This document shows, one piece after another, positions 1-64,000 of a stretch of 64,000 nucleotides of DNA. Within the stretch, counting starts at the first letter, position 1. Every line of letters starts with the position of its first letter. Both the position numbers and the translations under genes were made by a program. The notes below the pieces were generated by a model that was given only the letters and a program-made list of their open reading frames with translations, was not told the DNA's origin and did no database searches. The DNA is from Teretinema zuelzerae (GTDB taxonomy: Bacteria > Spirochaetota > Spirochaetia > Treponematales > Treponemataceae), in assembly GCF_021021555.1 (NCBI RefSeq), contig NZ_JAINWA010000001.1, positions 1,364,001 to 1,428,000 of the forward strand, written 5' to 3'.

Positions 1-1
1 C

Positions 2-82
2 AATCCCCTGCTCAAGGGCGGAGTCAGCCCGCGGGCCGAACCGGTCTCGTCGGGATCGGGCTCGCGCGCGATCGAATTTTAG
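2..82 (+). CDS. C-terminal end of an upstream gene (partial)
   Basis: Reading frame 2 is open from the window edge to a TAG at 80-82 and gives a 26-residue tail beginning NPLLKGGV and ending RAIEF. It stops 16 bases before the next start, as expected for the last codons of a gene in the same operon as the TPR lipoprotein. The tail is low in complexity (Ser/Gly/Pro) and too short to assign to a family. Other frames are also open over so short a stretch, so this is an inference from position and composition. Confidence 0.35.
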   Translation, partial: NPLLKGGVSPRAEPVSSGSGSRAIEF

Positions 83-98
83 TGTAAGGGGCGAACAT

Positions 99-1070
99 AT
101 GATCGATAACAGAGCGCGCTTCGGTTTCATTCATGGGCGCGCGCAAACGAAATGCATCCTGAAGCCCGCGGGAGCGCTCGCGTCTTTCGCAGCCCTCGCC
201 GTATTCGCCTCGCTACTCCTTTTAACCGGAGGATGCTCCTCGGCGCCCAAGCGGCCGGCGGAGATAACCGCCGCAAGGAACGCCTGCGACGCCCAGATCG
301 CGATGGGAGACGCCGCCTCCGCTCGGGGAGACTTCGCTAACGCCGAACTCTATTTTGCAGAAGCATGGCGTCTTGCCGTCGGCGCCGATTACGAAAAAGG
401 CCGAATCAGGGCCCTATTGTCGCGGGGAGAGGCGCGCTTCGCCGCCGGAGACATTGCGCGAGCCCAAACCGACAGGCAGCAGGCCTACGCCGAAGCCGCA
501 GCCGGAGGATATCCGGCGCTCGCGGCGGCGGCACAGGCTTCCATCGCGCGGGGAAATCTCGGAGAAGGCCGGGCGGACGTTTCAACGGAAAACCGCGCAG
601 TGCGCGCCCTCGAGGCTCAAGCCGCTGCGCGGGAAGCCCTCCCCCTGCTGGGAGGAGAGCCGCTCCTGAAGGCATCCGTGTTGCGGACTGCCGCTCTTGC
701 CGAAAAAGACCTGGGCAACTTCGCGGAGGCCGAAAAACACCTGCTCGAGGCCGCCGGCATTCATGAGAAAGGACTCTTTCTTGAAGACTCGGGCTACGAC
801 TGGTTCCTCCTCGCGTCGGTGCGCTCGAAGGCGGGAATGTACGACCGGGCGCTGGAGGCTCTGGACCGCGCGATTGAATTCGACCGGAAGGCCGAACACT
901 CGGCAGGGCTGGGCATGGACTGGCTCGCCCGCGGAACGGTGTTTGAAAAGAAGGGAGAGAGGGACGCCGCGGCCGCGGCATACCGGCGGAGCGAGGAAAT
1001 CTTCGCCGCCGCGTATCTGAAGGAAAACGAACGGGCCGCGCGAGCGGCCCTTGAAAGAATGTCTCAGTAA
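99..1070 (+). CDS. TPR-repeat lipoprotein
   Basis: Predicted envelope lipoprotein of 323 residues. A hydrophobic segment (about residues 25-44) ends in a lipobox, LLTGGC, with the acylated cysteine at residue 46. The remainder is alanine-rich helical repeats of TPR type, such as ARGDFANAELYFAEAWRLA, EKDLGNFAEAEKHLLEAA and KAGMYDRALEALDRAIEFD. TPR proteins act as protein-binding scaffolds; no partner is visible. AAGGGG precedes the ATG. The 24 residues ahead of the hydrophobic core are long for a lipoprotein signal, but no internal Met offers a better start. Its stop overlaps the convergent CsgG-like gene by 7 bases. Confidence 0.75.
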   Translation: MIDNRARFGFIHGRAQTKCILKPAGALASFAALAVFASLLLLTGGCSSAPKRPAEITAARNACDAQIAMGDAASARGDFANAELYFAEAWRLAVGADYEKGRIRALLSRGEARFAAGDIARAQTDRQQAYAEAAAGGYPALAAAAQASIARGNLGEGRADVSTENRAVRALEAQAAAREALPLLGGEPLLKASVLRTAALAEKDLGNFAEAEKHLLEAAGIHEKGLFLEDSGYDWFLLASVRSKAGMYDRALEALDRAIEFDRKAEHSAGLGMDWLARGTVFEKKGERDAAAAAYRRSEEIFAAAYLKENERAARAALERMSQ

Positions 1071-1984
1071 CGAACGGTAAGATTCAGGGAAACCGGAAGC
1101 GGTTTTTTCTCGCGCGGAGAGGCCGGCCGCAGGTTCAAGGGGCTCGAGCCGAACGAGATACCGGGAGTTACCAGTGCCATCGAAGGATCGCGCTTGTAGC
1201 GCCAGGGCCGAACAAACGCATAGGCGACGGTGGCGGCAAAACCCACCCCGCCTGCCATCATCAGAAACGAGCCGTCCTCTCCGGCGTCGTTTTTCGACGC
1301 ACCCCACGCAAAAACGCCGGCTGTTGCCAGCTCCCAGAACATCACCCGCCTGCCGCCCGAGAAGTCTCCCTGCATGTACGAGCCAATGCCGAAAAAGAAA
1401 TTAACCGACGAACAGATCAGGCGGCCAGAAAAATCCGCGACGGAGCGGGCGGCGCTTCCGACGGAGGCGGCGGCCGATTTTCTCGGATTGACCTGGCCCA
1501 GCAGGGTTTCCGTCTCGTCCGTCGCTGCGATGTTGACGGTTCCCATGTACTGGATCTCCGAGGTTTCAACCTGGATCGCCTTGAGGGAAAGCCGATACCC
1601 GCCTGAAAGCTTGTCGAGCGAGCCGGTCACGAGCGTTTCCGCTCCCAGCATGGCGCCGAGCCGTTGGGCGGAGTCGTCGCTCACGTCTCCGGACATCTGG
1701 AAGGAAAGCTCGGCCCGCACCTTCGCGATATTTTCGCGGTCCACGATGCGCAGAGAGCCGAGTTCGAGGAGCTCAAGAGTCAACCCGTCGATCACATAGG
1801 AGGAAGCTTCCTGAGTCGAAGCGGAAATATCGTAAATTACGATCTTCGTGCCGGCCGGAAGACGGCCGGAAAGCTTGCCTGAAATTTCGGCAATGCCGTC
1901 GTCGAGGCGGAACGATTTTCCTGCGGCGAAAACAGACAGGGACAACAGGCCGGACAGGCACAGCAAAAGAATCTTTTTTGCCAT
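1064..1984 (-). CDS. CsgG/FlgO-like secreted protein with P13-like C-terminal membrane part
   Basis: 306 residues with a signal peptide (MAKKILLLCLSGLLSLSVFA). Residues about 25-150 resemble the CsgG/FlgO/LpoB fold: 'KIVIYDISAS' strand, a helix then 'LRIVDRENIAKVRAEL', and 'LGAETLVTGSL'. The C-terminal half has two hydrophobic stretches around FFFGIGSYMQGDF and MMAGGVGFAATVAYAFV, reminiscent of the spirochaetal P13 family. Likely role: envelope assembly or an outer-membrane-associated complex; the specific partner is unknown. I use the second Met because GGAG lies 6 bases upstream of it, while the first Met (1996) has no Shine-Dalgarno sequence. Confidence 0.65.
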   Translation of the reverse strand: MAKKILLLCLSGLLSLSVFAAGKSFRLDDGIAEISGKLSGRLPAGTKIVIYDISASTQEASSYVIDGLTLELLELGSLRIVDRENIAKVRAELSFQMSGDVSDDSAQRLGAMLGAETLVTGSLDKLSGGYRLSLKAIQVETSEIQYMGTVNIAATDETETLLGQVNPRKSAAASVGSAARSVADFSGRLICSSVNFFFGIGSYMQGDFSGGRRVMFWELATAGVFAWGASKNDAGEDGSFLMMAGGVGFAATVAYAFVRPWRYKRDPSMALVTPGISFGSSPLNLRPASPREKKPLPVSLNLTVRY

Positions 1985-1999
1985 TCGGAACTCCATCGG

Positions 2000-3172
2000 T
2001 CAATCTAAAGGTTTGCCTTCGACCATCAGCTTCATCCGGCGCAGCGCTTCCTTCAACTTGCCGATCTCGGTCGCGTAGCAGCAGCGGACGAATCCCTCGG
2101 CTCCGGCTCCGAAAGCGGTGCCGGGAACTACGGCTACCTTGTATTCATTGATCATCTTCGTGGCGAATTCTTCGGAAGTCAATCCGGTTTTGCGTATATC
2201 CGGGAAAATATAGAAGGCGCCTTCGGGCGCCGCGACCGGAAGGCCCATCTCGGCGAATCCGTGCATCATCAGGTTTCTGCGCTGCTGGTAAGAAACCCGC
2301 ATCCGCTCCACCTCGTCGGCTCCGCTCCTCAAGCCCTCCAGGGCGGCGTACTGGCTCATGATAGGCGCGCAGATCGTCGAATACTGATGAAGCTTGTGGA
2401 CCTGGGCCATCAAATCCGGCGGACAGGCGAGATAGCCGATGCGCCAGCCGGTCATCGCGAAGGCCTTGGAGAACCCGTTCAAAACGACGGTGTAATCCTT
2501 CATTCCGGGGAAGGAGGCGATCGAAACGTGTTTTCTGCCGTCGTATACGAGCTCGCAATACACCTCGTCGGAAAGCACCCATATCTTGTGCTTTTTCACG
2601 ACTTCAGCGATGCGCGCGAGCTCGTCCGCCGGTATCATTCGTCCGGTCGGATTGCTCGGCGAGCACAGCATGAGCGCCTTCGTCTTCGGGGTGATGAGCT
2701 TTTCAATCGACTCGGCGGTGGGCACGAAGCCGGTCGGAGCGGTGTCGAGTCGCACCAGCGTGGTGTTACAAATCTCCACCAGCGGCTGATACGAAACGTA
2801 GCAGGGCTCGGCGACGATAACCTCGTCCCCGGGATTCAGGATAGCCCTGAGCACGGCGTCGATCGCCTCGGAGACTCCGATGGTGACCAGAACCTCGCTC
2901 TTCGGATCGTAGTCCAGATCGTATTTCGCCAGATAGCGGGCAATAGCGTCGCGCAGTTCGGTCAAACCCCAGTTCGACGTATACGAGGTATGCCCCTGTT
3001 CCAGATGGTAGAACGCCTCTTCCCGCATCGCCCAGGGCGTGGGAAAATCGGGCTCGCCGACTCCGAGGGAGATGATGTCGTCCCGTCCGATGATCAGATC
3101 GAAAAACTTGCGGATCGGCGACGGGGCGATCCCCAGCATTTTTTGAGAAAATCTGTCCTGCCGTTCGTTCAT
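2000..3172 (-). CDS. PLP-dependent aminotransferase, class I/II (PatA-like)
   Basis: Cytosolic fold-type I aminotransferase of 390 residues, the usual length. Substrate-loop motif GVGEPDFPTP is at residues 37-46, the PLP-contacting SPSNPTGR at 171-178 and SDEVYCEL at 201-208, and the Schiff-base lysine is K236 in GFSKAFAMTGWRIGY. A C-terminal arginine in GAEGFVRCCYA should bind the substrate carboxylate. The nearest subfamily is the PatA/AspC-like group often paired with Lrp regulators; the amino donor cannot be told from sequence. Its ATG overlaps the Lrp stop by 4 bases (ATGA), so the two are translationally coupled and expression probably follows the Lrp gene. Confidence 0.9.
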   Translation of the reverse strand: MNERQDRFSQKMLGIAPSPIRKFFDLIIGRDDIISLGVGEPDFPTPWAMREEAFYHLEQGHTSYTSNWGLTELRDAIARYLAKYDLDYDPKSEVLVTIGVSEAIDAVLRAILNPGDEVIVAEPCYVSYQPLVEICNTTLVRLDTAPTGFVPTAESIEKLITPKTKALMLCSPSNPTGRMIPADELARIAEVVKKHKIWVLSDEVYCELVYDGRKHVSIASFPGMKDYTVVLNGFSKAFAMTGWRIGYLACPPDLMAQVHKLHQYSTICAPIMSQYAALEGLRSGADEVERMRVSYQQRRNLMMHGFAEMGLPVAAPEGAFYIFPDIRKTGLTSEEFATKMINEYKVAVVPGTAFGAGAEGFVRCCYATEIGKLKEALRRMKLMVEGKPLD

Positions 3173-3654
3173 GCGGTCACCCCTTCGCGGCGGTCCCGCT
3201 TTTCGTCGACATAGACAATATCGTTTTCCTTGTAGGTTTTTAGCACGAAGTGGGTTTTGGTGCTTTTCACCCCGTTGAGGGTGGCGAGCTTGTCGGATAC
3301 GAAGAAAGCGACGTCCTTGAGGTTCTTGCCTTCGATGATGACCTGGAGGTCGTAGCCGCCCGACATGAGGTAGAGGGACTTCACCTGGGGGAAGCGGAAT
3401 ATGCGTTCCGCCAGGGCGTCGAATCCGTGCTCGCGCTCGGGGGTAACCTGAATTTCGATTACGGCGCGCACCCCTTCGTTTTCGCTGTCCAGTTTTTCCT
3501 GATTCACGACGGCGGTGTATTTCAGGATGACCCCGTCCTTTTCGAGCTGCGCGATGATTGCTGCGACTTCCGCCACGGTCCGGTTGGTCATGGTTGCGAT
3601 GTCGTCAGCGCTGAGCCGCGCATCATTCTGTAAAAGGTCGAGAATCTCCTGCAT
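3169..3654 (-). CDS. Lrp/AsnC-family transcriptional regulator
   Basis: 161 residues. An N-terminal helix-turn-helix (about 1-50, with LSADDIATMTNRTVAEVAAIIAQLE as separate segments) is followed by a RAM/AsnC ligand-binding domain (about 65-145; VRAVIEIQVTPERE, MSGGYDLQVIIEG). Such proteins form octamers or dimers and sense amino acids. It is the first gene of a two-gene operon with the aminotransferase, so it probably controls that gene and itself. The Shine-Dalgarno AGGAGG sits 5 bases from the ATG, and a TATATA -10-like element is at about 3690-3698 on this strand. Confidence 0.9.
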   Translation of the reverse strand: MQEILDLLQNDARLSADDIATMTNRTVAEVAAIIAQLEKDGVILKYTAVVNQEKLDSENEGVRAVIEIQVTPEREHGFDALAERIFRFPQVKSLYLMSGGYDLQVIIEGKNLKDVAFFVSDKLATLNGVKSTKTHFVLKTYKENDIVYVDEKRDRREGVTA

Positions 3655-3705
3655 ACTGTCCTCCTGAGACGAAAGCCGATATTATCGTATATATATACCA
3701 CATCG

Positions 3706-3727
3706 ATGCATACTTATTTAAGTGCAT
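3706..3727 (-). promoter_or_regulatory. candidate Lrp operator (imperfect inverted repeat)
   Basis: ATGCATACTTA and TAAGTGCAT form an imperfect dyad about 50 bases upstream of the Lrp start, just upstream of the TATATATA -10 region. Lrp-type regulators commonly bind such AT-rich dyads at their own promoters. Functional assignment is an inference from position. Confidence 0.35.
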
Positions 3728-3798
3728 AGGCTCGGCAAGCATAGAAATTCAAGACGTTTTATGGCAATATCCTCGAATACTTTTTTCCGGAGGAATCC

Positions 3799-6700
3799 AT
3801 GAGCGCACCTGTTCAACGGCTCTATATCGAGAGAAAGAACGGTTTCGACAACGAAGCCCGCAGGACCCTGACCGAACTGGTCGATTTTGTCGGCATCTCC
3901 CGGCTGGAGGGCGTTCGATATCTGAACCGCTACGACGTGCAGGGAATCTCCTCCGAAGCGATGGCGGCGGCCGCGCGGCAGATTTTCTCCGAGCCCCAGA
4001 GCGACGCTGTCTACTCCGGGACCTTTCCTCTTTCTGAAAACGAAACAGTCATCGCGGTTGAATATGTCCCCGGCCAGTACGATCAGCGCTCCGATTCGGC
4101 AGAACAGTGCCTCGCCCTGCTGGAAGGCTCCCTCGGCGAAAAAGCGATCGTGCGCTGCGCCCGGCTCTTCGTCCTCTCCGGAAAACTCGCCCCGGACGAT
4201 CTTGAAAAAATTCAGAACTATCTCATCAATCCGGTAGACTCCCGCAAAGCCTCCCTTTCCATGCCGGAAACCCTCTCTCCAAAGGCTCTCGCGCCGGCTC
4301 CTGTCTCCGTAATAGAAGGGTTCCTCGACATGAACCCCCAAACGCTCGAAGCCTGGAGAGCGTCTGCGGGCCTCGCGATGGACGCGGCGGACGCGGCCTT
4401 CCTGCAAAACTACTTCCGATCCCAGGGAAGAAACCCGACGGAGACCGAAATCCGGGTGCTGGACACCTACTGGTCGGACCACTGCCGGCACACCACCTTC
4501 AATACCGTCCTCGACCGTCTCGACATCGCGGAAGGGAACGGAGCAGACAAGGCGCGGCTCGACGCCGTGCGGGAAGCCTGGAAGGCATACAGCGGCCTCC
4601 GCGCAGAAATCTATCCCGGCAGAACCGACGCCTCGGCGGGTTCCGCCTATAAGCCGGTGACCCTCATGGACATGGCCGTCATCGGAGCCAAGGCCCTGAA
4701 AAAGAGAGGCCTCCTCGACGACATCGAAGAATCGGCCGAAATCAACGCCTGCTCGATCTTCATCGACGTTTCGATCACGGACGGCGAAGGACGCATTACC
4801 GGAACCGAGCCCTGGCTTTTGATGTTTAAAAACGAAACCCACAACCATCCGACGGAGATCGAACCCTTCGGAGGAGCGGCGACCTGCATCGGAGGCGCCA
4901 TACGCGATCCGCTTTCCGGGCGAGCCTGGGTGTATCAGGCGCTCAGGGTTACCGGCGCCGGCGATCCCACCGCCCCCATCGAGGCGGCCATTCCCGGAAA
5001 ACTCCCCCAGATCAAGCTGACGAGGGAAGCCGCTGCGGGCTTCGCGGCCTACGGAAACCAGATAGGCCTGACCACCGGACAGGTCGTCGAATACTACGAT
5101 CCGGGCTTCCTCGCCAAGCGCATGGAGCTCGGCGCCGTGATAGCGGCCGCCCCCGTGTCCTCAGTCGTGCGAGAAGAACCCGAAGCCGGCGACGTAATCG
5201 TCATGGTAGGCGGGGGAACCGGGCGGGACGGAATCGGAGGAGCCACCGGGTCGTCCAAAGTGCATACGGCGGAATCGGTCACTACGGCCGGAGCCGAAGT
5301 GCAGAAGGGAAATCCCGTCGAAGAGCGAAAAATCCAGCGTCTTTTCCGCGATTCTTCCGTAACAAAACTCATCAGAAGATGCAACGATTTCGGCGCGGGC
5401 GGCGTGGCGGTAGCGGTCGGAGAGCTCGCTCCCGGACTCGACATCGACCTCGACGCGGTACCGAAAAAATACGAAGGCTTGAACGGCACCGAACTCGCCA
5501 TCTCCGAATCCCAGGAGCGCATGGCGGTGGTCGTCCGCGAAAAAGACGCGAGCGCGTTCATCAAGGCCGCGAATAACGAAAACCTCAACGCGGCGGTCAT
5601 CGCGAAGGTGACGGCCGAACCCCGGCTGGTCATGCGCTGGAAGGGAAAGACCATCGTCGATATCGAGCGCTCCTTCCTCGACACCGCCGGCGCGAGCCGC
5701 TCGGCCCGGGCTCTCGTCGCGGCTCCGAAGGGCAGATGGAACTGGGACGCGGCCGCGAACCGGCCCGCTCGAGAGGAAAAACCCGCCGCCGTCTTTGAAA
5801 AATCCGCTCATCCGGCCGCGAAGCGCTGGCTGGACGCCCTGTCATCCCTTCCCGTCGCCTCCCGCCGCGGCCTCTCCGAGCGCTTCGACGGCTCCATCGG
5901 TTCCGCGTCCGTTCTCTTCCCGATGGGAGGCGCCTGGCAGTCCACGCCGGAATGCGGACTTGCCGCGAGAATCCCGGTAGGCCCCGGAAAGGAAACCCGC
6001 ACGGCGAGCCTCATGACCATGGGCTACGATCCGGCTGCCTCCTCCTGGAGCCCCTTCCACGGAGCCCAGTACGCCGTCCTCGAATCCTTGACTAAAATAC
6101 TCGCGCTCGGCGGAAACCCCGCAAAAGCCCGGCTCACCTTCCAGGAATATTTCGAGCGGACTTCCACTCCCGAAGCCTGGGGAAAGCCCGCCGCCGCTCT
6201 GCTGGGAGCCCTCTCGGCCCAAATGGCCGCGGGAACCGCGGCGATCGGCGGCAAGGACAGCATGTCCGGAACCTTCCACGACCTGACCGTCCCGCCGACC
6301 CTCGTCTCCTTCGCCGTAGCCGTCGCGAAAGACTCGCGCATACGCGGGGGCTCCTTGACCGCCCCGGGCAACGCGCTTGTGTTCGTCCATACGCCCTGGC
6401 GCGCAGACGACGCACCCGACTGGGATGCCTTCCGCGCTAACTCGGAAGCGGTATCGGCCCTTTTCGACGCCGGAAAAGTCAAGGCGGCCTATCCGATAGG
6501 ACCGGGCGGAATCGCCGAAGCCGTTTCCAAAATGGCCTTCGGAAACCGGATCGGCGCTGAACTCGACCTCCAAACCCTGCGCTCCGTGCGCCTGCCGGCG
6601 GCCCTTGCAGAAACCGCGAAAGACCCTGAATTCGACATCCTGTTCGCCCCGCTCTACGGCTCGCTCATTCTGGAAATCGAAGGCCCCCCCGCGTTGGGCG

Positions 6701-7761
6701 AACGCCTCATTGCATTGGGAAAAACCGTTGCCGAGCCAGTCGTCCGGTTCGCCGGCGCTGAAATCCCGCTGGACGCCGCCCAGATGGCCTGGGAGCGGCC
6801 CCTCGCCAGGGTGTTCCCGCCGGTATCGGGCGTTCTCCCCGAAGCAGCTCTGCCCGCCTGGGCCCTTGAAAAGAAGGGCGTCTCCGGCTCGGCGGAGCGC
6901 AGAACCGCAAAAGCGCCGAAATCGGCTCAGAAACCGGTCGTCGTTCTCCCCGTATTTCCGGGAACCAACTGCGAATACGACATGGCACGGGCCTTCCGCC
7001 TCGCCGGAGCCGAACCCAGAATACTCGTGCTCCGCAACCGCCGGCCGGAAGACCTCAAAGAATCCCTCGAAGAACTGCGCAAGGCCATCGGCTCGGCCCA
7101 CATCCTCGCGTTCTCGGGCGGTTTCTCCGCCGGAGACGAACCGGACGGCTCCGGCAAGTTCATAGCCAACGTGATCCGCGAAGCGCAAATTGCAGACTCC
7201 ATCATGGAGCTTCTGGACGCGCGCAAGGGGCTCGTTCTCGGCGTCTGCAACGGCTTCCAGGCCCTCATCAAAACCGGCCTTGTTCCCTACGGAAAAATTC
7301 TGAACCCCTCGGAAGAAATGCCCACCCTGACCTACAACACCATCGGCCGCCATATTTCCCGCTTCGCGCGCACCCGGATAGCATCGGACGCGAGCCCTTG
7401 GGCGAACGGCGACAATCTGTTACTCGGTAAAATCCATAACATACCCCTTTCCCACGGAGAAGGCCGTGTTATACTCACAGCCGGCCTTGCGGAGGAACTC
7501 TTCCGCAAGGGTCAGATCTTTACGCAGTACGTAAATCCCGAAGGAGTCCCCGTCATGACGGAGCCGGACAATCCGAACGGCTCGATGTACGCGATAGAGG
7601 GAATGACCGACCCGACCGGAAGGATTCTCGGAAAAATGGGGCACAGCGAACGCCCCCTGGACGCCGCGGGAAAAGCGGGAACGACCGGACTATTCACAAA
7701 CATTCCCGGCGATACATGCCAAGACATTTTTGCCGCGGGTGTCAGATATTGGCGGGGATAA
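3799..7761 (+). CDS. purL: Phosphoribosylformylglycinamidine synthase (long PurL, with glutaminase domain)
   Basis: 1320 residues, the length of the single-chain enzyme of enterobacteria. It converts FGAR, ATP and glutamine to FGAM in purine synthesis. The N-terminal PurS-like and linker parts are followed by the repeated AIRS-type catalytic halves (THNHPTEIEPFGGAAT near residue 345; DGIGGATGSS near 477). The C-terminal class I glutaminase begins near residue 1046 (VVVLPVFPGTNCEYD), with nucleophile C1150 in GVCNGFQ. CCGGAGGAA is the Shine-Dalgarno sequence. The gene stands alone without other pur genes in the window. Its long form differs from the PurL/PurQ/PurS split of Gram-positives. Confidence 0.95.
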   Translation: MSAPVQRLYIERKNGFDNEARRTLTELVDFVGISRLEGVRYLNRYDVQGISSEAMAAAARQIFSEPQSDAVYSGTFPLSENETVIAVEYVPGQYDQRSDSAEQCLALLEGSLGEKAIVRCARLFVLSGKLAPDDLEKIQNYLINPVDSRKASLSMPETLSPKALAPAPVSVIEGFLDMNPQTLEAWRASAGLAMDAADAAFLQNYFRSQGRNPTETEIRVLDTYWSDHCRHTTFNTVLDRLDIAEGNGADKARLDAVREAWKAYSGLRAEIYPGRTDASAGSAYKPVTLMDMAVIGAKALKKRGLLDDIEESAEINACSIFIDVSITDGEGRITGTEPWLLMFKNETHNHPTEIEPFGGAATCIGGAIRDPLSGRAWVYQALRVTGAGDPTAPIEAAIPGKLPQIKLTREAAAGFAAYGNQIGLTTGQVVEYYDPGFLAKRMELGAVIAAAPVSSVVREEPEAGDVIVMVGGGTGRDGIGGATGSSKVHTAESVTTAGAEVQKGNPVEERKIQRLFRDSSVTKLIRRCNDFGAGGVAVAVGELAPGLDIDLDAVPKKYEGLNGTELAISESQERMAVVVREKDASAFIKAANNENLNAAVIAKVTAEPRLVMRWKGKTIVDIERSFLDTAGASRSARALVAAPKGRWNWDAAANRPAREEKPAAVFEKSAHPAAKRWLDALSSLPVASRRGLSERFDGSIGSASVLFPMGGAWQSTPECGLAARIPVGPGKETRTASLMTMGYDPAASSWSPFHGAQYAVLESLTKILALGGNPAKARLTFQEYFERTSTPEAWGKPAAALLGALSAQMAAGTAAIGGKDSMSGTFHDLTVPPTLVSFAVAVAKDSRIRGGSLTAPGNALVFVHTPWRADDAPDWDAFRANSEAVSALFDAGKVKAAYPIGPGGIAEAVSKMAFGNRIGAELDLQTLRSVRLPAALAETAKDPEFDILFAPLYGSLILEIEGPPALGERLIALGKTVAEPVVRFAGAEIPLDAAQMAWERPLARVFPPVSGVLPEAALPAWALEKKGVSGSAERRTAKAPKSAQKPVVVLPVFPGTNCEYDMARAFRLAGAEPRILVLRNRRPEDLKESLEELRKAIGSAHILAFSGGFSAGDEPDGSGKFIANVIREAQIADSIMELLDARKGLVLGVCNGFQALIKTGLVPYGKILNPSEEMPTLTYNTIGRHISRFARTRIASDASPWANGDNLLLGKIHNIPLSHGEGRVILTAGLAEELFRKGQIFTQYVNPEGVPVMTEPDNPNGSMYAIEGMTDPTGRILGKMGHSERPLDAAGKAGTTGLFTNIPGDTCQDIFAAGVRYWRG

Positions 7762-7788
7762 CCCCGCATGAACCAAGCAGGAGTACTA

Positions 7789-8724
7789 ATGAAAAAGATT
7801 ACAGCCCGCGCCATCGGCGCAATTCTCGCGGCGATAACGCTCATCGGATGCGGAAGCGCGCAAAAGTCATGGATCACCGATCTCGATGAAGCGAAAGCCG
7901 CTTCGCAGAAGGGAAAAAAGGATCTCCTCGTGGTTTTCACCGGCTCCGACTGGAACGACCCGAGCAAAAACCTCCTGACGGCCGTGTTCACCGAAGACTT
8001 CTTCAAGAAGGCCGGCAAGAATTACGTATTGTGCAACATCGACATCGTTCAGGACGAATCCCTGATGGATCAGGCTCTGGTGGAAAAGAACTACGGAATC
8101 GCGACCACCATGGGAATCCAGGCTATGCCGACCGCCCTGCTGTTCACGAAGGACGGAGACCGCTACGGTTCCGCAACCACCCCGGAAGGAATCGCGAGCC
8201 CGGCTGAGTTCATCGAATGGCTCGGATCCTTTTCCGAAAACCGCGATAAAATCCTCAAGCTCAAAGCGAACATCAACAAATCCAAGGGCGCCGAACGCGC
8301 CAAGAACATCGACGCCTTCATGGACGAAGTCGATCCCGGCCAACGCCAGCAATACGCGGACCTCATCCGTGAAGTCCTGACCCTCGACGCGTCGGGAGAA
8401 GCCGGACTCAGAAGCGAATACCGCCTCCAGGTCGCCTACCTCGACGCGATCGCCCTGTATCAGACGGGAGACATGGAAAACGCGGCGAACTGCTTCGTAA
8501 CCGCTGCCGGCGAAGGCCTCCTCGATCCCGCGCAGGTTCAGGAAGCGTGGTACATGGGCGCCTATCTTTCGGCTCTTTCGGGCAAGGTAGAAAACGCGAC
8601 CATTCTGGAATGGCTCGACAAGGCAATCGCCGCCGATCCCGAAAACCCCGGCGTAACGCAGATCCGGTCGGCTATCGAGCAGATCAAAAACGCCCCCGAA
8701 GGCGCGACCGCCCTCGGCAACTAG
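7789..8724 (+). CDS. Thioredoxin-fold lipoprotein lacking the CXXC motif
   Basis: 311 residues. The start is the ATG preceded by AGGAG (spacing 6), not the upstream ATG at 7768. A lipobox, LIGC, places the acylated cysteine at about residue 21. Residues about 35-150 match the periplasmic thioredoxin-like family: DLLVVFTGSDW, then a long helix, 'YVLCNIDIV', and the cis-proline strand IQAMPTALLFTKDG. Where that family has a redox CXXC directly after 'GSDW', this protein has NDPSK, so it should not be a thiol oxidoreductase. The C-terminal half is helical and TPR-like (GDMENAANCFVTAAGEGLL). It follows purL by 27 bases but the functions look unrelated. Confidence 0.75.
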   Translation: MKKITARAIGAILAAITLIGCGSAQKSWITDLDEAKAASQKGKKDLLVVFTGSDWNDPSKNLLTAVFTEDFFKKAGKNYVLCNIDIVQDESLMDQALVEKNYGIATTMGIQAMPTALLFTKDGDRYGSATTPEGIASPAEFIEWLGSFSENRDKILKLKANINKSKGAERAKNIDAFMDEVDPGQRQQYADLIREVLTLDASGEAGLRSEYRLQVAYLDAIALYQTGDMENAANCFVTAAGEGLLDPAQVQEAWYMGAYLSALSGKVENATILEWLDKAIAADPENPGVTQIRSAIEQIKNAPEGATALGN

Positions 8725-8743
8725 CACCCTTCGTTGACGGAAC

Positions 8744-8783
8744 GGTTCCATATACGGTATCCTTGAAACAAGTATATGGAACC
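8744..8783 (+). promoter_or_regulatory. 12-bp perfect inverted repeat enclosing the first CorC gene's start codon
   Basis: GGTTCCATATAC (8744-8755) and GTATATGGAACC (8772-8783) are exact reverse complements separated by 16 bases. The ATG of the downstream gene (8776-8778) lies inside the right arm, and a plausible promoter, TTGACG (8734-8739) with TATCCT (8758-8763, 18-bp spacer), runs through the element. It could be a DNA operator or, if transcription begins further upstream, an RNA hairpin that hides the start codon. There is no Shine-Dalgarno sequence. Confidence 0.6.
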
Positions 8784-10071
8784 TTCTGAACCGCCCTCTT
8801 ATCTCGTCTATCTGGTCCTCCTCGCGGGACTCACTCTGTTATCCATGTTCTTTTCCGCTTCCGAAAGCGCCTTCCTATCCGCAAGCAAGCTCCGCATCAG
8901 ATATCTGGCCGAAAAAGGCGTAAAAGCCGCGATCCGTCTGGAAAAACTGAACGAAACGAGAACCATTCTCCTCGGCATCATTTTAGTCGGAAACAATATC
9001 GTAAACATCGGAACCTCCGCCCTCATTACCGCGATCGCCCTCCCCCTCTTCGGTTCCTCCGGCATCGGCATCGCGGTCGGCGTCTCGACTGTGCTTCTTC
9101 TGGTCTTCGGCGAAATATTTCCGAAATCGGTCGCCCTCCTGCACCCGGAACGAATCGCGCTGCGCTTTTCTCTGCCCTTAAGCGTTCTGGTCTTCATCGC
9201 TCGGCCGCTCGTCGTCTTTTCGCGGGCCATGGGAAAGGCGGCCAGCCGTCTTACGGGAATCGCGGCGAAATCCAAAAAAGCGACTGTTACCGAAGAAGAC
9301 ATTCGGACAATGATAGAAGTCGGCGAAGAAGAAGGCCTCATCGAATCGGACAAGCGGAGCATGATGCATAAAATTCTCAGGTATACGGACCTGACGGCCC
9401 GGGAAATCATGGTGCCCCGGACTGAAATCACGATGGTTCCTGTTTCCGCTTCCCTGGAGAACATTCAAAGCCTTATCACCGATTCCCCCTACTCGCGCTT
9501 TCCGGTCTACGGAAAAGACATCGACGACATCAAAGGCATCCTCTACGTGAAGGATCTCCTGTTCAGCGAGGGCCAGACGCGCGAAAACTTCACCATCACC
9601 GACAAGCTCAGGCCTGCCGTTTTCGCCTTCGAATCCTGGAAGCTCTCGGAGCTTCAAAATATTTTCCGCGCCCGGAACACCACCCTCGCGGTAATAATCG
9701 ACGAATACGGCGGAGTCGCCGGCATGGTGACCGCGGAAGACCTCGCGGAGGAAATTTTCGGAAACCTCGAACGCAACGCGCAGGAGACTGCGTCCGCCGG
9801 CGTCGCGGACTCCTCCGATGCAGCGGAAAATCCTGCCCGACCCTTCCATGTAGACGGAACCGAGCGGCTGGACACCTTGAGCGAACGGCTCGGCTTCGTT
9901 CTTTCAAGCTCGCAGTTCGACACCCTTGCCGGCTTCATCCTCGAACGAGTCGATGAAATTCCCGAGCCCGGAACCACAATCGAGGTTCAGGGCTTCCTTT
10001 TCACCGTCGCGGGAAGAACCGGGAACCGCATAACCTCGGTTCTCATAACGCCGCAGGAGGCCGCGCGATGA
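8776..10071 (+). CDS. CNNM/CorC-type membrane protein with CBS pair (first copy)
   Basis: 431 residues. A DUF21/CNNM membrane domain (about 8-190) has TM1 YLVYLVLLAGLTLLSMFF, the conserved SASESAFLSASK and GNNIVNIGTSA segments, and the FGEIFPKS signature. A CBS pair follows (about 210-330; MVPRTEITMVP, SRFPVYGKDIDDIKGIL, VIIDEYGGVAGMVT), then a CorC_HlyC domain (about 350-428; RPFHVDGTERLDTL). These proteins are linked to Mg2+/Co2+ efflux or ion homeostasis; 'hemolysin' in older names is historical. It starts the operon that includes a second copy, a POLLUX-like protein and a chemoreceptor. The next gene overlaps by 4 bases. Confidence 0.9.
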   Translation: MEPSEPPSYLVYLVLLAGLTLLSMFFSASESAFLSASKLRIRYLAEKGVKAAIRLEKLNETRTILLGIILVGNNIVNIGTSALITAIALPLFGSSGIGIAVGVSTVLLLVFGEIFPKSVALLHPERIALRFSLPLSVLVFIARPLVVFSRAMGKAASRLTGIAAKSKKATVTEEDIRTMIEVGEEEGLIESDKRSMMHKILRYTDLTAREIMVPRTEITMVPVSASLENIQSLITDSPYSRFPVYGKDIDDIKGILYVKDLLFSEGQTRENFTITDKLRPAVFAFESWKLSELQNIFRARNTTLAVIIDEYGGVAGMVTAEDLAEEIFGNLERNAQETASAGVADSSDAAENPARPFHVDGTERLDTLSERLGFVLSSSQFDTLAGFILERVDEIPEPGTTIEVQGFLFTVAGRTGNRITSVLITPQEAAR

Positions 10072-11333
10072 ACGAAATCCTGGCAAGCGTCGTCCCGCTG
10101 ATTCTGCTTCTCGCGGCTTCCGCGTTCTTCTCCGGATCCGAAGCGGCCTGCTCGTCTCTCACCAAGCTCCAGCTCAGGCGGCTGAGAAAACAAAAGGACC
10201 CTGCCTCTAAATCGCTGAGCGCCCTCATGTCCGACGTCCAACGCCTGCTCACCGCCATACTCATCGGAAACAATCTGGTGAACAACTGGGCAGCAAGCCT
10301 CGCGACGGCCTTTGCCATATCGCTGCTGGGGGAAAGCGGGATCGGAGCCGCCACGGCGCTGATGACCGTGCTCATCATTATTTTCGGTGAAATCAGCCCA
10401 AAAACCGTCGCGTCGAAGCATCCGCTTAAAATCGCTTCTGCGATCGCCCCGGCCCTGCTGGTTTTAGAGAAAATACTGTTTCCCTTCATATTCTTTTTCA
10501 CGAAAATCAACGGACTGTTCCTTGCGGCGATCTCGTTTTTCTTCCCGCAAAACGCCCACCGCATTACCGAGGACGAGCTGAAAACCGTCATGGATCTCGG
10601 CAGGCGCGACGGCGTGCTGGAGGAGAAAGAGCACAAGCTTCTGCACAAGGCCTGGGAATTCACCGATCTGCGGATCAGGGAAATCTTGATTCCCCGAACG
10701 TCCATCGCCGCCGTGAACGAAAACTGCACCGTATCGGAAGCCCGGACCGCCTTCAGAGCCCAGAGTTTCTCGAGAATGCCGGTATACTCGGGCTCCCTCG
10801 ACAACGTCGTCGGACTCCTCCATTACCGGGATATCCTCATTCCCGGGCAGGACGACTCGAAAAAAACGATAGAAAGCCTCATAAAACCCATTCATTTCGT
10901 ATCCGAAATGCAGACGGCGTCAAAGCTTCTCGAGGAATTCCGCGCCCATGGACAGCATCTGGCGGTCGTTCTCGACGAGCACGGAGCGACGGCGGGCCTG
11001 GTGACCCGCAGGGACGCGATTTCGGCGGTTTTCGGCGGAATCCACGACGAATACGACCTTTCAAACGCCCAATCGAAAAAAGAAATACAGATTGTAGACT
11101 CCCGCTACGTACGGGCGCCTGGTGAAGCCCGCCTCGAGGAGATCAATACGGTGCTCGGAGTCGAATGGGACTCCGAATTTTATGAAACCGTCGGGGGCTT
11201 CGTCCTGGAATTGGCCGGAAGGCTGCCTTCGATCGGGGAGCGATTCCACCACGAGAACGCGTGGTTCATCGTCGAAGATAAAATCGGAAGAAAGATTTCC
11301 AGAATAGGTATATTATTGGACAGCAAGGAGTAA
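10068..11333 (+). CDS. CNNM/CorC-type membrane protein with CBS pair (second copy)
   Basis: 421 residues with the same order as its upstream neighbour: DUF21 domain (FFSGSEAACSSLTK, IGNNLVNNWAAS, FGEISPKTVA), CBS pair (IPRTSIAAV, SRMPVYSGSLDNVVGLL, VVLDEHGATAGLVT) and a CorC_HlyC tail (YVRAPGEARLEEI). The copies are clearly diverged, so they may differ in ion or partner rather than being a recent duplication. Start and upstream stop overlap as ATGA, indicating translational coupling. A heteromeric pair is possible; sequence alone does not show it. Confidence 0.9.
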   Translation: MNEILASVVPLILLLAASAFFSGSEAACSSLTKLQLRRLRKQKDPASKSLSALMSDVQRLLTAILIGNNLVNNWAASLATAFAISLLGESGIGAATALMTVLIIIFGEISPKTVASKHPLKIASAIAPALLVLEKILFPFIFFFTKINGLFLAAISFFFPQNAHRITEDELKTVMDLGRRDGVLEEKEHKLLHKAWEFTDLRIREILIPRTSIAAVNENCTVSEARTAFRAQSFSRMPVYSGSLDNVVGLLHYRDILIPGQDDSKKTIESLIKPIHFVSEMQTASKLLEEFRAHGQHLAVVLDEHGATAGLVTRRDAISAVFGGIHDEYDLSNAQSKKEIQIVDSRYVRAPGEARLEEINTVLGVEWDSEFYETVGGFVLELAGRLPSIGERFHHENAWFIVEDKIGRKISRIGILLDSKE

Positions 11334-11336
11334 CAG

Positions 11337-12791
11337 GTGTTCAAGAAACAAACCGCCGACAAAGACCGCTTCTTAATCCTCGGCCGCTCGGAATCGATGA
11401 CGGTGATCGCGGAAGAACTCGCCCGATCCTCCGCGGTTCAACGCTCTGAAATCGTTCTGGCCTCCCGATTCGATCCGGGCGAATCCGTCAAATCGCATTT
11501 CCCTGTTCCTCCTGCCTACATCCAGGGAAATCCGGCGGAAACAGCCTTTCTTGAAACTCTGAAACCGGCTTCCGCCAGCCGGATCCTCGTCAACCTCACC
11601 GGCGCGCCGGACGGAGACTTGCAGGCCCTGAGAATCGCGACCGCGCTGCAAACTGTGCTTGCGTCCGCGAAAGACGGCCCGGACATTCTGATTCTCGTAG
11701 ATTCGCCGGAATACCGCGCCAAGATCCAGACTCTTGTTGTTCCAAAAATGAAGGTCTTTTGCCCGATAGAAGCATTCCCTGCCATAGCGGCCCAATCTTG
11801 CCGCCAGGATCGCCTTTCGCTCATCTTCGACGAGCTTTTTTCCTATCACGGAAATGAAATCTACCGCATCCCGGGAAAACCGATGAAAGGCCTCTCGTGG
11901 ACCCAGGTGCTCAGGGCCTTTGCGAACGCCTGCCCGGTCGGGCTTGCGCAGAACGGCAGGCTGTCCATCAACCCAAAGCAAAGCGCAGTAATCGAGGAAG
12001 ACGACGAACTCTACGTCCTCGCCGGAAATCCGGACGATATACAGATTGCCCAGCCGATCCTGCCCGCGCCGGACAACCGAGACATATCTCCCGATTCCAT
12101 CGAAACCACGCATCCCCAGAATTTCCTGTTTCTCGGATGGAATCCTCTCTGCCCGTCCATTCTGGCGGATCTCGCCCATTATGCCCCGAAGGGTTCGGCC
12201 GTACGCATCGTGTGCGCGGATAATCCGGGCTTCAATCAATCGGAATCGCCGAAGATCTCTATCCAATGGACGGAGGGCGATCCTCGCGACAAGGCTGTCA
12301 TAGCAGCGGCTGATCTTGAGAATTGGGAAAACATCGTCATACCCGGATCGGCCTTCCCCGCTTCAAGCGAACAGATGGAAATTCTGCACACGCTGGCAGG
12401 CCTCATGGCGGGACCGGGACTCAGAAACCACATAACGACTCTTACCGGAACTCCGGCACCGGAGTATTATCCTGAAGATCGAATCCTTTCTACCGATATT
12501 CTCTATAAGCTTGCGGTGCAGCTTTTAATCCAGCCGGACCTCTTCGACGTATTCAGGGAGCTCATCCAGCCGATAGGTACGGAAATTTATCTCAAACCGG
12601 CGGAGAATTACGTTACTATCGATCGGCCGGTGGACTTTTATACTATACTTGAATCTGCGCGCCGGAAAAATGAAACAGCCATCGGATATTTTCTCGAGGA
12701 AAACAGGAAAATAGCCTTGAATCCGGTTAAAACGGAGAAAATAAGCTTCTATCATTACGATAAGATAATCGTCCTTTCGGACGAACACTGA
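11337..12791 (+). CDS. Soluble CASTOR/POLLUX-like NAD-binding (RCK-type) protein
   Basis: 484 residues starting at GTG, with AAGGAG 6 bases upstream inside the end of the preceding gene. Two Rossmann-like halves are visible: [19 protein letters not shown] from residue 10 and [18 protein letters not shown] from about 263. Between and after them lie RCK_C-like stretches ending in short beta strands ([17 protein letters not shown]). The arrangement resembles the cytosolic gating part of CASTOR/POLLUX/DMI1-type cation channels, but there is no transmembrane segment. It may regulate a channel or the flanking CorC proteins. The spacing of 3 and 17 bases on either side places it firmly in the operon. 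Confidence 0.65.
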
Positions 12792-12808
12792 TACCAGGAG
12801 TACTCTCT

Positions 12809-14995
12809 ATGAAACTGCGAAAAAAGTTGATCCTCATGTTCACCATCGTTTCCGTAATGCCCTTCGTATGCGGAATGCTGTTCATCCTCATGAGGACAGG
12901 CCGCGCAATGCGGAGCGATGCGGCCAATTTTATGACCGAATACACTAATGAAATCTCCGGCGAGATCGGAGCCTTCTTCGGCGATAAAATCGGTTACATC
13001 TCGGCGCTCTCGCACCTTCCGGACATTACCGGATTCGAGTGGGCCAAAGCAGGTCCCGCCCTGAACCGGCTCGCGAAGGAGGACGGAGACATCGCGGCCT
13101 TCATGCTCGTCCGCGCGGACGGTTCGTACTACCGTTCCGACAATCCCGGAAATCCCGCATGGGGAAGCCGGGTAACTCCGAATAATAACGATCCCGATTC
13201 GAGCCCCACCCTTCTTACGGAACGAGATTACTTCAAAGAGCTTGTTTCCGGGCCGACCGCCCGCAACAAGCAGGTATGGCTGTCCGAACCCGTTTTCTCC
13301 AAGGCAACACAGAAAAAACAGATCATCATCGGCACCAACCTGTTCACCAATCAAAGCGCTCCCGTCGGACTCCTCGCGATACTGCAGGAGGCGGGCCCCC
13401 TCTCCGAACATCTCACCAGCCAGGCGTCCAGGCTCGGAGACTACTTCGGCACCGGGAGCGCCCTCTTCCTCGTCTCCGATCAAGGCTCCGTCATTTCGAT
13501 GATCGCGCAGACAGACGCGGCTGCCGGATACGCGGAACAGGTTCTCACGACGAACGAGGTCTGGACGCTTGATTCCATCCCGGCAGAAATAGCCGAAACC
13601 GTCCAGACCCTTAAATCCTCGAATCAGGAAACAGCTCGCTTCTTCTGGAAAGAAAAAAAAGGCTTCTACCACGCCTCGATCGAGCGCGTTCCGCGAACGA
13701 ATTACTCGGTAATTTTCACCGTCCCCGACAGAACCCTGTACGCCTCCGTGTACTCGATCTACGCATCCATGATCACCATATCGGTTCTCACCTTTCTTAT
13801 AGTGCTCGTCATCTCTACCCTGCTCGGAGGCCGCATCGCCAAGCCCCTGGCGCATACAGCCAAAACCCTCGAGGACATTGCGGAGGGTTCGGGCGATCTC
13901 ACCTACCGCATCGCGCTCAGCGGAAAAGACGAAACGACGGACGTCGGACACTTTTTCAACAAGTTCATCAACACCCTCCACGGAATGATCAGCCAGGTCA
14001 AAAACCAGGCGCAAACCATGGAAACCATTTCCGAAGAGCTTGAAACAAGCGCTGAAATCATCAAATCCGATATAGAAGGCATTTCCGGCAACGTCGCCGA
14101 CCTCAACTTCGAAACGGAAGAACAAAGCGCGAGCGTCACCGAGACGTCGTCCACCATACATCAGATCGCGAAAAACATCGAAAGTTTGACCCGGCAGATC
14201 GAAAGCCAGAGCTCGGGAGTCACCGAATCCTCCGCCGCGATTCAGCAGATGGTTTCGAACATCAATTCGATCTCCGGCAACCTCGACCGCGCGGGAGGAA
14301 GCTTCGAAGACCTTCTTGCGGCCTCCGGAGACGGACGGGACTCGATGCAGAACGTCATCGAACTGGTGAAGGATGTTTCGGAACAGTCCCAGAATCTGTT
14401 GGAAACGAACGAAGTAATCAATTCCATCGCAAGCCAAACGAACCTTCTCGCGATGAACGCGGCCATAGAAGCGGCTCACGCGGGCGAAGCCGGCAAGGGA
14501 TTCTCCGTCGTTTCGGACGAAATTCGCAAGCTTGCAGAAAGCTCGTCCGAACAGTCGAAAGTAATCGAAGGAGAGCTGAAAAAAGTCGTTTCGCGCATCG
14601 AAACCATAGTCGAAGCCTCAGCCAAGGCCGACGACGCGTTCGGAACGGTCGCAGACAGCATCCGCGAGGCGAACGGCCTGGTTCAGGAAATACGCATGTC
14701 GATGAAGGAGCAGAGCGAGGGAAGCCAGCAGGTTCTCGAAGCCCTGCAGGAAATCCAGGAGATCACCATGCAAATCCGCGACGGTTCCCTGGAAATGAAT
14801 CAAGGCGCTACCATGATTCTCAAGGAAATGAGCCGGCTCGAGGACATATCGCACAAGGTTCAGAAAAGCACCCAGGCGATCGCCCGATCGAGCGACACCA
14901 TCGGCGCTACCATCGAAGAAATCATGAATGTGACGGGAAAGAACGCGGCGGTCGTACGCACGCTGAACGAAATCACCGGAAGATTCAAACTGTAA
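12809..14995 (+). CDS. Methyl-accepting chemotaxis protein with dCache-type sensor
   Basis: 728 residues. TM1 is at about 8-28. The periplasmic region 29-310 has dCache features ([45 protein letters not shown]). TM2 is at about 316-338, followed by HAMP ([21 protein letters not shown]). The cytoplasmic coiled coil has the conserved hairpin tip [19 protein letters not shown] at about 537-555. There is no C-terminal CheR/CheB pentapeptide. GGAG lies 11 bases upstream of the ATG. Being the last gene of an ion-transport operon suggests an ionic or osmotic stimulus, which is an inference from context. Confidence 0.92.
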
Positions 14996-15041
14996 AAAAA
15001 GAACGCCCGGAGCGGCTTTCGTTACGCCGAAAGCGCTCCGG
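14994..15041 (-). terminator. intrinsic terminator of the AI-2E-family gene
   Basis: A 14-bp stem with one bulged base, CCGGAGCGGCTTTCG (15007-15021) against CGAAAGCGCTCCGG (15028-15041), is followed on the minus strand by a T run (complement of the A run 14994-15000). It lies just past the stop of the leftward transporter gene. On the plus strand it lacks a T tract. Confidence 0.75.
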
Positions 15042-15062
15042 AACGCGCCCCTCTCCCGCGCG

Positions 15063-16154
15063 TCAGCCCTGATGAATCAGCGTATCTTCCTCGAGCGCTA
15101 TATCGACGATCGTAAAAAACAGGATGATGACGAGCGGGCCCAGCAGGATTCCGTTAAACCCGAACACGTTCAAGCCGCCCAAAATCGAAAAGAAAATCAA
15201 TAGCGGATGAATTTTTATCCGGTCCTTCAAGAACAAGGGCCGCAAAAAGTTGTCCATGAAGCTGATGAAAAAAGAACAGAAAACAGCGAACGCTATCGCG
15301 ATTCCGAGACCCTGGCTCAGGAAGACGGTTACCGTCAAGGGAGCCCAGATCAGCGCGCAGCCGACCATCGGCACGAACGAACTGAACAGAATGAGAAACG
15401 AAAAGAGAAGAGCTCCCTGGATTTTGAAAATCGAGAATATGACGAAGGCCGCTATCGCCTGGTAAAACGCCACCATGAAAAATCCCATGAACAGATTCTT
15501 CGTAACGTCCCGGAATTTATTCAGGAGCTGTTTGGTGCTCTTCGAATCGATGGGAATGGCGGAAATGAACAGGTTAGCGAGATAATGCGCGTCCAGATAG
15601 AAGAAATACAGGGCGAAACAGATAAAGCACAGCGAGACAACAAAATTGGTCAGATTTTTTGCGACGCTTCCGGTGAAGGCCGCTATTGAATTTGAGTATG
15701 ACGACAAGAAGGCAAGCATTTCGGACTTTATGTCGAGATTGGAGAGATCGATGGAGCCCATGGAAATATCAAGCACCATCGCGGAAATATTAGCGCCCAA
15801 CCCGTCGTTCCTGAAAAAATGAGGATTCTCATTAATGAAGGTTCTCGCCTGATCGATGAATACGCGAATCTGTCCTACCAGCTGGAACCCTAAAAAAACC
15901 GCTATTCCGGACATCATCAAAACGGTTCCAAGGGCGAAAACGCCCGCGAGAAACCTTCTGTATATTTCAAAAAAGCGCGCTTTCTGCGATACCAGCCCAA
16001 GAAGCCGGTTGTACAGCGGACTTATGAGAATATACGTCACCGCGGACCATAGAAGCACCGTCAAATACGGCAGCAACACCCTGCCGAGCAGAATAAGCAT
16101 GATGCCCAATAACGCGATGAAGGAAAGAGCCTGTATTTGTTTTCGTTGTGCCAT
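15063..16154 (-). CDS. AI-2E/PerM-family transporter
   Basis: 363 residues with about eight hydrophobic segments: two at the N terminus (SFIALLGIMLILLGRVLLPYL, then TVLLWSAVTYILI), one near residue 70, and a cluster from about 155 to the end. The C-terminal part has the family pattern 'FVPMVGCALIWAPL' and 'HPLLIFFSILGGLNVFGFNGILLGPLV' (as separate pieces). Members include the AI-2 exporter TqsA and Na+/H+ antiporters, so the substrate is unknown. No Shine-Dalgarno sequence is visible. A TATACT -10-like box (16161-16166) is so close that the mRNA may be leaderless. Confidence 0.85.
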   Translation of the reverse strand: MAQRKQIQALSFIALLGIMLILLGRVLLPYLTVLLWSAVTYILISPLYNRLLGLVSQKARFFEIYRRFLAGVFALGTVLMMSGIAVFLGFQLVGQIRVFIDQARTFINENPHFFRNDGLGANISAMVLDISMGSIDLSNLDIKSEMLAFLSSYSNSIAAFTGSVAKNLTNFVVSLCFICFALYFFYLDAHYLANLFISAIPIDSKSTKQLLNKFRDVTKNLFMGFFMVAFYQAIAAFVIFSIFKIQGALLFSFLILFSSFVPMVGCALIWAPLTVTVFLSQGLGIAIAFAVFCSFFISFMDNFLRPLFLKDRIKIHPLLIFFSILGGLNVFGFNGILLGPLVIILFFTIVDIALEEDTLIHQG

Positions 16155-16221
16155 GAGTTAAGTATACGATCAAATCCGAACAGATGATAAGACCCGCAGC
16201 CCGTTTTTTCGAACAGCATGC

Positions 16222-16271
16222 TTGCATAACGATTTTTTACGGTATATAATTTGTTGACGGAATCAACCAAC
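16222..16271 (+). promoter_or_regulatory. promoter and 23-bp operator of the first GH94 gene
   Basis: TTGCAT (16222-16227), a 17-bp spacer and TATAAT (16245-16250) form a strong sigma-70-type promoter. The operator spans 16249-16271 with a 9-5-9 layout: ATTTGTTGA, CGGAA, TCAACCAAC. Its right half is identical to that of three other sites in the window (22975, 28640, 34399). The position over the transcription start suggests repression by blocking initiation. Confidence 0.75.
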
Positions 16272-16285
16272 TGAAGGAGAAGAAA

Positions 16286-18742
16286 ATGGCGTATGGATTT
16301 TTCGACGACCCGCGCAGGGAATATGTGATAACGAACCCCCGGACACCGGTGAAATGGATAAACTACGTGGGGAATCTTTCGTTCGGCGGCTTCATAGACC
16401 ACACAGGCGGTTCGCAGCTCTGCAAGGGCGACCCGGCCCTCAACCGCATAACAAAATACATCCCCCAGCTTCCCGCCTCCGATTTCAAGGGCGAAACCGC
16501 CTACATCAGGGTTCGGAAACCCGGCGAGCCGGCCTCTTCCGCCAAGATCGACTCTCCCTACTGGGTACCCTGCCTGGGAACATACGAAAAATTCGAGTGC
16601 AGGATCGGCATGTACTACACGCAGTGGAAAACCCGGATAGCCGGCCTCGACTTCGACGTTCTCGCCTTCGTTCCGCTCGGCTCGACCCAGCTGGTACGCA
16701 GATATACGGTCACAAATCCCGGAACAGAAGCCGTCCAGGCAGACCTGGTGCCGGTCGTCGAGTTTTCGCATTTCGACGCGCTCAAACAGCTCACAAACGC
16801 CGACTGGGTGCCCCAGACCATGCAGTCGGCAGCTCTCACTGTGAAGAACGGACGCACCGCGATCGCGGCCTACGCCTTCATGAAGCGCGACTACGCCGTG
16901 AACGTATTTACCGCGAGCCTGCCCGCCGAATCCTGGGAAACCGACAGAAAACGCTTCCTCGGCGATAATGAATACGGCACCTGGAGGGAACCCCTCTCGC
17001 TCAAAAACGAGAAGCTCTCGTCCAAGGATTCTGTCCGCGGCGACATCATCGCGGCCCTGCAGATACCGCTGGGAACGATCGCCCCCGGCGCCTCTGCTAC
17101 GGTCATAACGGGACTCACCCAGGCGCCCTCGCTCTCCAAAGCGGCGGATCACGCGAATTCCTTCATGACGAACGAGGAAATAGACGCGGCTTTCCGCGAT
17201 CTTTCGGCGTTCTGGGACGATTATCTTTCCATTTTCAAGATTGAAACTCCGGACCCCGCGTTCAACTCGATGCTCAACATCCATAACCCCCGCCAGTGCT
17301 ACACCACGAAAACCTGGTCGCGTTACCTCTCCCTGTATCAGCTGGGATACGGCTCCGACCGCGGCATCGGCTTCAGGGACTCGACCCAGGACTGCATGGG
17401 CGTCATTCCCCAGATTCCGGCCGAAGCACGCGAGCTCATGGAAAAGCTGATGTCCGTCCAGAGCACTGACGGCTCGGCCTATCACCAGTTCAACCCCCTG
17501 ACCATGATCGCCGGCCGCGGAGACTCTATGGAGTATGAAGACCGGCCGCACTGGTATTCGGACGACGCGCTGTGGATGGTGCTCGCGGTTTCCGCCTATC
17601 TCAAGGAAACCGGGGACTACGCCTTCCTGCAGAAAACCATCCCCTTCTACGAAAAAGACAAAGCCGAAAAACCGCTTGAATCAGGAACCGTTCTCGAACA
17701 CCTGCTCCGCGCGGTCGCTTTCACTCACGATCATACCGGAGCCCACGGGCTCCCGCTGCTCGGCTTCGCGGACTGGAACGACACGGTCAATCTCCCCGCG
17801 GGCGCCGAAAGCCTCTTCACGGCACACCTGTACGGCTGGGCGCTCCGCGAATTCGCCGAACTCGCCGACTGGCTCAAGGATTCAGGGCTCTCGGCAAAGC
17901 TCCGCTCCTGGTACGATGAAATGAATAAAAGCGTGAACGCCTCTGCCTGGGACGGCGACTGGTATGTCCGCTACTTCGACGACAAGGGATCGCCGGTCGG
18001 CTCGGCAAAGAACGAATACGGCAAACTGTGGCTGAACGGCCAATCCTGGGCGGTGCTCTCGGGCTTCGGTCAGGGCGCCGGACAGGACGCCGCGGGAGAC
18101 GGGAAAACCCCGAGCCGCGGAAAAATCGCGATGGAAGCCGTCAAAAAGCACCTGGCGACTGACAAGGGAATCAAGCTTTCCTGGCCGGGGTACAACGGCT
18201 TCGATCCCCAAAAGGGAGGAGTCACCACCTATCCGCCGGGAGCGAAGGAAAACGGAGGCATCTTCCTCCACCCGAATCCCTGGGCGATCATCGCGGAAAC
18301 GATCCTCGGAGACGGCGACCAGGCCTTCGCCTACTATCAAAACGTCAATCCGGCCGCGAAAAACGATTCCATGGACGAATACGAGTGCGAGCCCTACTGC
18401 TACGCGCAGAACATCCTCTCCAACGAACACCCGAATTTCGGACTGGGCAGAAACTCCTGGCTATCCGGCACCTCGAGCTGGATGTATCAATCCTCCACCA
18501 AATACATCCTCGGCATCCAGCCCGAACACGAAGGATTGCGCATCAATCCCTGCATCCCGAAACAGTGGAACGGCTTCAAGGCGGAGCGCCGCTGCAGGGG
18601 TGTCGTCTACAAGATTTCAGTGCATAATCCCGATGGTCGCTCGAAGGGCGTGCGCAAGATGCTCGTGGACGGCAAGGAAGCCCGGGGCAACCTGGTTCCC
18701 TGGTTCGCCTCGGGCGAACACACGATCGATGTAACCTTGTAA
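16286..18742 (+). CDS. GH94 disaccharide phosphorylase, specificity uncertain
   Basis: 818 residues, the length of cellobiose, chitobiose and cellobionic-acid phosphorylases. The N-terminal FFDDPRREYVITNPRTP and WINYVGNLSF are typical of GH94. The catalytic acid is D496 in GFADWND. The phosphate-binding region reads TYPPGAKENGGIFLHPNPW, closer to the chitobiose type (HPNPW) than to the CbpA type (CHNNPW). GFRDSTQD at the substrate site is conserved. It would split an imported beta-disaccharide with phosphate to a sugar 1-phosphate in the cytosol. It shares an operator with the cbpA-like gene. Alternatives are N,N'-diacetylchitobiose or cellobionic acid phosphorylase. Shine-Dalgarno sequence: GAAGGAGAAG. 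Confidence 0.85.
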   Translation: MAYGFFDDPRREYVITNPRTPVKWINYVGNLSFGGFIDHTGGSQLCKGDPALNRITKYIPQLPASDFKGETAYIRVRKPGEPASSAKIDSPYWVPCLGTYEKFECRIGMYYTQWKTRIAGLDFDVLAFVPLGSTQLVRRYTVTNPGTEAVQADLVPVVEFSHFDALKQLTNADWVPQTMQSAALTVKNGRTAIAAYAFMKRDYAVNVFTASLPAESWETDRKRFLGDNEYGTWREPLSLKNEKLSSKDSVRGDIIAALQIPLGTIAPGASATVITGLTQAPSLSKAADHANSFMTNEEIDAAFRDLSAFWDDYLSIFKIETPDPAFNSMLNIHNPRQCYTTKTWSRYLSLYQLGYGSDRGIGFRDSTQDCMGVIPQIPAEARELMEKLMSVQSTDGSAYHQFNPLTMIAGRGDSMEYEDRPHWYSDDALWMVLAVSAYLKETGDYAFLQKTIPFYEKDKAEKPLESGTVLEHLLRAVAFTHDHTGAHGLPLLGFADWNDTVNLPAGAESLFTAHLYGWALREFAELADWLKDSGLSAKLRSWYDEMNKSVNASAWDGDWYVRYFDDKGSPVGSAKNEYGKLWLNGQSWAVLSGFGQGAGQDAAGDGKTPSRGKIAMEAVKKHLATDKGIKLSWPGYNGFDPQKGGVTTYPPGAKENGGIFLHPNPWAIIAETILGDGDQAFAYYQNVNPAAKNDSMDEYECEPYCYAQNILSNEHPNFGLGRNSWLSGTSSWMYQSSTKYILGIQPEHEGLRINPCIPKQWNGFKAERRCRGVVYKISVHNPDGRSKGVRKMLVDGKEARGNLVPWFASGEHTIDVTL

Positions 18743-18799
18743 ACGCCTGAATCATTTCCTTTTCGGAACGTACATGAGTATATTTAACTAAGAGCAGGC

Positions 18800-18844
18800 C
18801 CGCCTATCCCGAGCTGGCCCGTTGGGGCTGCCCGGGATAGGCGG
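18800..18844 (+). terminator. hairpin after the first GH94 gene
   Basis: A perfect 12-bp stem, CCGCCTATCCCG (18800-18811) with CGGGATAGGCGG (18833-18844), encloses a smaller GC-rich stem (GGCC...GGCT). The T tract downstream is weak (ACCGTTTTC). It separates the phosphorylase from the outer-membrane protein gene and may terminate or protect the 3' end. Confidence 0.6.
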
Positions 18845-18873
18845 TACCGTTTTCAATAATCCAAGGAGTAGTG

Positions 18874-19335
18874 ATGAAAAAGATTATCGCGGCGTTCTGC
18901 CTCCTTCTCGCGGCGGGAACCGCTCAGGTTTTTTCTTACGGAGTGGGAATTCAGGGCGGCTACGGATTCGGCCGGGGCGGCGCGGGAGCGGTCACCTTCA
19001 AGCTGGACGAGCTTCCCTACGTATTCGCCGTAAGCATTTCAGGCGGAGAAGAAGTTTTTATTTCGGGAACAGCTGACTATTGGTTTAAGACGGATACCCT
19101 GTACGGACCGGCGAGATACTTCGTCGGAGCAGGCGCGGGACTGGCTATAGGAACCGGCGACGATTTCTTTCTCGGCGCGGCCTTCCGCGTGCCGGTAGGA
19201 ATCAACGCCTTTCTCGTGGACAATTTCGTAGAACCCTATATCCAGATTGTTCCGGAACTCGGGCTTTCCGTTCTCCCACATGTGAACATGACCTGGGACG
19301 TCGGAGCGAACATCGGCGTGCGCTTCTGGTTCTAA
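18874..19335 (+). CDS. Small outer-membrane beta-barrel protein (DUF3996-like)
   Basis: 153 residues. A signal peptide (MKKIIAAFCLLLAAGTAQVFS) is followed by alternating glycine-rich strands (YGVGIQGGYGFGRGGAGAVT, ARYFVGAGAGLAIG, FFLGAAFRVPVGINAFL). It ends in NIGVRFWF, a terminal aromatic typical of barrels inserted by BamA. The size and pattern resemble DUF3996 proteins known from Borrelia and Treponema, whose function is unknown. I start at the ATG because AAGGAG lies 5 bases before it; the GTG immediately upstream is less likely. It has its own space after a hairpin and converges with a glycosyltransferase gene. Confidence 0.7.
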   Translation: MKKIIAAFCLLLAAGTAQVFSYGVGIQGGYGFGRGGAGAVTFKLDELPYVFAVSISGGEEVFISGTADYWFKTDTLYGPARYFVGAGAGLAIGTGDDFFLGAAFRVPVGINAFLVDNFVEPYIQIVPELGLSVLPHVNMTWDVGANIGVRFWF

Positions 19336-19346
19336 AGAACCGGATC

Positions 19347-19384
19347 GACCCTCTGCGGCTGAAAATTTCAGGTCCCGGAGGGTC
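19347..19384. terminator. candidate shared hairpin between convergent genes
   Basis: GACCCTC (19347-19353) pairs with GAGGGTC (19378-19384), and inside the loop CTGAAAATTTCAG is a perfect 13-base dyad. It sits between the convergent outer-membrane protein and glycosyltransferase genes. No convincing T tract is present on either side. Confidence 0.35.
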
Positions 19385-19388
19385 TCCG

Positions 19389-20375
19389 TCATTTCTGTTC
19401 TTTTACGATGTATCCGGGCCGGCGCTTGGTTTCGAGATACACCTTCGCCAGATACTGGCCCAATATGCCGATGCAGAAAAGCTGCACGCCGCCGATAAAA
19501 AGAACGACGCTCATGAGAGACGGATATCCGGCGACGGGATCGCCCCAGATCAGGGTTTTTATGACAACGATGATCGTCATGACGACCGAGACGAAACAGA
19601 ACAGCAAGCCGAACACCGACGCTAAAATAAGAGGCGCCGTAGAAAAAGCGGTTATGCCTTCCAGCGAGTACACAAACAATCCCCAGAACGACCATTTCGT
19701 CTTTCCTGCGACACGCTTGATGTCTTTGAATTCCAGCCACTTCGTGCGGAACCCCACCCATGAGAAGATTCCCTTTGAAAACCGGTTGTACTCTCCCATC
19801 GAGAGGATCGCGTCGCACACCTGCCTCGTCATCAGGCGGAAATCGCGCGCGCCGTCCCGGATGCCGGCGTCTGAGATGCGGGCCATCAGCCGGTAAAAAA
19901 GACGCGCGCAAACCGAACGGATAAACGGCTCGCCGGTTCTGCTCGCCCGGCGCGTCGCGACGCAGTCCCATTCGCCGGATTCAAGCGCGGCCCACATCTC
20001 AGGGATGAGCGAAGGCGGGTCCTGCAAGTCGGCGTCGATAACGCCGACGCATCGCCCGAGCGCGGCTTCCAGGCCGGCGAGGAGAGCCGCTTCCTTCCCG
20101 AAATTACGGGAAAAGGAAATATACCTGACGCTTGTATCCTGCTCCGCGATGACTCTCAGGTAGGCAAGGGTGCCGTCTGCCGATCCGTCGTCCACGAAGA
20201 TGAACTCGAAGTTCTGCGACGGCATGGAATCCCGCACACGGCAAAGCTCGGCGTATAAATGCGGCAGCGCCTCTTCTTCGTTATAACAGGGTATTACAAG
20301 AGAAATGTCCCGCCTCGCCGCCGGCAGGCCCGTACCCGTCGGATTCAATGTCGTCCCCGGTGATCCTGTAGCCAT
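19389..20375 (-). CDS. GT2 family polyprenyl-phosphate glycosyltransferase (GtrB/DPM1-like)
   Basis: 328 residues. The GT-A domain has SLVIPCYNEEEALP (25-38), VDDGSADGT (61-69) and the metal-binding DAD at 114-116 in VIDADLQDPP. Two C-terminal membrane helices (about 243-267 and 278-300) are the hallmark of GtrB/YfdH-type enzymes that move a sugar from a nucleotide donor to undecaprenyl or dolichyl phosphate on the inner face of the membrane. No flippase or acceptor gene is adjacent. GGAGATGGAAAGG precedes the ATG. The final glycan cannot be predicted. Confidence 0.88.
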   Translation of the reverse strand: MATGSPGTTLNPTGTGLPAARRDISLVIPCYNEEEALPHLYAELCRVRDSMPSQNFEFIFVDDGSADGTLAYLRVIAEQDTSVRYISFSRNFGKEAALLAGLEAALGRCVGVIDADLQDPPSLIPEMWAALESGEWDCVATRRASRTGEPFIRSVCARLFYRLMARISDAGIRDGARDFRLMTRQVCDAILSMGEYNRFSKGIFSWVGFRTKWLEFKDIKRVAGKTKWSFWGLFVYSLEGITAFSTAPLILASVFGLLFCFVSVVMTIIVVIKTLIWGDPVAGYPSLMSVVLFIGGVQLFCIGILGQYLAKVYLETKRRPGYIVKEQK

Positions 20376-20395
20376 CGCCTTTCCATCTCCTACAT

Positions 20396-20429
20396 AAAAA
20401 AAGGCCGTCCGGCTATTAGCCGGACAGCC
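20396..20429 (-). terminator. intrinsic terminator of the cellobiose phosphorylase gene
   Basis: GGCCGTCCGGCT (20403-20414) and AGCCGGACAGCC (20418-20429) form a 12-bp stem with one mismatch and a 3-base loop, followed on the minus strand by seven T residues (complement of 20396-20402). Confidence 0.85.
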
Positions 20430-20477
20430 TGTAGATTCAGTATACCATGAAAACGGAACGCAGCGGGTTCAAAAGGC

Positions 20478-22961
20478 TCAGCCTACTGTTACGGTAAGCT
20501 TAACCGTCGATCCCTTCGCTCCGGCGCTCACGAGAGTACCGTCGGCGGAAGCCGATCCCGAGTTTACGGAAACGACGATCTTGCCGGCGGGGTTCCTGTT
20601 CTCCACGAAGATCTCGTACGAGCATCCGCGATAGGTTCTCGTGATGGTCGCGGTTTTCACGTGGGCGGGAAGCCTGGGCTCCACGCGCAGTCCGTTGTAC
20701 TCGGCCCTGATGCCGGTTATCCACTGGCTCAGCGCGACGAAGTTCCACGCGGCGGTTCCGGTGAGCCAGCTGTTCTTGGCTTCTCCGTGTCGGCGCGCCG
20801 CCTTTCCGGCGATCATCTGCGCGTACACGTAGGGCTCGAGCCGGTGAATCTCGCTGATGTCCTCGAGATACGCCGGAGCTATCTTGCGATAATACTCCCA
20901 GGCGCGCTCGGGGCGTCCGGACTTCACTTCGCCGATGATGACCCACGGATTGTTATGGCAGAAAATGCCGGCGTTCTCTTTGTATCCCGGCGGATACGAG
21001 GAAACTTCGCCGAGCTCGATATGGTAATCCTTGTACGGAGGATCGAGAATGACGATTCCGTAGGGAGTATCGAGGTGGGTTTTGACCGAATCAAGCGCCT
21101 TGACCGGGTATCCCTTGTCTGCGCCGATCTGGGCCATCGCTCCGAATCCCTGGGTTTCGATGAAGATCTTTCCGTCTTCGCATTCCTTCGAACCGATCTT
21201 GTTTCCGAAGTCGTCGTAGGCGCGCACATACCAATCCCCGTCCCAGCCGGTCTTGCAGATCTGCGCTGCCATCTTGGCGGCTTCCGCCTCGGCAAATTTC
21301 GCTTCCGACTCGTCTCCCAGAAGGCGGCACATCGCCGCGTATTCGGGAGCGACATAGACGAACATCTGGGCGATCATCACGGACTCGGCGTTCTTTCCGT
21401 CCTTGTTGGTGGAAGTCTGGAAGGAATCGTTGGGATCCTTGCTGAAGCAGTTGAGGTTCAGGCAGTCGTTCCAGTCGGCGCGTCCGATGAGCGGCAGTCC
21501 GTGCGGACCCAGGTGGTCGACCGTATAGCGGAAGGACCGCTTGAGGTGCTCGAAGAGGGTCGCTTTGTTGGTCGGGCTGTTGTCGAAGGGAACCATCTCC
21601 TTGAGGAAGCCGGAATCTCCGGTTTCGCGGATATAGCCGCCCACGCCGAGGATGAGCCACAGCGGGTCGTCGTTGAAGTTGCTTCCGATGTCCGCGTTTC
21701 CGCGCTTGGTCAACGGCTGGAACTGGTGGTAGGCCGAACCGTCCTCGAACTGGGTCGAGGCGACGTCGAAGAGGCGTTCGCGCGCGCGTTCGGGAATCTG
21801 GTGCACGACTCCGAGCATGTCCTGGCTGGTGTCGCGGAACCCGATTCCGCGGCCGATTCCGCTCTCGAAGTACGAGGCCGAGCGCGCGAAGTTGTAGGTG
21901 ACGATGCACTGGTACTGGTTCCACACAGCCATGCGGTCGAGCTTCTCGTCCCCGGTTTTGAGGGTAAAGTTGGAGAGCAGACCGTTCCAGAACGCCTTCA
22001 GCTCGTCGAAGGCGGCGTTCACCTGGGCGGGCGTGGAGAAGCGGTTCTGGAGGGCGAGAGCCTTTTCCTTATTGATCACGCGCATGCTCGCGTTCGTCTG
22101 GAGCAGGTCTTTGGACGCGGGAGCGCAGCCGTTTTCGCCCGCCCACTTTTTGTCCTCTTCCATTTCGACATAGCCGAGCACGAAAATGAAGGTCTTGGAT
22201 TCTCCGGCGGCGAGGCTGACATTCAGCCGGTGGCTCGCGATGGGGGACCATCCGTCCGCGACGGAGTTTCCGCTCTTTCCGGCCATGACTGATTCGGGAG
22301 CGTCGTAGCCGTTATGAAGACCGAGGAAGGTTTCGCGGTCGGTATCGAAGCCGTCGGGCTTTGCGTTTACCGAGTAGAAGGAGAAGTGGGTGCGGCGCTC
22401 GCGGTACTCGGTCTTGTGATAGATCGCTCCGCCTTCGATCTCCACTTCGCCGGTGGAGAAGTTCCGCTGGAAGTTGGTCGTGTCGTCGAGGGCGTTATAG
22501 AGACACCACTCCACGTAGGAAACCAGGGAAATATCTTTTTTCGCGGTTCCGGAGTTGGTCAGGGTGATCATCTGCACTTCGGCGTTTTCGCCGTTAGGTA
22601 CGAAGTACAGGACATCGGCCTTTACATTGTTTTTTGAAGAAGAAATCCTGGAATATCCGAAGCCATGGCGGCATTCGTAGGAATCGAGCTCGACGCGCAT
22701 GGGCTTCCAGCCGGGGTTCCATACCGAATCGCCGTCCTTGATGAAGAAATAGCGGCCGTTGTTGTCGAGAGGCACATCGTTATAGCGGTAGCGCGTCAGC
22801 CGGCGAAGGCGGGCGTCGGTATAAAACGCGTAGCCGCCGGAGGTATTCGAGATCAGGGAAAAGAACTTCGTGTTTCCCAGATAATTGATCCACGGATAGG
22901 GAGTCCGCGGCGTCTCAATGACGTATTCCCGTTGGGCATCATCAAAATGACCATATTTCAT
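20478..22961 (-). CDS. cbpA: Cellobiose phosphorylase (GH94, CbpA type)
   Basis: 827 residues, strongly similar throughout to clostridial cellobiose phosphorylase as I remember it: [55 protein letters not shown] and [17 protein letters not shown]. The catalytic acid is D496 in [10 protein letters not shown], and the phosphate region reads [19 protein letters not shown]. The enzyme splits cellobiose with phosphate to glucose 1-phosphate and glucose in the cytosol, saving one ATP. It is monocistronic, with its own promoter-operator and a strong terminator. CCTGAGGAGACACT precedes the ATG. It is not a close copy of the GH94 gene 1.7 kb away, so the two are probably functionally distinct. Confidence 0.92.
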
Positions 22962-22974
22962 AGTGTCTCCTCAG

Positions 22975-23029
22975 GTTGATTGAAAGCATCAACCAACTAA
23001 AGAATACCATAATGGCAACCGGTTGTCAA
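22975..23029 (-). promoter_or_regulatory. promoter and 23-bp operator of cbpA
   Basis: On the minus strand TTGACA (23029-23024), a 17-bp spacer and TATTCT (23006-23001) form the promoter. Three bases further on lies the operator (22975-22997), which in plus orientation reads GTTGATTGA, AAGCA, TCAACCAAC. It has the same 9-5-9 design as at 16249, 28640 and 34399. Confidence 0.78.
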
Positions 23030-23059
23030 ACAAAAGAAAACGCCTGGAACATCGTTTTT

Positions 23060-23099
23060 TGGCGATAAAACCCTGAAATTCATTCAAATTTCAGGGTTT
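23060..23099 (-). terminator. terminator of the nagA-nagB operon
   Basis: A perfect 12-bp stem, AAACCCTGAAAT (23068-23079) with ATTTCAGGGTTT (23088-23099), lies 26 bases past the nagB stop. On the minus strand it continues into TTTTATCG. Confidence 0.8.
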
Positions 23100-23124
23100 A
23101 TGACAGTATTTACAAATATGAGGC

Positions 23125-23925
23125 TTAATACGGGCTTGAGTTTTTAGCTTCAATGTCCCGGAAATAACGGACGGTCCCGACTCTCAGCTCGTCCGTGGCG
23201 TCTTCGTCGCACACGATGATGGCGCGGGGATGATTCTGCAGAACGCTGATCGTCCACATGTGATTGATTCCCTCTTCAATCGCGTGATGCAGAGCCCTGG
23301 CCTTGGTATAGCCGGAGGCAAGGATGAGAACCTCCTCCGCGTCCAGGATCGTTCCGACTCCCACCGTCAGAGCCTTCGTGGGAACCTGCTCGGGGTCGCC
23401 GCCGAAGAAACGGGAATTCATGATGATGGTATCCTGGGTCAGCGTCTTCTGCCGCGTTCGGGAACTGAGGGAGGAGCCGGGCTCGTTGAAGGCGATATGT
23501 CCGTCCGCCCCTACTCCGCCGATAAACAGATGAATCTTTCCGTACTTCGCGATCTTTTCTTCGAAGCGCCGGCATTCCGCTTCCGGATCGGTCGTCGTGC
23601 CGTCCAGAATATTCGTATTGGCCGGGTTGATATCGATGTGGGAGAAGAAATTGTCCTGCATGAACCGGTGATAGCTCTGCGGATGATTGCTGTCGAGTCC
23701 GAGATACTCGTCCATATTGAAGGTCACCACGTTCTGGAACGATACCTTCCCGGCCTTATTAAGCCGGATAAGCTCTTTATAGACGCCGAGCGGCGTGGAA
23801 CCCGTGGGCAAACCGAGAACGAAGGGCTTATCGGCTGTAGGCGCGAAGGCTGAAATGCGCCAGGCGATATGCCGGGCCGTCCATTCAGCGCAGGTTGCAT
23901 AATCTTCTTTGATAATGACTCTCAT
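23125..23925 (-). CDS. nagB: Glucosamine-6-phosphate deaminase
   Basis: 266 residues, the usual size. It converts glucosamine 6-phosphate to fructose 6-phosphate and ammonia. Visible signatures are [16 protein letters not shown] (phosphate loop), [10 protein letters not shown] with the catalytic Asp, and the lid motif [22 protein letters not shown] (His of the ring-opening dyad, then RTR). It follows nagA by 10 bases with AGGAG upstream of the ATG, so both are on one message that ends at a strong hairpin. Together they feed N-acetylglucosamine 6-phosphate into glycolysis. Confidence 0.96.
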
Positions 23926-23935
23926 CTGCTATCTC

Positions 23936-25108
23936 CTAAAAACTATTTTTTTTCAGCGATCCGTCGATTACCGAAGCCAACACGTTGCAATGCCGGTCGA
24001 ATACCGTCAAATCCGCCTTATATCCCGGAATTATCGCGCCCATTCCCTGATAGCGCATCACCTGGGCGGGATTCATCGAAGCAAGCTTGACCGCCTGATC
24101 GACCGGCAGGCCGTACTCCATGAGGTTCTTCACGCCCCCGATCATAGTAAGCGCCGATCCGGCGATCACGTCGTCCTTCTTTCGATGAAAGCATCCACCA
24201 TGATACACCACTTCTTCGCCGTTGGCGAATAAATCTCCGGCGCGCTGTTCCGTCGGCTTCAGGGAATCGGTCACCAGAACGATTTTGTCGATCGGCTTGT
24301 CGCGCACAACGAGCCTGATCAAGTCCGGATGCACATGCACGCCGTCCGCTATCAATTCGCACGCCATTTCCGGATGAATCAATATAGCGCCCACGGCTCC
24401 CGGATTGCGATGATGCATCGAGCTCATCGCGTTAAAGAGATGCGTCGAATGCAGGATGCCGGCCTGCATCCCCTCCAGCATATTCTCGTACGACGCGTTC
24501 GTATGGCCCGCCTGAAGGACAATGCCCTTCTTGATCGAATACAGCGCAAGCTCCCGCATGCCCTTGAGTTCGGGAGCCACCGTCATGTTGACGATATGCC
24601 CCTCGGAGGCTTCCCAAAGCCTGTCCATAAACTCCATGTTGACGGCGCTGAGCGTCTCCGGGCGCTGGACGCCCAGGCGCTCGGGAGAAATGAACGGCCC
24701 TTCCAGATGAAGCCCCATTATCCGCGCTCCGTTTTCTTTTCCCATGGCGGCGACAACCGCTTTTATAGAAGCGATCATATTATCTGGTTCTGACGGGTAC
24801 AGAGTGGGATTAAATGCGGTTACTCCGTACTGAGCGAGCTCGCGGGACATTTCGATTATTGAATCCGGATCGTTGTCCTCCGTCCCCTTTCCCGCGAAGC
24901 CGTGGACATGAGTATCTATAAAGCCGGGGCTGATATAGGAGCCGTCTACGTCGATTATTTCTACGGAGGAATCGAAGCGTTTCTGAAGGAATCGTTTCTC
25001 GCTGAACACGTCTTCTATGAAGCCGTCCTTCACCAGGACAGCGCATCGCTCCATCACCGATAAACCGGTCAACAGCGTTCCGTTATGAAAACAAACGCTT
25101 GATTTCAT
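23936..25108 (-). CDS. nagA: N-acetylglucosamine-6-phosphate deacetylase
   Basis: 390 residues from the Met preceded by AGGAGGGTGAAC. A longer frame upstream (to 25210) has no ribosome site and would cover the promoter. It belongs to the amidohydrolase superfamily. Metal and active-site motifs are DTHVHGFAGKGTED, GLHLEGPFIS (metal-binding Glu), QAGHTNASYE, THLFNAMSSMHHR and VTDSLKPT (catalytic Asp). The product removes the acetyl group from GlcNAc-6-P for NagB. Regulation is probably through the TTTGTACA palindrome located at its promoter. Confidence 0.95.
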   Translation of the reverse strand: MKSSVCFHNGTLLTGLSVMERCAVLVKDGFIEDVFSEKRFLQKRFDSSVEIIDVDGSYISPGFIDTHVHGFAGKGTEDNDPDSIIEMSRELAQYGVTAFNPTLYPSEPDNMIASIKAVVAAMGKENGARIMGLHLEGPFISPERLGVQRPETLSAVNMEFMDRLWEASEGHIVNMTVAPELKGMRELALYSIKKGIVLQAGHTNASYENMLEGMQAGILHSTHLFNAMSSMHHRNPGAVGAILIHPEMACELIADGVHVHPDLIRLVVRDKPIDKIVLVTDSLKPTEQRAGDLFANGEEVVYHGGCFHRKKDDVIAGSALTMIGGVKNLMEYGLPVDQAVKLASMNPAQVMRYQGMGAIIPGYKADLTVFDRHCNVLASVIDGSLKKNSF

Positions 25109-25201
25109 GTTCACCCTCCTGTTCTTCTCGCAATTCTTCTTCCGCTTCTTCGTCCTGTATATACATCGTAAGCCACGCTTTGCCGCTCTTGCAACAGGGC
25201 G

Positions 25202-25251
25202 TTTGTACAAGGCTTGTACATATTAGAACATACTGAAGCTCGAAGGGTCAA
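25202..25251 (-). promoter_or_regulatory. nagAB promoter with TTTGTACA palindrome
   Basis: On the minus strand TTGACC (25251-25246), an 18-bp spacer and TCTAAT (25227-25222) are a plausible promoter. Overlapping its downstream edge, 25202-25222 is a 21-bp near-perfect palindrome: TTTGTACAAG, G, CTTGTACATA. Related elements occur at 28454 and 34565. Confidence 0.65.
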
Positions 25252-25275
25252 GCCGACAACGCCTTTCCTGGAAAT

Positions 25276-25311
25276 AAAAAAGGCCGCCCCGCGATTGCAT
25301 GCGGGACAGCC
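25276..25311 (-). terminator. terminator of the ABC permease operon
   Basis: GGCCGCCCCGC (25282-25292) and GCGGGACAGCC (25301-25311) form an 11-bp stem with internal mismatches. It is followed on the minus strand by a T run (complement of 25276-25281), 34 bases past the permease stop. Confidence 0.8.
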
Positions 25312-25344
25312 TCATTCTGCCGAAGCCCGAACGTACTGCCAGAA

Positions 25345-26196
25345 TCAGCCTTTCACCGCGCCGGCCGCGACGCCCTTGGTTATCTGCTTCCTGAAAAGGA
25401 CGTAGAAGATAAGCATGGGGATCAACCCGATGACGAGAGCGGCGAACTGCTTGCCGTAATCCGAGGCAAGGGCGCCGGAGAAGCGGGCGATGCCGACCGG
25501 TATCGACTTGATCTTGTCGCTCGAGGCAAGAATATTGATCAGCATGAACTCGTTCCAGGTTCCGGTAACGGTCATGATCGCCACGGTTACGGCGACGGGG
25601 GCGGCCATCGGAACGATGATCGACGAGAAAATCCTTATGTATTTCGCGCCGTCTATTCGCGCCGATTCGACAAGGGCGTCCGGAATGCTGCGGATGTACT
25701 CGGTCGCGAGATACACGCCCATCGGCAGGCCGATTCCGATGTACGGAATCAAGACGCCCAGCCGGGTGTTGTACAGGCCCGCCGCGTTCACCATGAGGAA
25801 GAGGGGAACCATTACCGACTGGAGGGTCAACAGGATGCCGATGACGAAGCTTCCGAGCAGGAAGGGGGTCGCCTTCGAAGGAATCTTGGAAAACGCGAAG
25901 CCCGCCATAAAGCCGAAGGCGATGACCGCGGACACCGTTATGCCGGTGTAGAAAACGCTGTTAACAATCAGGGTTCCGAACTTTCCGCGCTTCCAGGACT
26001 GGACGTAATTCTGGAAAAACCATTTTTTCGGAAAATCAAGTTTGCTGTTCAACAGATAATCCTGGGTGGTTTTGAACGACTGAATCACCAGCCAGAATAT
26101 GGGATAAATCGCAAGTACGGCGAATATCGCCATAATGAAATATATTACCGATTTAGAGACTACAGATCCGATATCCGTTCCTCGTACGTCTGACAT
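25345..26196 (-). CDS. ABC sugar transporter permease, MalG type (CUT1)
   Basis: 283 residues with six hydrophobic helices. The EAA loop, which docks the ATPase, reads EYIRSIPDALVESARIDGA (about 145-163), followed by IFSSIIVPMAAPVAV. The PMLIFYVLFRKQITKGVAAGAVKG-type C-terminus is typical of MalG-like subunits of carbohydrate importers. Its start lies 3 bases after the stop of the MalF-type gene, with AAGGAG inside that gene's end. No ATPase gene is nearby, so a shared MsmX/UgpC-type ATPase elsewhere is expected. Confidence 0.93.
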   Translation of the reverse strand: MSDVRGTDIGSVVSKSVIYFIMAIFAVLAIYPIFWLVIQSFKTTQDYLLNSKLDFPKKWFFQNYVQSWKRGKFGTLIVNSVFYTGITVSAVIAFGFMAGFAFSKIPSKATPFLLGSFVIGILLTLQSVMVPLFLMVNAAGLYNTRLGVLIPYIGIGLPMGVYLATEYIRSIPDALVESARIDGAKYIRIFSSIIVPMAAPVAVTVAIMTVTGTWNEFMLINILASSDKIKSIPVGIARFSGALASDYGKQFAALVIGLIPMLIFYVLFRKQITKGVAAGAVKG

Positions 26197-26199
26197 GGC

Positions 26200-27099
26200 T
26201 TACTCCTTTCCCCCAAAGCGTTTTTCAACGACCTTGGTTATCGCGATGAGAATAAAACTGATGGCCACCATTATCGTGGAGATCGCGTTGGCCAACGGAT
26301 AGTTCGGAGCGCCCTTGAACGCCTTGTCGTACATGTATATCGAAAGAACATTCGTTCTGCGGGCCGGTCCTCCCTGGGTCATTACATAAATAAGGTCGAA
26401 GGATTTCAGCGATCCGGAGATCGCGAGAATCGCGCTGGTCACGAGCACGCCGGAAAGGGCCGGAAGGATGATGTACAGCAGGGACTGGAATTCATTGGCG
26501 CCGTCGATCTTGGTCGCTTCAATGATCGAGGTATCGATCTTTTGAAGGTTCGCGAGGAAGATGATCACATACATTCCGGTGTACATCCACAGGATGACGA
26601 TCAAAATAGGAAGCATGGGGTTGCTGCTCAGCGTATATTCCGCCGCGGGATTGAAGAAGCGGACGATTTCCATATACACGCTGTTATTGTTCAGGAAGAA
26701 GCTCTGGAAGAGAATACCGATAACGACCGTGGATATAACGTTGGGAAGGTAGACCATGGACTGGAAGAAATCGCAGCCGCGAACAAGTCCGCGGGACAGG
26801 ATGTACGCAAGAGCGAATCCGAGGGGAATCTGCCCGAACACGGAAACGCCGACGATATACATGTTGTTTTTCAGGGCGAGATAGAAATACTCGTCCTTGA
26901 ACGTTTTCAGATAGCTCACCATACCGGCGAAACCGATTTCCGGATTTCCGAAAATTTTCCCGCCGTTGTAATTCGTCAAGCTCAATACCACGGAAAAAAC
27001 AGTGGGAAAGGCCATCACCGAAAAATAAAACAAAACCGCGGGGAGCACCAACAGCGTATACGACAGTCGCTGTTCGGCTTTGGAAGAAAGGTCTTTCAC
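26200..27099 (-). CDS. ABC sugar transporter permease, MalF type (CUT1)
   Basis: 299 residues starting at GTG with AGGAGG 5 bases upstream. It has six membrane helices (the first LSYTLLVLPAVLFYFSVMAF). The EAA loop region reads LQKIDTSIIEATKIDGANEF, then LPALSGVLVTSAILAISGS. It forms the inner-membrane channel with the MalG-type partner. The substrate is probably a cello- or chito-oligosaccharide given the flanking enzymes, but this is inferred from context. It is separated by 146 bases from the ROK gene upstream, in which I see no strong promoter; a 7-bp CGCCGGA/TCCGGCG dyad (about 27173-27200) is the only structure. Read-through from the ROK gene is therefore likely. Confidence 0.93.
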   Translation of the reverse strand: MKDLSSKAEQRLSYTLLVLPAVLFYFSVMAFPTVFSVVLSLTNYNGGKIFGNPEIGFAGMVSYLKTFKDEYFYLALKNNMYIVGVSVFGQIPLGFALAYILSRGLVRGCDFFQSMVYLPNVISTVVIGILFQSFFLNNNSVYMEIVRFFNPAAEYTLSSNPMLPILIVILWMYTGMYVIIFLANLQKIDTSIIEATKIDGANEFQSLLYIILPALSGVLVTSAILAISGSLKSFDLIYVMTQGGPARRTNVLSIYMYDKAFKGAPNYPLANAISTIMVAISFILIAITKVVEKRFGGKE

Positions 27100-27245
27100 G
27101 GCGTCCTCCTAAAAACTCGTTACCGTACATAAAACGGGGTAAAACCCCTCGATGCTATGCAAACCGGACTACGCCGGAATGTCGCTAAAAAATCTCCGGC
27201 GCAGACGATTTTCAGATTCTGAAACGCCGCGCGGGGGGAGCCGGG

Positions 27246-28415
27246 CTACTCAGCGGGCCGGGACGCGATCTCGAACACCGCGTCCCAATCGATACCGCGG
27301 GACGAAGAGGCCGAAGAACCGCCGGGAACGCTGAACAGCAGTAAAAAGAACATCAGCGCGGCGCCTTCGGCGAGCGAATGAAGCTCGCCGTCTCCGAATT
27401 TTAATCCGGCTCCGACGGTTTCCAAAAGAGAGGCGAATTGAGGAACCCGCTCTTCTATGATCCGCAGCACCTTCTCTTTTTGCCGGGCTAATTCCCCGTG
27501 AGCGAAAACCGCCTGGGGGTTGAATACAGACACGACCGGAACGAGGCTGGAGAACAGATCTTGAGCCCAGACAGAAAAGGCCTGCTCGTCTTTTTCGATG
27601 TTTTTCATCAGTTCGTCCGATATTCCGGACTGTCCGGCCTTCCCCGGCCTCCACGACACGCTTACGAACTCGCCGGCGGCGTAGCCGGCGCCCGAATACA
27701 CGCTGCCGGAAAGGGCAAGGCCCAAGCCCACGCTCATTCCCGGCCGGGAGCTGGTAAGGGCGTCCCGGTCGTGGTATTCGGCAGTCAAGCACATGAAATC
27801 GCTGAGGCTCTCTTCCCGGTTCCGCGCGAGTTCGAGCCATGCCAGACAATTTGCGTCGTTTTCCACCAGTACGGGGATTTTCCGCTTTTTTGAAAAGCGG
27901 GAAACAAAGGGAGCGTTAGCAATGCCGAAAGGGTCGGAACGGATGATGCGCGATCCTTCGCTGTCGATTATTCCCGGCATGCCGACGCAAATGCCCAACA
28001 GCGGAATTCCCAGGACTCCAGCGCGGGAAAACAGCTGTTCGCACACAGTGTCGATCGCGTCCTCGAAGGCCCCGTCGGGAAAAGGTCCGTCGAACGACTC
28101 AAGCACATCGCCGGTTATCGAGACAAGCACGGCGCGATAACAGTCAGGCTGCATCTCTATTCCGCCGGAACAGCCGAAGCGGGGATTCAATCCGAGATAA
28201 ATCGGCTTGCGGCCGCCCTGAGGCAGGGCGTCTCCGATCTTTTCTTCCAGAACAACGCCGTTATCGATTAACGAATTGATGATATTCGACACGGTTGACC
28301 GGTACAGATCAAGTTCCCGGGAAATATCGACGCGGCTTATCCCCGGTTTTTTCCAGAGCATTTTTGCGATCAACGAGATGTTGGCGTTTTTTTGATAGTT
28401 ATTGTTGATCTGCAT
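27246..28415 (-). CDS. ROK-family transcriptional regulator
   Basis: 389 residues. An N-terminal winged helix (about 10-75; GISRVDISRELDLYRSTVSNI) is followed by an ROK sugar-kinase-like domain (GICVGMPGIID, VLVENDANCLAWLE, GMSVGLGLALSGSVYSGAG). The zinc motif CXCGXXGCXE usual in ROK proteins is absent; the corresponding region reads FVSVSWRPGKAGQSG. It is a probable repressor released by an imported sugar or sugar phosphate, like NagC, Mlc or XylR. Two promoters lie upstream, each with a different operator type, so it is probably autoregulated. It lies directly ahead of the two permease genes. The start has AAGGA 9 bases upstream. Confidence 0.9.
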   Translation of the reverse strand: MQINNNYQKNANISLIAKMLWKKPGISRVDISRELDLYRSTVSNIINSLIDNGVVLEEKIGDALPQGGRKPIYLGLNPRFGCSGGIEMQPDCYRAVLVSITGDVLESFDGPFPDGAFEDAIDTVCEQLFSRAGVLGIPLLGICVGMPGIIDSEGSRIIRSDPFGIANAPFVSRFSKKRKIPVLVENDANCLAWLELARNREESLSDFMCLTAEYHDRDALTSSRPGMSVGLGLALSGSVYSGAGYAAGEFVSVSWRPGKAGQSGISDELMKNIEKDEQAFSVWAQDLFSSLVPVVSVFNPQAVFAHGELARQKEKVLRIIEERVPQFASLLETVGAGLKFGDGELHSLAEGAALMFFLLLFSVPGGSSASSSRGIDWDAVFEIASRPAE

Positions 28416-28453
28416 ATTCCAACGTCCTTATTTAAACGGTTGCGCGGGTGTTA

Positions 28454-28503
28454 GTTTGTACATTGTACAAACCGATTTTATTCCCTTATGCGGGAGATGT
28501 CAA
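28454..28503 (-). promoter_or_regulatory. ROK gene proximal promoter with perfect TTTGTACA palindrome
   Basis: On the minus strand TTGACA (28503-28498), a 17-bp spacer and TAAAAT (28480-28475) make a near-consensus promoter. Two bases downstream, 28454-28472 is a perfect 19-bp palindrome: GTTTGTACA, T, TGTACAAAC. It therefore covers the expected transcription start. Confidence 0.75.
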
Positions 28504-28504
28504 G

Positions 28505-28523
28505 AAAAAATGCGGCAACGCAT
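28505..28523 (-). terminator. short hairpin with T tract upstream of the ROK proximal promoter
   Basis: On the minus strand ATGCG, loop TTGC, CGCAT (28523-28510) is followed by TTTTT (28509-28505). It would stop transcripts from the distal promoter near 28660 after about 150 bases. The stem is only 5 bp, so the strength is doubtful. Confidence 0.4.
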
Positions 28524-28609
28524 ACCGTAGTTTTACATCGCCGATATATGACGCTCGACAGTACGATTTGATTCCCGCAATCGGCATGGCACGCTATCTT
28601 CCGCTAGAT

Positions 28610-28630
28610 GCGTGGTGCGTGGTGCGTGGT
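28610..28630. repeat. three tandem copies of GCGTGGT
   Basis: The heptamer GCGTGGT is repeated exactly three times in the non-coding region upstream of the ROK gene, 10 bases from the distal operator. It looks like a slippage tract; no function is evident. Confidence 0.7.
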
Positions 28631-28639
28631 GCTCAGCCG

Positions 28640-28694
28640 GTTGGTTTCCTTCTTCAACCAACACCATTATACAAGAAAACGATGAAAACACAAG
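28640..28694 (-). promoter_or_regulatory. distal promoter and 23-bp operator upstream of the ROK gene
   Basis: On the minus strand TTGTGT (28693-28688), a 16-bp spacer and TATAAT (28671-28666) form a promoter. The operator at 28640-28662 reads GTTGGTTTC, CTTCT, TCAACCAAC in plus orientation and begins 3 bases after the -10 box. It is almost the same as the operator of the solute-binding protein gene (34399). Confidence 0.72.
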
Positions 28695-28709
28695 CATTTT
28701 CTGAACAAT

Positions 28710-30377
28710 TTATCCCTGCTTCCTGCCCTTCCGATCGACGCCGAGGCGGTCCATCATGCTTTGAAGGGTAGTCGGCTTGATCTCCAGAAAACGAGCGGCG
28801 CCCTGCGGTCCGTATACGCGCCCCTCGCAAAAGGCTAGAACCGCTTCCACATATCTGCGTTGAACTTCTTTGAGCGGAAGGATGGCCGGTTGCGCGCGGT
28901 CGGCGGAATCGGCTTCCGATCCGGACGAGGACGCCGGAACAGCACGAGGACTTCCGAGCGCGGCTGCGAGAGGGAAAAACTCCCGATTCAGGCCGGGCTC
29001 ACGGGAAAGGCTGGAAGCCTGATCGCTTCCGGTCTGCTCCCGCGTTCGTCCCGGCTGCCATTCGCTGTTCTGCAGATGAACGGCTTCAATGCGGCCGCCC
29101 CGGGCGAGAATAACCGCGCGCTCCACGGCGTTTTTCAGTTCGCGGACATTGCCGGTCCACTCCCGCCGAAGCATTCCGTCGAGGGCTTCAGGCGAAAAAT
29201 ACGCTTCCGACCATCCCGAGCGCAACCTGAGCCTTGAAAGAAAAAGCTCCGCGAGCTGGAGCACATCCTGGCCCCGCTCGCGCAGAGAAGGAATCCTGAC
29301 CGGAAACACAGACACGCGGTAAAAAAGATCTTCGCGGAATCTGCCCTCCGCGACGGCTTTGTTCAAATCGACATGGGTAGCCGCGATTATCCTGACATCA
29401 GTATAGACCGGCCGCTCGCCGCCGACGCGCTCGAAACAGCCTTCCTGCAGGGCCCGTAGAAGTTTCGGCTGGATTTCCGCAGGGAGCTCACCGATTTCGT
29501 CAAGAAAAAGGGTCCCGCCGGCCGCCAGTTCGAACCGGCCCTTCCTCAATCCCTGGGCGCCGGTGAAAGAGCCTTTCTCATGGCCGAAGAGCTCGCTTTC
29601 CGCCAGAGAAGCAGGCAGGGCGGAGCAGTTCAAGGCGACGAAGGGCCCGTCAGAGCGCGGAGACAGCCGGTGAAGGACGCGTGCGGCCTCCTCTTTTCCG
29701 ACTCCGGTTTCGCCCAACAGCAGAACGGGAGTGTCCGCGGCGGCGACAAGCTTGATCAAGCCGATGACCTCGAGCCATGCGGGGGAGGTTCCGGCAAAGT
29801 CGCGGAAGGCGTCCGAATCCTGGCCGAGCAGGCGGTTCCGCTCCTCCGCGAGCGTTTCATTCTGCGTCCGGAGAGCGCGCGCGGCCTCCCCCTGGGCGAG
29901 GGCTACCGCGATCAGCCGAGAAACCACGCCGATGAACGACACGACGGACGGCTCGAAGACGCCGCATCTGCGGTTATCCAGCGTCAGAAGTCCGATGGTG
30001 CGCCCGTGGAGAATCAGCGGGGAGACGAGGCAGGAGTGTCCCTCGGGGAGATCAAGGACCTCGTCGTAGGTATCAACATGGTCTTCCCCTTCTGAAAACA
30101 GCTTCGGGCGGTCCGCACGAAGCAGAGCTTCCAGATCGGGGCGGCCCGAAAGAGAGAGGGAGAATTTCGCGAGGCGCGGGCTCGAGAGGGGACCGGCGGC
30201 GGTATGCACCCTGAGGGTGTCTTTCCCGTCCCAGCCGAGCACCACGGCAAGCTCGTAATCTACCAGCTCTTTCAAAGCGTCCAGAACGATATCCATCGTG
30301 GTGGCAGAAGAAAGCGCGTCGCCAGGAATGAACGAATTATCGGTGTGTAACGGCATATCGGTACAAGTATCACCCAT
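28710..30377 (-). CDS. Sigma-54-dependent activator, GAF-AAA+-Fis (NorR-like)
   Basis: 555 residues. A GAF sensor domain (about 25-165) is followed by a coiled linker and an AAA+ domain with Walker A GETGVGKE (222-229), the sigma-54 contact loop GSFTGA (269-274), Walker B GTLFLDEIGELP and the arginine-finger region FREDLFYR. A Ser/Gly-rich linker leads to a C-terminal Fis-type helix-turn-helix (GPQGAARFLEIKPTTLQSMMDRLGV). The start is uncertain: TTG at 30407, ATG at 30377 or ATG at 30356 lack good ribosome sites. It is divergent from the peroxiredoxin gene, whose promoter is of the -24/-12 type, so it is the obvious activator. The GAF domain could sense a redox signal. Confidence 0.88.
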   Translation of the reverse strand: MGDTCTDMPLHTDNSFIPGDALSSATTMDIVLDALKELVDYELAVVLGWDGKDTLRVHTAAGPLSSPRLAKFSLSLSGRPDLEALLRADRPKLFSEGEDHVDTYDEVLDLPEGHSCLVSPLILHGRTIGLLTLDNRRCGVFEPSVVSFIGVVSRLIAVALAQGEAARALRTQNETLAEERNRLLGQDSDAFRDFAGTSPAWLEVIGLIKLVAAADTPVLLLGETGVGKEEAARVLHRLSPRSDGPFVALNCSALPASLAESELFGHEKGSFTGAQGLRKGRFELAAGGTLFLDEIGELPAEIQPKLLRALQEGCFERVGGERPVYTDVRIIAATHVDLNKAVAEGRFREDLFYRVSVFPVRIPSLRERGQDVLQLAELFLSRLRLRSGWSEAYFSPEALDGMLRREWTGNVRELKNAVERAVILARGGRIEAVHLQNSEWQPGRTREQTGSDQASSLSREPGLNREFFPLAAALGSPRAVPASSSGSEADSADRAQPAILPLKEVQRRYVEAVLAFCEGRVYGPQGAARFLEIKPTTLQSMMDRLGVDRKGRKQG

Positions 30378-30467
30378 ATTTCGTTGTTTCGCAACATACG
30401 ATTCCAAAATGCGTGCAAACTCGAGCGGCAGTATTTCAGAATAGTATCTAATTCTTTACAAGACAAT

Positions 30468-30480
30468 GACTTGGCAAGTC
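30468..30480. promoter_or_regulatory. candidate activator-binding palindrome
   Basis: GACTTGGCAAGTC is a perfect 6-1-6 dyad 20 bases upstream of the sigma-54 promoter, in the region between the activator and peroxiredoxin genes. Enhancer sites are usually further upstream, so the assignment is tentative. Confidence 0.4.
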
Positions 30481-30500
30481 GCTGCACGCACGACAAACAG

Positions 30501-30517
30501 TTGGCACGGCAATTGCC
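30501..30517 (+). promoter_or_regulatory. sigma-54 (-24/-12) promoter of the peroxiredoxin gene
   Basis: TTGGCACGGCAATTGCC matches the consensus YTGGCACGRNNNTTGCW at all but the last position. The GG and GC doublets are separated by exactly 10 bases. Transcription should begin near 30528, about 104 bases ahead of the gene. Confidence 0.85.
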
Positions 30518-30631
30518 ATAACTAAGCAGAGAGCACGTTCAATTTCAACGTCTTATACTAAAGGAGAATACGGAAGTCTCAGGCCGGATTCACCGTATTT
30601 TCCGTGAAAATTCATTACTAAGGAGTTTATT

Positions 30632-31342
30632 ATGGAAGAAACAGTACAGCACAGCATACCGAGAATCGGAGAAAAGGCCCCCTCGTTCAAAGCGGTAACC
30701 ACCCAGGGCGAGATAGATTTCCCTAAGCAATACGAAGGTTCATGGGTAATCCTGTTCAGCCATCCGGCCGACTTTACGCCCGTATGCACCTCCGAGTTCA
30801 TGACCTTCGCGTCGATGGAAAACCAATTCGCCGAGCTCAACTGCAAGCTCGTCGGACTTTCTGTCGACGGCCTCTACAGCCATATCGCGTGGCTGAGAAC
30901 CATCAAGGAGAAGATTTCCTACAAGGGAATGAAAGACGTCGAGGTGAAGTTCCCCCTCATCGAGGACATCACCATGGAAGTGGCGAAGAAGTACGGCATG
31001 ATCCAGCCGGGTGAAAGCAACACCAAGGCCGTGCGCGCGGTGTTCATCATCGATCCCAAGGGCGTCATCCGGGCGATGATTTACTACCCGCTGAGCATGG
31101 GACGCAACTTCGACGAGCTCTACCGCGCCGTCCAGGCGTTGAAGGCAGCCGACGAGTTCTCCATCGCCACCCCGGCCGACTGGCGCCCCGGCGACGACGT
31201 TATCGTTCCGACCGCCGGTTCCTGCGGAGTCGCGAAGGATCGCATGGAAGGCAAGGTGGAAGGCGTTACCTGCCACGACTGGTTCTTCTGCACCAAGAAA
31301 CTGGACAAGGACACGGTGCTCAAGGCGATTTTCAAGAAATAG
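30632..31342 (+). CDS. Prx6-type peroxiredoxin
   Basis: 236 residues, with the long C-terminal extension typical of Prx6 and archaeal peroxiredoxins. The peroxidatic cysteine is C52 in HPADFTPVCTSEF, and the catalytic arginine lies in TKAVRAVFIIDPKG. C214 and C220 are six apart near the C-terminus, like the two C-terminal cysteines of archaeal Prx, and C198 is extra. It reduces H2O2 and organic peroxides in the cytosol. TAAGGAG precedes the ATG. The sigma-54 promoter upstream and adjacent activator suggest induction by stress rather than constitutive expression. A strong hairpin terminator follows, so it is monocistronic. Confidence 0.93.
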   Translation: MEETVQHSIPRIGEKAPSFKAVTTQGEIDFPKQYEGSWVILFSHPADFTPVCTSEFMTFASMENQFAELNCKLVGLSVDGLYSHIAWLRTIKEKISYKGMKDVEVKFPLIEDITMEVAKKYGMIQPGESNTKAVRAVFIIDPKGVIRAMIYYPLSMGRNFDELYRAVQALKAADEFSIATPADWRPGDDVIVPTAGSCGVAKDRMEGKVEGVTCHDWFFCTKKLDKDTVLKAIFKK

Positions 31343-31404
31343 CGCCGTCCGATCGGCGAGCGACGCGATCGCTCGCATCGGCTGTACACAACAGAAGAGA
31401 AAAT

Positions 31405-31449
31405 AGGGCTGAACCGGGATTATGATCCGGTTCAGCCCTCGCACTTTTT
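31405..31449 (+). terminator. terminator of the peroxiredoxin gene
   Basis: A perfect 13-bp stem, AGGGCTGAACCGG (31405-31417) with CCGGTTCAGCCCT (31427-31439), is followed by TTTTT (31445-31449) after a 5-base gap. Confidence 0.85.
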
Positions 31450-31531
31450 AAACCCCTTGCGAAGCAGGCGAAAACAGGCGAGAATACTCGGTACATATCC
31501 GATGCGCAAGCGTCAACTTAGAGGTACATAC

Positions 31532-32704
31532 ATGAGTAGTGAACTGTCTTACGTCCTGTTCACCCCCTACACAATCGCCCGGTCCCGAACCGGAGGCGTC
31601 CTTTCCCGGCTGCTGGTGCGCCTGGATCTAGAACTGGTGGGAGCCCAGATGATTGCGCCCACCGAAGAACTCGCCGCCGGTTTCGCGAAAAGCGAATTCG
31701 AACATTCGCCTTCCGGCGGCTTGATCGGCCAATTGAAAAAGGACTACATCCTTAAAACATTCACCCCGAGCAACGGGCGCCGCCACCGCGTGCTCCTCCT
31801 CCTGTTCAGGGGCAAGGACGCCGTGGAAAAACTGAAAACGGTGGCAGGACCGATCTTCCCTGAAAGAAGAAGCCTCGAGTCCGCCAAGGGAGAAACCATC
31901 CGCGACACCTACGGCGACGTCGTCTACGACGAAAAAACGCCGGACCGGATCGAATACTTCGAGCCGGTCGTATTCACCGCGGAAACAGAGGACCACTGCA
32001 AGACTACGCTGAAGCTCTTCCAGTCCTTCCTCGCGCGCGAACAGAATCTGGTGGAAAACGTTTCCTACGACCACCCCGAGCGGATCGAACGGACGCTGGT
32101 CATCATCAAGCCGGACAACTGGGTTGTTCCCAGCTCCCGCCCGGGAACCATCATCGACATGTTCAGCCGAACGGGATTGCGCATTATCGGAACGAAGATT
32201 CTTCAGATGTCCGTCGCGGAAGCGCTCGAATTCTACGGACCGGTGGAAGAAGCCCTGCGGGAAAAACTGGGCCCCCGCATGGGACAAAGCGCGGTCGAGC
32301 AGCTTGAAAGCAAGTTCTCTCTCAAGCTGAAAGAAGAAGAAAGCAAGCGCATCGCGGAAACATTCGGAACGGCCTTCGCGCGCGAACAGTTCTATCAGAT
32401 TGTCGGCTTCATGACCGGCGTTCGCCCGGACCTTTGCCCGGAAGGCGATACGGACTGCCCCGGAAAAAGCATGTGCATGGTTCTTGTCTATGAAGGAGAG
32501 AACGCAGTCGCCCGAATCCGCGAAGTCCTGGGCCCGACCGATCCGCTTAAAGCGCCTGCGGGCACCGTCCGCAGGGAGTTCGGCTCGAACGTCATGGTGA
32601 ACACCGCGCACGCCTCGGATTCTCCGGAGAACGCCCTGCGCGAAATGGGAATCGTCAAGATTTCGAAAAACAACTGCGCGGAGATTATCGAGCGCTCATT
32701 GTAA
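31532..32704 (+). CDS. Tandem nucleoside diphosphate kinase-like protein
   Basis: 390 residues from the ATG preceded by AGAGGT; a longer TTG-started frame has no ribosome site. Two NDK folds are joined. The first (about 5-150) has lost the catalytic histidine motif: where NDK reads NXXHGSD it has EKTPDRIEYF. The second (about 186-375) keeps RTLVIIKPD, the GPTDPLKAPAGTVRREFG loop, and H360 in NTAHASDS, so it should be phosphorylated. The second domain has an insertion with three cysteines, C302, C309 and C315 (LCPEGDTDCPGKSMC), absent from standard NDK of about 140 residues. It probably balances NTP pools, with a regulatory first half. Confidence 0.82.
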   Translation: MSSELSYVLFTPYTIARSRTGGVLSRLLVRLDLELVGAQMIAPTEELAAGFAKSEFEHSPSGGLIGQLKKDYILKTFTPSNGRRHRVLLLLFRGKDAVEKLKTVAGPIFPERRSLESAKGETIRDTYGDVVYDEKTPDRIEYFEPVVFTAETEDHCKTTLKLFQSFLAREQNLVENVSYDHPERIERTLVIIKPDNWVVPSSRPGTIIDMFSRTGLRIIGTKILQMSVAEALEFYGPVEEALREKLGPRMGQSAVEQLESKFSLKLKEEESKRIAETFGTAFAREQFYQIVGFMTGVRPDLCPEGDTDCPGKSMCMVLVYEGENAVARIREVLGPTDPLKAPAGTVRREFGSNVMVNTAHASDSPENALREMGIVKISKNNCAEIIERSL

Positions 32705-32734
32705 CAAGACGACTCGGGAGCGCACCGGGAGCGG

Positions 32735-32863
32735 TTTTGTCCGCGAGAGCTGCCGGCCAACCGGTTTCGTCCGCAAGAGCGCCCGGGCCGCTGCAGTATA
32801 GCGCCTGAAAACAGAAAAGGGCCGGGGTTAATGCCCCGGCCCTTTATTTTTGCCCGCAAGAGC
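32735..32863 (+). repeat. three spaced copies of a 15-16 bp motif (TTTYGYCCGCRAGAGC)
   Basis: Copies are TTTTGTCCGCGAGAGC (32735-32750), TTTCGTCCGCAAGAGC (32765-32780) and TTTGCCCGCAAGAGC (32849-32863). The first two are exactly 30 bp apart in a duplicated context beginning CGGTTT, and the third follows the terminator. This looks like local duplication in a non-coding gap. Confidence 0.55.
32818..32850. terminator. bidirectional terminator between NDK and solute-binding protein genes
   Basis: A perfect 10-bp stem, AGGGCCGGGG (32818-32827) with CCCCGGCCCT (32834-32843), is followed by TTATTTTT on the plus strand. On the minus strand it is followed by TTTTCTGTTTTC. It serves both convergent genes. 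Confidence 0.85.
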
Positions 32864-32935
32864 TTTCTTCAGTCGCGATCCGGACGGCCGCAGCTCGTAT
32901 TCGAACAAGCAGCCGATCCGGAAACCGTCAGATTA

Positions 32936-34288
32936 TTACTTGGAAGCTTTCCATTCTTCGAACGCTTTCTGCACAGCGGCCGCAACCTGTTCGGGAGTCT
33001 TGGTTCCCAAACCGATTTCCTGCAGGCCGGAGTTAAGAGGATCGTAGACCGGTCCTTCGAACACGCCGTCGATAACAACGGTGGAAGAGGAGTACTGCTT
33101 TCCGAAGTTGCCCATCATCTGCTGCATCGGCTCGAGCTTGAGAGCGCTGATGTCGATGTCGGAGCGGCTGGGAGTAGCGGCGGCGCCGGTTTCTACGCGC
33201 CAGGTCTGGATTTCCTTTCCTTCAAGCCACTTGATAAGGCGCCATGCGGCCTGTTCCTTGGCGGAACCCGCGGGAATCGCGGCGCTCATGCCCCAACCGG
33301 TTCCAACGATGACGGAGGTCGAGTTGTTGACCTTGGCTCCCGGAATCTCGGGGAATACGGTGAGCATGACTTCCGCTTTCTGGACGGCGGGAGCGATCAG
33401 AGCTTCGCCGGTGGACTTGTCGGTGATGAACGCTCCGACGCGCCAGTCGCCGTCGATATAGTAGGCGCCCTTCTTGGTAGCGAACTGTCCGATTACGTCG
33501 CCGTAGGTCGTGGAAAGAGTGTTCTGAGAAAGAACGCCGTCGTCGTAGAGAGTCTTCACGAACTTAAGCGCGTTGACGAACGCGGGATCGGTGAACTTGG
33601 CCTTTCCGTCGAGGATGGCTTTGTTCCAGCCTTCTCCGCCGAAACGTCCGGCGATGTCGGAGAAGAGGCAGGACTGCATAACCCACTGCTCGGCGTTCGC
33701 CATGAGGATGGTTTCATATCCCTTGGCTTTCAGCACGGGAACCTGGGCCTTGAGTTCGGCATAGGTTTTCGCGGGCTTGAGGCCGCAAGCGGCGAGCACG
33801 GCGGTGTTTACATACAGAACGTGGGTCTGGGTAAGTCCGTTGGGGAGCTCTCCGAGGTATCCGCCGCCCTGGGGAACCAGCGAAAGGGGATTATACTTGG
33901 CGACGAGGCCGTCCTTCTCGAGGAGAGGGCGGAGATCTTTCAAAAGCTTCTTTGTGTGAAGTGTGGTCGAGCGTCCGGACGGCCATGCGTAGATGACGTC
34001 GGGAAGCTGTCCGGCAGCCGCGTAGGCTTCCACTTTTTGGTGGAACGGCTCGTTGAAGAGGTCTTCGCGCTCGAGAACGATGTCCGGGTTGGCCTTTTCG
34101 AACCCTTCCCACAGAACAGTGATTTCATCTGCGCTGTTGGCCGAGGTCATGTCCAGGTAGTTCAGGACCTTGAGGGTCACCTTACCGTCTTTAGAGGCGG
34201 CCGCTTCCGAGCTGCCTCCGGCGAATACCATCGCCGCCGAGAGAGCTACGCACACGCCTGCGGCGAGCGCTTTTTTAGAAAATTTCAT
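32936..34288 (-). CDS. ABC transporter solute-binding protein for sugars (family 1)
   Basis: 450 residues with a signal peptide (MKFSKKALAAGVCVALSAAMVFA) and a mature start GGSSEAAASKDG in the style of treponemal binding proteins. There is no cysteine at the cleavage point, so signal peptidase I export rather than lipid attachment is implied. Family motifs include KANPDIVLE, AYAAAGQLPDVIYAW, GLTQTHVLYVNTAVL, GAYYIDGDWRVGAF and EEWKASK at the end. It is the likely partner of the two permeases 5.8 kb to the left and carries the same operator as the ROK distal promoter. Cello-oligosaccharides are the best guess because cbpA shares the operator. AAGGAGGAG precedes the ATG. Confidence 0.92.
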   Translation of the reverse strand: MKFSKKALAAGVCVALSAAMVFAGGSSEAAASKDGKVTLKVLNYLDMTSANSADEITVLWEGFEKANPDIVLEREDLFNEPFHQKVEAYAAAGQLPDVIYAWPSGRSTTLHTKKLLKDLRPLLEKDGLVAKYNPLSLVPQGGGYLGELPNGLTQTHVLYVNTAVLAACGLKPAKTYAELKAQVPVLKAKGYETILMANAEQWVMQSCLFSDIAGRFGGEGWNKAILDGKAKFTDPAFVNALKFVKTLYDDGVLSQNTLSTTYGDVIGQFATKKGAYYIDGDWRVGAFITDKSTGEALIAPAVQKAEVMLTVFPEIPGAKVNNSTSVIVGTGWGMSAAIPAGSAKEQAAWRLIKWLEGKEIQTWRVETGAAATPSRSDIDISALKLEPMQQMMGNFGKQYSSSTVVIDGVFEGPVYDPLNSGLQEIGLGTKTPEQVAAAVQKAFEEWKASK

Positions 34289-34398
34289 ACATTCTCCTCC
34301 TTCCAGAGACTTGCATTATATAGCTGCGTTCCCGGACGAGCCGGAAACAAACAGTTTCACGCATCAGGCCGGGCTTGAGTCAGCCCCGGCGCTTGTTT

Positions 34399-34453
34399 GT
34401 TGGTTTCTTACTTCAACCAACATTATTATACCCTTGATTGCGATTAACGCAAG
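34399..34453 (-). promoter_or_regulatory. promoter and 23-bp operator of the solute-binding protein gene
   Basis: On the minus strand TTGCGT (34452-34447), a 16-bp spacer and TATAAT (34430-34425) form the promoter. The operator at 34399-34421 reads GTTGGTTTC, TTACT, TCAACCAAC in plus orientation, 3 bases past the -10 box. The layout is the same as at 28640. Confidence 0.78.
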
Positions 34454-34564
34454 AAAAATCGGTTTCTTTTTTCTTCATTTCCAGCCTCGCAGATCTGTCT
34501 GCCTCATCTGCAAGATACCGAAATCAGAGGAACCCAAATAAATCGTTAAAAAATTATGCTCAAT

Positions 34565-34607
34565 GTTTGTAACACCATTGTACAAACATAGTTTTGCACT
34601 GTATTCT
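34565..34607 (+). promoter_or_regulatory. TTTGTACA-type operator and promoter of the hexosaminidase
   Basis: 34565-34587 is an imperfect 23-bp palindrome with arms GTTTGTAAC and TTGTACAAAC, related to the sites at 25202 and 28454. TTGTAC inside its right arm (34578-34583), an 18-bp spacer and TATTCT (34602-34607) give a possible promoter that a bound protein would block. Confidence 0.55.
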
Positions 34608-34678
34608 TCAGTTGTCAAGGTTATTTCATTGCATTCGCAGGATTGATGCATAGACTGTACACACAAGGAGATCGAAAT

Positions 34679-36211
34679 ATGCAAGATATGTGTATTATCC
34701 CCCGCCCGTCGGAAACGACGCTCAAAGAAGGCTTTTTCCAGGGAAGGTCGCTACCGCCGGTGACCGGCGACGTGCGATTTTCCAACGAGACGGCGATTTT
34801 CCGCGCGCAAATGAATGATGCGTTTGAACGGGCGGACAACATGCGCATGCGCAGCGAATCCGCGGCGCAATCCATCGTTTGCGCGCACGGGACCGGCTTT
34901 GCCGATGAAGGATACGGCCTCATAATTACCGAGCGAGAGGCTCGAATCGAAGCGTCAGGCCCGAAAGGCTGCTACCGCGGACTGCAGACTCTGCGCCAGC
35001 TCCTCGCCGCGAGCCTCGCCGATTCGGAAGGCCGCGAGTTCCGCATCCCCTGCGCCGAAATTCGGGACGAGCCCCGGTTTCCCTGGCGCGGCTTCATGCT
35101 GGACTGTTCGCGCACTTTTTTTTCCGCCGCCTTCGTCAAAAAGCAGATAGACCTCATTTCGATGTACGGCATGAATACCTTCCACTGGCACTTGACCGAC
35201 GACCAGGGCTGGAGGCTGCCCGTGAAGGGATGGCCGAAGCTCACAGAAATCGGCGCATGGCGGACTGATTATCACGTGTCAGCCGAACCCGACCACATTG
35301 TCGGAGGCTTCTATACAGAAGAAGAAATCCGCGAGGTGGTCGCGTACGCGGCGGCGCGACACATAGAAGTAATACCCGAAATCGACCTGCCGGGCCACGC
35401 CAGCGCAATACTGGCGGCTCACCCCGAACTCGGCTGCACCGGCGGCCCCTATGCGGTGGAAGACCGGTATGGAATTTTCCCGGATGTATTATGCGCCGGG
35501 ACAGATAAAATTTTCGATTTCGCTGCGGCCGTATTCGACGCGTTGGGCGATCTGTTTCCCTCCCGCTTCGTCCACATCGGCGGAGACGAGGTCCGCTTCG
35601 AGCGGTGGAAAGAATGCCCCAGGTGCTCTCTGCGGATGAAGGAATTCGGACTGGGCAAGCCGGAAGAACTCCAGGCCTGGATCACGATGAGGCTGGCGAA
35701 CATGCTCCATGAGCGGGGAAAAACGGCGATCGGATGGGACGAGGTGCTCCATGAAACGGAGAAGCTCGGCTTGCCCGAAAATCTGATCGTTATGTCGTGG
35801 ACCGGCACCGAAGGCGGTTTCGAAGCGGCCCGCAGAGGACACAGAGTCGTGATGACTCCGATGACTGACGGCTGCTATCTCAACTTCAAGCCGCTGGATT
35901 CGCAGGAAGAACCAGGAAGGCTCGATATTACGACGGTGAAGCAATCCTACGCCTTCGACCCTGCTCCGCCGGTGATGACAGCGGAGCAGGCGGCCCTTGT
36001 AGAGGGAGGCCAATGCAATTTCTGGTCAGAGGGCATCGATTCGGGAAGAATCGCGGAATATCTCGTATATCCCAGGCTGTGCGCCGTCGCCGAATCGCTG
36101 TGGACGCGGCCTGAACGCAAAAACTTCGAATCGTTCAAGGGCCGACTGCGCGCCCACCGTAAAATGCTGGACCTGCTGAACGTTTGCCACTACAGGGGAC
36201 CGCTGGAGTAG
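34679..36211 (+). CDS. GH20 beta-N-acetylhexosaminidase, cytosolic
   Basis: 510 residues from the ATG with AAGGAG 8 bases upstream; the TTG-initiated extension at 34643 is unlikely. A GH20b-type N-terminal domain (about 1-115; GYGLIITEREARIEASGPKG, then GLQTLRQLL) precedes the catalytic barrel beginning at RFPWRGFMLDCSR. The substrate-assisted catalytic pair is D303-E304 in HIGGDEV. WHLTDDQGWR and DLPGHASA are further signatures. There is no signal peptide, so it should release GlcNAc from imported chito-oligosaccharides or wall fragments, feeding NagA and NagB. Regulation by the TTTGTACA site would coordinate it with nagAB. It converges with the XPB-partner gene, 25 bases apart. Confidence 0.93.
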   Translation: MQDMCIIPRPSETTLKEGFFQGRSLPPVTGDVRFSNETAIFRAQMNDAFERADNMRMRSESAAQSIVCAHGTGFADEGYGLIITEREARIEASGPKGCYRGLQTLRQLLAASLADSEGREFRIPCAEIRDEPRFPWRGFMLDCSRTFFSAAFVKKQIDLISMYGMNTFHWHLTDDQGWRLPVKGWPKLTEIGAWRTDYHVSAEPDHIVGGFYTEEEIREVVAYAAARHIEVIPEIDLPGHASAILAAHPELGCTGGPYAVEDRYGIFPDVLCAGTDKIFDFAAAVFDALGDLFPSRFVHIGGDEVRFERWKECPRCSLRMKEFGLGKPEELQAWITMRLANMLHERGKTAIGWDEVLHETEKLGLPENLIVMSWTGTEGGFEAARRGHRVVMTPMTDGCYLNFKPLDSQEEPGRLDITTVKQSYAFDPAPPVMTAEQAALVEGGQCNFWSEGIDSGRIAEYLVYPRLCAVAESLWTRPERKNFESFKGRLRAHRKMLDLLNVCHYRGPLE

Positions 36212-36236
36212 CGCCGGCCCCTGCCCGGCCAAAGAA

Positions 36237-38300
36237 TCAGCGGGAAGGGCGAACCCGGGAAATTTCCGAGAATATGGAGCCGCGGATGCGGCGCACCAGC
36301 AAGGCTTTTCCCAGGGAAACTTTTTCCTCGATTCCGTCGGGCTCGCGAATAAGCGTGAGAATGACGTCGCCGGTGCGCTTTTCCATGGACTCGGGGCGGC
36401 CGAGAATCGCCGAGCCCTCGGAACCGGAATCGGTTTCAATCTCCAGAAGGGAGCCGACGGCAAGCGCGTATTCCGCGATCTTTATCTTTCCGAGAAAATC
36501 CATTCCGCGGGCTTCCACTTTTTCCACGCGCACCGAATCCGGCACCAGCTGGGAAGGCGAGAGGATAATTCTCCGCTCTATGCGGGAGCGCAGAGCGTCC
36601 CGGCTGTCTTCGTCCATATCCATGTCTTCGAGCGCAAGCTTCAAATCTTCAGCATAGTCGGGCGGCAGCTCCGCCGCCTGTGCTGCCGGGGCCGAAGCTG
36701 AGCGAGAGAGGACCTGCTTCGACGCCGCGGAGGGGAACGGAAGGGAGTCGCGATGAGACTCCGGAGTCGAGAGTCCCGGGGCATCCAGGCCGGACGCCTC
36801 GAACGCCTCTGAAATTTCAGAGGCGTCGTTCACATCCAGAAGATACACTCCGGGCGCGAGAGTTTTCCTGATAAGGGCGGACAGGGCGGGCGTGTTCTCG
36901 AATAACGCGCGGCGGCTCTCGTCGACGCGGAGCACGTAGCCGTGATAGAGAGACACCGACGCATAGGCGCGAAACCAGTCCGCAATGCTGAAGGCGATGT
37001 TCTGGGGAAGGGGCTGCAGAGACTTCGCGGAAAAAAGGGCGGCGAGGCTCTCCGCGTTCTGCCCCTGCTCGAAGGCGGCCGCGCAAGAGCGCCGGGTAAG
37101 CTCGAAGTGGGCAAGCGTCTGTACGTCGCGCACCTCCAGAGCGGCGGCAGCGGGAAGCAGATCCCGCAGATGGATGCCGGGCATCACGGTTACTTCGAAG
37201 GTCGGAGAAATCAATATGCCGGACGAAGCGGGCTCGGCATCAGCGAGCGTCGCGAATGCGGGATTCACGCAATAGAGGCCGTCGTTTTCTGCGAGCAAAC
37301 CCAGATAGAGGGCGGATTGAACGAAATCCGAGCGGGAGGCTTCGTCGGCGGACAGGGATTCCTGCTCGCGGATCATCGAAGCGAAGCGGCCCTGGCGGTG
37401 CGCAACGGCGGAAGCCGAGGCGTTTTCGGAGAGAATAAAGGCAAGCCGCGCCAGGGACGACTTCCGGTAGCCGGCCCCGGGAGTCAACAGCTGAAGGAAT
37501 TCGACAAAGAACGAAGCCCGCTCGTGCATCGCGGCGCGGGAGGCCTTCCCGGCTCCGGCCGAAGCGAGCCAGGCGAGGCGGTCAAGGGGCGAAAGCTCCG
37601 CGAACTGCTCCCAGCGGGAACGCGACGGAATCAGCATCCCTTCCGACCGAACGAGAAGCCCCAGATTCTGGAACGCGAATACGATCATGTCGACCGAGCC
37701 GCGAACGGCGGCGAGCCGCGGAAACGAGGCGTCGAGGGCTTCGCGAGCCCGTTTGCGGAAGGTGCCGTCCATGCGGACGGCTTCGCCCTGATGCAGGAAA
37801 AAACTGTAGAGAGCCGCGAATGTCAGGTCGTCGAGAGGGGGGTCGGCGGGCGCGGCGAAAGAAAGAGTTTCGGGCGAAAGCAGGCAGCCGAGGCCGAGCC
37901 GGGGGCGGAGCGCATCCTCGAGCAGCGGGTTTAGGGCGTACCGCCGCAAATCGGCGTCTGCGCGGCGATAAATCAGAAGCCGCTCCTCAAGGTTCAGAAT
38001 GCGCTCGTATATTTCCGGAAAAGACCTGCCGCCGGCGAACAGGGACACCATCTTCTGCTGGCTCGGATTGGGAAGCAGCTCGACAGCCGAGAGAATCATC
38101 AGATCGAAATCGTCCAACAGGGACAGAATGCGGTCGCGGTTTTCCTTCCGCCTGAGGAAGGAAGAAAGTTCTTCTATCAAACGCTGTTTATTGAACGGCG
38201 TCTTGATGACGCCCAGATACATGCGCATCAGATCGAAAAAATGCTGATCCGTCAAACGGACCAGAGCCTCCCGCCACTCGACGACCGCTTCAGGATTCAT
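36237..38300 (-). CDS. XPB-helicase partner protein (helicase-associated winged-helix family)
   Basis: 687 residues with no ATPase motifs. The N-terminal helical part (KTPFNKQRLIEELSSFLRRKENRD) is followed by winged-helix-like segments. The C-terminal ADWFRAYASVSLYHGYVLRVD, then LIRKTLAPGVYLLDV, resembles the Helicase_C_3/XPB-associated family that sits beside XPB in mycobacteria (Rv0862c next to Rv0861c, from memory). Its ATG directly abuts the XPB stop with no gap, so the two are co-translated and probably form a complex in DNA repair or transcription-coupled remodelling. A Ser/Pro/Ala-rich linker (about 495-545) divides the protein. Confidence 0.7.
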   Translation of the reverse strand: MNPEAVVEWREALVRLTDQHFFDLMRMYLGVIKTPFNKQRLIEELSSFLRRKENRDRILSLLDDFDLMILSAVELLPNPSQQKMVSLFAGGRSFPEIYERILNLEERLLIYRRADADLRRYALNPLLEDALRPRLGLGCLLSPETLSFAAPADPPLDDLTFAALYSFFLHQGEAVRMDGTFRKRAREALDASFPRLAAVRGSVDMIVFAFQNLGLLVRSEGMLIPSRSRWEQFAELSPLDRLAWLASAGAGKASRAAMHERASFFVEFLQLLTPGAGYRKSSLARLAFILSENASASAVAHRQGRFASMIREQESLSADEASRSDFVQSALYLGLLAENDGLYCVNPAFATLADAEPASSGILISPTFEVTVMPGIHLRDLLPAAAALEVRDVQTLAHFELTRRSCAAAFEQGQNAESLAALFSAKSLQPLPQNIAFSIADWFRAYASVSLYHGYVLRVDESRRALFENTPALSALIRKTLAPGVYLLDVNDASEISEAFEASGLDAPGLSTPESHRDSLPFPSAASKQVLSRSASAPAAQAAELPPDYAEDLKLALEDMDMDEDSRDALRSRIERRIILSPSQLVPDSVRVEKVEARGMDFLGKIKIAEYALAVGSLLEIETDSGSEGSAILGRPESMEKRTGDVILTLIREPDGIEEKVSLGKALLVRRIRGSIFSEISRVRPSR

Positions 38301-40037
38301 TTACGCGCCTCCGCGGATGATCAGCCCGGAGTCTTCTTCCCAGCGGATGATCGAATATTCATAGCCCTGCTCGGCGAGGAATTTCTGGCGGTTCGCCGCA
38401 AATTCCTCTTCCACGGACTGGCCGGTAACGATGGTATAAAAATGCGAATCCTTTTCCTTGGGGCGCAGAATCCGGCCCAAGCGCTGCGCCTCTTCCTGAC
38501 GGCTGCCGAAGGTTCCGGAAATCTGAATCGCGACCGAGGCGTCCGGCAGATCGATCGCGAAGTTTGCGACCTTCGATACTACCAGCGTTTTAATCTCGCC
38601 CTTTTTGAACCGCCCGTAAATTACGTCGCGCTCCGCATTCGGCGTCTTGCCGGTGATGATAGGCGCGCCCAGTTCGGCGGCGAGCTTTTCAAGCTGGTCG
38701 ATGTACTGGCCGATGACCAGCTTCGAATCGTCGGCGTGATGGCCCAGCAAAGCCCTGATCACCGAGAGCTTGGCGGGGTTTTCGCTTGCGATGCGGTATT
38801 TCTGCCGCTGGTTCGCGACGGCGTATTCGATTTCCTTGGACGGATCGAGCTCAACCCGAATCTCGGTGCACAGCGCGGTCGCGATCCAGCCCTGCCCCTC
38901 CAGATCCTTCCAGGGCACGTCGTACCGCTTCGGCCCGACCAGGCTGAACACGTCTCCCTCGCAGCCGTCCTCGCGCACCAGGGTCGCGGTGAGTCCGACC
39001 CGCCGAACGGTCTGCAGCTCGGCGGTTACCCGGAACACGGGAGCGGGCAGCAGATGCACCTCGTCGTAGATGATGAGCCCCCAGGGCCGCTCGCGGAACA
39101 GGCTGAAGTGCGGAAAGGGCGCGTCTTTTTCGGGCCGCCAGGTGAGTATCTGATAGGTCGCGACCGTTACCGGACGCACGGTTTTCACGTCGCCGGTATA
39201 TTCGCCGATGTCCGCCGGATCGAGATCCGTCTTGTCCAAGAGCTCGCCGATCCACTGGTGGACGGCGGCGACGTTGGTAGTGAGAATGAGGGTGTTGGTT
39301 TTAAGCATGGACATGACGGTCATGCCGACGACGGTTTTACCGGCTCCGCAGGGAAGCACTATGGTTCCGAAGCCGGTGCCCGGCCCGCGGTCGCCGACCA
39401 ACGCCTCGGCCGCTTTTTTCTGATAATCGCGGATCGTCAGCGGCTTCCCCGATCGGCACGCGGGAGCAAGAGCGATGTCGAGCGGCTCTCCGTCCCTCAG
39501 CGGCGCCTCGTCCTTTACCGGCCAGCCCAGCCGGAGAAGCTCCTGCTTTACCGTTCCCCGGTGCAGCACTCCGAGACGGAAGCGGAACGCCCCGTCCGGG
39601 TCGGGCAACAGATATTTCGCCATGACGGCCGAGGCGGCGAGTTCGCGGAATATAAGGGGCGAATCGGTGACGAGCCAGAGAAACTCCGGGAGGGCGGCCT
39701 CGCCTTCCCCGGTCTCCGCAGGAGCGTCGGGTATCATGCGGATTTTGCCGAACCGGCTCATCGTCTCGATGATCCATTTGTTCACCGCCGTCGGAACCGG
39801 AAAGCGCGCAAGGCTTTCCAGAATTCCGGCGATCTGGTCCGGGGTGAAGCCGGCGCTCGCCGCGTTCCAGAGCGAAAGGGGCGTAATGCGGTAGGTGTGC
39901 AGATGTTCGGGGGATTTTTCCAGTTCGGCGAAGGGGATGAGCGCGGAACGCGCCTCTTCCGAACGCGGAGCGTGAACGTCCAGGAGTATGGAGCGGTCTC
40001 CCTGTATGATGAGCGGGTTCGTTGGGTCTATCGGCAT
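38301..40037 (-). CDS. XPB/Ssl2-type DNA helicase (SF2)
   Basis: 578 residues. An N-terminal damage-recognition-like domain (about 1-195) leads to helicase domain 1 with Walker A LPCGAGKT, motif Ia LTTNVAAVHQW, DEVH box IIYDEVHLLP and motif III LTATLVRED, which includes the RED element typical of XPB. Domain 2 carries VVSKVANFAIDLPDASVAIQ (as pieces) and motif VI QRLGRILRPK. Bacterial XPB unwinds DNA 3' to 5' and is scattered across phyla. No Shine-Dalgarno sequence is visible. Its stop joins the partner gene, making a helicase-partner pair at the end of a six-gene leftward run. Confidence 0.9.
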   Translation of the reverse strand: MPIDPTNPLIIQGDRSILLDVHAPRSEEARSALIPFAELEKSPEHLHTYRITPLSLWNAASAGFTPDQIAGILESLARFPVPTAVNKWIIETMSRFGKIRMIPDAPAETGEGEAALPEFLWLVTDSPLIFRELAASAVMAKYLLPDPDGAFRFRLGVLHRGTVKQELLRLGWPVKDEAPLRDGEPLDIALAPACRSGKPLTIRDYQKKAAEALVGDRGPGTGFGTIVLPCGAGKTVVGMTVMSMLKTNTLILTTNVAAVHQWIGELLDKTDLDPADIGEYTGDVKTVRPVTVATYQILTWRPEKDAPFPHFSLFRERPWGLIIYDEVHLLPAPVFRVTAELQTVRRVGLTATLVREDGCEGDVFSLVGPKRYDVPWKDLEGQGWIATALCTEIRVELDPSKEIEYAVANQRQKYRIASENPAKLSVIRALLGHHADDSKLVIGQYIDQLEKLAAELGAPIITGKTPNAERDVIYGRFKKGEIKTLVVSKVANFAIDLPDASVAIQISGTFGSRQEEAQRLGRILRPKEKDSHFYTIVTGQSVEEEFAANRQKFLAEQGYEYSIIRWEEDSGLIIRGGA

Positions 40038-40101
40038 AACAGGCTATTGTATCCGCCCCGAGCCCGCGAGGGCAAGGGGATTACAGAAGTTAGTATCTTT
40101 T

Positions 40102-41139
40102 CTATTGATACATGATGAGATAGGGCCGAGGATCGAGGCTGAGAACTTCCTGGGGCGTCATGAGCGGCTGGTCCCAGCCGGCGCCGGCTACGGTCGGCTT
40201 GAGAAAGAGCTTGAAAGATTTCAGCGGCATGTTCGCGGCAAGGGCGTTGAACGCGTACGTATTTTTTTTCAGGGAGGGAGAACCGAAACCGTCAGCGCAG
40301 TGGATGAGCTGAACCAGGTCGAAATCGCTTCTTACCGCGGGACGGTTCGATATCATCTTCGGCTTGAACTGATGAACGACCAGCATGCGCCGTCCCGGCA
40401 AGCCGTGTTCGATCATGTAGTCTTCCATCATTTTCTGCGCCCGGTTCAATTCTTCGGCGGTAACGTACCCTATTTCCTGCATCGGCTTTTCGGTGCGCCA
40501 CTCAGGATCCAGGGCGAGATGCACGTTCGGATATTTCAGCCAGGGAAGGAGCTTTTTCATCGCGTCGTCGACCGAGTACCGTCCGATCTGATGATCGAGG
40601 TAGACGTACCAGCCGCGCGCCGCCGCGAATTCGATGTACGAGCGCGTTACCGCGTCCTGAAGAATTCCGATCTTGCCTTCCGGCCACACGGTTCCGTAGA
40701 TAATGTAGAACGCGGGAATAATGCCCCGGATTCCGTTCGCCTCGTCGTAGGCCTGAACGAACTCCTTCATGATCGGCTCGATTCCCTCGAGCGAATGCTG
40801 GCCCAGAAGCCCCATGGAGCGGGCTCCCGGCTTCCCGTAAATCGCGAATATATCGTTGTTCAACAGAACCGATTGCAGACGCGGCGACTCGGCTCTCAGC
40901 GACTCCGCTTCCTCGCGGGTAAGAACGTAGTCTCCCGAAAGTCCCGCCGACGACGCGATTTCAACCGCGCCGGCCTGGGTCAGCGCATGAGGAAACAGAG
41001 GACTGAAGCGGGGCGCGTTCTGAGGCCGATTCATTCCGTCCAACAACACGACTCCGCTCTCAGCCGCCAAAGCGCCGGCAACGCACAATAAAAAAAGCAC
41101 CGCGATCCTGAACCGGCGGGGCTGCGTACACATGTTCAT
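40102..41139 (-). CDS. Secreted protein of unknown function, conserved family
   Basis: 345 residues from the ATG preceded by GGGAGGAG; the longer frame to 41313 overlaps the neighbouring gene. A signal peptide (about 1-26, FRIAVLFLLCVAGALAAES) is visible. Repeated strand-helix patterns (IPAFYIIYGTVWP, GWYVYLDHQIGRYS, NVHLALDPEWR, RMLVVHQFKPKMI, FDLVQLIHCADGFGSP) suggest a TIM-barrel-like fold. I recall similar 'LDPEW...VHQF' motifs in actinobacterial proteins of unknown function; this needs a search. No catalytic residues can be named. It stands between a Pro-rich exported protein and XPB. Confidence 0.6.
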   Translation of the reverse strand: MNMCTQPRRFRIAVLFLLCVAGALAAESGVVLLDGMNRPQNAPRFSPLFPHALTQAGAVEIASSAGLSGDYVLTREEAESLRAESPRLQSVLLNNDIFAIYGKPGARSMGLLGQHSLEGIEPIMKEFVQAYDEANGIRGIIPAFYIIYGTVWPEGKIGILQDAVTRSYIEFAAARGWYVYLDHQIGRYSVDDAMKKLLPWLKYPNVHLALDPEWRTEKPMQEIGYVTAEELNRAQKMMEDYMIEHGLPGRRMLVVHQFKPKMISNRPAVRSDFDLVQLIHCADGFGSPSLKKNTYAFNALAANMPLKSFKLFLKPTVAGAGWDQPLMTPQEVLSLDPRPYLIMYQ

Positions 41140-41171
41140 ATCCGCTCCTCCCTTATATATCGGAAGGGCGT

Positions 41172-42038
41172 TCAGGGAACTGTAGAAGAAGGGAGGCGGA
41201 TCGCTATATCTATCGCCGGTTTTACGTCCGCCGCATCGGCCTTGGCGCGTCGAAACACGATCAGGTCCCCGTATTGAACTCCGTCCAGGGGAGACTCCTG
41301 AGCAAGGGTCCAAAATATCGACGGGGAATTCGAGTCAGCCTGCGCGACATCGACGAACAGCGACCATTTTTCATCTCCTGTTTCAGAACGGGAGGCATGT
41401 GGCTTGCACACGAAATACACGATTTCCATACTTCCTGCGCCCCCGGAGAGCCTGCGTTCCGCGCTCACCAGGAAGGAGCCGCTTTTCGCGGGCGCGGAGG
41501 ATACGTGAGAACTTAACGCCTGCAGATAATCGCGCCCGCCGATCGAAAGCCGCTCAAGACAGGCCCGCTCCGGTCGTTGCGCCCCGGAACCTGCGGGCGT
41601 CGCGCCGGAATCAGCCTTCGCCGGGGCTTCTGATCTCCGGGCGTCCTCGAGCTCGGCCTGCTGCTTTTCCATCAGCTCGACCAGCCGGAGAAGGGCCGCG
41701 TCGTCCGATTGCTTCGGAAGGGCGCCCTCGATTCCAAGCAAGGACTCAAGGCCGCCGAAGAGCCCCGCTCCCGAAAGGAGTCCCTCAGCGCTTGAGGGAA
41801 GACTGCTCGCCTTGGGCGAAGCTTTTTTCGGGGCGGCCTCAGCCTCGGCGCTGGTATTCCCGGAATAGCCGGCAGCAGGTGGCGAGGGAGGCGCAGGAGG
41901 AGAGGGAACGGCCGGCAGCGTAATCGGAGGAATCGCGGGCACCGAAACAGAAGGGATCGTTTGAGCCGCCGCGAAGGCCGCGAACGCGCAATAGAACGCA
42001 GCGGAGAAGAAAACGCACAGCGCTTTGTTGGTGCCCAT
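41172..42038 (-). CDS. Pro/Ala-rich exported protein of unknown function
   Basis: 288 residues. A signal peptide (ALCVFFSAAFYCAFAAFAAA) is followed by a proline-rich stretch (about 27-57) and a low-complexity Ala/Ser region. A short coiled coil (ALLRLVELMEKQQAELEDAR) precedes a compact C-terminal domain of about 130 residues (LERLSIGGRDYLQALSSH, GSMEIVYFVCKPH, GVQYGDLIVFRRAKAD). I do not recognise the family. The layout suggests a periplasmic or wall-spanning protein with one folded domain. GGAGG lies 7 bases before the ATG, and gaps of 20 and 32 bases place it in the rsmE-XPB run. Confidence 0.6.
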   Translation of the reverse strand: MGTNKALCVFFSAAFYCAFAAFAAAQTIPSVSVPAIPPITLPAVPSPPAPPSPPAAGYSGNTSAEAEAAPKKASPKASSLPSSAEGLLSGAGLFGGLESLLGIEGALPKQSDDAALLRLVELMEKQQAELEDARRSEAPAKADSGATPAGSGAQRPERACLERLSIGGRDYLQALSSHVSSAPAKSGSFLVSAERRLSGGAGSMEIVYFVCKPHASRSETGDEKWSLFVDVAQADSNSPSIFWTLAQESPLDGVQYGDLIVFRRAKADAADVKPAIDIAIRLPSSTVP

Positions 42039-42058
42039 TCGATGTCCTCCTTTCCGGC

Positions 42059-42844
42059 TTACATGTTCGAAAGGCTCTGTTCGACCTGGTCAAGGCGGGC
42101 CGTCAACATGGCGATCGTCTTTTCAAGCCGTTTCTTTTCTTTTTCCAGACGGTCCTTCGGGTCCTCGTCCTCGATCTTTTTCGCGAGGTTGACCTTCACC
42201 GCGTCGGGGCTTCTGCGCGCCATGAACTGCTCCTCGGCGGCCTGCCGCTTTTCCGGAGTGCTCTGGGCGGCGACGATCTTCATCGTCTCGTAGCCGAGCG
42301 CAGGGTTCACGTTGAGAGAACTCACCCGGACGGCCGTCTTCGCGGCGGCGCGGGGAAGGCACAACACCCGGTCGATATAATCCTCGTAGCGGACCCCGGC
42401 GTCCCGGCACAGGGCATGCGCCTTCGCGAGCAGGCGCCCCAGCTCGCTCATCAGCCGTCCGTTTTCAGCCAGATACTTCGACTTGATCTCCTCGGTGAGC
42501 TTGTTGAGCTCGTCCGATTTTTCAAGCCCGATCTGATAGAGCCCGTCCCGCTCGGCCTTTTCCAGAAGGCCGTGGAAGCGCGCCCAGAAGGATGCGGTAT
42601 GGCTCCTGCCGGAGCGCAGGGGGCCGTCGGCCTCGCACTGCAAATGGTGGGCGTATTCGTGGATCGCCGTATAAATGAGCTGGTTTTCGTCGTCGAAGTT
42701 CTTGTTGTGCAGGAGGATTTCCCGCGTGTCGGGCTTATAGAGGCCGTTCACCTTTTTGCTTGTTTTACCGGTCATGGTGACGGTAAAATCAAGCTCGGTA
42801 TTCTGAATTTTCAGCAAGAGTTCTTTTATCTGATCCTGATTCAT
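42059..42844 (-). CDS. Putative zinc metallopeptidase with HEYAHHL motif and coiled-coil tail
   Basis: 261 residues from the ATG with GGGAGG 7 bases upstream. Residues about 1-85 look like a small SprT/wss-type protease: TGKTSKKVNGLYKPDTREI, then LIYTAIHEYAHHLQCEADG with the HEXXH zinc site. A helical middle and a charged coiled coil (EDPKDRLEKEKKRLEKTIAM) fill the rest. It has no signal peptide, so it is cytosolic. The ATG overlaps the rsmE stop by 4 bases (ATGA), indicating tight coupling with the ribosomal methyltransferase. Whether it is an active protease is unproven; a third zinc ligand cannot be picked with certainty. Confidence 0.65.
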   Translation of the reverse strand: MNQDQIKELLLKIQNTELDFTVTMTGKTSKKVNGLYKPDTREILLHNKNFDDENQLIYTAIHEYAHHLQCEADGPLRSGRSHTASFWARFHGLLEKAERDGLYQIGLEKSDELNKLTEEIKSKYLAENGRLMSELGRLLAKAHALCRDAGVRYEDYIDRVLCLPRAAAKTAVRVSSLNVNPALGYETMKIVAAQSTPEKRQAAEEQFMARRSPDAVKVNLAKKIEDEDPKDRLEKEKKRLEKTIAMLTARLDQVEQSLSNM

Positions 42845-43575
42845 CGATTTTCCTCCCAAAAGCCCGCTCCGGCAAGGGCGAGCGCGATAGCCGCCGTCGC
42901 GGCCGTTTCAGTCCGCAAGATTCGCGGACCGAGCGAGTACGTACGGTAACCGGACTCGGCGAAAAAGGCCCGTTCACCTGCCGTCCATCCGCGTTCGCTT
43001 CCGATGGCCATGACCAGCGGATTTTCCGCCGTTATCCCGGCAAGCGGCGCCTTCAAAAGGCTTCCCGCGGAGCCTGCCGTATCGAGGAGAATCCCCGCGG
43101 AGGGAAAGGCCGAATACAAGGCGACAGCCTCTTTCAGCGTATCGGTCATCTCCAGCCGTGGAATCGCCGTCCCGCCGGCCTGCACGCAGCCTTCCTCCAG
43201 GGCGGCCGCCGCGGCTCCCCTGTCGACCAGGGTGGAGTCGCGGTAGGATTTCTCGCCCAGCTCCGTCCCCGTCAGCGTAACGGACGAAACGCCGAGACTG
43301 GCGACGTCGCGGAGAAGCCGCTTGAGCTGGATCGGACGGGGAAAGCCGATGATCAGATGCGCCGGAAACAGCGGCCGCATCGGACGCTCAGGGGTAAAAT
43401 CGAAGCAGAGGCCCTGCTCGTCCAGAGACCTGATGAAGGCGGTTCCTTCCGGGCCGTTTCTCATGCCGCACCGGAACGAGTCGCCTGCGTTCTTGCGGAG
43501 AATTTTCTTGATATGCAGATAGCGGGGATCGCGGGGAGGGAAGAACCCGTCGCCGTCGAAAAGAATGATATTCAT
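42841..43575 (-). CDS. rsmE: 16S rRNA (uracil1498-N3)-methyltransferase
   Basis: 244 residues, the usual size; the frame is open further upstream but MNIILFDGDG matches the family's N-terminus. It methylates U1498 of 16S rRNA using SAM. A PUA-like N-terminal domain (RDPRYLHIKKILRKNAGD) is followed by a SPOUT trefoil-knot domain with LIIGFPRPIQLKRLLRDVASLG, PLVMAIGSERGWTAGER and the knot motif LGPRILRTETAA. No strong Shine-Dalgarno sequence is visible before this ATG. It is the first gene of the leftward run and is divergent from the aminopeptidase, 61 bases away. Confidence 0.93.
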   Translation of the reverse strand: MNIILFDGDGFFPPRDPRYLHIKKILRKNAGDSFRCGMRNGPEGTAFIRSLDEQGLCFDFTPERPMRPLFPAHLIIGFPRPIQLKRLLRDVASLGVSSVTLTGTELGEKSYRDSTLVDRGAAAAALEEGCVQAGGTAIPRLEMTDTLKEAVALYSAFPSAGILLDTAGSAGSLLKAPLAGITAENPLVMAIGSERGWTAGERAFFAESGYRTYSLGPRILRTETAATAAIALALAGAGFWEENR

Positions 43576-43636
43576 GACAGGCGGCAGTATATCAGAGAGA
43601 TTTGACTTTTCATACCGAGGAGCATACATTAAACCC

Positions 43637-44767
43637 ATGCCGACAAAACAGAAAATCGGGCAAGCCGCCCGAATCATCGTGAAAGACGTACTCGCCCTCA
43701 AGAAAGGCGAACAGTTCCTGATAATCACCAATCCCGACGGAGACGTAGCCGCTATTTCCCGCGCCCTCTACGACGCGGCCCTGGCCGAAGGCGCCGAGGC
43801 GACCATCGTCTTCCAGCCCGAGAAAACCCAGCTCGACTACGCGAACCGCGCCGCCCTCGCCGCGTTCAATGCGAATCCGGCCGCCTGCGCCTCGGTGTCG
43901 GCGAACAAGATGGGAAAGGACTCTCTCGGAATGGAGAAGCCCTGGACCGCGGCCAACGGCCGGAAGATCGACCATATTTTCCACTATCAGATGGACGAGC
44001 TTAAAACGCTCCGGGCAATCTGGACTCCGGGCATTACGATAGACATGTTCCGCCGCACCGCGGGAATCGATTATCCCCTGCTCCAGCGCCGTTGCAGGGC
44101 CATTTGCCGCGCCATGGAAAACGCCCTCAGCATCAGGGTTACCGCACCCGGAGGAACGGACATAGTCGTGCCGGTCGAGGGAAGAACGCCCATGAGCGAC
44201 GACGGCGACTTCGCCGAAGGCGGCTCAGGCGGAAACATCCCGGCCGGTGAAGTGTTCATCAGCCCGCTGCCGGGGAAGAGCGAAGGCGTCATCGTGTTCG
44301 ACGGCTCCCTCAGCCTCACGGACAAAGACATCATCTCGAAAAAACCTGTAACGGTCGTCTTCGAAAACGGTTACATCACGTCGATATCGGGCGGACGCGA
44401 AGCGGAGCTGCTCCAGAAGTCCCTCGAAGCGGGCGAACAGAAGGCAAAGGAATTCGCCGCCGCAGGCAAGCTCACCGCGGAGGAAGGAGAATCCTACGCG
44501 CGCAACGCGAGAGGTTTGGGAGAGCTGGGAATCGGCCTGAATCCGGCGGCCCGCATCAAGGGCAACATGCTGGAGGACGAGAAAGCCTTCCATACCTGCC
44601 ACTTCGCCATCGGCAGCAACTACGACAACGATGCCGAAGCTATGATCCACCTCGATTGCCTGGTGCGCAATCCCACCATCGAGGTAACCAAGCTCGACGG
44701 TTCGAAGGTCGTAATAGAACGGCAGGGGATTTTAGAGCCTCAGTTCGAAAATCCCGTAGATAACTGA
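43637..44767 (+). CDS. M29-type aminopeptidase
   Basis: 376 residues starting at MPTKQKIGQAA. Motifs of the thermophilic aminopeptidase family are GGNIPAGEVFISPLPGK (glutamate metal ligand), EKAFHTCHFAIGSNYDNDAEA and MIHLDCLVRNP, where the H-X-D supplies metal ligands. These two-metal cytosolic exopeptidases remove N-terminal residues from peptides. AGGAG lies 14 bases from the ATG, which is long. An earlier ATG at 43565 would put the start inside rsmE, so the downstream start is preferred. It is followed by a 92-base gap with no clear terminator, then aldehyde dehydrogenase. Confidence 0.85.
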   Translation: MPTKQKIGQAARIIVKDVLALKKGEQFLIITNPDGDVAAISRALYDAALAEGAEATIVFQPEKTQLDYANRAALAAFNANPAACASVSANKMGKDSLGMEKPWTAANGRKIDHIFHYQMDELKTLRAIWTPGITIDMFRRTAGIDYPLLQRRCRAICRAMENALSIRVTAPGGTDIVVPVEGRTPMSDDGDFAEGGSGGNIPAGEVFISPLPGKSEGVIVFDGSLSLTDKDIISKKPVTVVFENGYITSISGGREAELLQKSLEAGEQKAKEFAAAGKLTAEEGESYARNARGLGELGIGLNPAARIKGNMLEDEKAFHTCHFAIGSNYDNDAEAMIHLDCLVRNPTIEVTKLDGSKVVIERQGILEPQFENPVDN

Positions 44768-44859
44768 ACAGAGACACCGGACACGGCCGACCGTTGCGCC
44801 CGGCATCTCTCCGGGCCCCGGCGGACTAAATCGCAAGGGCCGCTGAAAAAGGAGTCCCC

Positions 44860-46257
44860 ATGAGCGAGTCATTACCGGTGCAGGCTCTCGTAGCCAGGCA
44901 GCGTTCGTTTTTCAACGCAGGAAACACCAGATCCGTCGCCTTCAGGAAGGAGGCCCTGGACCGTTTATCCCGGGCAATTCGCGAAAGAGAATCCCAAATT
45001 CTCGAAGCGGTGCATGCCGATCTGGGAAAATCGGATTTCGAGGCATTCACCACCGAGGTCGTCCTCGTCCTCGGCGAAATCGAACTCATGAAGCGGAATC
45101 TCCGCAAGTGGTCGAAAACCGTTTCGAAGAACGCCGGATTATTCAATTTTCCCGCGAAAGAGCGGATGATCAAAGATCCCCACGGAGTGTGCCTCATCAT
45201 GTCGCCCTGGAACTATCCGTTCCAGCTTACACTCATGCCGCTGGTCGGCGCGATCGGCGCGGGGAACACCGCGATAGTTAAGCCGTCGGCCTACTCGCCG
45301 GCGACCTCGGCCCTGATCGCCCGCATGATCGACGAAATTTTTCCGAGCGAATACATCGCCGTCGTGGAAGGCGGCCGTTCGGTGAATCAGGACCTCCTGG
45401 AACAGCATTTCGACTACATATTTTTCACCGGCAGCGTTGAGGTAGGCAAGCTTGTCATGCAGAGCGCCTCGAGAAACCTCACCCCCGTCACCCTCGAGCT
45501 CGGCGGAAAAAGCCCCTGCATCGTAGACCGCAGCGCGGACATCGACCTCGCGGCGAAACGGGCCGTGTGGGGGAAATGCATAAACTCCGGCCAAACCTGC
45601 GTTGCTCCGGACTACTTTCTGGTACACCGCGACGTCAAGGACAGCTTCATAGAAGCTTCAAAGAAATGGATCGTCCGGTTTTACGGAGAAAAACCCGAAG
45701 CGAACCCCGAGTTCCCGCATATCGTCAACCGCCATCATTTTACCCGGCTCTCAACGCTCATAACAGAAGCGGGAGCTTCCGGCAGAAACGCTCAACTCGC
45801 GTGGGGAGGCCAGACCGACGAAGAGACTATGCGGATCAGGCCCGCCATAATCGACAACGCGGACTGGAACGACCCGATCATGCAGGAGGAAATCTTCGGA
45901 CCGATCATGCCGATCATTTCGTGGGACAGGGAAGACGAAATACGCGAGCGCATCCTTTCCAGGCCGCGACCGCTAGCCCTCTATATTTTTTCCAAAGACA
46001 GGGCCCAGATCAAACGATTCACCGAGGGTATCCCCTTCGGCGGCGGCTGCGTAAACGACACTATCATGCACGTGGCGACCCACCAGATTCCGTTCGGCGG
46101 AACCGGCGCGAGCGGAATGGGCGGGTATCACGGTAAAACGAGTTTCGATGCTTTCAGCAGGATAAAAGGAATCGTGGATCGCTCCACGCTGATAGACGTG
46201 CCGCTGCGGTACGCGCCCTTCGCGGGGAAATACCGCCGCTGGAGGCCGTTCCTATAA
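44860..46257 (+). CDS. Aldehyde dehydrogenase, class 3-like
   Basis: 465 residues. Signatures are SPWNYPFQLTLMPLVGAIGAGN (split), IVKPSAYSP for cofactor binding, FFTGSVEVGK, the general-base glutamate in LELGGKSPC, and nucleophile C247 in NSGQTCVAPD. The C-terminal GGYHGKTSFDAFS and YRRWRPFL are typical of the ALDH3/coniferyl-aldehyde group, which oxidises medium- or long-chain and aromatic aldehydes with NAD(P). It is cytosolic; no membrane tail is present. AAGGAG precedes the ATG. Its end overlaps luxS by 6 bases on the other strand. The physiological aldehyde is unknown. Confidence 0.93.
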   Translation: MSESLPVQALVARQRSFFNAGNTRSVAFRKEALDRLSRAIRERESQILEAVHADLGKSDFEAFTTEVVLVLGEIELMKRNLRKWSKTVSKNAGLFNFPAKERMIKDPHGVCLIMSPWNYPFQLTLMPLVGAIGAGNTAIVKPSAYSPATSALIARMIDEIFPSEYIAVVEGGRSVNQDLLEQHFDYIFFTGSVEVGKLVMQSASRNLTPVTLELGGKSPCIVDRSADIDLAAKRAVWGKCINSGQTCVAPDYFLVHRDVKDSFIEASKKWIVRFYGEKPEANPEFPHIVNRHHFTRLSTLITEAGASGRNAQLAWGGQTDEETMRIRPAIIDNADWNDPIMQEEIFGPIMPIISWDREDEIRERILSRPRPLALYIFSKDRAQIKRFTEGIPFGGGCVNDTIMHVATHQIPFGGTGASGMGGYHGKTSFDAFSRIKGIVDRSTLIDVPLRYAPFAGKYRRWRPFL

Positions 46258-46740
46258 GGAGGAATCGGGGTAGCAGGACCAGCCCTTTCGGTCGATTCCC
46301 GCCACCCATTTCGCGGCCCACACGCGGGCGCCGGCAAGGTCGTGCTCCTTCCAGTTGCCGCACATGACCGGATCGACTCCGGGAACAGCCTCGGAGTCGG
46401 GCCAGGCGGCTACTTTGGACAGAACAGCCCGAAGCGCCTTCGCGGCGGCCTCTTCGCCGGGCTCGCCGAACACGGCCAGATAAAAGCCCGTTCTGCAGCC
46501 CATCGGGGACAGGTCTATGACTCCGTCGATTTCATCGCGGATATATTCGGCCATCAAATGTTCAAGCGTATGCAGGGCGCCCATCGGGATTGCCTCTTCG
46601 TTCGGCTGGCAGAACCGCACGTCGAATTTGGTGACGATATCTCCCTTGGGGCCGGTTTTCTTGCCGGCGAGGCGGACGTAGGGCGCCCGCACCTTCGTAT
46701 GATCCAGGCTGAAACTTTCAACATTGCGCGCTTCTTTCAT
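46252..46740 (-). CDS. luxS: S-ribosylhomocysteine lyase
   Basis: 162 residues. It splits S-ribosylhomocysteine to homocysteine and DPD, the precursor of autoinducer-2. The metal site is H57-T-L-E60-H61 (HTLEH) plus C127 in CGNWKEHD, and the catalytic cysteine is C82 in GCRTGFY. It lies 13 bases downstream of mtnN, so the operon carries both steps of S-adenosylhomocysteine recycling. The activated methyl cycle explains the pair without requiring quorum signalling. The gene ends inside the convergent aldehyde dehydrogenase gene. Confidence 0.96.
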   Translation of the reverse strand: MKEARNVESFSLDHTKVRAPYVRLAGKKTGPKGDIVTKFDVRFCQPNEEAIPMGALHTLEHLMAEYIRDEIDGVIDLSPMGCRTGFYLAVFGEPGEEAAAKALRAVLSKVAAWPDSEAVPGVDPVMCGNWKEHDLAGARVWAAKWVAGIDRKGWSCYPDSSL

Positions 46741-46753
46741 CTTCTTATCTTCC

Positions 46754-47473
46754 TTATTGATGCTTCACAAAATCGATAACGACGGCGGCGCTCCGATGCG
46801 AGGCCTGGCGGGAAAAATCCGCGTAGGACATGTCGGCCTCGTGTCCGGCGAGATCCGAAATGCTGCGGATGATTACGAAGGGAGTCCCGTTCGCGACGCA
46901 CGCCTGGGCAACGGCGCCGCCTTCCATTTCCACGCATGCCGGAGAAAAGTGGGAGACGATTCGGTCCCGCGCCGCCGGATTGGATATAAAAGCGTCGCCG
47001 GTAGCGATTCGTCCGGGAATCATGCGGGACGGCGTTTCGAACCGCGGGGAAACGCGGCTGAAAGCGGCAAGGGCTTTATCGCGCATCGACTGATCGGCCT
47101 TGAAAAAGGGGCTTTCCGTTCCGGGAATCTGCCCAGCCGCGTATCCGAAGGGAGTCGTATCGAAGTCATGCTGCACGGCGTCGGTACAAACGACCATATC
47201 AAGCACGTTGAGCCCTTCGGCAAGGCCGCCGGCAGAGCCCGTGTTCACGATCGCGTCCACGCCGAAGTCGCAGATCAGCACCTGGGCGCAGAGGGCCGCG
47301 TTGACCTTTCCCACGCCGCAGCACACGACGACGACCGGCTTTCCGTCAATAAAGCCCTGATGAAACTCGAGGTTCGCCCTCCGGCGCACATCGACCGGCT
47401 TTCCCGACGCTTCAAGCTCGCGGTACAGCAGTTCTACTTCCTGCTTTTCCGCTCCGATTATTCCGATTTTCAT
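46754..47473 (-). CDS. mtnN: 5'-methylthioadenosine/S-adenosylhomocysteine nucleosidase
   Basis: 239 residues beginning MKIGIIGA, as in the well-studied enzyme. Catalytic residues are E12 in the first helix (KQEVELL), the glutamate in VEMEGGAVAQ, and D in SISDLAGHEAD, which protonates N7. It removes adenine from S-adenosylhomocysteine and methylthioadenosine, giving the LuxS substrate. It is the first gene of the mtnN-luxS pair and lies 33 bases after the hybrid kinase stop on the same strand, so read-through from the kinase gene is possible. Confidence 0.95.
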   Translation of the reverse strand: MKIGIIGAEKQEVELLYRELEASGKPVDVRRRANLEFHQGFIDGKPVVVVCCGVGKVNAALCAQVLICDFGVDAIVNTGSAGGLAEGLNVLDMVVCTDAVQHDFDTTPFGYAAGQIPGTESPFFKADQSMRDKALAAFSRVSPRFETPSRMIPGRIATGDAFISNPAARDRIVSHFSPACVEMEGGAVAQACVANGTPFVIIRSISDLAGHEADMSYADFSRQASHRSAAVVIDFVKHQ

Positions 47474-47506
47474 TCATACTCCCCGGGGAAGCCCCCGCGC
47501 GGGCGC

Positions 47507-50500
47507 TCAGCCCTGATTGTCAAAATGCGCGGAGACGGAAGAAATGAGTCCTTCCAGTTGTCCGTGCAGATCCGGATACAGACGGTCGATATCCTCGGTC
47601 TTCCCCGCGATGATCGCCTGCTCCAAATCCCGCGCGCATGACGACAGCTCGAGCGCTCCGATATTGGCGCCGCTGGAAATGAGCGCATGGACCGCGGTGC
47701 GGAACTGCGTCAAACTGCCGCTCTTGCGGCCGGACTCAAGCTGGTCGAGCATCTTCGGCCCGGTGCGCTTGAATACCTTCAGTATCATTTCCAGATTTTG
47801 CAGAGACCCTGTATACCCGATGCCGGTGTCCCGGTCAAGGCCGGGAATCCACCCGCCCTTCGGCTGTTCGCCGGAGCGTTGGGCTTCCGATTGCCCGGCG
47901 CCTCCAGGAGCGCCGGCAACAGAAGCAGACGCCCGGGGCTCCATTTCCCGTTCGCCGATCAACAGGTGAGAGGCGTCCTTGCGCCCTCCGACCATCGGCC
48001 CTTCGGCGGCGGATTCCGAAACCGCGCCGGTCCCCGGTTGCGCCGCCGGACGCCCGTATCCTTCGATCTTCATCGGCGGAAGCCACTTTTTCAGGCACCG
48101 GACGAAGGCGTTGAATTCGATGGGCTTGTAAATCGTATCGTTCATGCCGGCTTTCCGGTACATTTGTTCGTAGGCAGATCCGGCGTTCGCGGTCAGCGCG
48201 ATAATGGGAACCTCCCGGTATCCCGGAATCTCGCGGAGCTTCGCGGTCGCTTCCAACCCGTCCATTCCGGGCATCAGATGATCCATCAAAATAAGATCGT
48301 AGCGATACCGCGAAGCTTTCTGCACGGCGTCCAAACCGCTTTCAGCCTCGTCGCAGCGCACGTCGAGGGTTTGCAGGAATCCTTCGGCGACCTTCCGGTT
48401 CACCGCGCTGTCGTCCACCACCAGAACGCTCACTCCCGTCGCCCTGAAGTAGATCGGCTGAATCCCCATGGAATTGACCAGCGGGAGGCTTTCGCTGAAA
48501 TCGACGCGGTCGCCCTGTATGAAGCGTGCGAAAGTGGATACGACCAGCGGTTTGAAGGTGAAGTCTATCGCGGGATCCTTTCCCTTGCCGATGAAGTCGG
48601 TCATTGAAAGAAGCGCGAGCCAGCGGGTTCCGGGATGCGAGGATACGTTGACCATAGCCCGGTCGTAGCCGGACTTGTACTCGAATATAACGTGGGTCCA
48701 GCCGGCTCCGGCCCGGCGATCCCTGTTGTTCATGAGGCGCGCGGTGAAATCGTCCGGATCGGAACAGAAATCGACCTCGAACTTGCCGTAGCCGGCCATC
48801 TGGCGAATGGAAGCCACCGTATACGGATCGGTGTCGAATACCAGCAACCTGACGGAAGAGGCAAGACGGAACACCGCCAGGGGTTCGGCGCCAGAAGCGA
48901 TTCTCTGGGCGAAGCCGGCGGTAAAGGTCGAACCCGCGCCCTCTTCGCTTTCCAGCGTCAGGGACCCCTTCATCAGCGTCACCAAGCCCTTGCAGATCGC
49001 CAAGCCCAAACCTGAGCCTTCGATGCCCTTGTTGGAATCGCTTTCGATGCGGTTGAACCGGCCGAACAGCTCCGCCTGCCGCGCTTTCGGAATTCCCGGC
49101 CCGGTGTCCCGCACCCGGTAATTGATCCAGACCGACTGTCCGTCGCTTGATCGCACGGCGGTCACCGCCAGGTTCACCTCTCCCGATTCCGTAAATTTCA
49201 CCGCGTTATTGAGCAGATTTACGAGAATCTGCTTCACGCGCAGCTCGTCGCCGATAAGCCGCGAGGGCAGGGTCGGATCGATGTCGGCGGTAAAAGACAA
49301 TTCCTTTTCGGAAACCTTCACCGCAACGAGGTTGATCACGTCGTGCAGCGTCGAAGACACCGAGTACACCGCCTCGCTCAGTTCAAGCTTGCGGTCTTCG
49401 ATGCGGGAGAAGTCGAGAATATCGTTGATGATGGAAAGAAGCATGGTCGCCGAAGATCGGATATGCTCCGAGTAGTTTTTCTGCAGCGAGTTCAGCGTCG
49501 TGCGTGAAAGCAGCTCGTTCATGCCGAGCACCGCGTTCATCGGAGTCCGCAGCTCGTGGCTCATGTTCGCGAGGAAGGCGGCCTTCGCCCTGACGGCGGC
49601 TTCCGCCCGTTCGCGGGCCTGCACCAGTTCGGTAGTGTTCGAAGCGATGGCGATGAGGCCGAACTCCTGATCCTGGTAGTGGAGGCGGTCGATGCGGTAG
49701 TTGTAGAACTGGCTCGAATCGCCCGTTCCCACCGATATGGTTCCCTGCCGCGAGCCCGTCGTTTCGCCGGCGAAAAGCTCGGCGAACTTGCTTTGATCGG
49801 GGCCGGCGTTCCTGAACAGAAACGACCAGGGCTTGTTGATCACGGTGCGCCAGTCGTGGAAGCCGAGATTCGTCACCAGCGGCTGCGAGGCGTACTCTAC
49901 GATTCCTTCGGGGTTTACGATGGCGATCGCGTCCGAGGTCGACTCCATCAACGCGTCGAGAATCGCCTTGGGCTTGATTTCCCGGGTGATATCGAACCGC
50001 GTCATGATATAGCCGAAGACTCCGGCGGTAGACTTGATCGTGCGGACGTCCACATAGAGCCAGCGGATGTCTCCGCGGGGATCCTTGTGCTTGACCACCT
50101 GATGAACGGGTTCGTCGTCCAGGATGGCGGTATCGAGAATCTTTTCCACAAAGGGAATATCGAGCTTGGGAAGCTCCCTCAGGTTCCTGCCCGCCAGGTC
50201 GCGCCAAGAATAAAATCCGTTCGCGCGGGCGACGGAATCGCTGACCACCAGAATCTGCAGATTCCGGTCGAATACAAAGATGTCGGCGGGAGAAGATACG
50301 AGAAGGGTGTCCAGAATTTTCTTCTGGGAATATAAGAGGCTTACATCGGTAATGAAAAAGACCTTGCCGACTATGCGGCCGCCGTGTTCTACCCGGGAAG
50401 CCTTAACCTGAAACCACTCGTACTGGTTCGTACCGAGCCGGTCGAGGGGAAAGGTCTCGTCTACGGGCAGGCCCTTGTTGAGCTTCTCGAACCATTTGCG

Positions 50501-50719
50501 GATAAGCAGAACAAGAACCTGGTTTTTCACGATATCGAAAATCGAGACGCCGTCGCACGAGGCGGAATCGGCAATCCCGAACATGAGCCGTGCGGCTTTG
50601 CTCATTTTTTGAACATGATTGTCTGTGTCTAGAAATACGACCAGGTTCGGGGTCATTTCAAGAAGGGTTTCTGCGTACACAGGGTTGTCTGACGGATACG
50701 GGTCGTCACTTTTTCCCAT
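47507..50719 (-). CDS. Hybrid sensor histidine kinase with PAS repeats, two receiver domains and HPt
   Basis: 1070 residues without membrane helices. Three PAS-like domains (about 13-130, 135-260, 265-375) are followed by HisKA with H388 in MSHELRTPMNAVLG, HATPase_c with NLLNNAVKF and GSGLGLAICKG, then a pseudo-receiver (about 625-745). There the phosphoacceptor position is Glu (E680, VIFEYKSG). A normal receiver (about 765-885) has D813 in LILMDHLMPGMDG and the KPI lysine. A flexible linker leads to an HPt domain with H1011 (AVHALISSGANIG). The pathway output is unknown. An EAL gene diverges immediately, suggesting c-di-GMP. The start has no clear Shine-Dalgarno sequence. Confidence 0.9.
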   Translation of the reverse strand: MGKSDDPYPSDNPVYAETLLEMTPNLVVFLDTDNHVQKMSKAARLMFGIADSASCDGVSIFDIVKNQVLVLLIRKWFEKLNKGLPVDETFPLDRLGTNQYEWFQVKASRVEHGGRIVGKVFFITDVSLLYSQKKILDTLLVSSPADIFVFDRNLQILVVSDSVARANGFYSWRDLAGRNLRELPKLDIPFVEKILDTAILDDEPVHQVVKHKDPRGDIRWLYVDVRTIKSTAGVFGYIMTRFDITREIKPKAILDALMESTSDAIAIVNPEGIVEYASQPLVTNLGFHDWRTVINKPWSFLFRNAGPDQSKFAELFAGETTGSRQGTISVGTGDSSQFYNYRIDRLHYQDQEFGLIAIASNTTELVQARERAEAAVRAKAAFLANMSHELRTPMNAVLGMNELLSRTTLNSLQKNYSEHIRSSATMLLSIINDILDFSRIEDRKLELSEAVYSVSSTLHDVINLVAVKVSEKELSFTADIDPTLPSRLIGDELRVKQILVNLLNNAVKFTESGEVNLAVTAVRSSDGQSVWINYRVRDTGPGIPKARQAELFGRFNRIESDSNKGIEGSGLGLAICKGLVTLMKGSLTLESEEGAGSTFTAGFAQRIASGAEPLAVFRLASSVRLLVFDTDPYTVASIRQMAGYGKFEVDFCSDPDDFTARLMNNRDRRAGAGWTHVIFEYKSGYDRAMVNVSSHPGTRWLALLSMTDFIGKGKDPAIDFTFKPLVVSTFARFIQGDRVDFSESLPLVNSMGIQPIYFRATGVSVLVVDDSAVNRKVAEGFLQTLDVRCDEAESGLDAVQKASRYRYDLILMDHLMPGMDGLEATAKLREIPGYREVPIIALTANAGSAYEQMYRKAGMNDTIYKPIEFNAFVRCLKKWLPPMKIEGYGRPAAQPGTGAVSESAAEGPMVGGRKDASHLLIGEREMEPRASASVAGAPGGAGQSEAQRSGEQPKGGWIPGLDRDTGIGYTGSLQNLEMILKVFKRTGPKMLDQLESGRKSGSLTQFRTAVHALISSGANIGALELSSCARDLEQAIIAGKTEDIDRLYPDLHGQLEGLISSVSAHFDNQG

Positions 50720-50852
50720 AGGCGTACAGTATATACGGAATCTCCATAATTATCAATTTTCACCCCTGATAATCGCCGCGAGTCAGACTGATTTTTCAGA
50801 ATTTACAGGATCGCCCGAAAAGCTTTTGCGTATCCTGCCGATAATCCCAGGT

Positions 50853-52109
50853 ATGAGCGACGATTTTCTTTTGTCAGACATCATCCGCGATGAACGGATC
50901 TGCACCTTTTTTCAACCGATTGTCAGTCTAAAAACCGGAGAGATCTTCGCGTACGAAGCGCTCACTCGCGGGATCAGGGATGAAAGCCGCAGCCTGATCG
51001 ACCCCTGCGCCCTGTTCGCCCAGGCAGACAGGGAAACCTGCTCGCTCGAGTTCGACCTCCTGTGCCGGAAAAAGGCCCTGGAGAATTTCCGGAAATTCCA
51101 TACAAACACGGAAGCAATGATGTTCATGAACATCAACACCTCAGTAATATCCTCCCGGGACAACGAGACGCACCACATCGGAACGATCAGCCGCCAGATG
51201 GGCTTCGATCCGGAAAACATCGGCCTTGAACTGATCGAATCCAAGGCCTCCTCCCCGGACGAGCTGATGTCCTTTGTAAGGAAATACCGCGACTCGGGAT
51301 TCCTGATCGTAATAGACGACTTCGGCTGCGAACATTCGAACATCGACCGGCTTATCCAGATTCACCCGGACATCATCAAGGTTGACCGCAGCATCATCTC
51401 CTGCATAGAAAACGACCCGTACCGCCAGTCCATCCTGAAATCCATCCATTCCCTGGCCGAAATGACCGGCTCCCTCTGCCTCGCGGAAGGAGTGGAAACC
51501 CTCGCCGAAATAAAGACCTGCCACCTTCTGGGCGTAGACCTCTTCCAGGGCTTCGCCATCGCATGCCCATCCCCGGACATCCCCCGCCTGGAAGAGGCCA
51601 CGCGGACCCAGGTGCGCATCCTGCAGGGCGAAATTCACACCGCAAGCATGGACGCGCTGAGGCGCCGCCGCCGCCTGACCGGAGACATCAACGTGCTTGC
51701 CGACTGGCTCATCCGCCAGATCGACCCGACCAATCCCGAATCCCTCACCCTCGTGTTCCAGGAATTCATCGCCATGAACGACGAAGTCGAGTGCGTCTAC
51801 CTCCTGGACTCGCGGGGAGTGCAGATTTCGGAAACCATCGTCTCTCCCTTCGTACGGTTGCAGTCCCGGCCCAGCATCTTTCAGCCCGCTCGCAGAGGAG
51901 CGGACCACGCCTACAAGCCCTACTTCGCCTGCTTCGAAGCGCTGGGAATCCAGCGATATCTGACGGACGTATATCTCTCTCTCGCCTCCGGGAACCTCTG
52001 CAGAACCTTCTCGGTCCAGCTGCCCTGCCAAAGCGACGCGCCCTGCGTCCTCTGCATGGATTTCCTGGAAGAGCCGATCAGGACGCCCTCTGCTCCCAAA
52101 CAGTCGTAA
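50853..52109 (+). CDS. EAL-domain c-di-GMP phosphodiesterase with YkuI-like C-terminal domain
   Basis: 418 residues; the frame extends upstream, but the kinase gene's start region makes MSDDFLLSDI the likely N-terminus. The EAL domain (about 8-250) keeps the catalytic set: YEALTRG (34-40), the Asn in MNINTS, LELIES, VIDDFG with two Asp, IKVDRS with Lys, and LAEGVET. It should hydrolyse c-di-GMP. The C-terminal half (about 270-415; FQEFIAMNDEVECVYLLDS) resembles the Cache/YkuI_C sensor found behind EAL in Gram-positives. It has no membrane segment. It is divergent from the hybrid kinase, with starts 134 bases apart. Confidence 0.9.
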   Translation: MSDDFLLSDIIRDERICTFFQPIVSLKTGEIFAYEALTRGIRDESRSLIDPCALFAQADRETCSLEFDLLCRKKALENFRKFHTNTEAMMFMNINTSVISSRDNETHHIGTISRQMGFDPENIGLELIESKASSPDELMSFVRKYRDSGFLIVIDDFGCEHSNIDRLIQIHPDIIKVDRSIISCIENDPYRQSILKSIHSLAEMTGSLCLAEGVETLAEIKTCHLLGVDLFQGFAIACPSPDIPRLEEATRTQVRILQGEIHTASMDALRRRRRLTGDINVLADWLIRQIDPTNPESLTLVFQEFIAMNDEVECVYLLDSRGVQISETIVSPFVRLQSRPSIFQPARRGADHAYKPYFACFEALGIQRYLTDVYLSLASGNLCRTFSVQLPCQSDAPCVLCMDFLEEPIRTPSAPKQS

Positions 52110-52185
52110 ATGTTTCAAAATGTAAAAATTTACGTTAGAATTGCGTAAAAACGCATAAAACCGCAAAGTTTTCTCAAATAAACTC

Positions 52186-52213
52186 TTGATAAACAGAATA
52201 AAATTTTGTAATT
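52186..52213 (+). promoter_or_regulatory. promoter in an AT-rich leader ahead of purU
   Basis: TTGATA (52186-52191), a 16-bp spacer and TGTAAT (52208-52213) lie in a 140-bp AT-rich stretch that contrasts with the GC-rich surroundings. Transcription would start near 52220 and meet the hairpin at 52253 after about 35 bases. Confidence 0.5.
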
Positions 52214-52252
52214 TATGCCTGTGATCATTAATCAAAGTGAATTCACCTAAGG

Positions 52253-52293
52253 ACCGGCCGTTCCCTCCTCCTTTCGGCCGGTCTTTTTTTTAT
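52253..52293 (+). terminator. strong intrinsic terminator between EAL gene and purU
   Basis: GACCGGCCG (52253-52261) pairs perfectly with CGGCCGGTC (52276-52284), followed by nine T residues (52285-52293). It lies 143 bases after the EAL stop and 40 bases before purU, so it could end the EAL message or act as an attenuator in a purU leader. Confidence 0.85.
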
Positions 52294-52333
52294 CCTGTTG
52301 CCGAAACCCGCAAATCCAGCTAATCTTGACCCC

Positions 52334-53185
52334 ATGACACAGCACACCTTCACCCTCACCGTCTCCTGCGCCGACCAAAGCGGCATCATCGCGGCCGTAA
52401 CCGGCTGCATCGCGGAGACCGGCGGCAACATCCTGAACCTTGCCCAGCACACCGCAGTCGACATCGGCATGTTTTTTTGCCGCGTCTCCTTCGCCGGAAC
52501 CGAAGGCTTCACAGAAGCGCGCTTCCGCGAAGCCTTCGATAAAATCGCCGCCAAATTCTCGATGGACTGGCAGTTCTTCGATAACGACCGGAAAAAAAAG
52601 GTGGCTGTCCTTGTTTCCAAAACCAGCCACTGCCTTTATGAAATTCTGCTTAAACACGCCGACGGCGAACTGGACTGCGAAATTCCGGTCATCATTTCAA
52701 ACCATCCGGACCTGGCCCATATCGCCACCTCCTTCCACATCCCCTTCTTCCAGGTAGACGTTAAAAAGGGCAAGCACGAATACGAACGCGATCTTGAAGA
52801 AATCCTTTCGCGCTACGACATCGAACTCGTCGTCCTTGCCCGCTACATGCAGGTGATGAGCGCGGAGTTCTGCGAGCGCTGGGACACGAAGGTCATCAAC
52901 ATCCACCACGGATTCCTTCCCGCCTTCAAGGGAGCGAAACCCTACCACCAGGCCTGGCAAAAGGGCGTAAAGCTCATCGGCGCGACCGGACACTTCGCGA
53001 CCGCAGACCTCGACCAGGGACCCATCATTTATCAGGATGTGATTACGGTCGCGGACACCTGCTCGGTGGACGAGTTCATCCGCATGGGAAAAGACGTCGA
53101 ACGCACCGTCATCGTAGAGGCCGTCCGCCGCTACCTGAGCCACAGCATCTTCCTCTGGCAGGGCAGAACCTTCGTCATCGAATAA
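52334..53185 (+). CDS. purU: Formyltetrahydrofolate deformylase
   Basis: 283 residues from the ATG of MTQHTFTLTVSC, the usual length. It hydrolyses 10-formyl-THF to formate and THF, balancing one-carbon pools for purine synthesis. An N-terminal ACT domain (about 4-80; DQSGIIAAVTGCIAETGGNI) is followed by a formyltransferase fold with VIISNHPDL, LARYMQVMSAEF, the catalytic INIHHGFLPAFKGA (about 187-200) and ATGHFATADLDQGPII. No good Shine-Dalgarno sequence precedes the ATG, and an upstream TTG in frame (52298) has none either. It is monocistronic. Confidence 0.93.
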   Translation: MTQHTFTLTVSCADQSGIIAAVTGCIAETGGNILNLAQHTAVDIGMFFCRVSFAGTEGFTEARFREAFDKIAAKFSMDWQFFDNDRKKKVAVLVSKTSHCLYEILLKHADGELDCEIPVIISNHPDLAHIATSFHIPFFQVDVKKGKHEYERDLEEILSRYDIELVVLARYMQVMSAEFCERWDTKVINIHHGFLPAFKGAKPYHQAWQKGVKLIGATGHFATADLDQGPIIYQDVITVADTCSVDEFIRMGKDVERTVIVEAVRRYLSHSIFLWQGRTFVIE

Positions 53186-53196
53186 TCCTCCGGGCG

Positions 53197-53222
53197 AAAA
53201 AAAAGCGCCCCGCATGGGGCGC
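53197..53222 (-). terminator. terminator of the HD-GYP-like gene
   Basis: GCGCCCC (53205-53211), loop GCAT, GGGGCGC (53216-53222), followed on the minus strand by a T run (complement of 53197-53204). Confidence 0.85.
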
Positions 53223-53250
53223 TCCTCAAATAAACCGCTCGTGTACCGAA

Positions 53251-54699
53251 TCAAATAATGTGTTCCAGCACGTTCAGCACGTCAGGATCGTACATTCCGT
53301 CTTTTTTCCGCAGCTCGTTCAGCGCGGTTTCCTTGTCGAATATATCCCGATAGTTGCGCTTGGAAATCAGCGCGTTGAACGACTCTGCCACATGGATAAG
53401 GCGGGCGATAAAGGGAATCCGCGAGCCTTCAAGCCCTTCCGGATACCCCGAGCCGTCCATGTTCTCATGATGCATCAGCACGCCGTCGGCAAACACCGCC
53501 ATATATTTTTCCGGCACGAATGAAAGCTGGGCCAAGCCCTGCTTCACGTGATTGCGAATCTCGTACTTCTGCGCGTCGGTCAGATTGTCCGCCTGCAGCA
53601 GAGCCTCGTCTATTTCCAGGAAACCGATATCGTACACCATCGCCACCGCGAAAAAGAGCGTCGCCTCGTACTGCGCGACCCCCATCTCTTGTGCAAGCTT
53701 GAACACCATTTCCGCCACGTTCTTGGAATTATTCTTTCTGCCGGTCGCGCGGTCTATCTGCACGCCGATCTCGCGGCACTTCGCCGCAAGATCCGCAAGT
53801 TCCTTCTTTTCCGCTTCGGTAGCCGGGGGCGGCGGGAGCCCGGTCTCCTTCATCGCGCTGCCGATCAGCCGCATCTCGCCGTTCGCGCCATACAGCGGCG
53901 GCAGAGCGTCGAGAGCGGGAGCGCCGTATTGCGGAGCGCGCGACATTTCCGCCACGGCCTTCAGCGTCTCCATGAATTTCTCGTTCTGCGTTTTCACGCT
54001 TCGCATATTCATCACCAGATTGATCAACACCACGACAAAGACGATGAAAACGACCGCGCCCAGCAGCAACAGCCCGAATATGACGAATTTGCTTCCCTTG
54101 CCCGAGATCTCGCGAGCCTCTGTAAGCGCCCGCTCGTACGCCTCGCGCTGGGTGCGCAGCAGATTCTCCTGATGCTCGTCGTTGCGCTCGGCCTCTGCTT
54201 CCTGAGTTTCGCGCTTCAGGGCCTCCAGGGCCAGCTGGAGCTCGAGCGTGTTGCGCAGAATCGGATTATTGTTTCCGTCGGACGCGGAGGCGGCCGGCCT
54301 CGTCGGATCGGACCCCCAGGCCACGTCCTGCGCCTCGTAGGTATTGATTATCTTGATAATGCGGTTAATCCGCTCGCTGGAAATATAGGGAAACTCGATG
54401 AGCTTTTCCTTTACCCGATTAAAAGCCGCCGTGTCCCGCGAGTTCTTGATCTGTTCGAGGTATCCGTAATAAATCGTCTCGGAGAGCACCTCCACGTTCT
54501 GCGGAAGCGCCTCCTCCTTGTACGAAGAAAGAACCGTATTGATGTAGGTGAAAGCCTTTACATAATTCCCCGCCGAATACTGATCGTTCGCTGCGTTCAG
54601 ATACCGGTTCACCAGATCCATGTCCACCGCGTGCACGGACGCCGTCAGCGCAACCGCCGACATCAGCAGACAAGAGACGTAAAAACGGATTTTATTCAT
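53251..54699 (-). CDS. Membrane-anchored degenerate HD-GYP-like protein
   Basis: 482 residues. A signal sequence (about 1-24) leads to a helical periplasmic domain (25-200) ending in a coiled coil (ALEALKRETQEAEAERNDEH). A transmembrane helix (about 205-230) is followed by a cytoplasmic HD-GYP-like domain (about 315-482). It retains H384 (NHVKQG), HH at 410-411 and MDGSGYPEGL. The HD pair is Y356-D357 (MVYDIGF) and the first histidine position is Asn/Ser (RKNNSKN). Metal binding is probably impaired, so it may bind rather than cleave c-di-GMP. Its start overlaps the upstream outer-membrane protein gene by 8 bases. Confidence 0.78.
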   Translation of the reverse strand: MNKIRFYVSCLLMSAVALTASVHAVDMDLVNRYLNAANDQYSAGNYVKAFTYINTVLSSYKEEALPQNVEVLSETIYYGYLEQIKNSRDTAAFNRVKEKLIEFPYISSERINRIIKIINTYEAQDVAWGSDPTRPAASASDGNNNPILRNTLELQLALEALKRETQEAEAERNDEHQENLLRTQREAYERALTEAREISGKGSKFVIFGLLLLGAVVFIVFVVVLINLVMNMRSVKTQNEKFMETLKAVAEMSRAPQYGAPALDALPPLYGANGEMRLIGSAMKETGLPPPPATEAEKKELADLAAKCREIGVQIDRATGRKNNSKNVAEMVFKLAQEMGVAQYEATLFFAVAMVYDIGFLEIDEALLQADNLTDAQKYEIRNHVKQGLAQLSFVPEKYMAVFADGVLMHHENMDGSGYPEGLEGSRIPFIARLIHVAESFNALISKRNYRDIFDKETALNELRKKDGMYDPDVLNVLEHII

Positions 54700-55777
54700 A
54701 GTTTCCTACCCCGAATGCAAGAATCAGCCTGACATCGTTCACCGGCGTTCCGCCTTGTATCATCAAGGTATCGCGTATTCCGGTGCGGAAATGGATGTCG
54801 AAGTCCGAAAGCTCCGCCATGACGGACGTTACCGTCAAGTTGAAACCGAGGGCTGCGTCTATAGTATCGGCAAATAAATGCCCGGCATAATAGTCTATTC
54901 CCATTTTCAGGCGGCCTGTTTCGCCGAGTTTCACGTCATGCAAACCGAGGCCGACCACCGGGGTCTGGAAAGAAAAGGCCGGAAGTTCCTGCTCCCCGTA
55001 CTCGATGCCCATGAACGAATACCCCAGCCTGAGCCCCAGATATTTGTTCAAGACAGCGGAAGAGAACACGCCGACCGCCTCCGCGCCCCAATTCACGGAA
55101 GGAGTTCCCATAAAGGACAGAATCATCCCGTGGCCTTCCGCGTCCATCCCGACGATCCAGGACTCGCCCCGGTAAAAGACGGAAGCCGCGCCGGAAAGCC
55201 CGTATTTCACCGAACTTTCGCCGTCATCCAAGCCCCAGGAAACGTTCCCCAGCCCGAGCAGAGCCTCCCAGGTGATCGTACGGTAATGGGAATTAAAGTC
55301 CTGATCGAGATAGATTTTCTTGCCGCTCGTGGTGTTCACGGTTTTATACGTCTTGGAAAGATCCTGCTTGATCTTCGATTCGGCTACCTGCTGGCGATGC
55401 GACTCAAGAGCCTGCCGTTCGGCGGCCTTCTTGTTTTCCGCTTCCTGCTTCACCATCGCCGTCCGTATCGACTGATACAGCTCGAGCGCCTGTATATTGT
55501 CCAGATTATTATCAATGATATGAAGCGACAGCGCGCTCGCCTGTTCCAGATTGTTTTCGATAACCAGCTGGCGGGCCTTTTTCAGGACATAGGCCTCCAG
55601 CCGCGGCATCCATGCCTTGCTCGAATTTACAGAAAGAATAACCGGCAGCTCGGGCGCTCCCGCTTCCGACATGGCGGCGTCCGCCTGCCGATACACCGCA
55701 TCGGGCACGACTGCCTGCGAAAACACAGCGGAGGAACAACAGACAAGAAAGGCAACAAGAAGGGCGATATTTTTCAT
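54692..55777 (-). CDS. Outer-membrane beta-barrel protein with helical N-terminal domain
   Basis: 361 residues from the ATG with GGGGAG 4 bases upstream. A signal peptide (MKNIALLVAFLVCCSSAVFS) is followed by a helical, TPR-like segment (about 25-140; ENNLEQASALSLHIIDNNLDN and a Lys/Glu/Gln coiled coil). A region of amphipathic strands (about 160-361) has Gly and aromatic residues alternating (YRTITWEALLGLGNVSWGL, NKYLGLRLGYSFMGIEYG). The end, ILAFGVGNYE, lacks a terminal aromatic. It may be a treponeme-specific barrel. The 8-base overlap with the HD-GYP-like gene suggests a functional pair across the envelope. Confidence 0.65.
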   Translation of the reverse strand: MKNIALLVAFLVCCSSAVFSQAVVPDAVYRQADAAMSEAGAPELPVILSVNSSKAWMPRLEAYVLKKARQLVIENNLEQASALSLHIIDNNLDNIQALELYQSIRTAMVKQEAENKKAAERQALESHRQQVAESKIKQDLSKTYKTVNTTSGKKIYLDQDFNSHYRTITWEALLGLGNVSWGLDDGESSVKYGLSGAASVFYRGESWIVGMDAEGHGMILSFMGTPSVNWGAEAVGVFSSAVLNKYLGLRLGYSFMGIEYGEQELPAFSFQTPVVGLGLHDVKLGETGRLKMGIDYYAGHLFADTIDAALGFNLTVTSVMAELSDFDIHFRTGIRDTLMIQGGTPVNDVRLILAFGVGNYE

Positions 55778-55936
55778 AGACTCCCCGCTCAATCAATAAG
55801 GGACAAGCGTTCCTTACAATTTTAACATGGCCCGCCGTCCAAATACAAGTTTAATTCCTAAAATCTCCAAAAAACGGGAGAGGGGTCCGTCCCGCAAGTA
55901 GCGAATTCCGCTTTGCCCATGATACACTTACGCATC

Positions 55937-57256
55937 ATGACCACACGCAAGAAGAAACCGGCCGGAACCGGAAAACAAACCCCGAGAACCCTCCGCGAAA
56001 AGACGCGGAAAACCCTCAAAAAGATGGAAAAGACCGACGCTGAAAGAAAAAAGCGTGATAAAAAACTGCTGATAGCCGCGATAGCCGGCAGCGCCGTATT
56101 GCTGGCGGCGGGATTGGTGTTGGCGGGAGCGCTTGCGGTGCGGGCGTTCGCGCCGCCGGTGCTGGGATTCAGGGATGTGTCCGAAGAAATTCAAAATTCG
56201 GTGGCCGAATACGCTCATGCGCAAACGGAGTCGGGCGGAAAAAAATGGAAAATCATCACCATCGATCCATCGCTGCCGATGCGAAAGCAAATAAAACTGT
56301 TCAAGAAAACCGATATGCTGATAACCCGATCGGGAGCCGCCGCGGATGAGCTCGGCGCTTACGCGAAACTACCCGCGCAAAAGGATCTCTTGCTCATGCC
56401 CACGGCGATCCGGAAAGCTGGAACCGAGGGCGGAAGGCAATACGCGCTCCCCCTGCTGCTCGATCACTATGAGCTTTCTTGGGACTACTCCCTCGTTCGA
56501 ACCGGCGAACCGGCCGGCCCGCGAACCCTCGAAGCGCTCGAAAGTTCGGCACGAAAACTGAAGTCGCCGTCCCGCTGGCCCTTCATGTGCGCCGGCGGAG
56601 AAGACGAAGCATTGTTGAATTTGGTCGGAGCGCTGGCGGAGGCGCTCGGCGGTGAAAAGGAGTGGGAGTCGGTCCTCCTCGCCGCCAGGGAAACCGCGCC
56701 AGGCGAACTGGTTCGCAGCCCGGCCCTTGCCGCGGTCATGGAAAACCTGATCCGGTGGAGACGTGAGGGCCTTCTTCATCCTGAATGGTTCAGAATGTCC
56801 CGCGGCGACGTCGAGTCGTTTATGGAAACAGGGGCCGCTCCGTATGTTTTTATGAGCCTGTCGAATCACCGAAAGATTTCACAGCGCACGGTGGAAAAAT
56901 ACAACAGCGTTTTTATGCCGGGGACCGAGGCAGATGCCCCGAGATCGCTTACAGCGCCGGCGATTTTGCTGCTCGCCCCGCAAAGAAATCGCGTAAGGGA
57001 GGAAGCGGTTTTACTGAAAGACGCGCTTCTTGACGCGGAACAACAGACAACACTTTCCGGAAAGACCGGACTCGCGCCGGCAAGCTCCACCGCGGCGGCT
57101 CCCGACAGGCAGGCGAACGAAGCCCGCCTCTGGGCCGCGGCCTCTGAGCGCCCCCTGCCTTCGTTCTTTGCAGCCCTCTACCCCGATCCCGCAGATACCG
57201 CCCTCTTCGCAAAACAGGTCCGCGAATTCCTCAAGACAGACGGCGCGGAAAACTAA
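55937..57256 (+). CDS. Membrane-anchored solute-binding-like protein
   Basis: 439 residues. A very basic cytoplasmic N-terminus (about 1-48, rich in Lys/Arg/Thr) precedes one transmembrane helix (about 49-75; LLIAAIAGSAVLLAAGLVLAG). An extracytoplasmic domain resembles family 1 solute-binding proteins: KKWKIITIDPSLPMRKQI, DMLITRSGAAADELGAY, YALPLLLDHYELSWDYSLV and APAILLLAPQRNRVREEAV. No permease is adjacent, so it may be a sensor or chaperone rather than a transporter subunit. Three in-frame starts (TTG 55913, ATG 55919, ATG 55937) lack Shine-Dalgarno sequences; I chose MTTRKKK. Confidence 0.6.
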   Translation: MTTRKKKPAGTGKQTPRTLREKTRKTLKKMEKTDAERKKRDKKLLIAAIAGSAVLLAAGLVLAGALAVRAFAPPVLGFRDVSEEIQNSVAEYAHAQTESGGKKWKIITIDPSLPMRKQIKLFKKTDMLITRSGAAADELGAYAKLPAQKDLLLMPTAIRKAGTEGGRQYALPLLLDHYELSWDYSLVRTGEPAGPRTLEALESSARKLKSPSRWPFMCAGGEDEALLNLVGALAEALGGEKEWESVLLAARETAPGELVRSPALAAVMENLIRWRREGLLHPEWFRMSRGDVESFMETGAAPYVFMSLSNHRKISQRTVEKYNSVFMPGTEADAPRSLTAPAILLLAPQRNRVREEAVLLKDALLDAEQQTTLSGKTGLAPASSTAAAPDRQANEARLWAAASERPLPSFFAALYPDPADTALFAKQVREFLKTDGAEN

Positions 57257-57307
57257 TCTCCATGCGAACGCCGCCGCGGCATGGCTCGATACGCCAACAA
57301 AACGCAT

Positions 57308-57348
57308 AAAAAACCGGCTCTCCATACGAGGAGAGCCGGTGGTTTTTT
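57308..57348. terminator. bidirectional terminator between convergent genes
   Basis: A perfect 11-bp stem, ACCGGCTCTCC (57313-57323) with GGAGAGCCGGT (57330-57340), has TTTTTT on the plus side (57343-57348) and an A run on the left (57308-57313). It can end both the solute-binding-like gene and the giant surface protein gene. Confidence 0.85.
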
Positions 57349-57430
57349 ACCGCGAATATTCAGCGGCGGCCATGATCATTTAAGCACAGCCCGTTCATAG
57401 CGTGCGTTGCTTTTCAAACTGCTGTACCAA

Positions 57431-60400
57431 TCAATCTACATAATACGCGATCCTGTAGAAGTCGTTCGAACTGTAACCAAGGGCGACTCCCCAGAAATTG
57501 GCGCCTCCGTCCGGCTCTATGCTTGTGCGCACATTCTCCACTTCATACACAAGAGCGGCGTTCATGTACTCCCAACCGTCTCGGGTATCGGGTTCTCCCG
57601 CGGTATCGCCGGTTTCGGCTTCGAAGGCCGGATCATAATACGCGAGCTTCAGACCGTCGAAGCTGTATGTATATGAACTATCAAGATACGAAATCCAGGG
57701 TCTGTTGTTCACAAGTGTGATATCAGCCCAAATTCCGACGGAACCGGTCGCATCGACTATTACGCTCGACCCGAAAGTATACGGCGTCGCTCCGTTTGTC
57801 GGATTATTCGTACTTTTCATGTAAATCAGATCGCCGGTGCTGTTCCGATAGAACGCCAGATGTACATACCCGAGGGTGTCGACTTTCATCGAAATATACT
57901 TTCCGGAGAAATTGTAGTTTAAATCTCCGGCGCTCATGACAGTCTGCAAATTCCACTGGTCAGCCGTAGGATTGATCGCGGTAGCCCGAGCGATCTTTAC
58001 AGTCCGGTTAGTAATATCATAGTACGCGATCACCGGGAAATTATTCGTGGGCGTAGTGTCTATCGAGCAGAATTCTCCGGCGGCCAAGGAGCGCGAGGTA
58101 CCGGCGACGTCTACCACGCGGTTGGTACTTGTTCTGACCGAGAACAGAATGCTTTGGTTGTTAGTCGTATTGGTTCCCGAGATTCGCGCTCCCAGAGCGA
58201 TAGCGATATCTACAACGCCCGCTACTGGAGCCGTATAAGTTGTATTCGAGCTATCCCGCATAATATTTTGGCCAGCTATAACGGTAGCACCATTGGTAAC
58301 ATAAATATTGGTAATTGAAGCTCCTGTGTTGGTATTTGTACCATATTGCTCCGTATATGCGCCGTCATGGGCGTCGTATCCGCCATCTACATTGATCCAA
58401 CGGGCTGAGTACGCAACATTGTTGTTATTTGCATTGTACCAATATTTGAGAGCTTTGGTTTCAGTGTCGAAGTATGCAGCATGGATATTATTTCCCTGAT
58501 ACGCGATCCGCTGACCAGTAAACTGCATCAGTCTCCGATCGTGATAGAGGTACTCTACCTCATAGCCGTTGCCGGTGGAGACGTTGTCAGCACCGTTCGC
58601 GTTGGCATCCCACACCACGATTCCGCCGGCGCCTGCGTAATTCCACAAACCGTTTCCGTACGTATTGGCGTTGTAGATTACGCCCGGCCGGTTGCCGTAC
58701 GCGATATCTGTTTGCTCGAGAGGATCGTATGACGAGGCGATTCGATGCGTCGCAAAAACGTAGTCCTCGTTGTTCGCGATGCGGAATACCGACGATGTCG
58801 CATAATTGCTCCATGAAGCGTAAAGGACCCCCGCGTTCTGGGCCATCGCGGGATACTCGGGGTCGCTGCTGCCGGCAAAGTAGCCCCTGTTCGCTCCGGT
58901 TTGATTATCGTTCGATCTCCAAACATGCAGGTTCCGATCATCGTTCCAGAGAGCAGAATCCGAGTTCGTTATGTCAACTTCCTTGTTATACTCGACCGTA
59001 TTGGAGTTCACATTGTTCAGAGAAGGCACCGCGTTAACCGTAAGCGTTACCGCTCCGCTTCGGGTTGTAGTAGGGGCAGTAACGGCGAAACCGGTGTTTG
59101 TCGCCGCTCCGGGCAGAGTCTGCGACGCCCCGCCGAGAACGATCGTATCTGCTGTTGTGTAGAACATATTAAATCCGGCGAACGTAAGCGATTCTTCCTG
59201 CCTTACGCTTGTCCGTCCCTGCCGCGATCTGATGGTATTGTAATCGGTGCTTCGCTTTATCTCCCTGATATACGGAACGATATCCACCTGATAGCTCGGG
59301 CGGTTGTTCGTCTTTATATCCGCGGTTTCGTTCGCAGCCTCGGGCGAGGCGTTCGGGCGGCGGTCGGTCGCGATGACGCGGATCTGCCGGTTGGTCGCGG
59401 CGACGCCGGTTATCTTCGAAGAATCCCAATGAAGGGTCCAGCTCGACTTGTGGCCGGTCTGATCGAGATAATCCTGTACGACAGAGAAAGTCCAACCCTG
59501 GGCCGGCGTATTCACATCGGCAGCCACGGGAACCCACTGGCCGGTCGCGGCGTTGAACGTCGCAAGCAGGTAATACGACCGATCCAACGATTCTTTCGTA
59601 CCGTCTGCATTGATGTCGAACAAGTTAGAGGAAGTTACGGTATTCGGGAACGAGAACTCGCCCGTATTTCCCGAGCCGATGAACATCCATATCTCGTTGA
59701 GTCGCTGGTCGTCGTACGCGGTTCCGCGGATGGTTATCTTTCCGGAAACCTTCGGGTCGAGATCGTATACGGTTGCTCCGCCGGAGGTGAAAGTGGGTCC
59801 GGGCAGATCAGCCTCGAGCTCGATATGTCCGTTGTCCTTCGAACCGTTATAAAGCGAATTGTTGCCGTTTCCGGTTCCGTTCCAGAAGAAGGGACTGATC
59901 ACCGCTTTCGGTCCGATATTGTCGACGACATCAACCGTCATGGGCGCGTTTACGCGAGCCCACTGGCTGTCGGTGCCCTGCTCGGTTTCTTCGGTCTCGT
60001 CCCAGAAGGCGAACGAGAAGAGCTTCAGGAGATCGTCCATGGTTTCAAGCGTTGCCGGCGCGATCTCGATAGCCTGCGAATGAACAACCGAAGTGTCGGT
60101 CTCGGTAATAGACGTGAAGTTATTCACTGTTCCGGTTATAGCGGTTATAGGCAGTGTAGTGCCGTCCCACGCCGTTCCCGCCGGAGTGTTGGTTTCCCAG
60201 ATGTACCGGATGGTGCCGTTTCCGCCGACGAACTCGGGGATTACCGCCAACCGTCCCTTCACCTTGAAAGCGGAGGACGCGAGATTGACCAGGGACTTCT
60301 CTTCGCCGCTCACAGCAGTGTAGTACGTGATAAGCTCCGTTGAGCTGAAGGCGTTGTCGCCGCTCAGGTCGGTACCGAGGCGCACCTTCGCTATCTGCGG

Positions 60401-63400
60401 GCGCTTGTTGGATACATAGGTCGCAATTGACCCTGCTGTCGCGTTTCCGCCCTTGTCGTACGCAACGTAATGCAGCTCTATCGGGCCGTCAGGTATGTTG
60501 AGCGAATTGATGGAAGCCTGCCAGTTGTATGTCGAAACGTTCCGCTCTACGACTTCCACCATGCCGTCTCCGTCATCCTTGGATATAACGGGATCAGGAC
60601 CGCCGGACCAATCGCCGGTTTCCGCCGTCGTGTTGTCCACAATCTGCGCGTACACGAATTCGGCGGTAGTAAAGCTGACTGAAACGGCAGGACTGAACGT
60701 GATGGTGTTTCCCGAAACAGAGGCGATGCGCCGGTCAACTCCGCCGATTCTGACGAGACCGCCTACGCGAATGTTGGCGTTAGCGCCTATCGAAGCATGA
60801 GTCAGGCTGTTTTCGTCGGTTCGGGTTGCACCCGCATACGTAATTCTCGGCAGGTCTCCCGCCGTAAATACCAGATCGGATAGATTCGTACGCGCCCCTG
60901 AGGAAAGCATCGGGTTGTACACGCGGTCGACCGTGCCGTTTCCTGCGTTGCCCCTTCTGACGAAGAAGAAGGCCAGACGCTCGAAACCGCTATTCTCTTC
61001 GGTAACGGTAGACCCAATCGTATAGGTGTTATTGCTTTGCGCGATCTGGTTCGTCATGCTCACCGGAATGCTGCGATGAGTGATCGTTCCTACAGTCGGC
61101 GCGATATTGTCGTAATTAACGGCGATATTCTGCCTGGTGACTCCGACCGGGTCGCTGCTGTCTGTCACCTCGATCTGATAGCTGTGAGAGCCGGCTACAG
61201 AACTGCTAGTGGGGAATCCGAGCGGGATGCGCAGGGTATAATACGGCGCGGTGATATTCGTTGATCCGCCGGGAACAGACGCCGACGTGAACCAGTCAGC
61301 GTTCACATTATCCGCGCGGTTGGCAAGTTCGGCGCTTGTGGCCAGATTAGTCACCCTGATGTTCGCGATTCCGCTTTCATCCGCGACGCTTCCTACCAGA
61401 TACCACTGCCCGCGGATATACATATCCGCTTCGTAGGTGCGTTCCGCGATTACCGTCGTTCCGTCCAGATCGAACTGGACCAGCCGCAGATAATCCGGGT
61501 CTCCCAGGCGGGGAACGTTGTTGTCGATGGATATCGTGCGGGTCTCCGACCAGTTGCCGAACGTACTCTTGTCGTCCTGGGCCCTGACGCGGTAGCGGAT
61601 GGGTTTCGCGGGATTGCCGCTTGCAGGGTTGAATTCCCCCTTCTCGTTTATCGATATGTTCCAGCTCGCGCTTCCGGTGACAGGGAATTGATACGGATCT
61701 TCCGCCGTACCGGTTCCTGACATGACGTAGCGAGCCGACGTATAGAGCGCATTGTATGCAACAAGGGCGTCCCGGTCGTCGACATCGAAGTCGCCGTCGT
61801 TGTCGACATCGATCATCATCCATACTTTCGAGACTGAATCGTTATCCTGCGCGCTTCCGAAAATACGGACCGTGCCGCCGAGGGTTGTTCCTGTCGCGGG
61901 ATACAGAATCGTTGCGGTCGGCTTGTCGCCGTCCGGATCCAGATCAAGATAATGAACGTAATCGATATAGTTTCCTATGATATCTGTCGCACGGATAGTG
62001 ATGGGCAGGCGCCAGATATCAGCGTCCTGCTCGACCGCATGGGTATCATTTGCGTACGTGGCGGTCGTGGTAATCACGTTGGCGGCGGCGTTTGTGAATG
62101 CGATGCTCCAGGAGAAGGTTCCGGTTACAGATTTCCATGACGCGTCCGTACCGACCCTGTATTGAACGGTCGCTATTCCCGATCCTGTGCCGTCGTTGGT
62201 GGTTCCGCGGAACGTAACGTCGCCGGTCACCTGCTCATTCATAGAGTGCGAGGTCACCTCTACGGTCGGTTTTGTGTTGTCGATTACGATCTGGCGGGTG
62301 GACGAGGAAGTCTGGCCCGAGTTGTCCGTAACCAGAACGGATACTGTCTTCGCCCCGCTTGTCCAGGCGGATACGTCTATCGGAACTGTTGCGGAAGAAG
62401 TGAACACTTCCCAATCGCCTGCGACGCCCGAGACCTTGCTCATCGTATACGAAGTTCCGTCTATGGTCAAAGCGACGGATTGAATGCCTACCGTGTCGCG
62501 GGCAGCGACGCGCAGCGCGAACTGGGCCCTCGTGCCGCCGAATATCGTATTGTTCAGCAACCGGTATTCATCGGCAAGAGGCGTCGCTCCGTCGAAGGAC
62601 CATGGATCTGTGGAATCGAAGTAAATATCGGACTGGATATCCGGAGGATTGGTGTCTATCTTGTATGCGACGCGGCTTCCCACCGCGCTTCCGCTGTCGG
62701 TGCTGAACTGCAGCTTGGGATAAGTCAGAATGTCGCCCGCAACGTACGTGATCGGAGTCGCGAACGTATTTCCCGCAACGTCTGTAACACGGAAGTACAG
62801 GTATTTCTGTCCGTCGCCGGTCGACGGAGAATACTGGAAGGATCGGGTATCCGCGTCGTAGAAAAGCGGGTTTCCTGGATTGGAAAGCACGGCGTTCGCA
62901 GTCGCGGCAACCCAGGTTGATCCGTCTTCCGATACAGCGAAATTCGCCAGCGCGACGGTTCCGTCGTCGTCAAGGAGAGTTCCCGACACAGTGGTCGTAT
63001 TAATGAGGGTTGTTGTGCCGTCAGTCTTTACGTTCGAAAGCCTTACTACCGGCCGGTCGGCGTCCTGATCGACGAGGAAGGTGCGTTCTACGAGAGTCTC
63101 GTTGTTAGCCGCGTCGAGTACTCGCGCCCGGACGCTGAGCTGAAGCCCTGTTGTCCCGGCGTCGCTGTCGTAGAGTGCGGAACTTGCGGATATAACGCTT
63201 GTATCGAAATTCTCGAGCTCCCAGGAGGTTGTGCCGATCAAAGCGCCGCTTTCGGCCGGAATCCAGGCCCACGCCGGAACTCCCACTGTTCCGGTATTCT
63301 TGTAAACCTCTACAGCAACGCTATCGATTCCGTTCGAGTCGCTTGCCGTTCCCGAGAATGTAACAAGCTTATTGATTGTCGCACCGGTAGAATGCGAAGC

Positions 63401-64000
63401 GAATGTCACGGTTGGAGGCGTTTTATCGATGATGATGGATTGGCCCATCACGATCGAGTAACGGCCCGACGCGTCTTGAACCCGGAGGTAAATTTTCCGG
63501 TTTCCGGCGGCGAGCGACGAGAGATCCGCGATGTTGACGGTGGCGCCCCATGTAACCCCGGCGCCCGCGTCGATGTCGGTTACGGCAGCCGAATACACGG
63601 TTCCTGTTCCCCAATTATAGTCGCCGACCTTCGCGAAGAGGGTTACCGGCCCGCTCGTGTCGTCGGTTGCCTCTATCGATATATCGAGAGTTCCATTGCC
63701 GTTGTCCACAGGAGTCGTTACTGGATCGGTTATGTCGAAGGAAGGATCCATCGTGTCGATCCAGACGGTTCTCTCAGTAAGAACGCTCGTATTCCCGGCC
63801 CGGTCCACAGCGCGAACCTGCAGGAGATTTGCGTTTCCGTCGGAGAAACTGATCGTTCCCGTGAAGGTCGAAGTGCCGGTCAAGCTCACCCAATCGCCGA
63901 AGGCGCCCTCTGTTCCGTCAGGCGAAATCCTGTATTCGATTTTCTGGAGCCCGCTGTTTCCGGTATCGGAAGCGGTTCCGGAAATCGCCCGGCTTGCGGT
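57431..64000 (-). CDS. Giant Ig-repeat surface protein (N-terminus beyond window)
   Basis: 2189 residues are visible, and the frame is open to the right edge, so the start is outside. About eleven Ig-like modules of 80-150 residues repeat a pattern such as VTFSGTASDSNGIDSVAV, VTFRGTTNDGTGSGIATV and VRIFGSAQDNDSVSKVWM, closed by 'IDNTKPT'-type linkers. EF-hand-like loops DVDNDGDFDVDD and DINADGTKESLD suggest Ca2+ binding. An IPT/TIG-like module (EESLTFAGFNMFYTTADT) is followed by about 550 residues that look like a beta-propeller (NIHAAYFDTETKALKYWYN, YVHLAFYRNSTGDLIYMK). There is no sorting motif or autotransporter barrel at the C-terminus. Adhesion or glycan contact is the likely role. The C-terminal third looks less GC-rich than its neighbours. 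Confidence 0.85.
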   Translation of the reverse strand, partial: TASRAISGTASDTGNSGLQKIEYRISPDGTEGAFGDWVSLTGTSTFTGTISFSDGNANLLQVRAVDRAGNTSVLTERTVWIDTMDPSFDITDPVTTPVDNGNGTLDISIEATDDTSGPVTLFAKVGDYNWGTGTVYSAAVTDIDAGAGVTWGATVNIADLSSLAAGNRKIYLRVQDASGRYSIVMGQSIIIDKTPPTVTFASHSTGATINKLVTFSGTASDSNGIDSVAVEVYKNTGTVGVPAWAWIPAESGALIGTTSWELENFDTSVISASSALYDSDAGTTGLQLSVRARVLDAANNETLVERTFLVDQDADRPVVRLSNVKTDGTTTLINTTTVSGTLLDDDGTVALANFAVSEDGSTWVAATANAVLSNPGNPLFYDADTRSFQYSPSTGDGQKYLYFRVTDVAGNTFATPITYVAGDILTYPKLQFSTDSGSAVGSRVAYKIDTNPPDIQSDIYFDSTDPWSFDGATPLADEYRLLNNTIFGGTRAQFALRVAARDTVGIQSVALTIDGTSYTMSKVSGVAGDWEVFTSSATVPIDVSAWTSGAKTVSVLVTDNSGQTSSSTRQIVIDNTKPTVEVTSHSMNEQVTGDVTFRGTTNDGTGSGIATVQYRVGTDASWKSVTGTFSWSIAFTNAAANVITTTATYANDTHAVEQDADIWRLPITIRATDIIGNYIDYVHYLDLDPDGDKPTATILYPATGTTLGGTVRIFGSAQDNDSVSKVWMMIDVDNDGDFDVDDRDALVAYNALYTSARYVMSGTGTAEDPYQFPVTGSASWNISINEKGEFNPASGNPAKPIRYRVRAQDDKSTFGNWSETRTISIDNNVPRLGDPDYLRLVQFDLDGTTVIAERTYEADMYIRGQWYLVGSVADESGIANIRVTNLATSAELANRADNVNADWFTSASVPGGSTNITAPYYTLRIPLGFPTSSSVAGSHSYQIEVTDSSDPVGVTRQNIAVNYDNIAPTVGTITHRSIPVSMTNQIAQSNNTYTIGSTVTEENSGFERLAFFFVRRGNAGNGTVDRVYNPMLSSGARTNLSDLVFTAGDLPRITYAGATRTDENSLTHASIGANANIRVGGLVRIGGVDRRIASVSGNTITFSPAVSVSFTTAEFVYAQIVDNTTAETGDWSGGPDPVISKDDGDGMVEVVERNVSTYNWQASINSLNIPDGPIELHYVAYDKGGNATAGSIATYVSNKRPQIAKVRLGTDLSGDNAFSSTELITYYTAVSGEEKSLVNLASSAFKVKGRLAVIPEFVGGNGTIRYIWETNTPAGTAWDGTTLPITAITGTVNNFTSITETDTSVVHSQAIEIAPATLETMDDLLKLFSFAFWDETEETEQGTDSQWARVNAPMTVDVVDNIGPKAVISPFFWNGTGNGNNSLYNGSKDNGHIELEADLPGPTFTSGGATVYDLDPKVSGKITIRGTAYDDQRLNEIWMFIGSGNTGEFSFPNTVTSSNLFDINADGTKESLDRSYYLLATFNAATGQWVPVAADVNTPAQGWTFSVVQDYLDQTGHKSSWTLHWDSSKITGVAATNRQIRVIATDRRPNASPEAANETADIKTNNRPSYQVDIVPYIREIKRSTDYNTIRSRQGRTSVRQEESLTFAGFNMFYTTADTIVLGGASQTLPGAATNTGFAVTAPTTTRSGAVTLTVNAVPSLNNVNSNTVEYNKEVDITNSDSALWNDDRNLHVWRSNDNQTGANRGYFAGSSDPEYPAMAQNAGVLYASWSNYATSSVFRIANNEDYVFATHRIASSYDPLEQTDIAYGNRPGVIYNANTYGNGLWNYAGAGGIVVWDANANGADNVSTGNGYEVEYLYHDRRLMQFTGQRIAYQGNNIHAAYFDTETKALKYWYNANNNNVAYSARWINVDGGYDAHDGAYTEQYGTNTNTGASITNIYVTNGATVIAGQNIMRDSSNTTYTAPVAGVVDIAIALGARISGTNTTNNQSILFSVRTSTNRVVDVAGTSRSLAAGEFCSIDTTPTNNFPVIAYYDITNRTVKIARATAINPTADQWNLQTVMSAGDLNYNFSGKYISMKVDTLGYVHLAFYRNSTGDLIYMKSTNNPTNGATPYTFGSSVIVDATGSVGIWADITLVNNRPWISYLDSSYTYSFDGLKLAYYDPAFEAETGDTAGEPDTRDGWEYMNAALVYEVENVRTSIEPDGGANFWGVALGYSSNDFYRIAYYVD

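Follow-up and report, generated by a model that had tools for sequence, protein, structure and literature searches.

A p52/Tfb2-like partner encoded beside XPB in a spirochaete, a probable bacterial counterpart of the XPB/p52 arm of TFIIH

The window analyzed here, 64,000 nucleotides of Teretinema zuelzerae DNA, contains six open reading frames that all point leftward and whose ORF coordinates give gaps of -4, 20, 32, 64 and 0 bases, as the initial annotation had described (Table 1). The run starts with rsmE, followed by a protein with the motif HEYAHHL and, later, HTASFW. The latter protein falls below both Pfam cut-offs that it approaches, SprT-like PF10263 (E 0.0039; 17.5 bits against a cut-off of 25.6) and DUF6782 (E 0.00083). 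Two exported proteins come next, the longer of which has no Pfam family and nothing better than E 0.097 in NCBIfam. The last two genes encode an XPB/ERCC3-type helicase and the protein that we refer to as its partner.

Table 1. Genes, protein domains and promoter-like sites of the six-gene run, in window positions.
Feature	Position	Strand	Remarks
Promoter-like site before rsmE, ATGAAA-16-TATACT	43586..43613	-	consensus match only
rsmE, 16S rRNA U1498 methyltransferase	42841..43575	-	TIGR00046, 100.6 bits, cut-off 41
HEXXH protein, 261 aa, SprT-like at best, without evident signal peptide	42059..42844	-	
Exported protein, 288 aa	41172..42038	-	upstream of XPB in close relatives only
Exported protein, 345 aa	40102..41139	-	
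Promoter-like site of XPB, TTGCCC-18-TACAAT	40046..40075	-	8 nt before ATG
XPB/ERCC3-type helicase, 578 aa	38301..40037	-	NF045503
XPB N-terminal domain, residues 9-103, predicted docking surface for partner	39729..40013	-	PF13625, E 1.1e-28
p52/Tfb2-like partner of XPB, 687 aa	36237..38300	-	AF2 pLDDT 88.6, pTM 0.85
Three winged-helix domains of partner, residues 61-355	37236..38120	-	boundaries from predicted model
Clutch domain of partner, residues 358-447	36960..37229	-	PF13625
Module after clutch, residues 449-515	36756..36956	-	like XPB DRD, more weakly p8/Tfb5
WYL-like C-terminal domain, residues 600-680	36261..36503	-	VIA

The six-gene run is not kept as a unit. Enough DNA before the partner (6.5 kb or more) is available at 49 related loci; 4 of these have rsmE, the HEXXH gene and the 345-aa gene together upstream, and 3 have all four genes there. 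The gene order of the window recurs in L040, L041 and L053, and part of the run is visible in L039 and L042, which have less upstream DNA than the 49 loci. The HEXXH gene is found in 54/60 family genomes. Both it and the partner gene could be placed in 11 genomes, and in 10 of these the two lie more than 60 kb apart or on different contigs. The 345-aa exported protein occurs in 14 of 149 phylum genomes, and in three distant spirochaetes its gene adjoins the partner on the far side from XPB.

A TANAAT box lies at most 20 nt from the start in 48 of the 62 XPB loci that have a recognizable start motif and 60 nt upstream, as against 3/62 in each control window; the partner control has 23 loci only. 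Start-picking puts a few XPB starts inside the gene, and L053, L059 and L076 show the box further up. XPB and its partner are probably a transcription unit of their own with a near-leaderless start at XPB, and the four genes upstream are probably neighbors and not parts of the pair's system. The functional link of the pair with exported proteins and a peptidase that had been raised for this run is unsupported, given the promoter-like box before XPB and the usual distance of the HEXXH gene.

The helicase matches NCBIfam NF045503 (‘DNA repair helicase XPB’) with 837.5 bits over residues 8-563, the cut-off being 610. Full-length yeast and human XPB chains in the PDB give E-values of 4e-80 to 4e-72, and the best archaeal XPB gives 6e-37. 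The PF13625 match places at its N-terminus a domain of the p52-binding kind.

XPB is located directly upstream of the partner, on the same strand and with a gap of at most 150 bases, in 69 of 80 spirochaete loci, these being the best 80 of 270 partner relatives in a genome scan. It is placed otherwise in 5 loci, and in 6 there is no XPB in the DNA around the partner. The two genes overlap or touch in many of the adjacent loci. Moreover, the distances between XPB proteins are correlated with those between partners (r 0.864 over 66 pairs, reached by 0 of 2000 Mantel permutations), a value that includes shared species history. The conserved core of the run thus consists of XPB and the partner, the conserved pair that the initial annotation had proposed, and their adjacency is beyond chance. 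A tally by hand of the listed places, with pairs on different contigs counted as not adjacent, gives 25 adjacent and 33 apart among 58 spirochaete genomes with both genes placed, and 14/19 adjacent within the class. Separation in most genomes with both genes, named at the outset as evidence against the pair, is thus seen phylum-wide and not in the 80 nearest loci.

Several gene orders were encountered in other bacteria. The partner precedes XPB in Arthrobacter; it lies upstream of XPB with five genes between in Tsukamurella; and in Actinomyces the two genes diverge on either side of a small gene. Paenibacillus has XPB and then the partner, as in the window, with overlapping genes, and three Deinococcus have XPB, a small gene and the partner, which is the window's order with an insert. 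The mycobacterial XPB (Ercc3, Rv0861c) belongs to the same XPB family, and actinobacterial partners share PF13625; Rv0862c is presumably the neighbor of Rv0861c. The ‘mycobacterial arrangement’ suggested earlier is only partly right: in Arthrobacter, Tsukamurella and Actinomyces, the actinobacteria whose genes were read one by one, order and spacing differ from those of the window, and the window's order recurs in Paenibacillus and Deinococcus. Transfer and ancient conservation had both been offered as origins. Since adjacency occurs in several gene orders, it argues for a long-standing linkage of XPB and partner, and acquisition of a mycobacterial cassette by transfer was rejected because gene order differs in the three actinobacteria. 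In family f15 (22 genomes) the single PF13625 match per genome is XPB itself. A hidden partner adjoining XPB in this family was rejected at three loci, where neither neighbor size nor phmmer with the window partner revealed one. An adjacent archaeal partner was likewise rejected, as none was seen among the annotated genes of two haloarchaeal plasmid XPB regions.

PF13625 (‘Helicase_C_3’, 36.9 bits, cut-off 34.2) is the only Pfam family of the partner, which has no NCBIfam family. The initial annotation was correct in taking this gene for the companion of XPB, and it missed the p52-like identity. When the full predicted model was searched with Foldseek against 350,542 PDB chains, all 19 chains at E<=0.001 were p52/Tfb2 (best 2.2e-9), with XPB and then WYL proteins next in order. 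The winged-helix fragment (residues 1-358), folded alone and searched against the same number of chains, had p52/Tfb2 at all of ranks 1-11 (E 2.9e-4 to 2.6e-2). Chains 8ebt_D, 7o4i_2, 7zs9_2, 7k01_2 and 6trs_A are named p52 or Tfb2 in PDB sequence-search results, or come from entries listed there under these names, and the remaining chains were assigned to it by chain letter, length and entry title. Colinear VIA alignments relate residues 145-400 of p52 in 7nvv to 149-448 of the model (Z 12.3, 206 residues, rmsd 7.5) and residues 17-451 of Tfb2 in 7zs9 to 43-449 (Z 11.1, 317 residues, rmsd 16.1). The predicted structure has three winged-helix domains and then the clutch, in the order seen in p52. 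Over the whole length, TM-scores against p52 are low (by query 0.13-0.23 with rmsd 13-26 for the 19 full-model matches, and 0.23-0.26 for the eleven fragment matches), and the partner therefore agrees with p52 in domain content and order only. When the fragment is aligned with VIA, p52 has Z 7.4 to 8.0, below the Z 8.6 attained by repressors with a single winged helix; since the matches are mostly single-domain repressors, we do not take VIA as proof for this part.

The C-terminal domain of the model resembles WYL proteins in VIA, with PafBC at Z 10.2 (79 residues, rmsd 2.6) and ssDNA-bound DriD at Z 10.0 (75 residues, rmsd 2.5). Among the eleven best WYL matches Z ranges from 8.9 to 10.2 and rmsd from 2.2 to 3.7 over 75-82 residues, a small margin over the Sm and Hfq barrels at Z 8 to 9. 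Pfam WYL (PF13280) is absent from the window partner, and in the relative L128 it scores 15.7 bits, below the cut-off of 21.8.

Sequence profiles were compared with p52, XPB and p8 at several breadths. A broad profile of 21 partners from across phyla reaches human p52 in the PDB at E 2.6e-8, Chaetomium Tfb2 at 8.8e-7, XPB at 2.2e-6 and Tfb5/p8 at 0.02, and 18 of its 20 matches are TFIIH subunits. A 17-member profile has p52/Tfb2 as its five best matches and no XPB at E<=10. The narrow Treponema-type profile, made of the window and 62 other partners (63 in all, non-redundant at 80% from 77 of at least 660 aa), reaches p52 at no better than E 1.4, and phmmer with the window partner alone gave 0 PDB matches. 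With hhalign the partner clutch aligns to the p52 clutch at 97.6% and to the XPB N-terminal domain at 98.3% (score 74 for XPB; for p52 the broad, 17-member and narrow profiles score 64, 48 and 39), and the p52 clutch aligns to the XPB N-terminal domain with a score of 38. The module after the clutch aligns to the XPB DRD at 79.2% and to p8 at 40.5% if the broad profile is used but at 4.2% if the narrow one is; outside the broad module profile, direct comparisons with p8 were negative. The winged-helix part reaches p52 at 10% at most. On these profile comparisons the partner clutch is homologous to both the p52 clutch and the XPB N-terminal domain and is at least as close to the latter, and sequence homology to p52 is established for the clutch only.

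Pfam Tfb2 (PF03849, cut-off 34.5) was passed in 0 of 149 whole genomes; there were 29 places, the best at 28.9 bits, and at least 21 lay within the partner gene, not counting as support a match in G009, discarded as lying within an unrelated 1041-aa frame. The same search of the window's own genome did not reach the partner. Because of the Pfam cut-off we call the protein p52-like and do not file it under PF03849. Out of 17 partners, 7 match NCBIfam XPB and 3 match Pfam Tfb2. In a TFIIH study, p52 was mutated at six positions where it meets XPB, E310, R314, Y316, Y318, R337 and F338 (PMC9557730); of these, F338 alone fits the broad profile, and none fits the window partner. The column of human XPB Thr119 holds Thr in 16/21 partners of the broad alignment and 32/63 of the narrow one.

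Directly established are the clutch homology, the architecture of the predicted model, the conserved pairing and the conserved promoter-like box. The last two genes probably encode a two-protein system that corresponds, in bacteria, to the arm of TFIIH made of XPB and p52, and it is the complex itself that we infer. The partner could instead be a bacterial winged-helix/WYL regulator with a captured copy of the XPB N-terminal domain, through which it would still pair with XPB; its likeness to p52 would then be convergent, as both are winged-helix proteins with the same domain. Such capture would explain why clutch and module together align best with the XPB N-terminal domain and DRD (hhalign 98.8% over 152 columns; VIA for model residues 358-515, Z 13.1, 153 residues, rmsd 3.5), and the near-equal scores of the p52 clutch, in narrow profiles compared like for like, with the partner clutch and with the XPB domain. 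It also agrees with the winged-helix part having no sequence signal and with WYL domains belonging to bacterial regulators. The capture is unlikely, however, given that p52/Tfb2 still takes the first eleven ranks when the winged-helix half is searched without the clutch, that the 17-member profile finds p52/Tfb2 and no XPB, and that the broad profile places p52 ahead of XPB.

XPB could also work alone, as the 2012 biochemical paper assumes, with its neighbor linked by history only. Mycobacterial XPB by itself shows DNA-dependent ATPase and unwinding in vitro, according to that paper (PMC3353954), and XPB of family f15 has no visible partner. Against this stand the 69 adjacent loci with many genes overlapping or touching, adjacency across several phyla in differing orders, and homologous docking domains in XPB and partner, so we regard solitary action as very improbable. 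Finally, the six genes could be one operon with one task, such as repair of DNA-protein crosslinks by a SprT-like protease, the helicase pair and envelope proteins. The short gaps, the weak likeness of the HEXXH protein to SprT-like proteases and the order repeated in three loci would fit, but only 4/49 loci keep the upstream genes, the conserved promoter-like box precedes XPB, and the HEXXH gene, widespread in the family, mostly lies away from the partner; we rejected this operon and give it hardly any credence.

Compared with TFIIH p52/Tfb2 (GTF2H4), which acts with XPB/Ssl2 and p8/Tfb5, the partner shares an array of winged-helix domains and, after it, the clutch with its homology to the N-terminal domain of XPB, and in bacteria XPB is the neighboring gene. 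There is a weak resemblance to p8/Tfb5 in the module that follows the clutch; this module is fused in the window partner, whereas three Deinococcus have a separate copy from the small gene. The partner differs from p52 in being bacterial, in its added WYL-like domain, and in winged-helix sequence that is unrecognizable as p52. Archaeal XPB-Bax1 is likewise an XPB with a dedicated protein partner. Bax1 is described in a review as an XPG-related nuclease that contacts the XPB thumb and HD2 (PMC13024598), whereas the bacterial partner has no nuclease family among its Pfam matches, and a Bax1-type partner was rejected on that ground. The WYL regulators PafBC, DriD, CapW and BrxR, mostly transcription regulators by entry title, share the fold of the C-terminal domain (Z about 9 to 10), whereas the partner carries a clutch and adjoins a helicase.

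With the TFIIH literature as precedent for the XPB/p52/p8 mechanism (PMC6422496, PMC9557730), the clutch and the XPB N-terminal domain would form a pseudo-symmetric dimer like that of human TFIIH. The module behind the clutch may, in the manner of p52 and p8, help to keep the helicase lobes of XPB arranged for activity. The winged-helix array could serve as an arm that attaches XPB to DNA or to another protein, perhaps RNA polymerase, and the WYL-like domain may sense single-stranded DNA or damage.

The 2012 paper states that homologues of p44 and p52 had not been found in bacteria, and reasons from this that bacterial XPB is likely outside a TFIIH-like complex (PMC3353954). Our searches of the open-access literature showed no later report of a bacterial p52 homologue, and the March 2026 review still calls the role of bacterial XPB elusive (PMC13024598). 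The presence next to XPB of a protein that resembles p52 and has the same docking domain makes the question of a TFIIH-like complex directly testable, and the pair offers a small two-protein system in which p52 control of XPB can be studied. The kind of domain formed by the clutch and the XPB N-terminus carries human disease mutations, as at XPB Thr119, mutated in trichothiodystrophy.

The finding also bears on the origin of TFIIH. More tentatively, and with somewhat less than even confidence, we suggest that bacteria may carry a minimal TFIIH-like DNA-opening machine, composed of XPB, a p52-like arm and a p8-like piece, the last fused to the arm or, in Deinococcus, separate. If so, the XPB/p52/p8 module would be older than eukaryotic TFIIH, or shared before it, and the pair would open DNA at stalled RNA polymerase or at damage, while its WYL-like domain would read single-stranded DNA.

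We find support, in predicted structure and in clutch sequence, for a point that had been overlooked: the 687-aa partner of XPB would be p52-like. An AlphaFold2 model built from 63 aligned partners (pLDDT 88.6, pTM 0.85) was compared with 350,542 PDB chains in Foldseek, and all 19 matches at E<=0.001 were p52/Tfb2 (best 2.2e-9, 330-560 columns), followed by XPB chains over 124-183 columns and then by WYL proteins. The agreement is one of domain content and order and not of a rigid whole, since whole-length TM-scores against p52/Tfb2 were low (0.13-0.23 by query, rmsd 13-26). In VIA-align, residues 149-448 were colinear with p52 145-400 in 7nvv (Z 12.3, 206 residues, rmsd 7.5), as was the match to p52/Tfb2 in 7zs9 (Z 11.1, 317 residues, rmsd 16.1). 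The clutch and the module behind it (358-515) fell on the XPB NTD and DRD domains (Z 13.1, 153 residues, rmsd 3.5), and residues 600-680 on the WYL domain of PafBC (Z 10.2, 79 residues, rmsd 2.6) and on DriD with ssDNA (Z 10.0, 75 residues, rmsd 2.5). To exclude the shared clutch as the driver of the p52 match, residues 1-358 were modelled without the rest of the chain (pLDDT 91.2); p52/Tfb2 took Foldseek ranks 1-11 (E 2.9e-4 to 2.6e-2), rank 12 being unrelated. VIA-align is not decisive for this fragment, because single winged-helix repressors reach Z 8.6 against 7.4 to 8.0 for p52.

Three partner profiles of differing breadth were searched against the PDB. Seventeen spirochaete partners found human p52 best (2.4e-5) and yeast Tfb2 (0.0027) and listed no XPB up to E 10, and a narrow profile of 63 Treponema-type partners ranked p52 first, but at E 1.4. 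A broad profile of 21 partners from five phyla (spirochaetes, Deinococcus, Paenibacillus, a cyanobacterium and two actinobacteria) gave p52 2.6e-8, Chaetomium Tfb2 8.8e-7, XPB 2.2e-6, yeast Tfb2 0.0017 and Tfb5 0.02, TFIIH subunits making up 18 of 20 hits. The single Pfam domain of the partner, PF13625 'Helicase_C_3' (377-462), also lies at the N-terminus of XPB (residues 9-103). In hhalign a p52 clutch of three sequences matched the partner clutch at 97.6% (score 64, broad), 95.4% (48, 17-member) and 91.7% (39, narrow) and the bacterial XPB NTD at 89.1% (38), and the partner clutch matched the XPB NTD at 98.3% (74); from these scores all three are related, and by themselves they do not place the partner nearer p52 than XPB. 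The winged-helix parts of partner and p52 reached at most 10%. The Pfam Tfb2 model, run on 149 whole genomes, reached E<=0.1 at 29 places, spread over 28 genomes, and its cut-off at none of them; the places divide into at least 21 inside a partner gene, one in a lone partner-like frame (G035), two in putative partner-size frames (G125, G148), two at XPB (G147; another frame in G045) and three elsewhere (G009, G025 and the window's own genome, G000, where the search did not reach the partner). Three of 14 control genomes (E. coli, C. glutamicum, S. acidocaldarius) also matched, none over the cut-off.

In hhalign the post-clutch module scores 79.2% against the XPB DRD; its likeness to p8 is weak, at 40.5% for the broad module profile, 4.2% for the narrow one and 0.9% or less in the four other p8 comparisons. 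On three Deinococcus plasmids a protein of about 100 aa, basic and of low complexity in its N-terminal part, is encoded between XPB and partner. Against the partner module it reaches 93.6% (62 columns) with the broad profile, one of whose members is a Deinococcus partner, and 60.1% with the narrow; matches to XPB DRD, XPB NTD, clutch and p8 stay at <=0.2% (p8 itself 0.1%). Judged from sequence, Deinococcus may thus have three consecutive genes, for XPB, for a stand-alone module copy and for a p52-like protein; the label p8-like may apply to the small protein by way of the module, without a direct p8 match.

The initial annotation described six leftward genes with gaps of -4, 20, 32, 64 and 0, which we confirm exactly, and its XPB-partner pair stands. 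At 837.5 bits (cut-off 610) the helicase belongs, over its full length, to the NCBI equivalog 'DNA repair helicase XPB'; among solved chains, full-length yeast and human XPB match it at 4e-80 to 4e-72, and archaeal XPB is farther (6e-37 at best). Scanning genomes with 11 aligned partners gave 270 relatives, and in the best 80, all spirochaetes by record title and mostly Treponema, XPB lies directly upstream of the partner on the same strand (gap <=150 bases) in 69 loci, is differently placed in five and is absent from the extracted DNA in six. Across the phylum, PF13625 is present in 123 of 149 genomes and a match to the window's partner in 46; where both places are known in spirochaete genomes, the two genes adjoin in 25 of 58 and do not in 33. 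Within the same class they adjoin in 14 of 19 genomes (exceptions G019, G031, G056, G126, G096). Family f15 has one PF13625 match in each of 22 genomes; at three loci examined (L141, L142, L143) no partner adjoins XPB, which a protein of ~230 aa, probably a membrane protein, precedes. Rare rearrangements include a convergent pair 35 bases apart (L070) and same-strand pairs separated by 2.7 and 8.2 kb (L061, L064). Distances of the two proteins correlate (r 0.864, 66 pairs, reached by 0 of 2000 permutations), shared species history contributing; sequence identity averages 71% in XPB and 37% in the partner. Among plasmid-collection records carrying XPB from other phyla, XPB precedes an overlapping partner in Paenibacillus and, with the small gene between, the partner in three Deinococcus; the partner lies ahead of XPB by 1 base in the cyanobacterium Gloeocapsopsis (PF13625 at 31.5 bits, short of the 34.2-bit cut-off), by ten bases in Arthrobacter and by five genes in Tsukamurella, and the two are divergent in Actinomyces.

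Features and their coordinates
Feature	Source	Position
Partner (-)	window	36237-38300
XPB (-)	window	38301-40037
345-aa exported-protein gene	window	40102-41139
Promoter-like site before rsmE	window	43586-43613
Two adjacent leftward genes	window	46252-47473
Deinococcus small protein	L034	5759-6088
Deinococcus small protein	L119	2675-2974
Deinococcus small protein	L120	2522-2869
Convergent XPB and partner	L070	4776-6869 and next gene
HEXXH copy	G000, C1	1555355-1556110
HEXXH copy	G000, C2	9631-10386
HEXXH copy	G000, C1	518713-519468

A six-gene operon is not borne out, and the XPB-partner unit does not include the upstream genes. Among the 49 loci with >=6.5 kb of DNA upstream of the partner, rsmE, the HEXXH gene and the 345-aa exported gene all occur upstream in four (L040, L041, L049, L053); three loci have the full set of four upstream genes. 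The HEXXH gene, found in 54 of 60 family genomes, is >60 kb from the partner or on another contig in 10 of 11 genomes with both placed, the exception being the window's own. Three more HEXXH copies (41% identity) are in that genome; two of them, on separate contigs, have identical scores, and the gene may be a repeated or mobile element. The 345-aa gene is rare (14 of 149 phylum genomes) and has a recurring partial link with the partner: upstream of XPB in the window, it adjoins the partner on the downstream side in the distant spirochaetes G014, G026 and G045 (by coordinates; G026 gene by gene) and lies 1.6 to 2.0 kb downstream in the Treponema-type loci L047, L052 and L054. Elsewhere in the window, two adjacent leftward genes are, judged by eye, putative luxS and MTA/SAH nucleosidase genes.

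The window's XPB is preceded by TTGCCC-18-TACAAT, ending 8 nt ahead of the ATG, with no Shine-Dalgarno-like stretch at its start; the HEXXH gene, both exported genes and the partner have one. Of 62 XPB loci in relatives, 48 carry a TANAAT box <=20 nt from the start, most commonly at 8 and 11 nt. Two control stretches farther upstream each yielded 3 of 62 and shuffles 3.7, and one of 23 partner starts has the box. Shine-Dalgarno absence is not special to XPB, since the same test found such a stretch at only 2 of 23 partner starts (1 of 62 for XPB). The sequence pattern suggests a near-leaderless XPB start and a separate XPB-partner transcription unit. The window's rsmE has a -10-like box, TATACT, 10 nt ahead of its ATG and no Shine-Dalgarno, so starts of this near-leaderless kind may be frequent in the lineage.

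PMC3353954 states that no p44 or p52 homologue had been found in bacteria and considers it likely that XPB there works apart from a TFIIH-like complex. Among the papers listed in searches of open-access literature, no later one reports a bacterial p52, and with that scope priority is uncertain. In human TFIIH the XPB NTD is homologous to the p52 clutch and forms a pseudo-symmetric dimer with it, p52 stimulates the XPB ATPase, and p52 together with p8 has been proposed to set the arrangement of the helicase cassette (PMC6422496); mutations at the NTD/clutch interface detach XPB (PMC9557730). XPB Thr119, mutated in trichothiodystrophy and described as common to p52 (PMC6422496), aligns with Thr402 of the partner and Thr52 of bacterial XPB; the residue is T in 16 of 21 partners of the broad alignment and 32 of 63 of the narrow, and in 60 of 80 XPB sequences. 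Six p52 contact residues were mutated in PMC9557730; the broad profile shares F338 alone, and the window protein shares none of the six, a mismatch that counts against the p52-like reading.

By comparison with human TFIIH, we infer that XPB and its partner would form a two-protein complex joined at the clutch, in which the winged-helix array would serve as an arm and the WYL-like domain as an ssDNA sensor. In M. tuberculosis, loss of ercc3 raises rifampin sensitivity during starvation, which a different screen did not detect (PMC10534295); this is a possible hint at a link of bacterial XPB with transcription.
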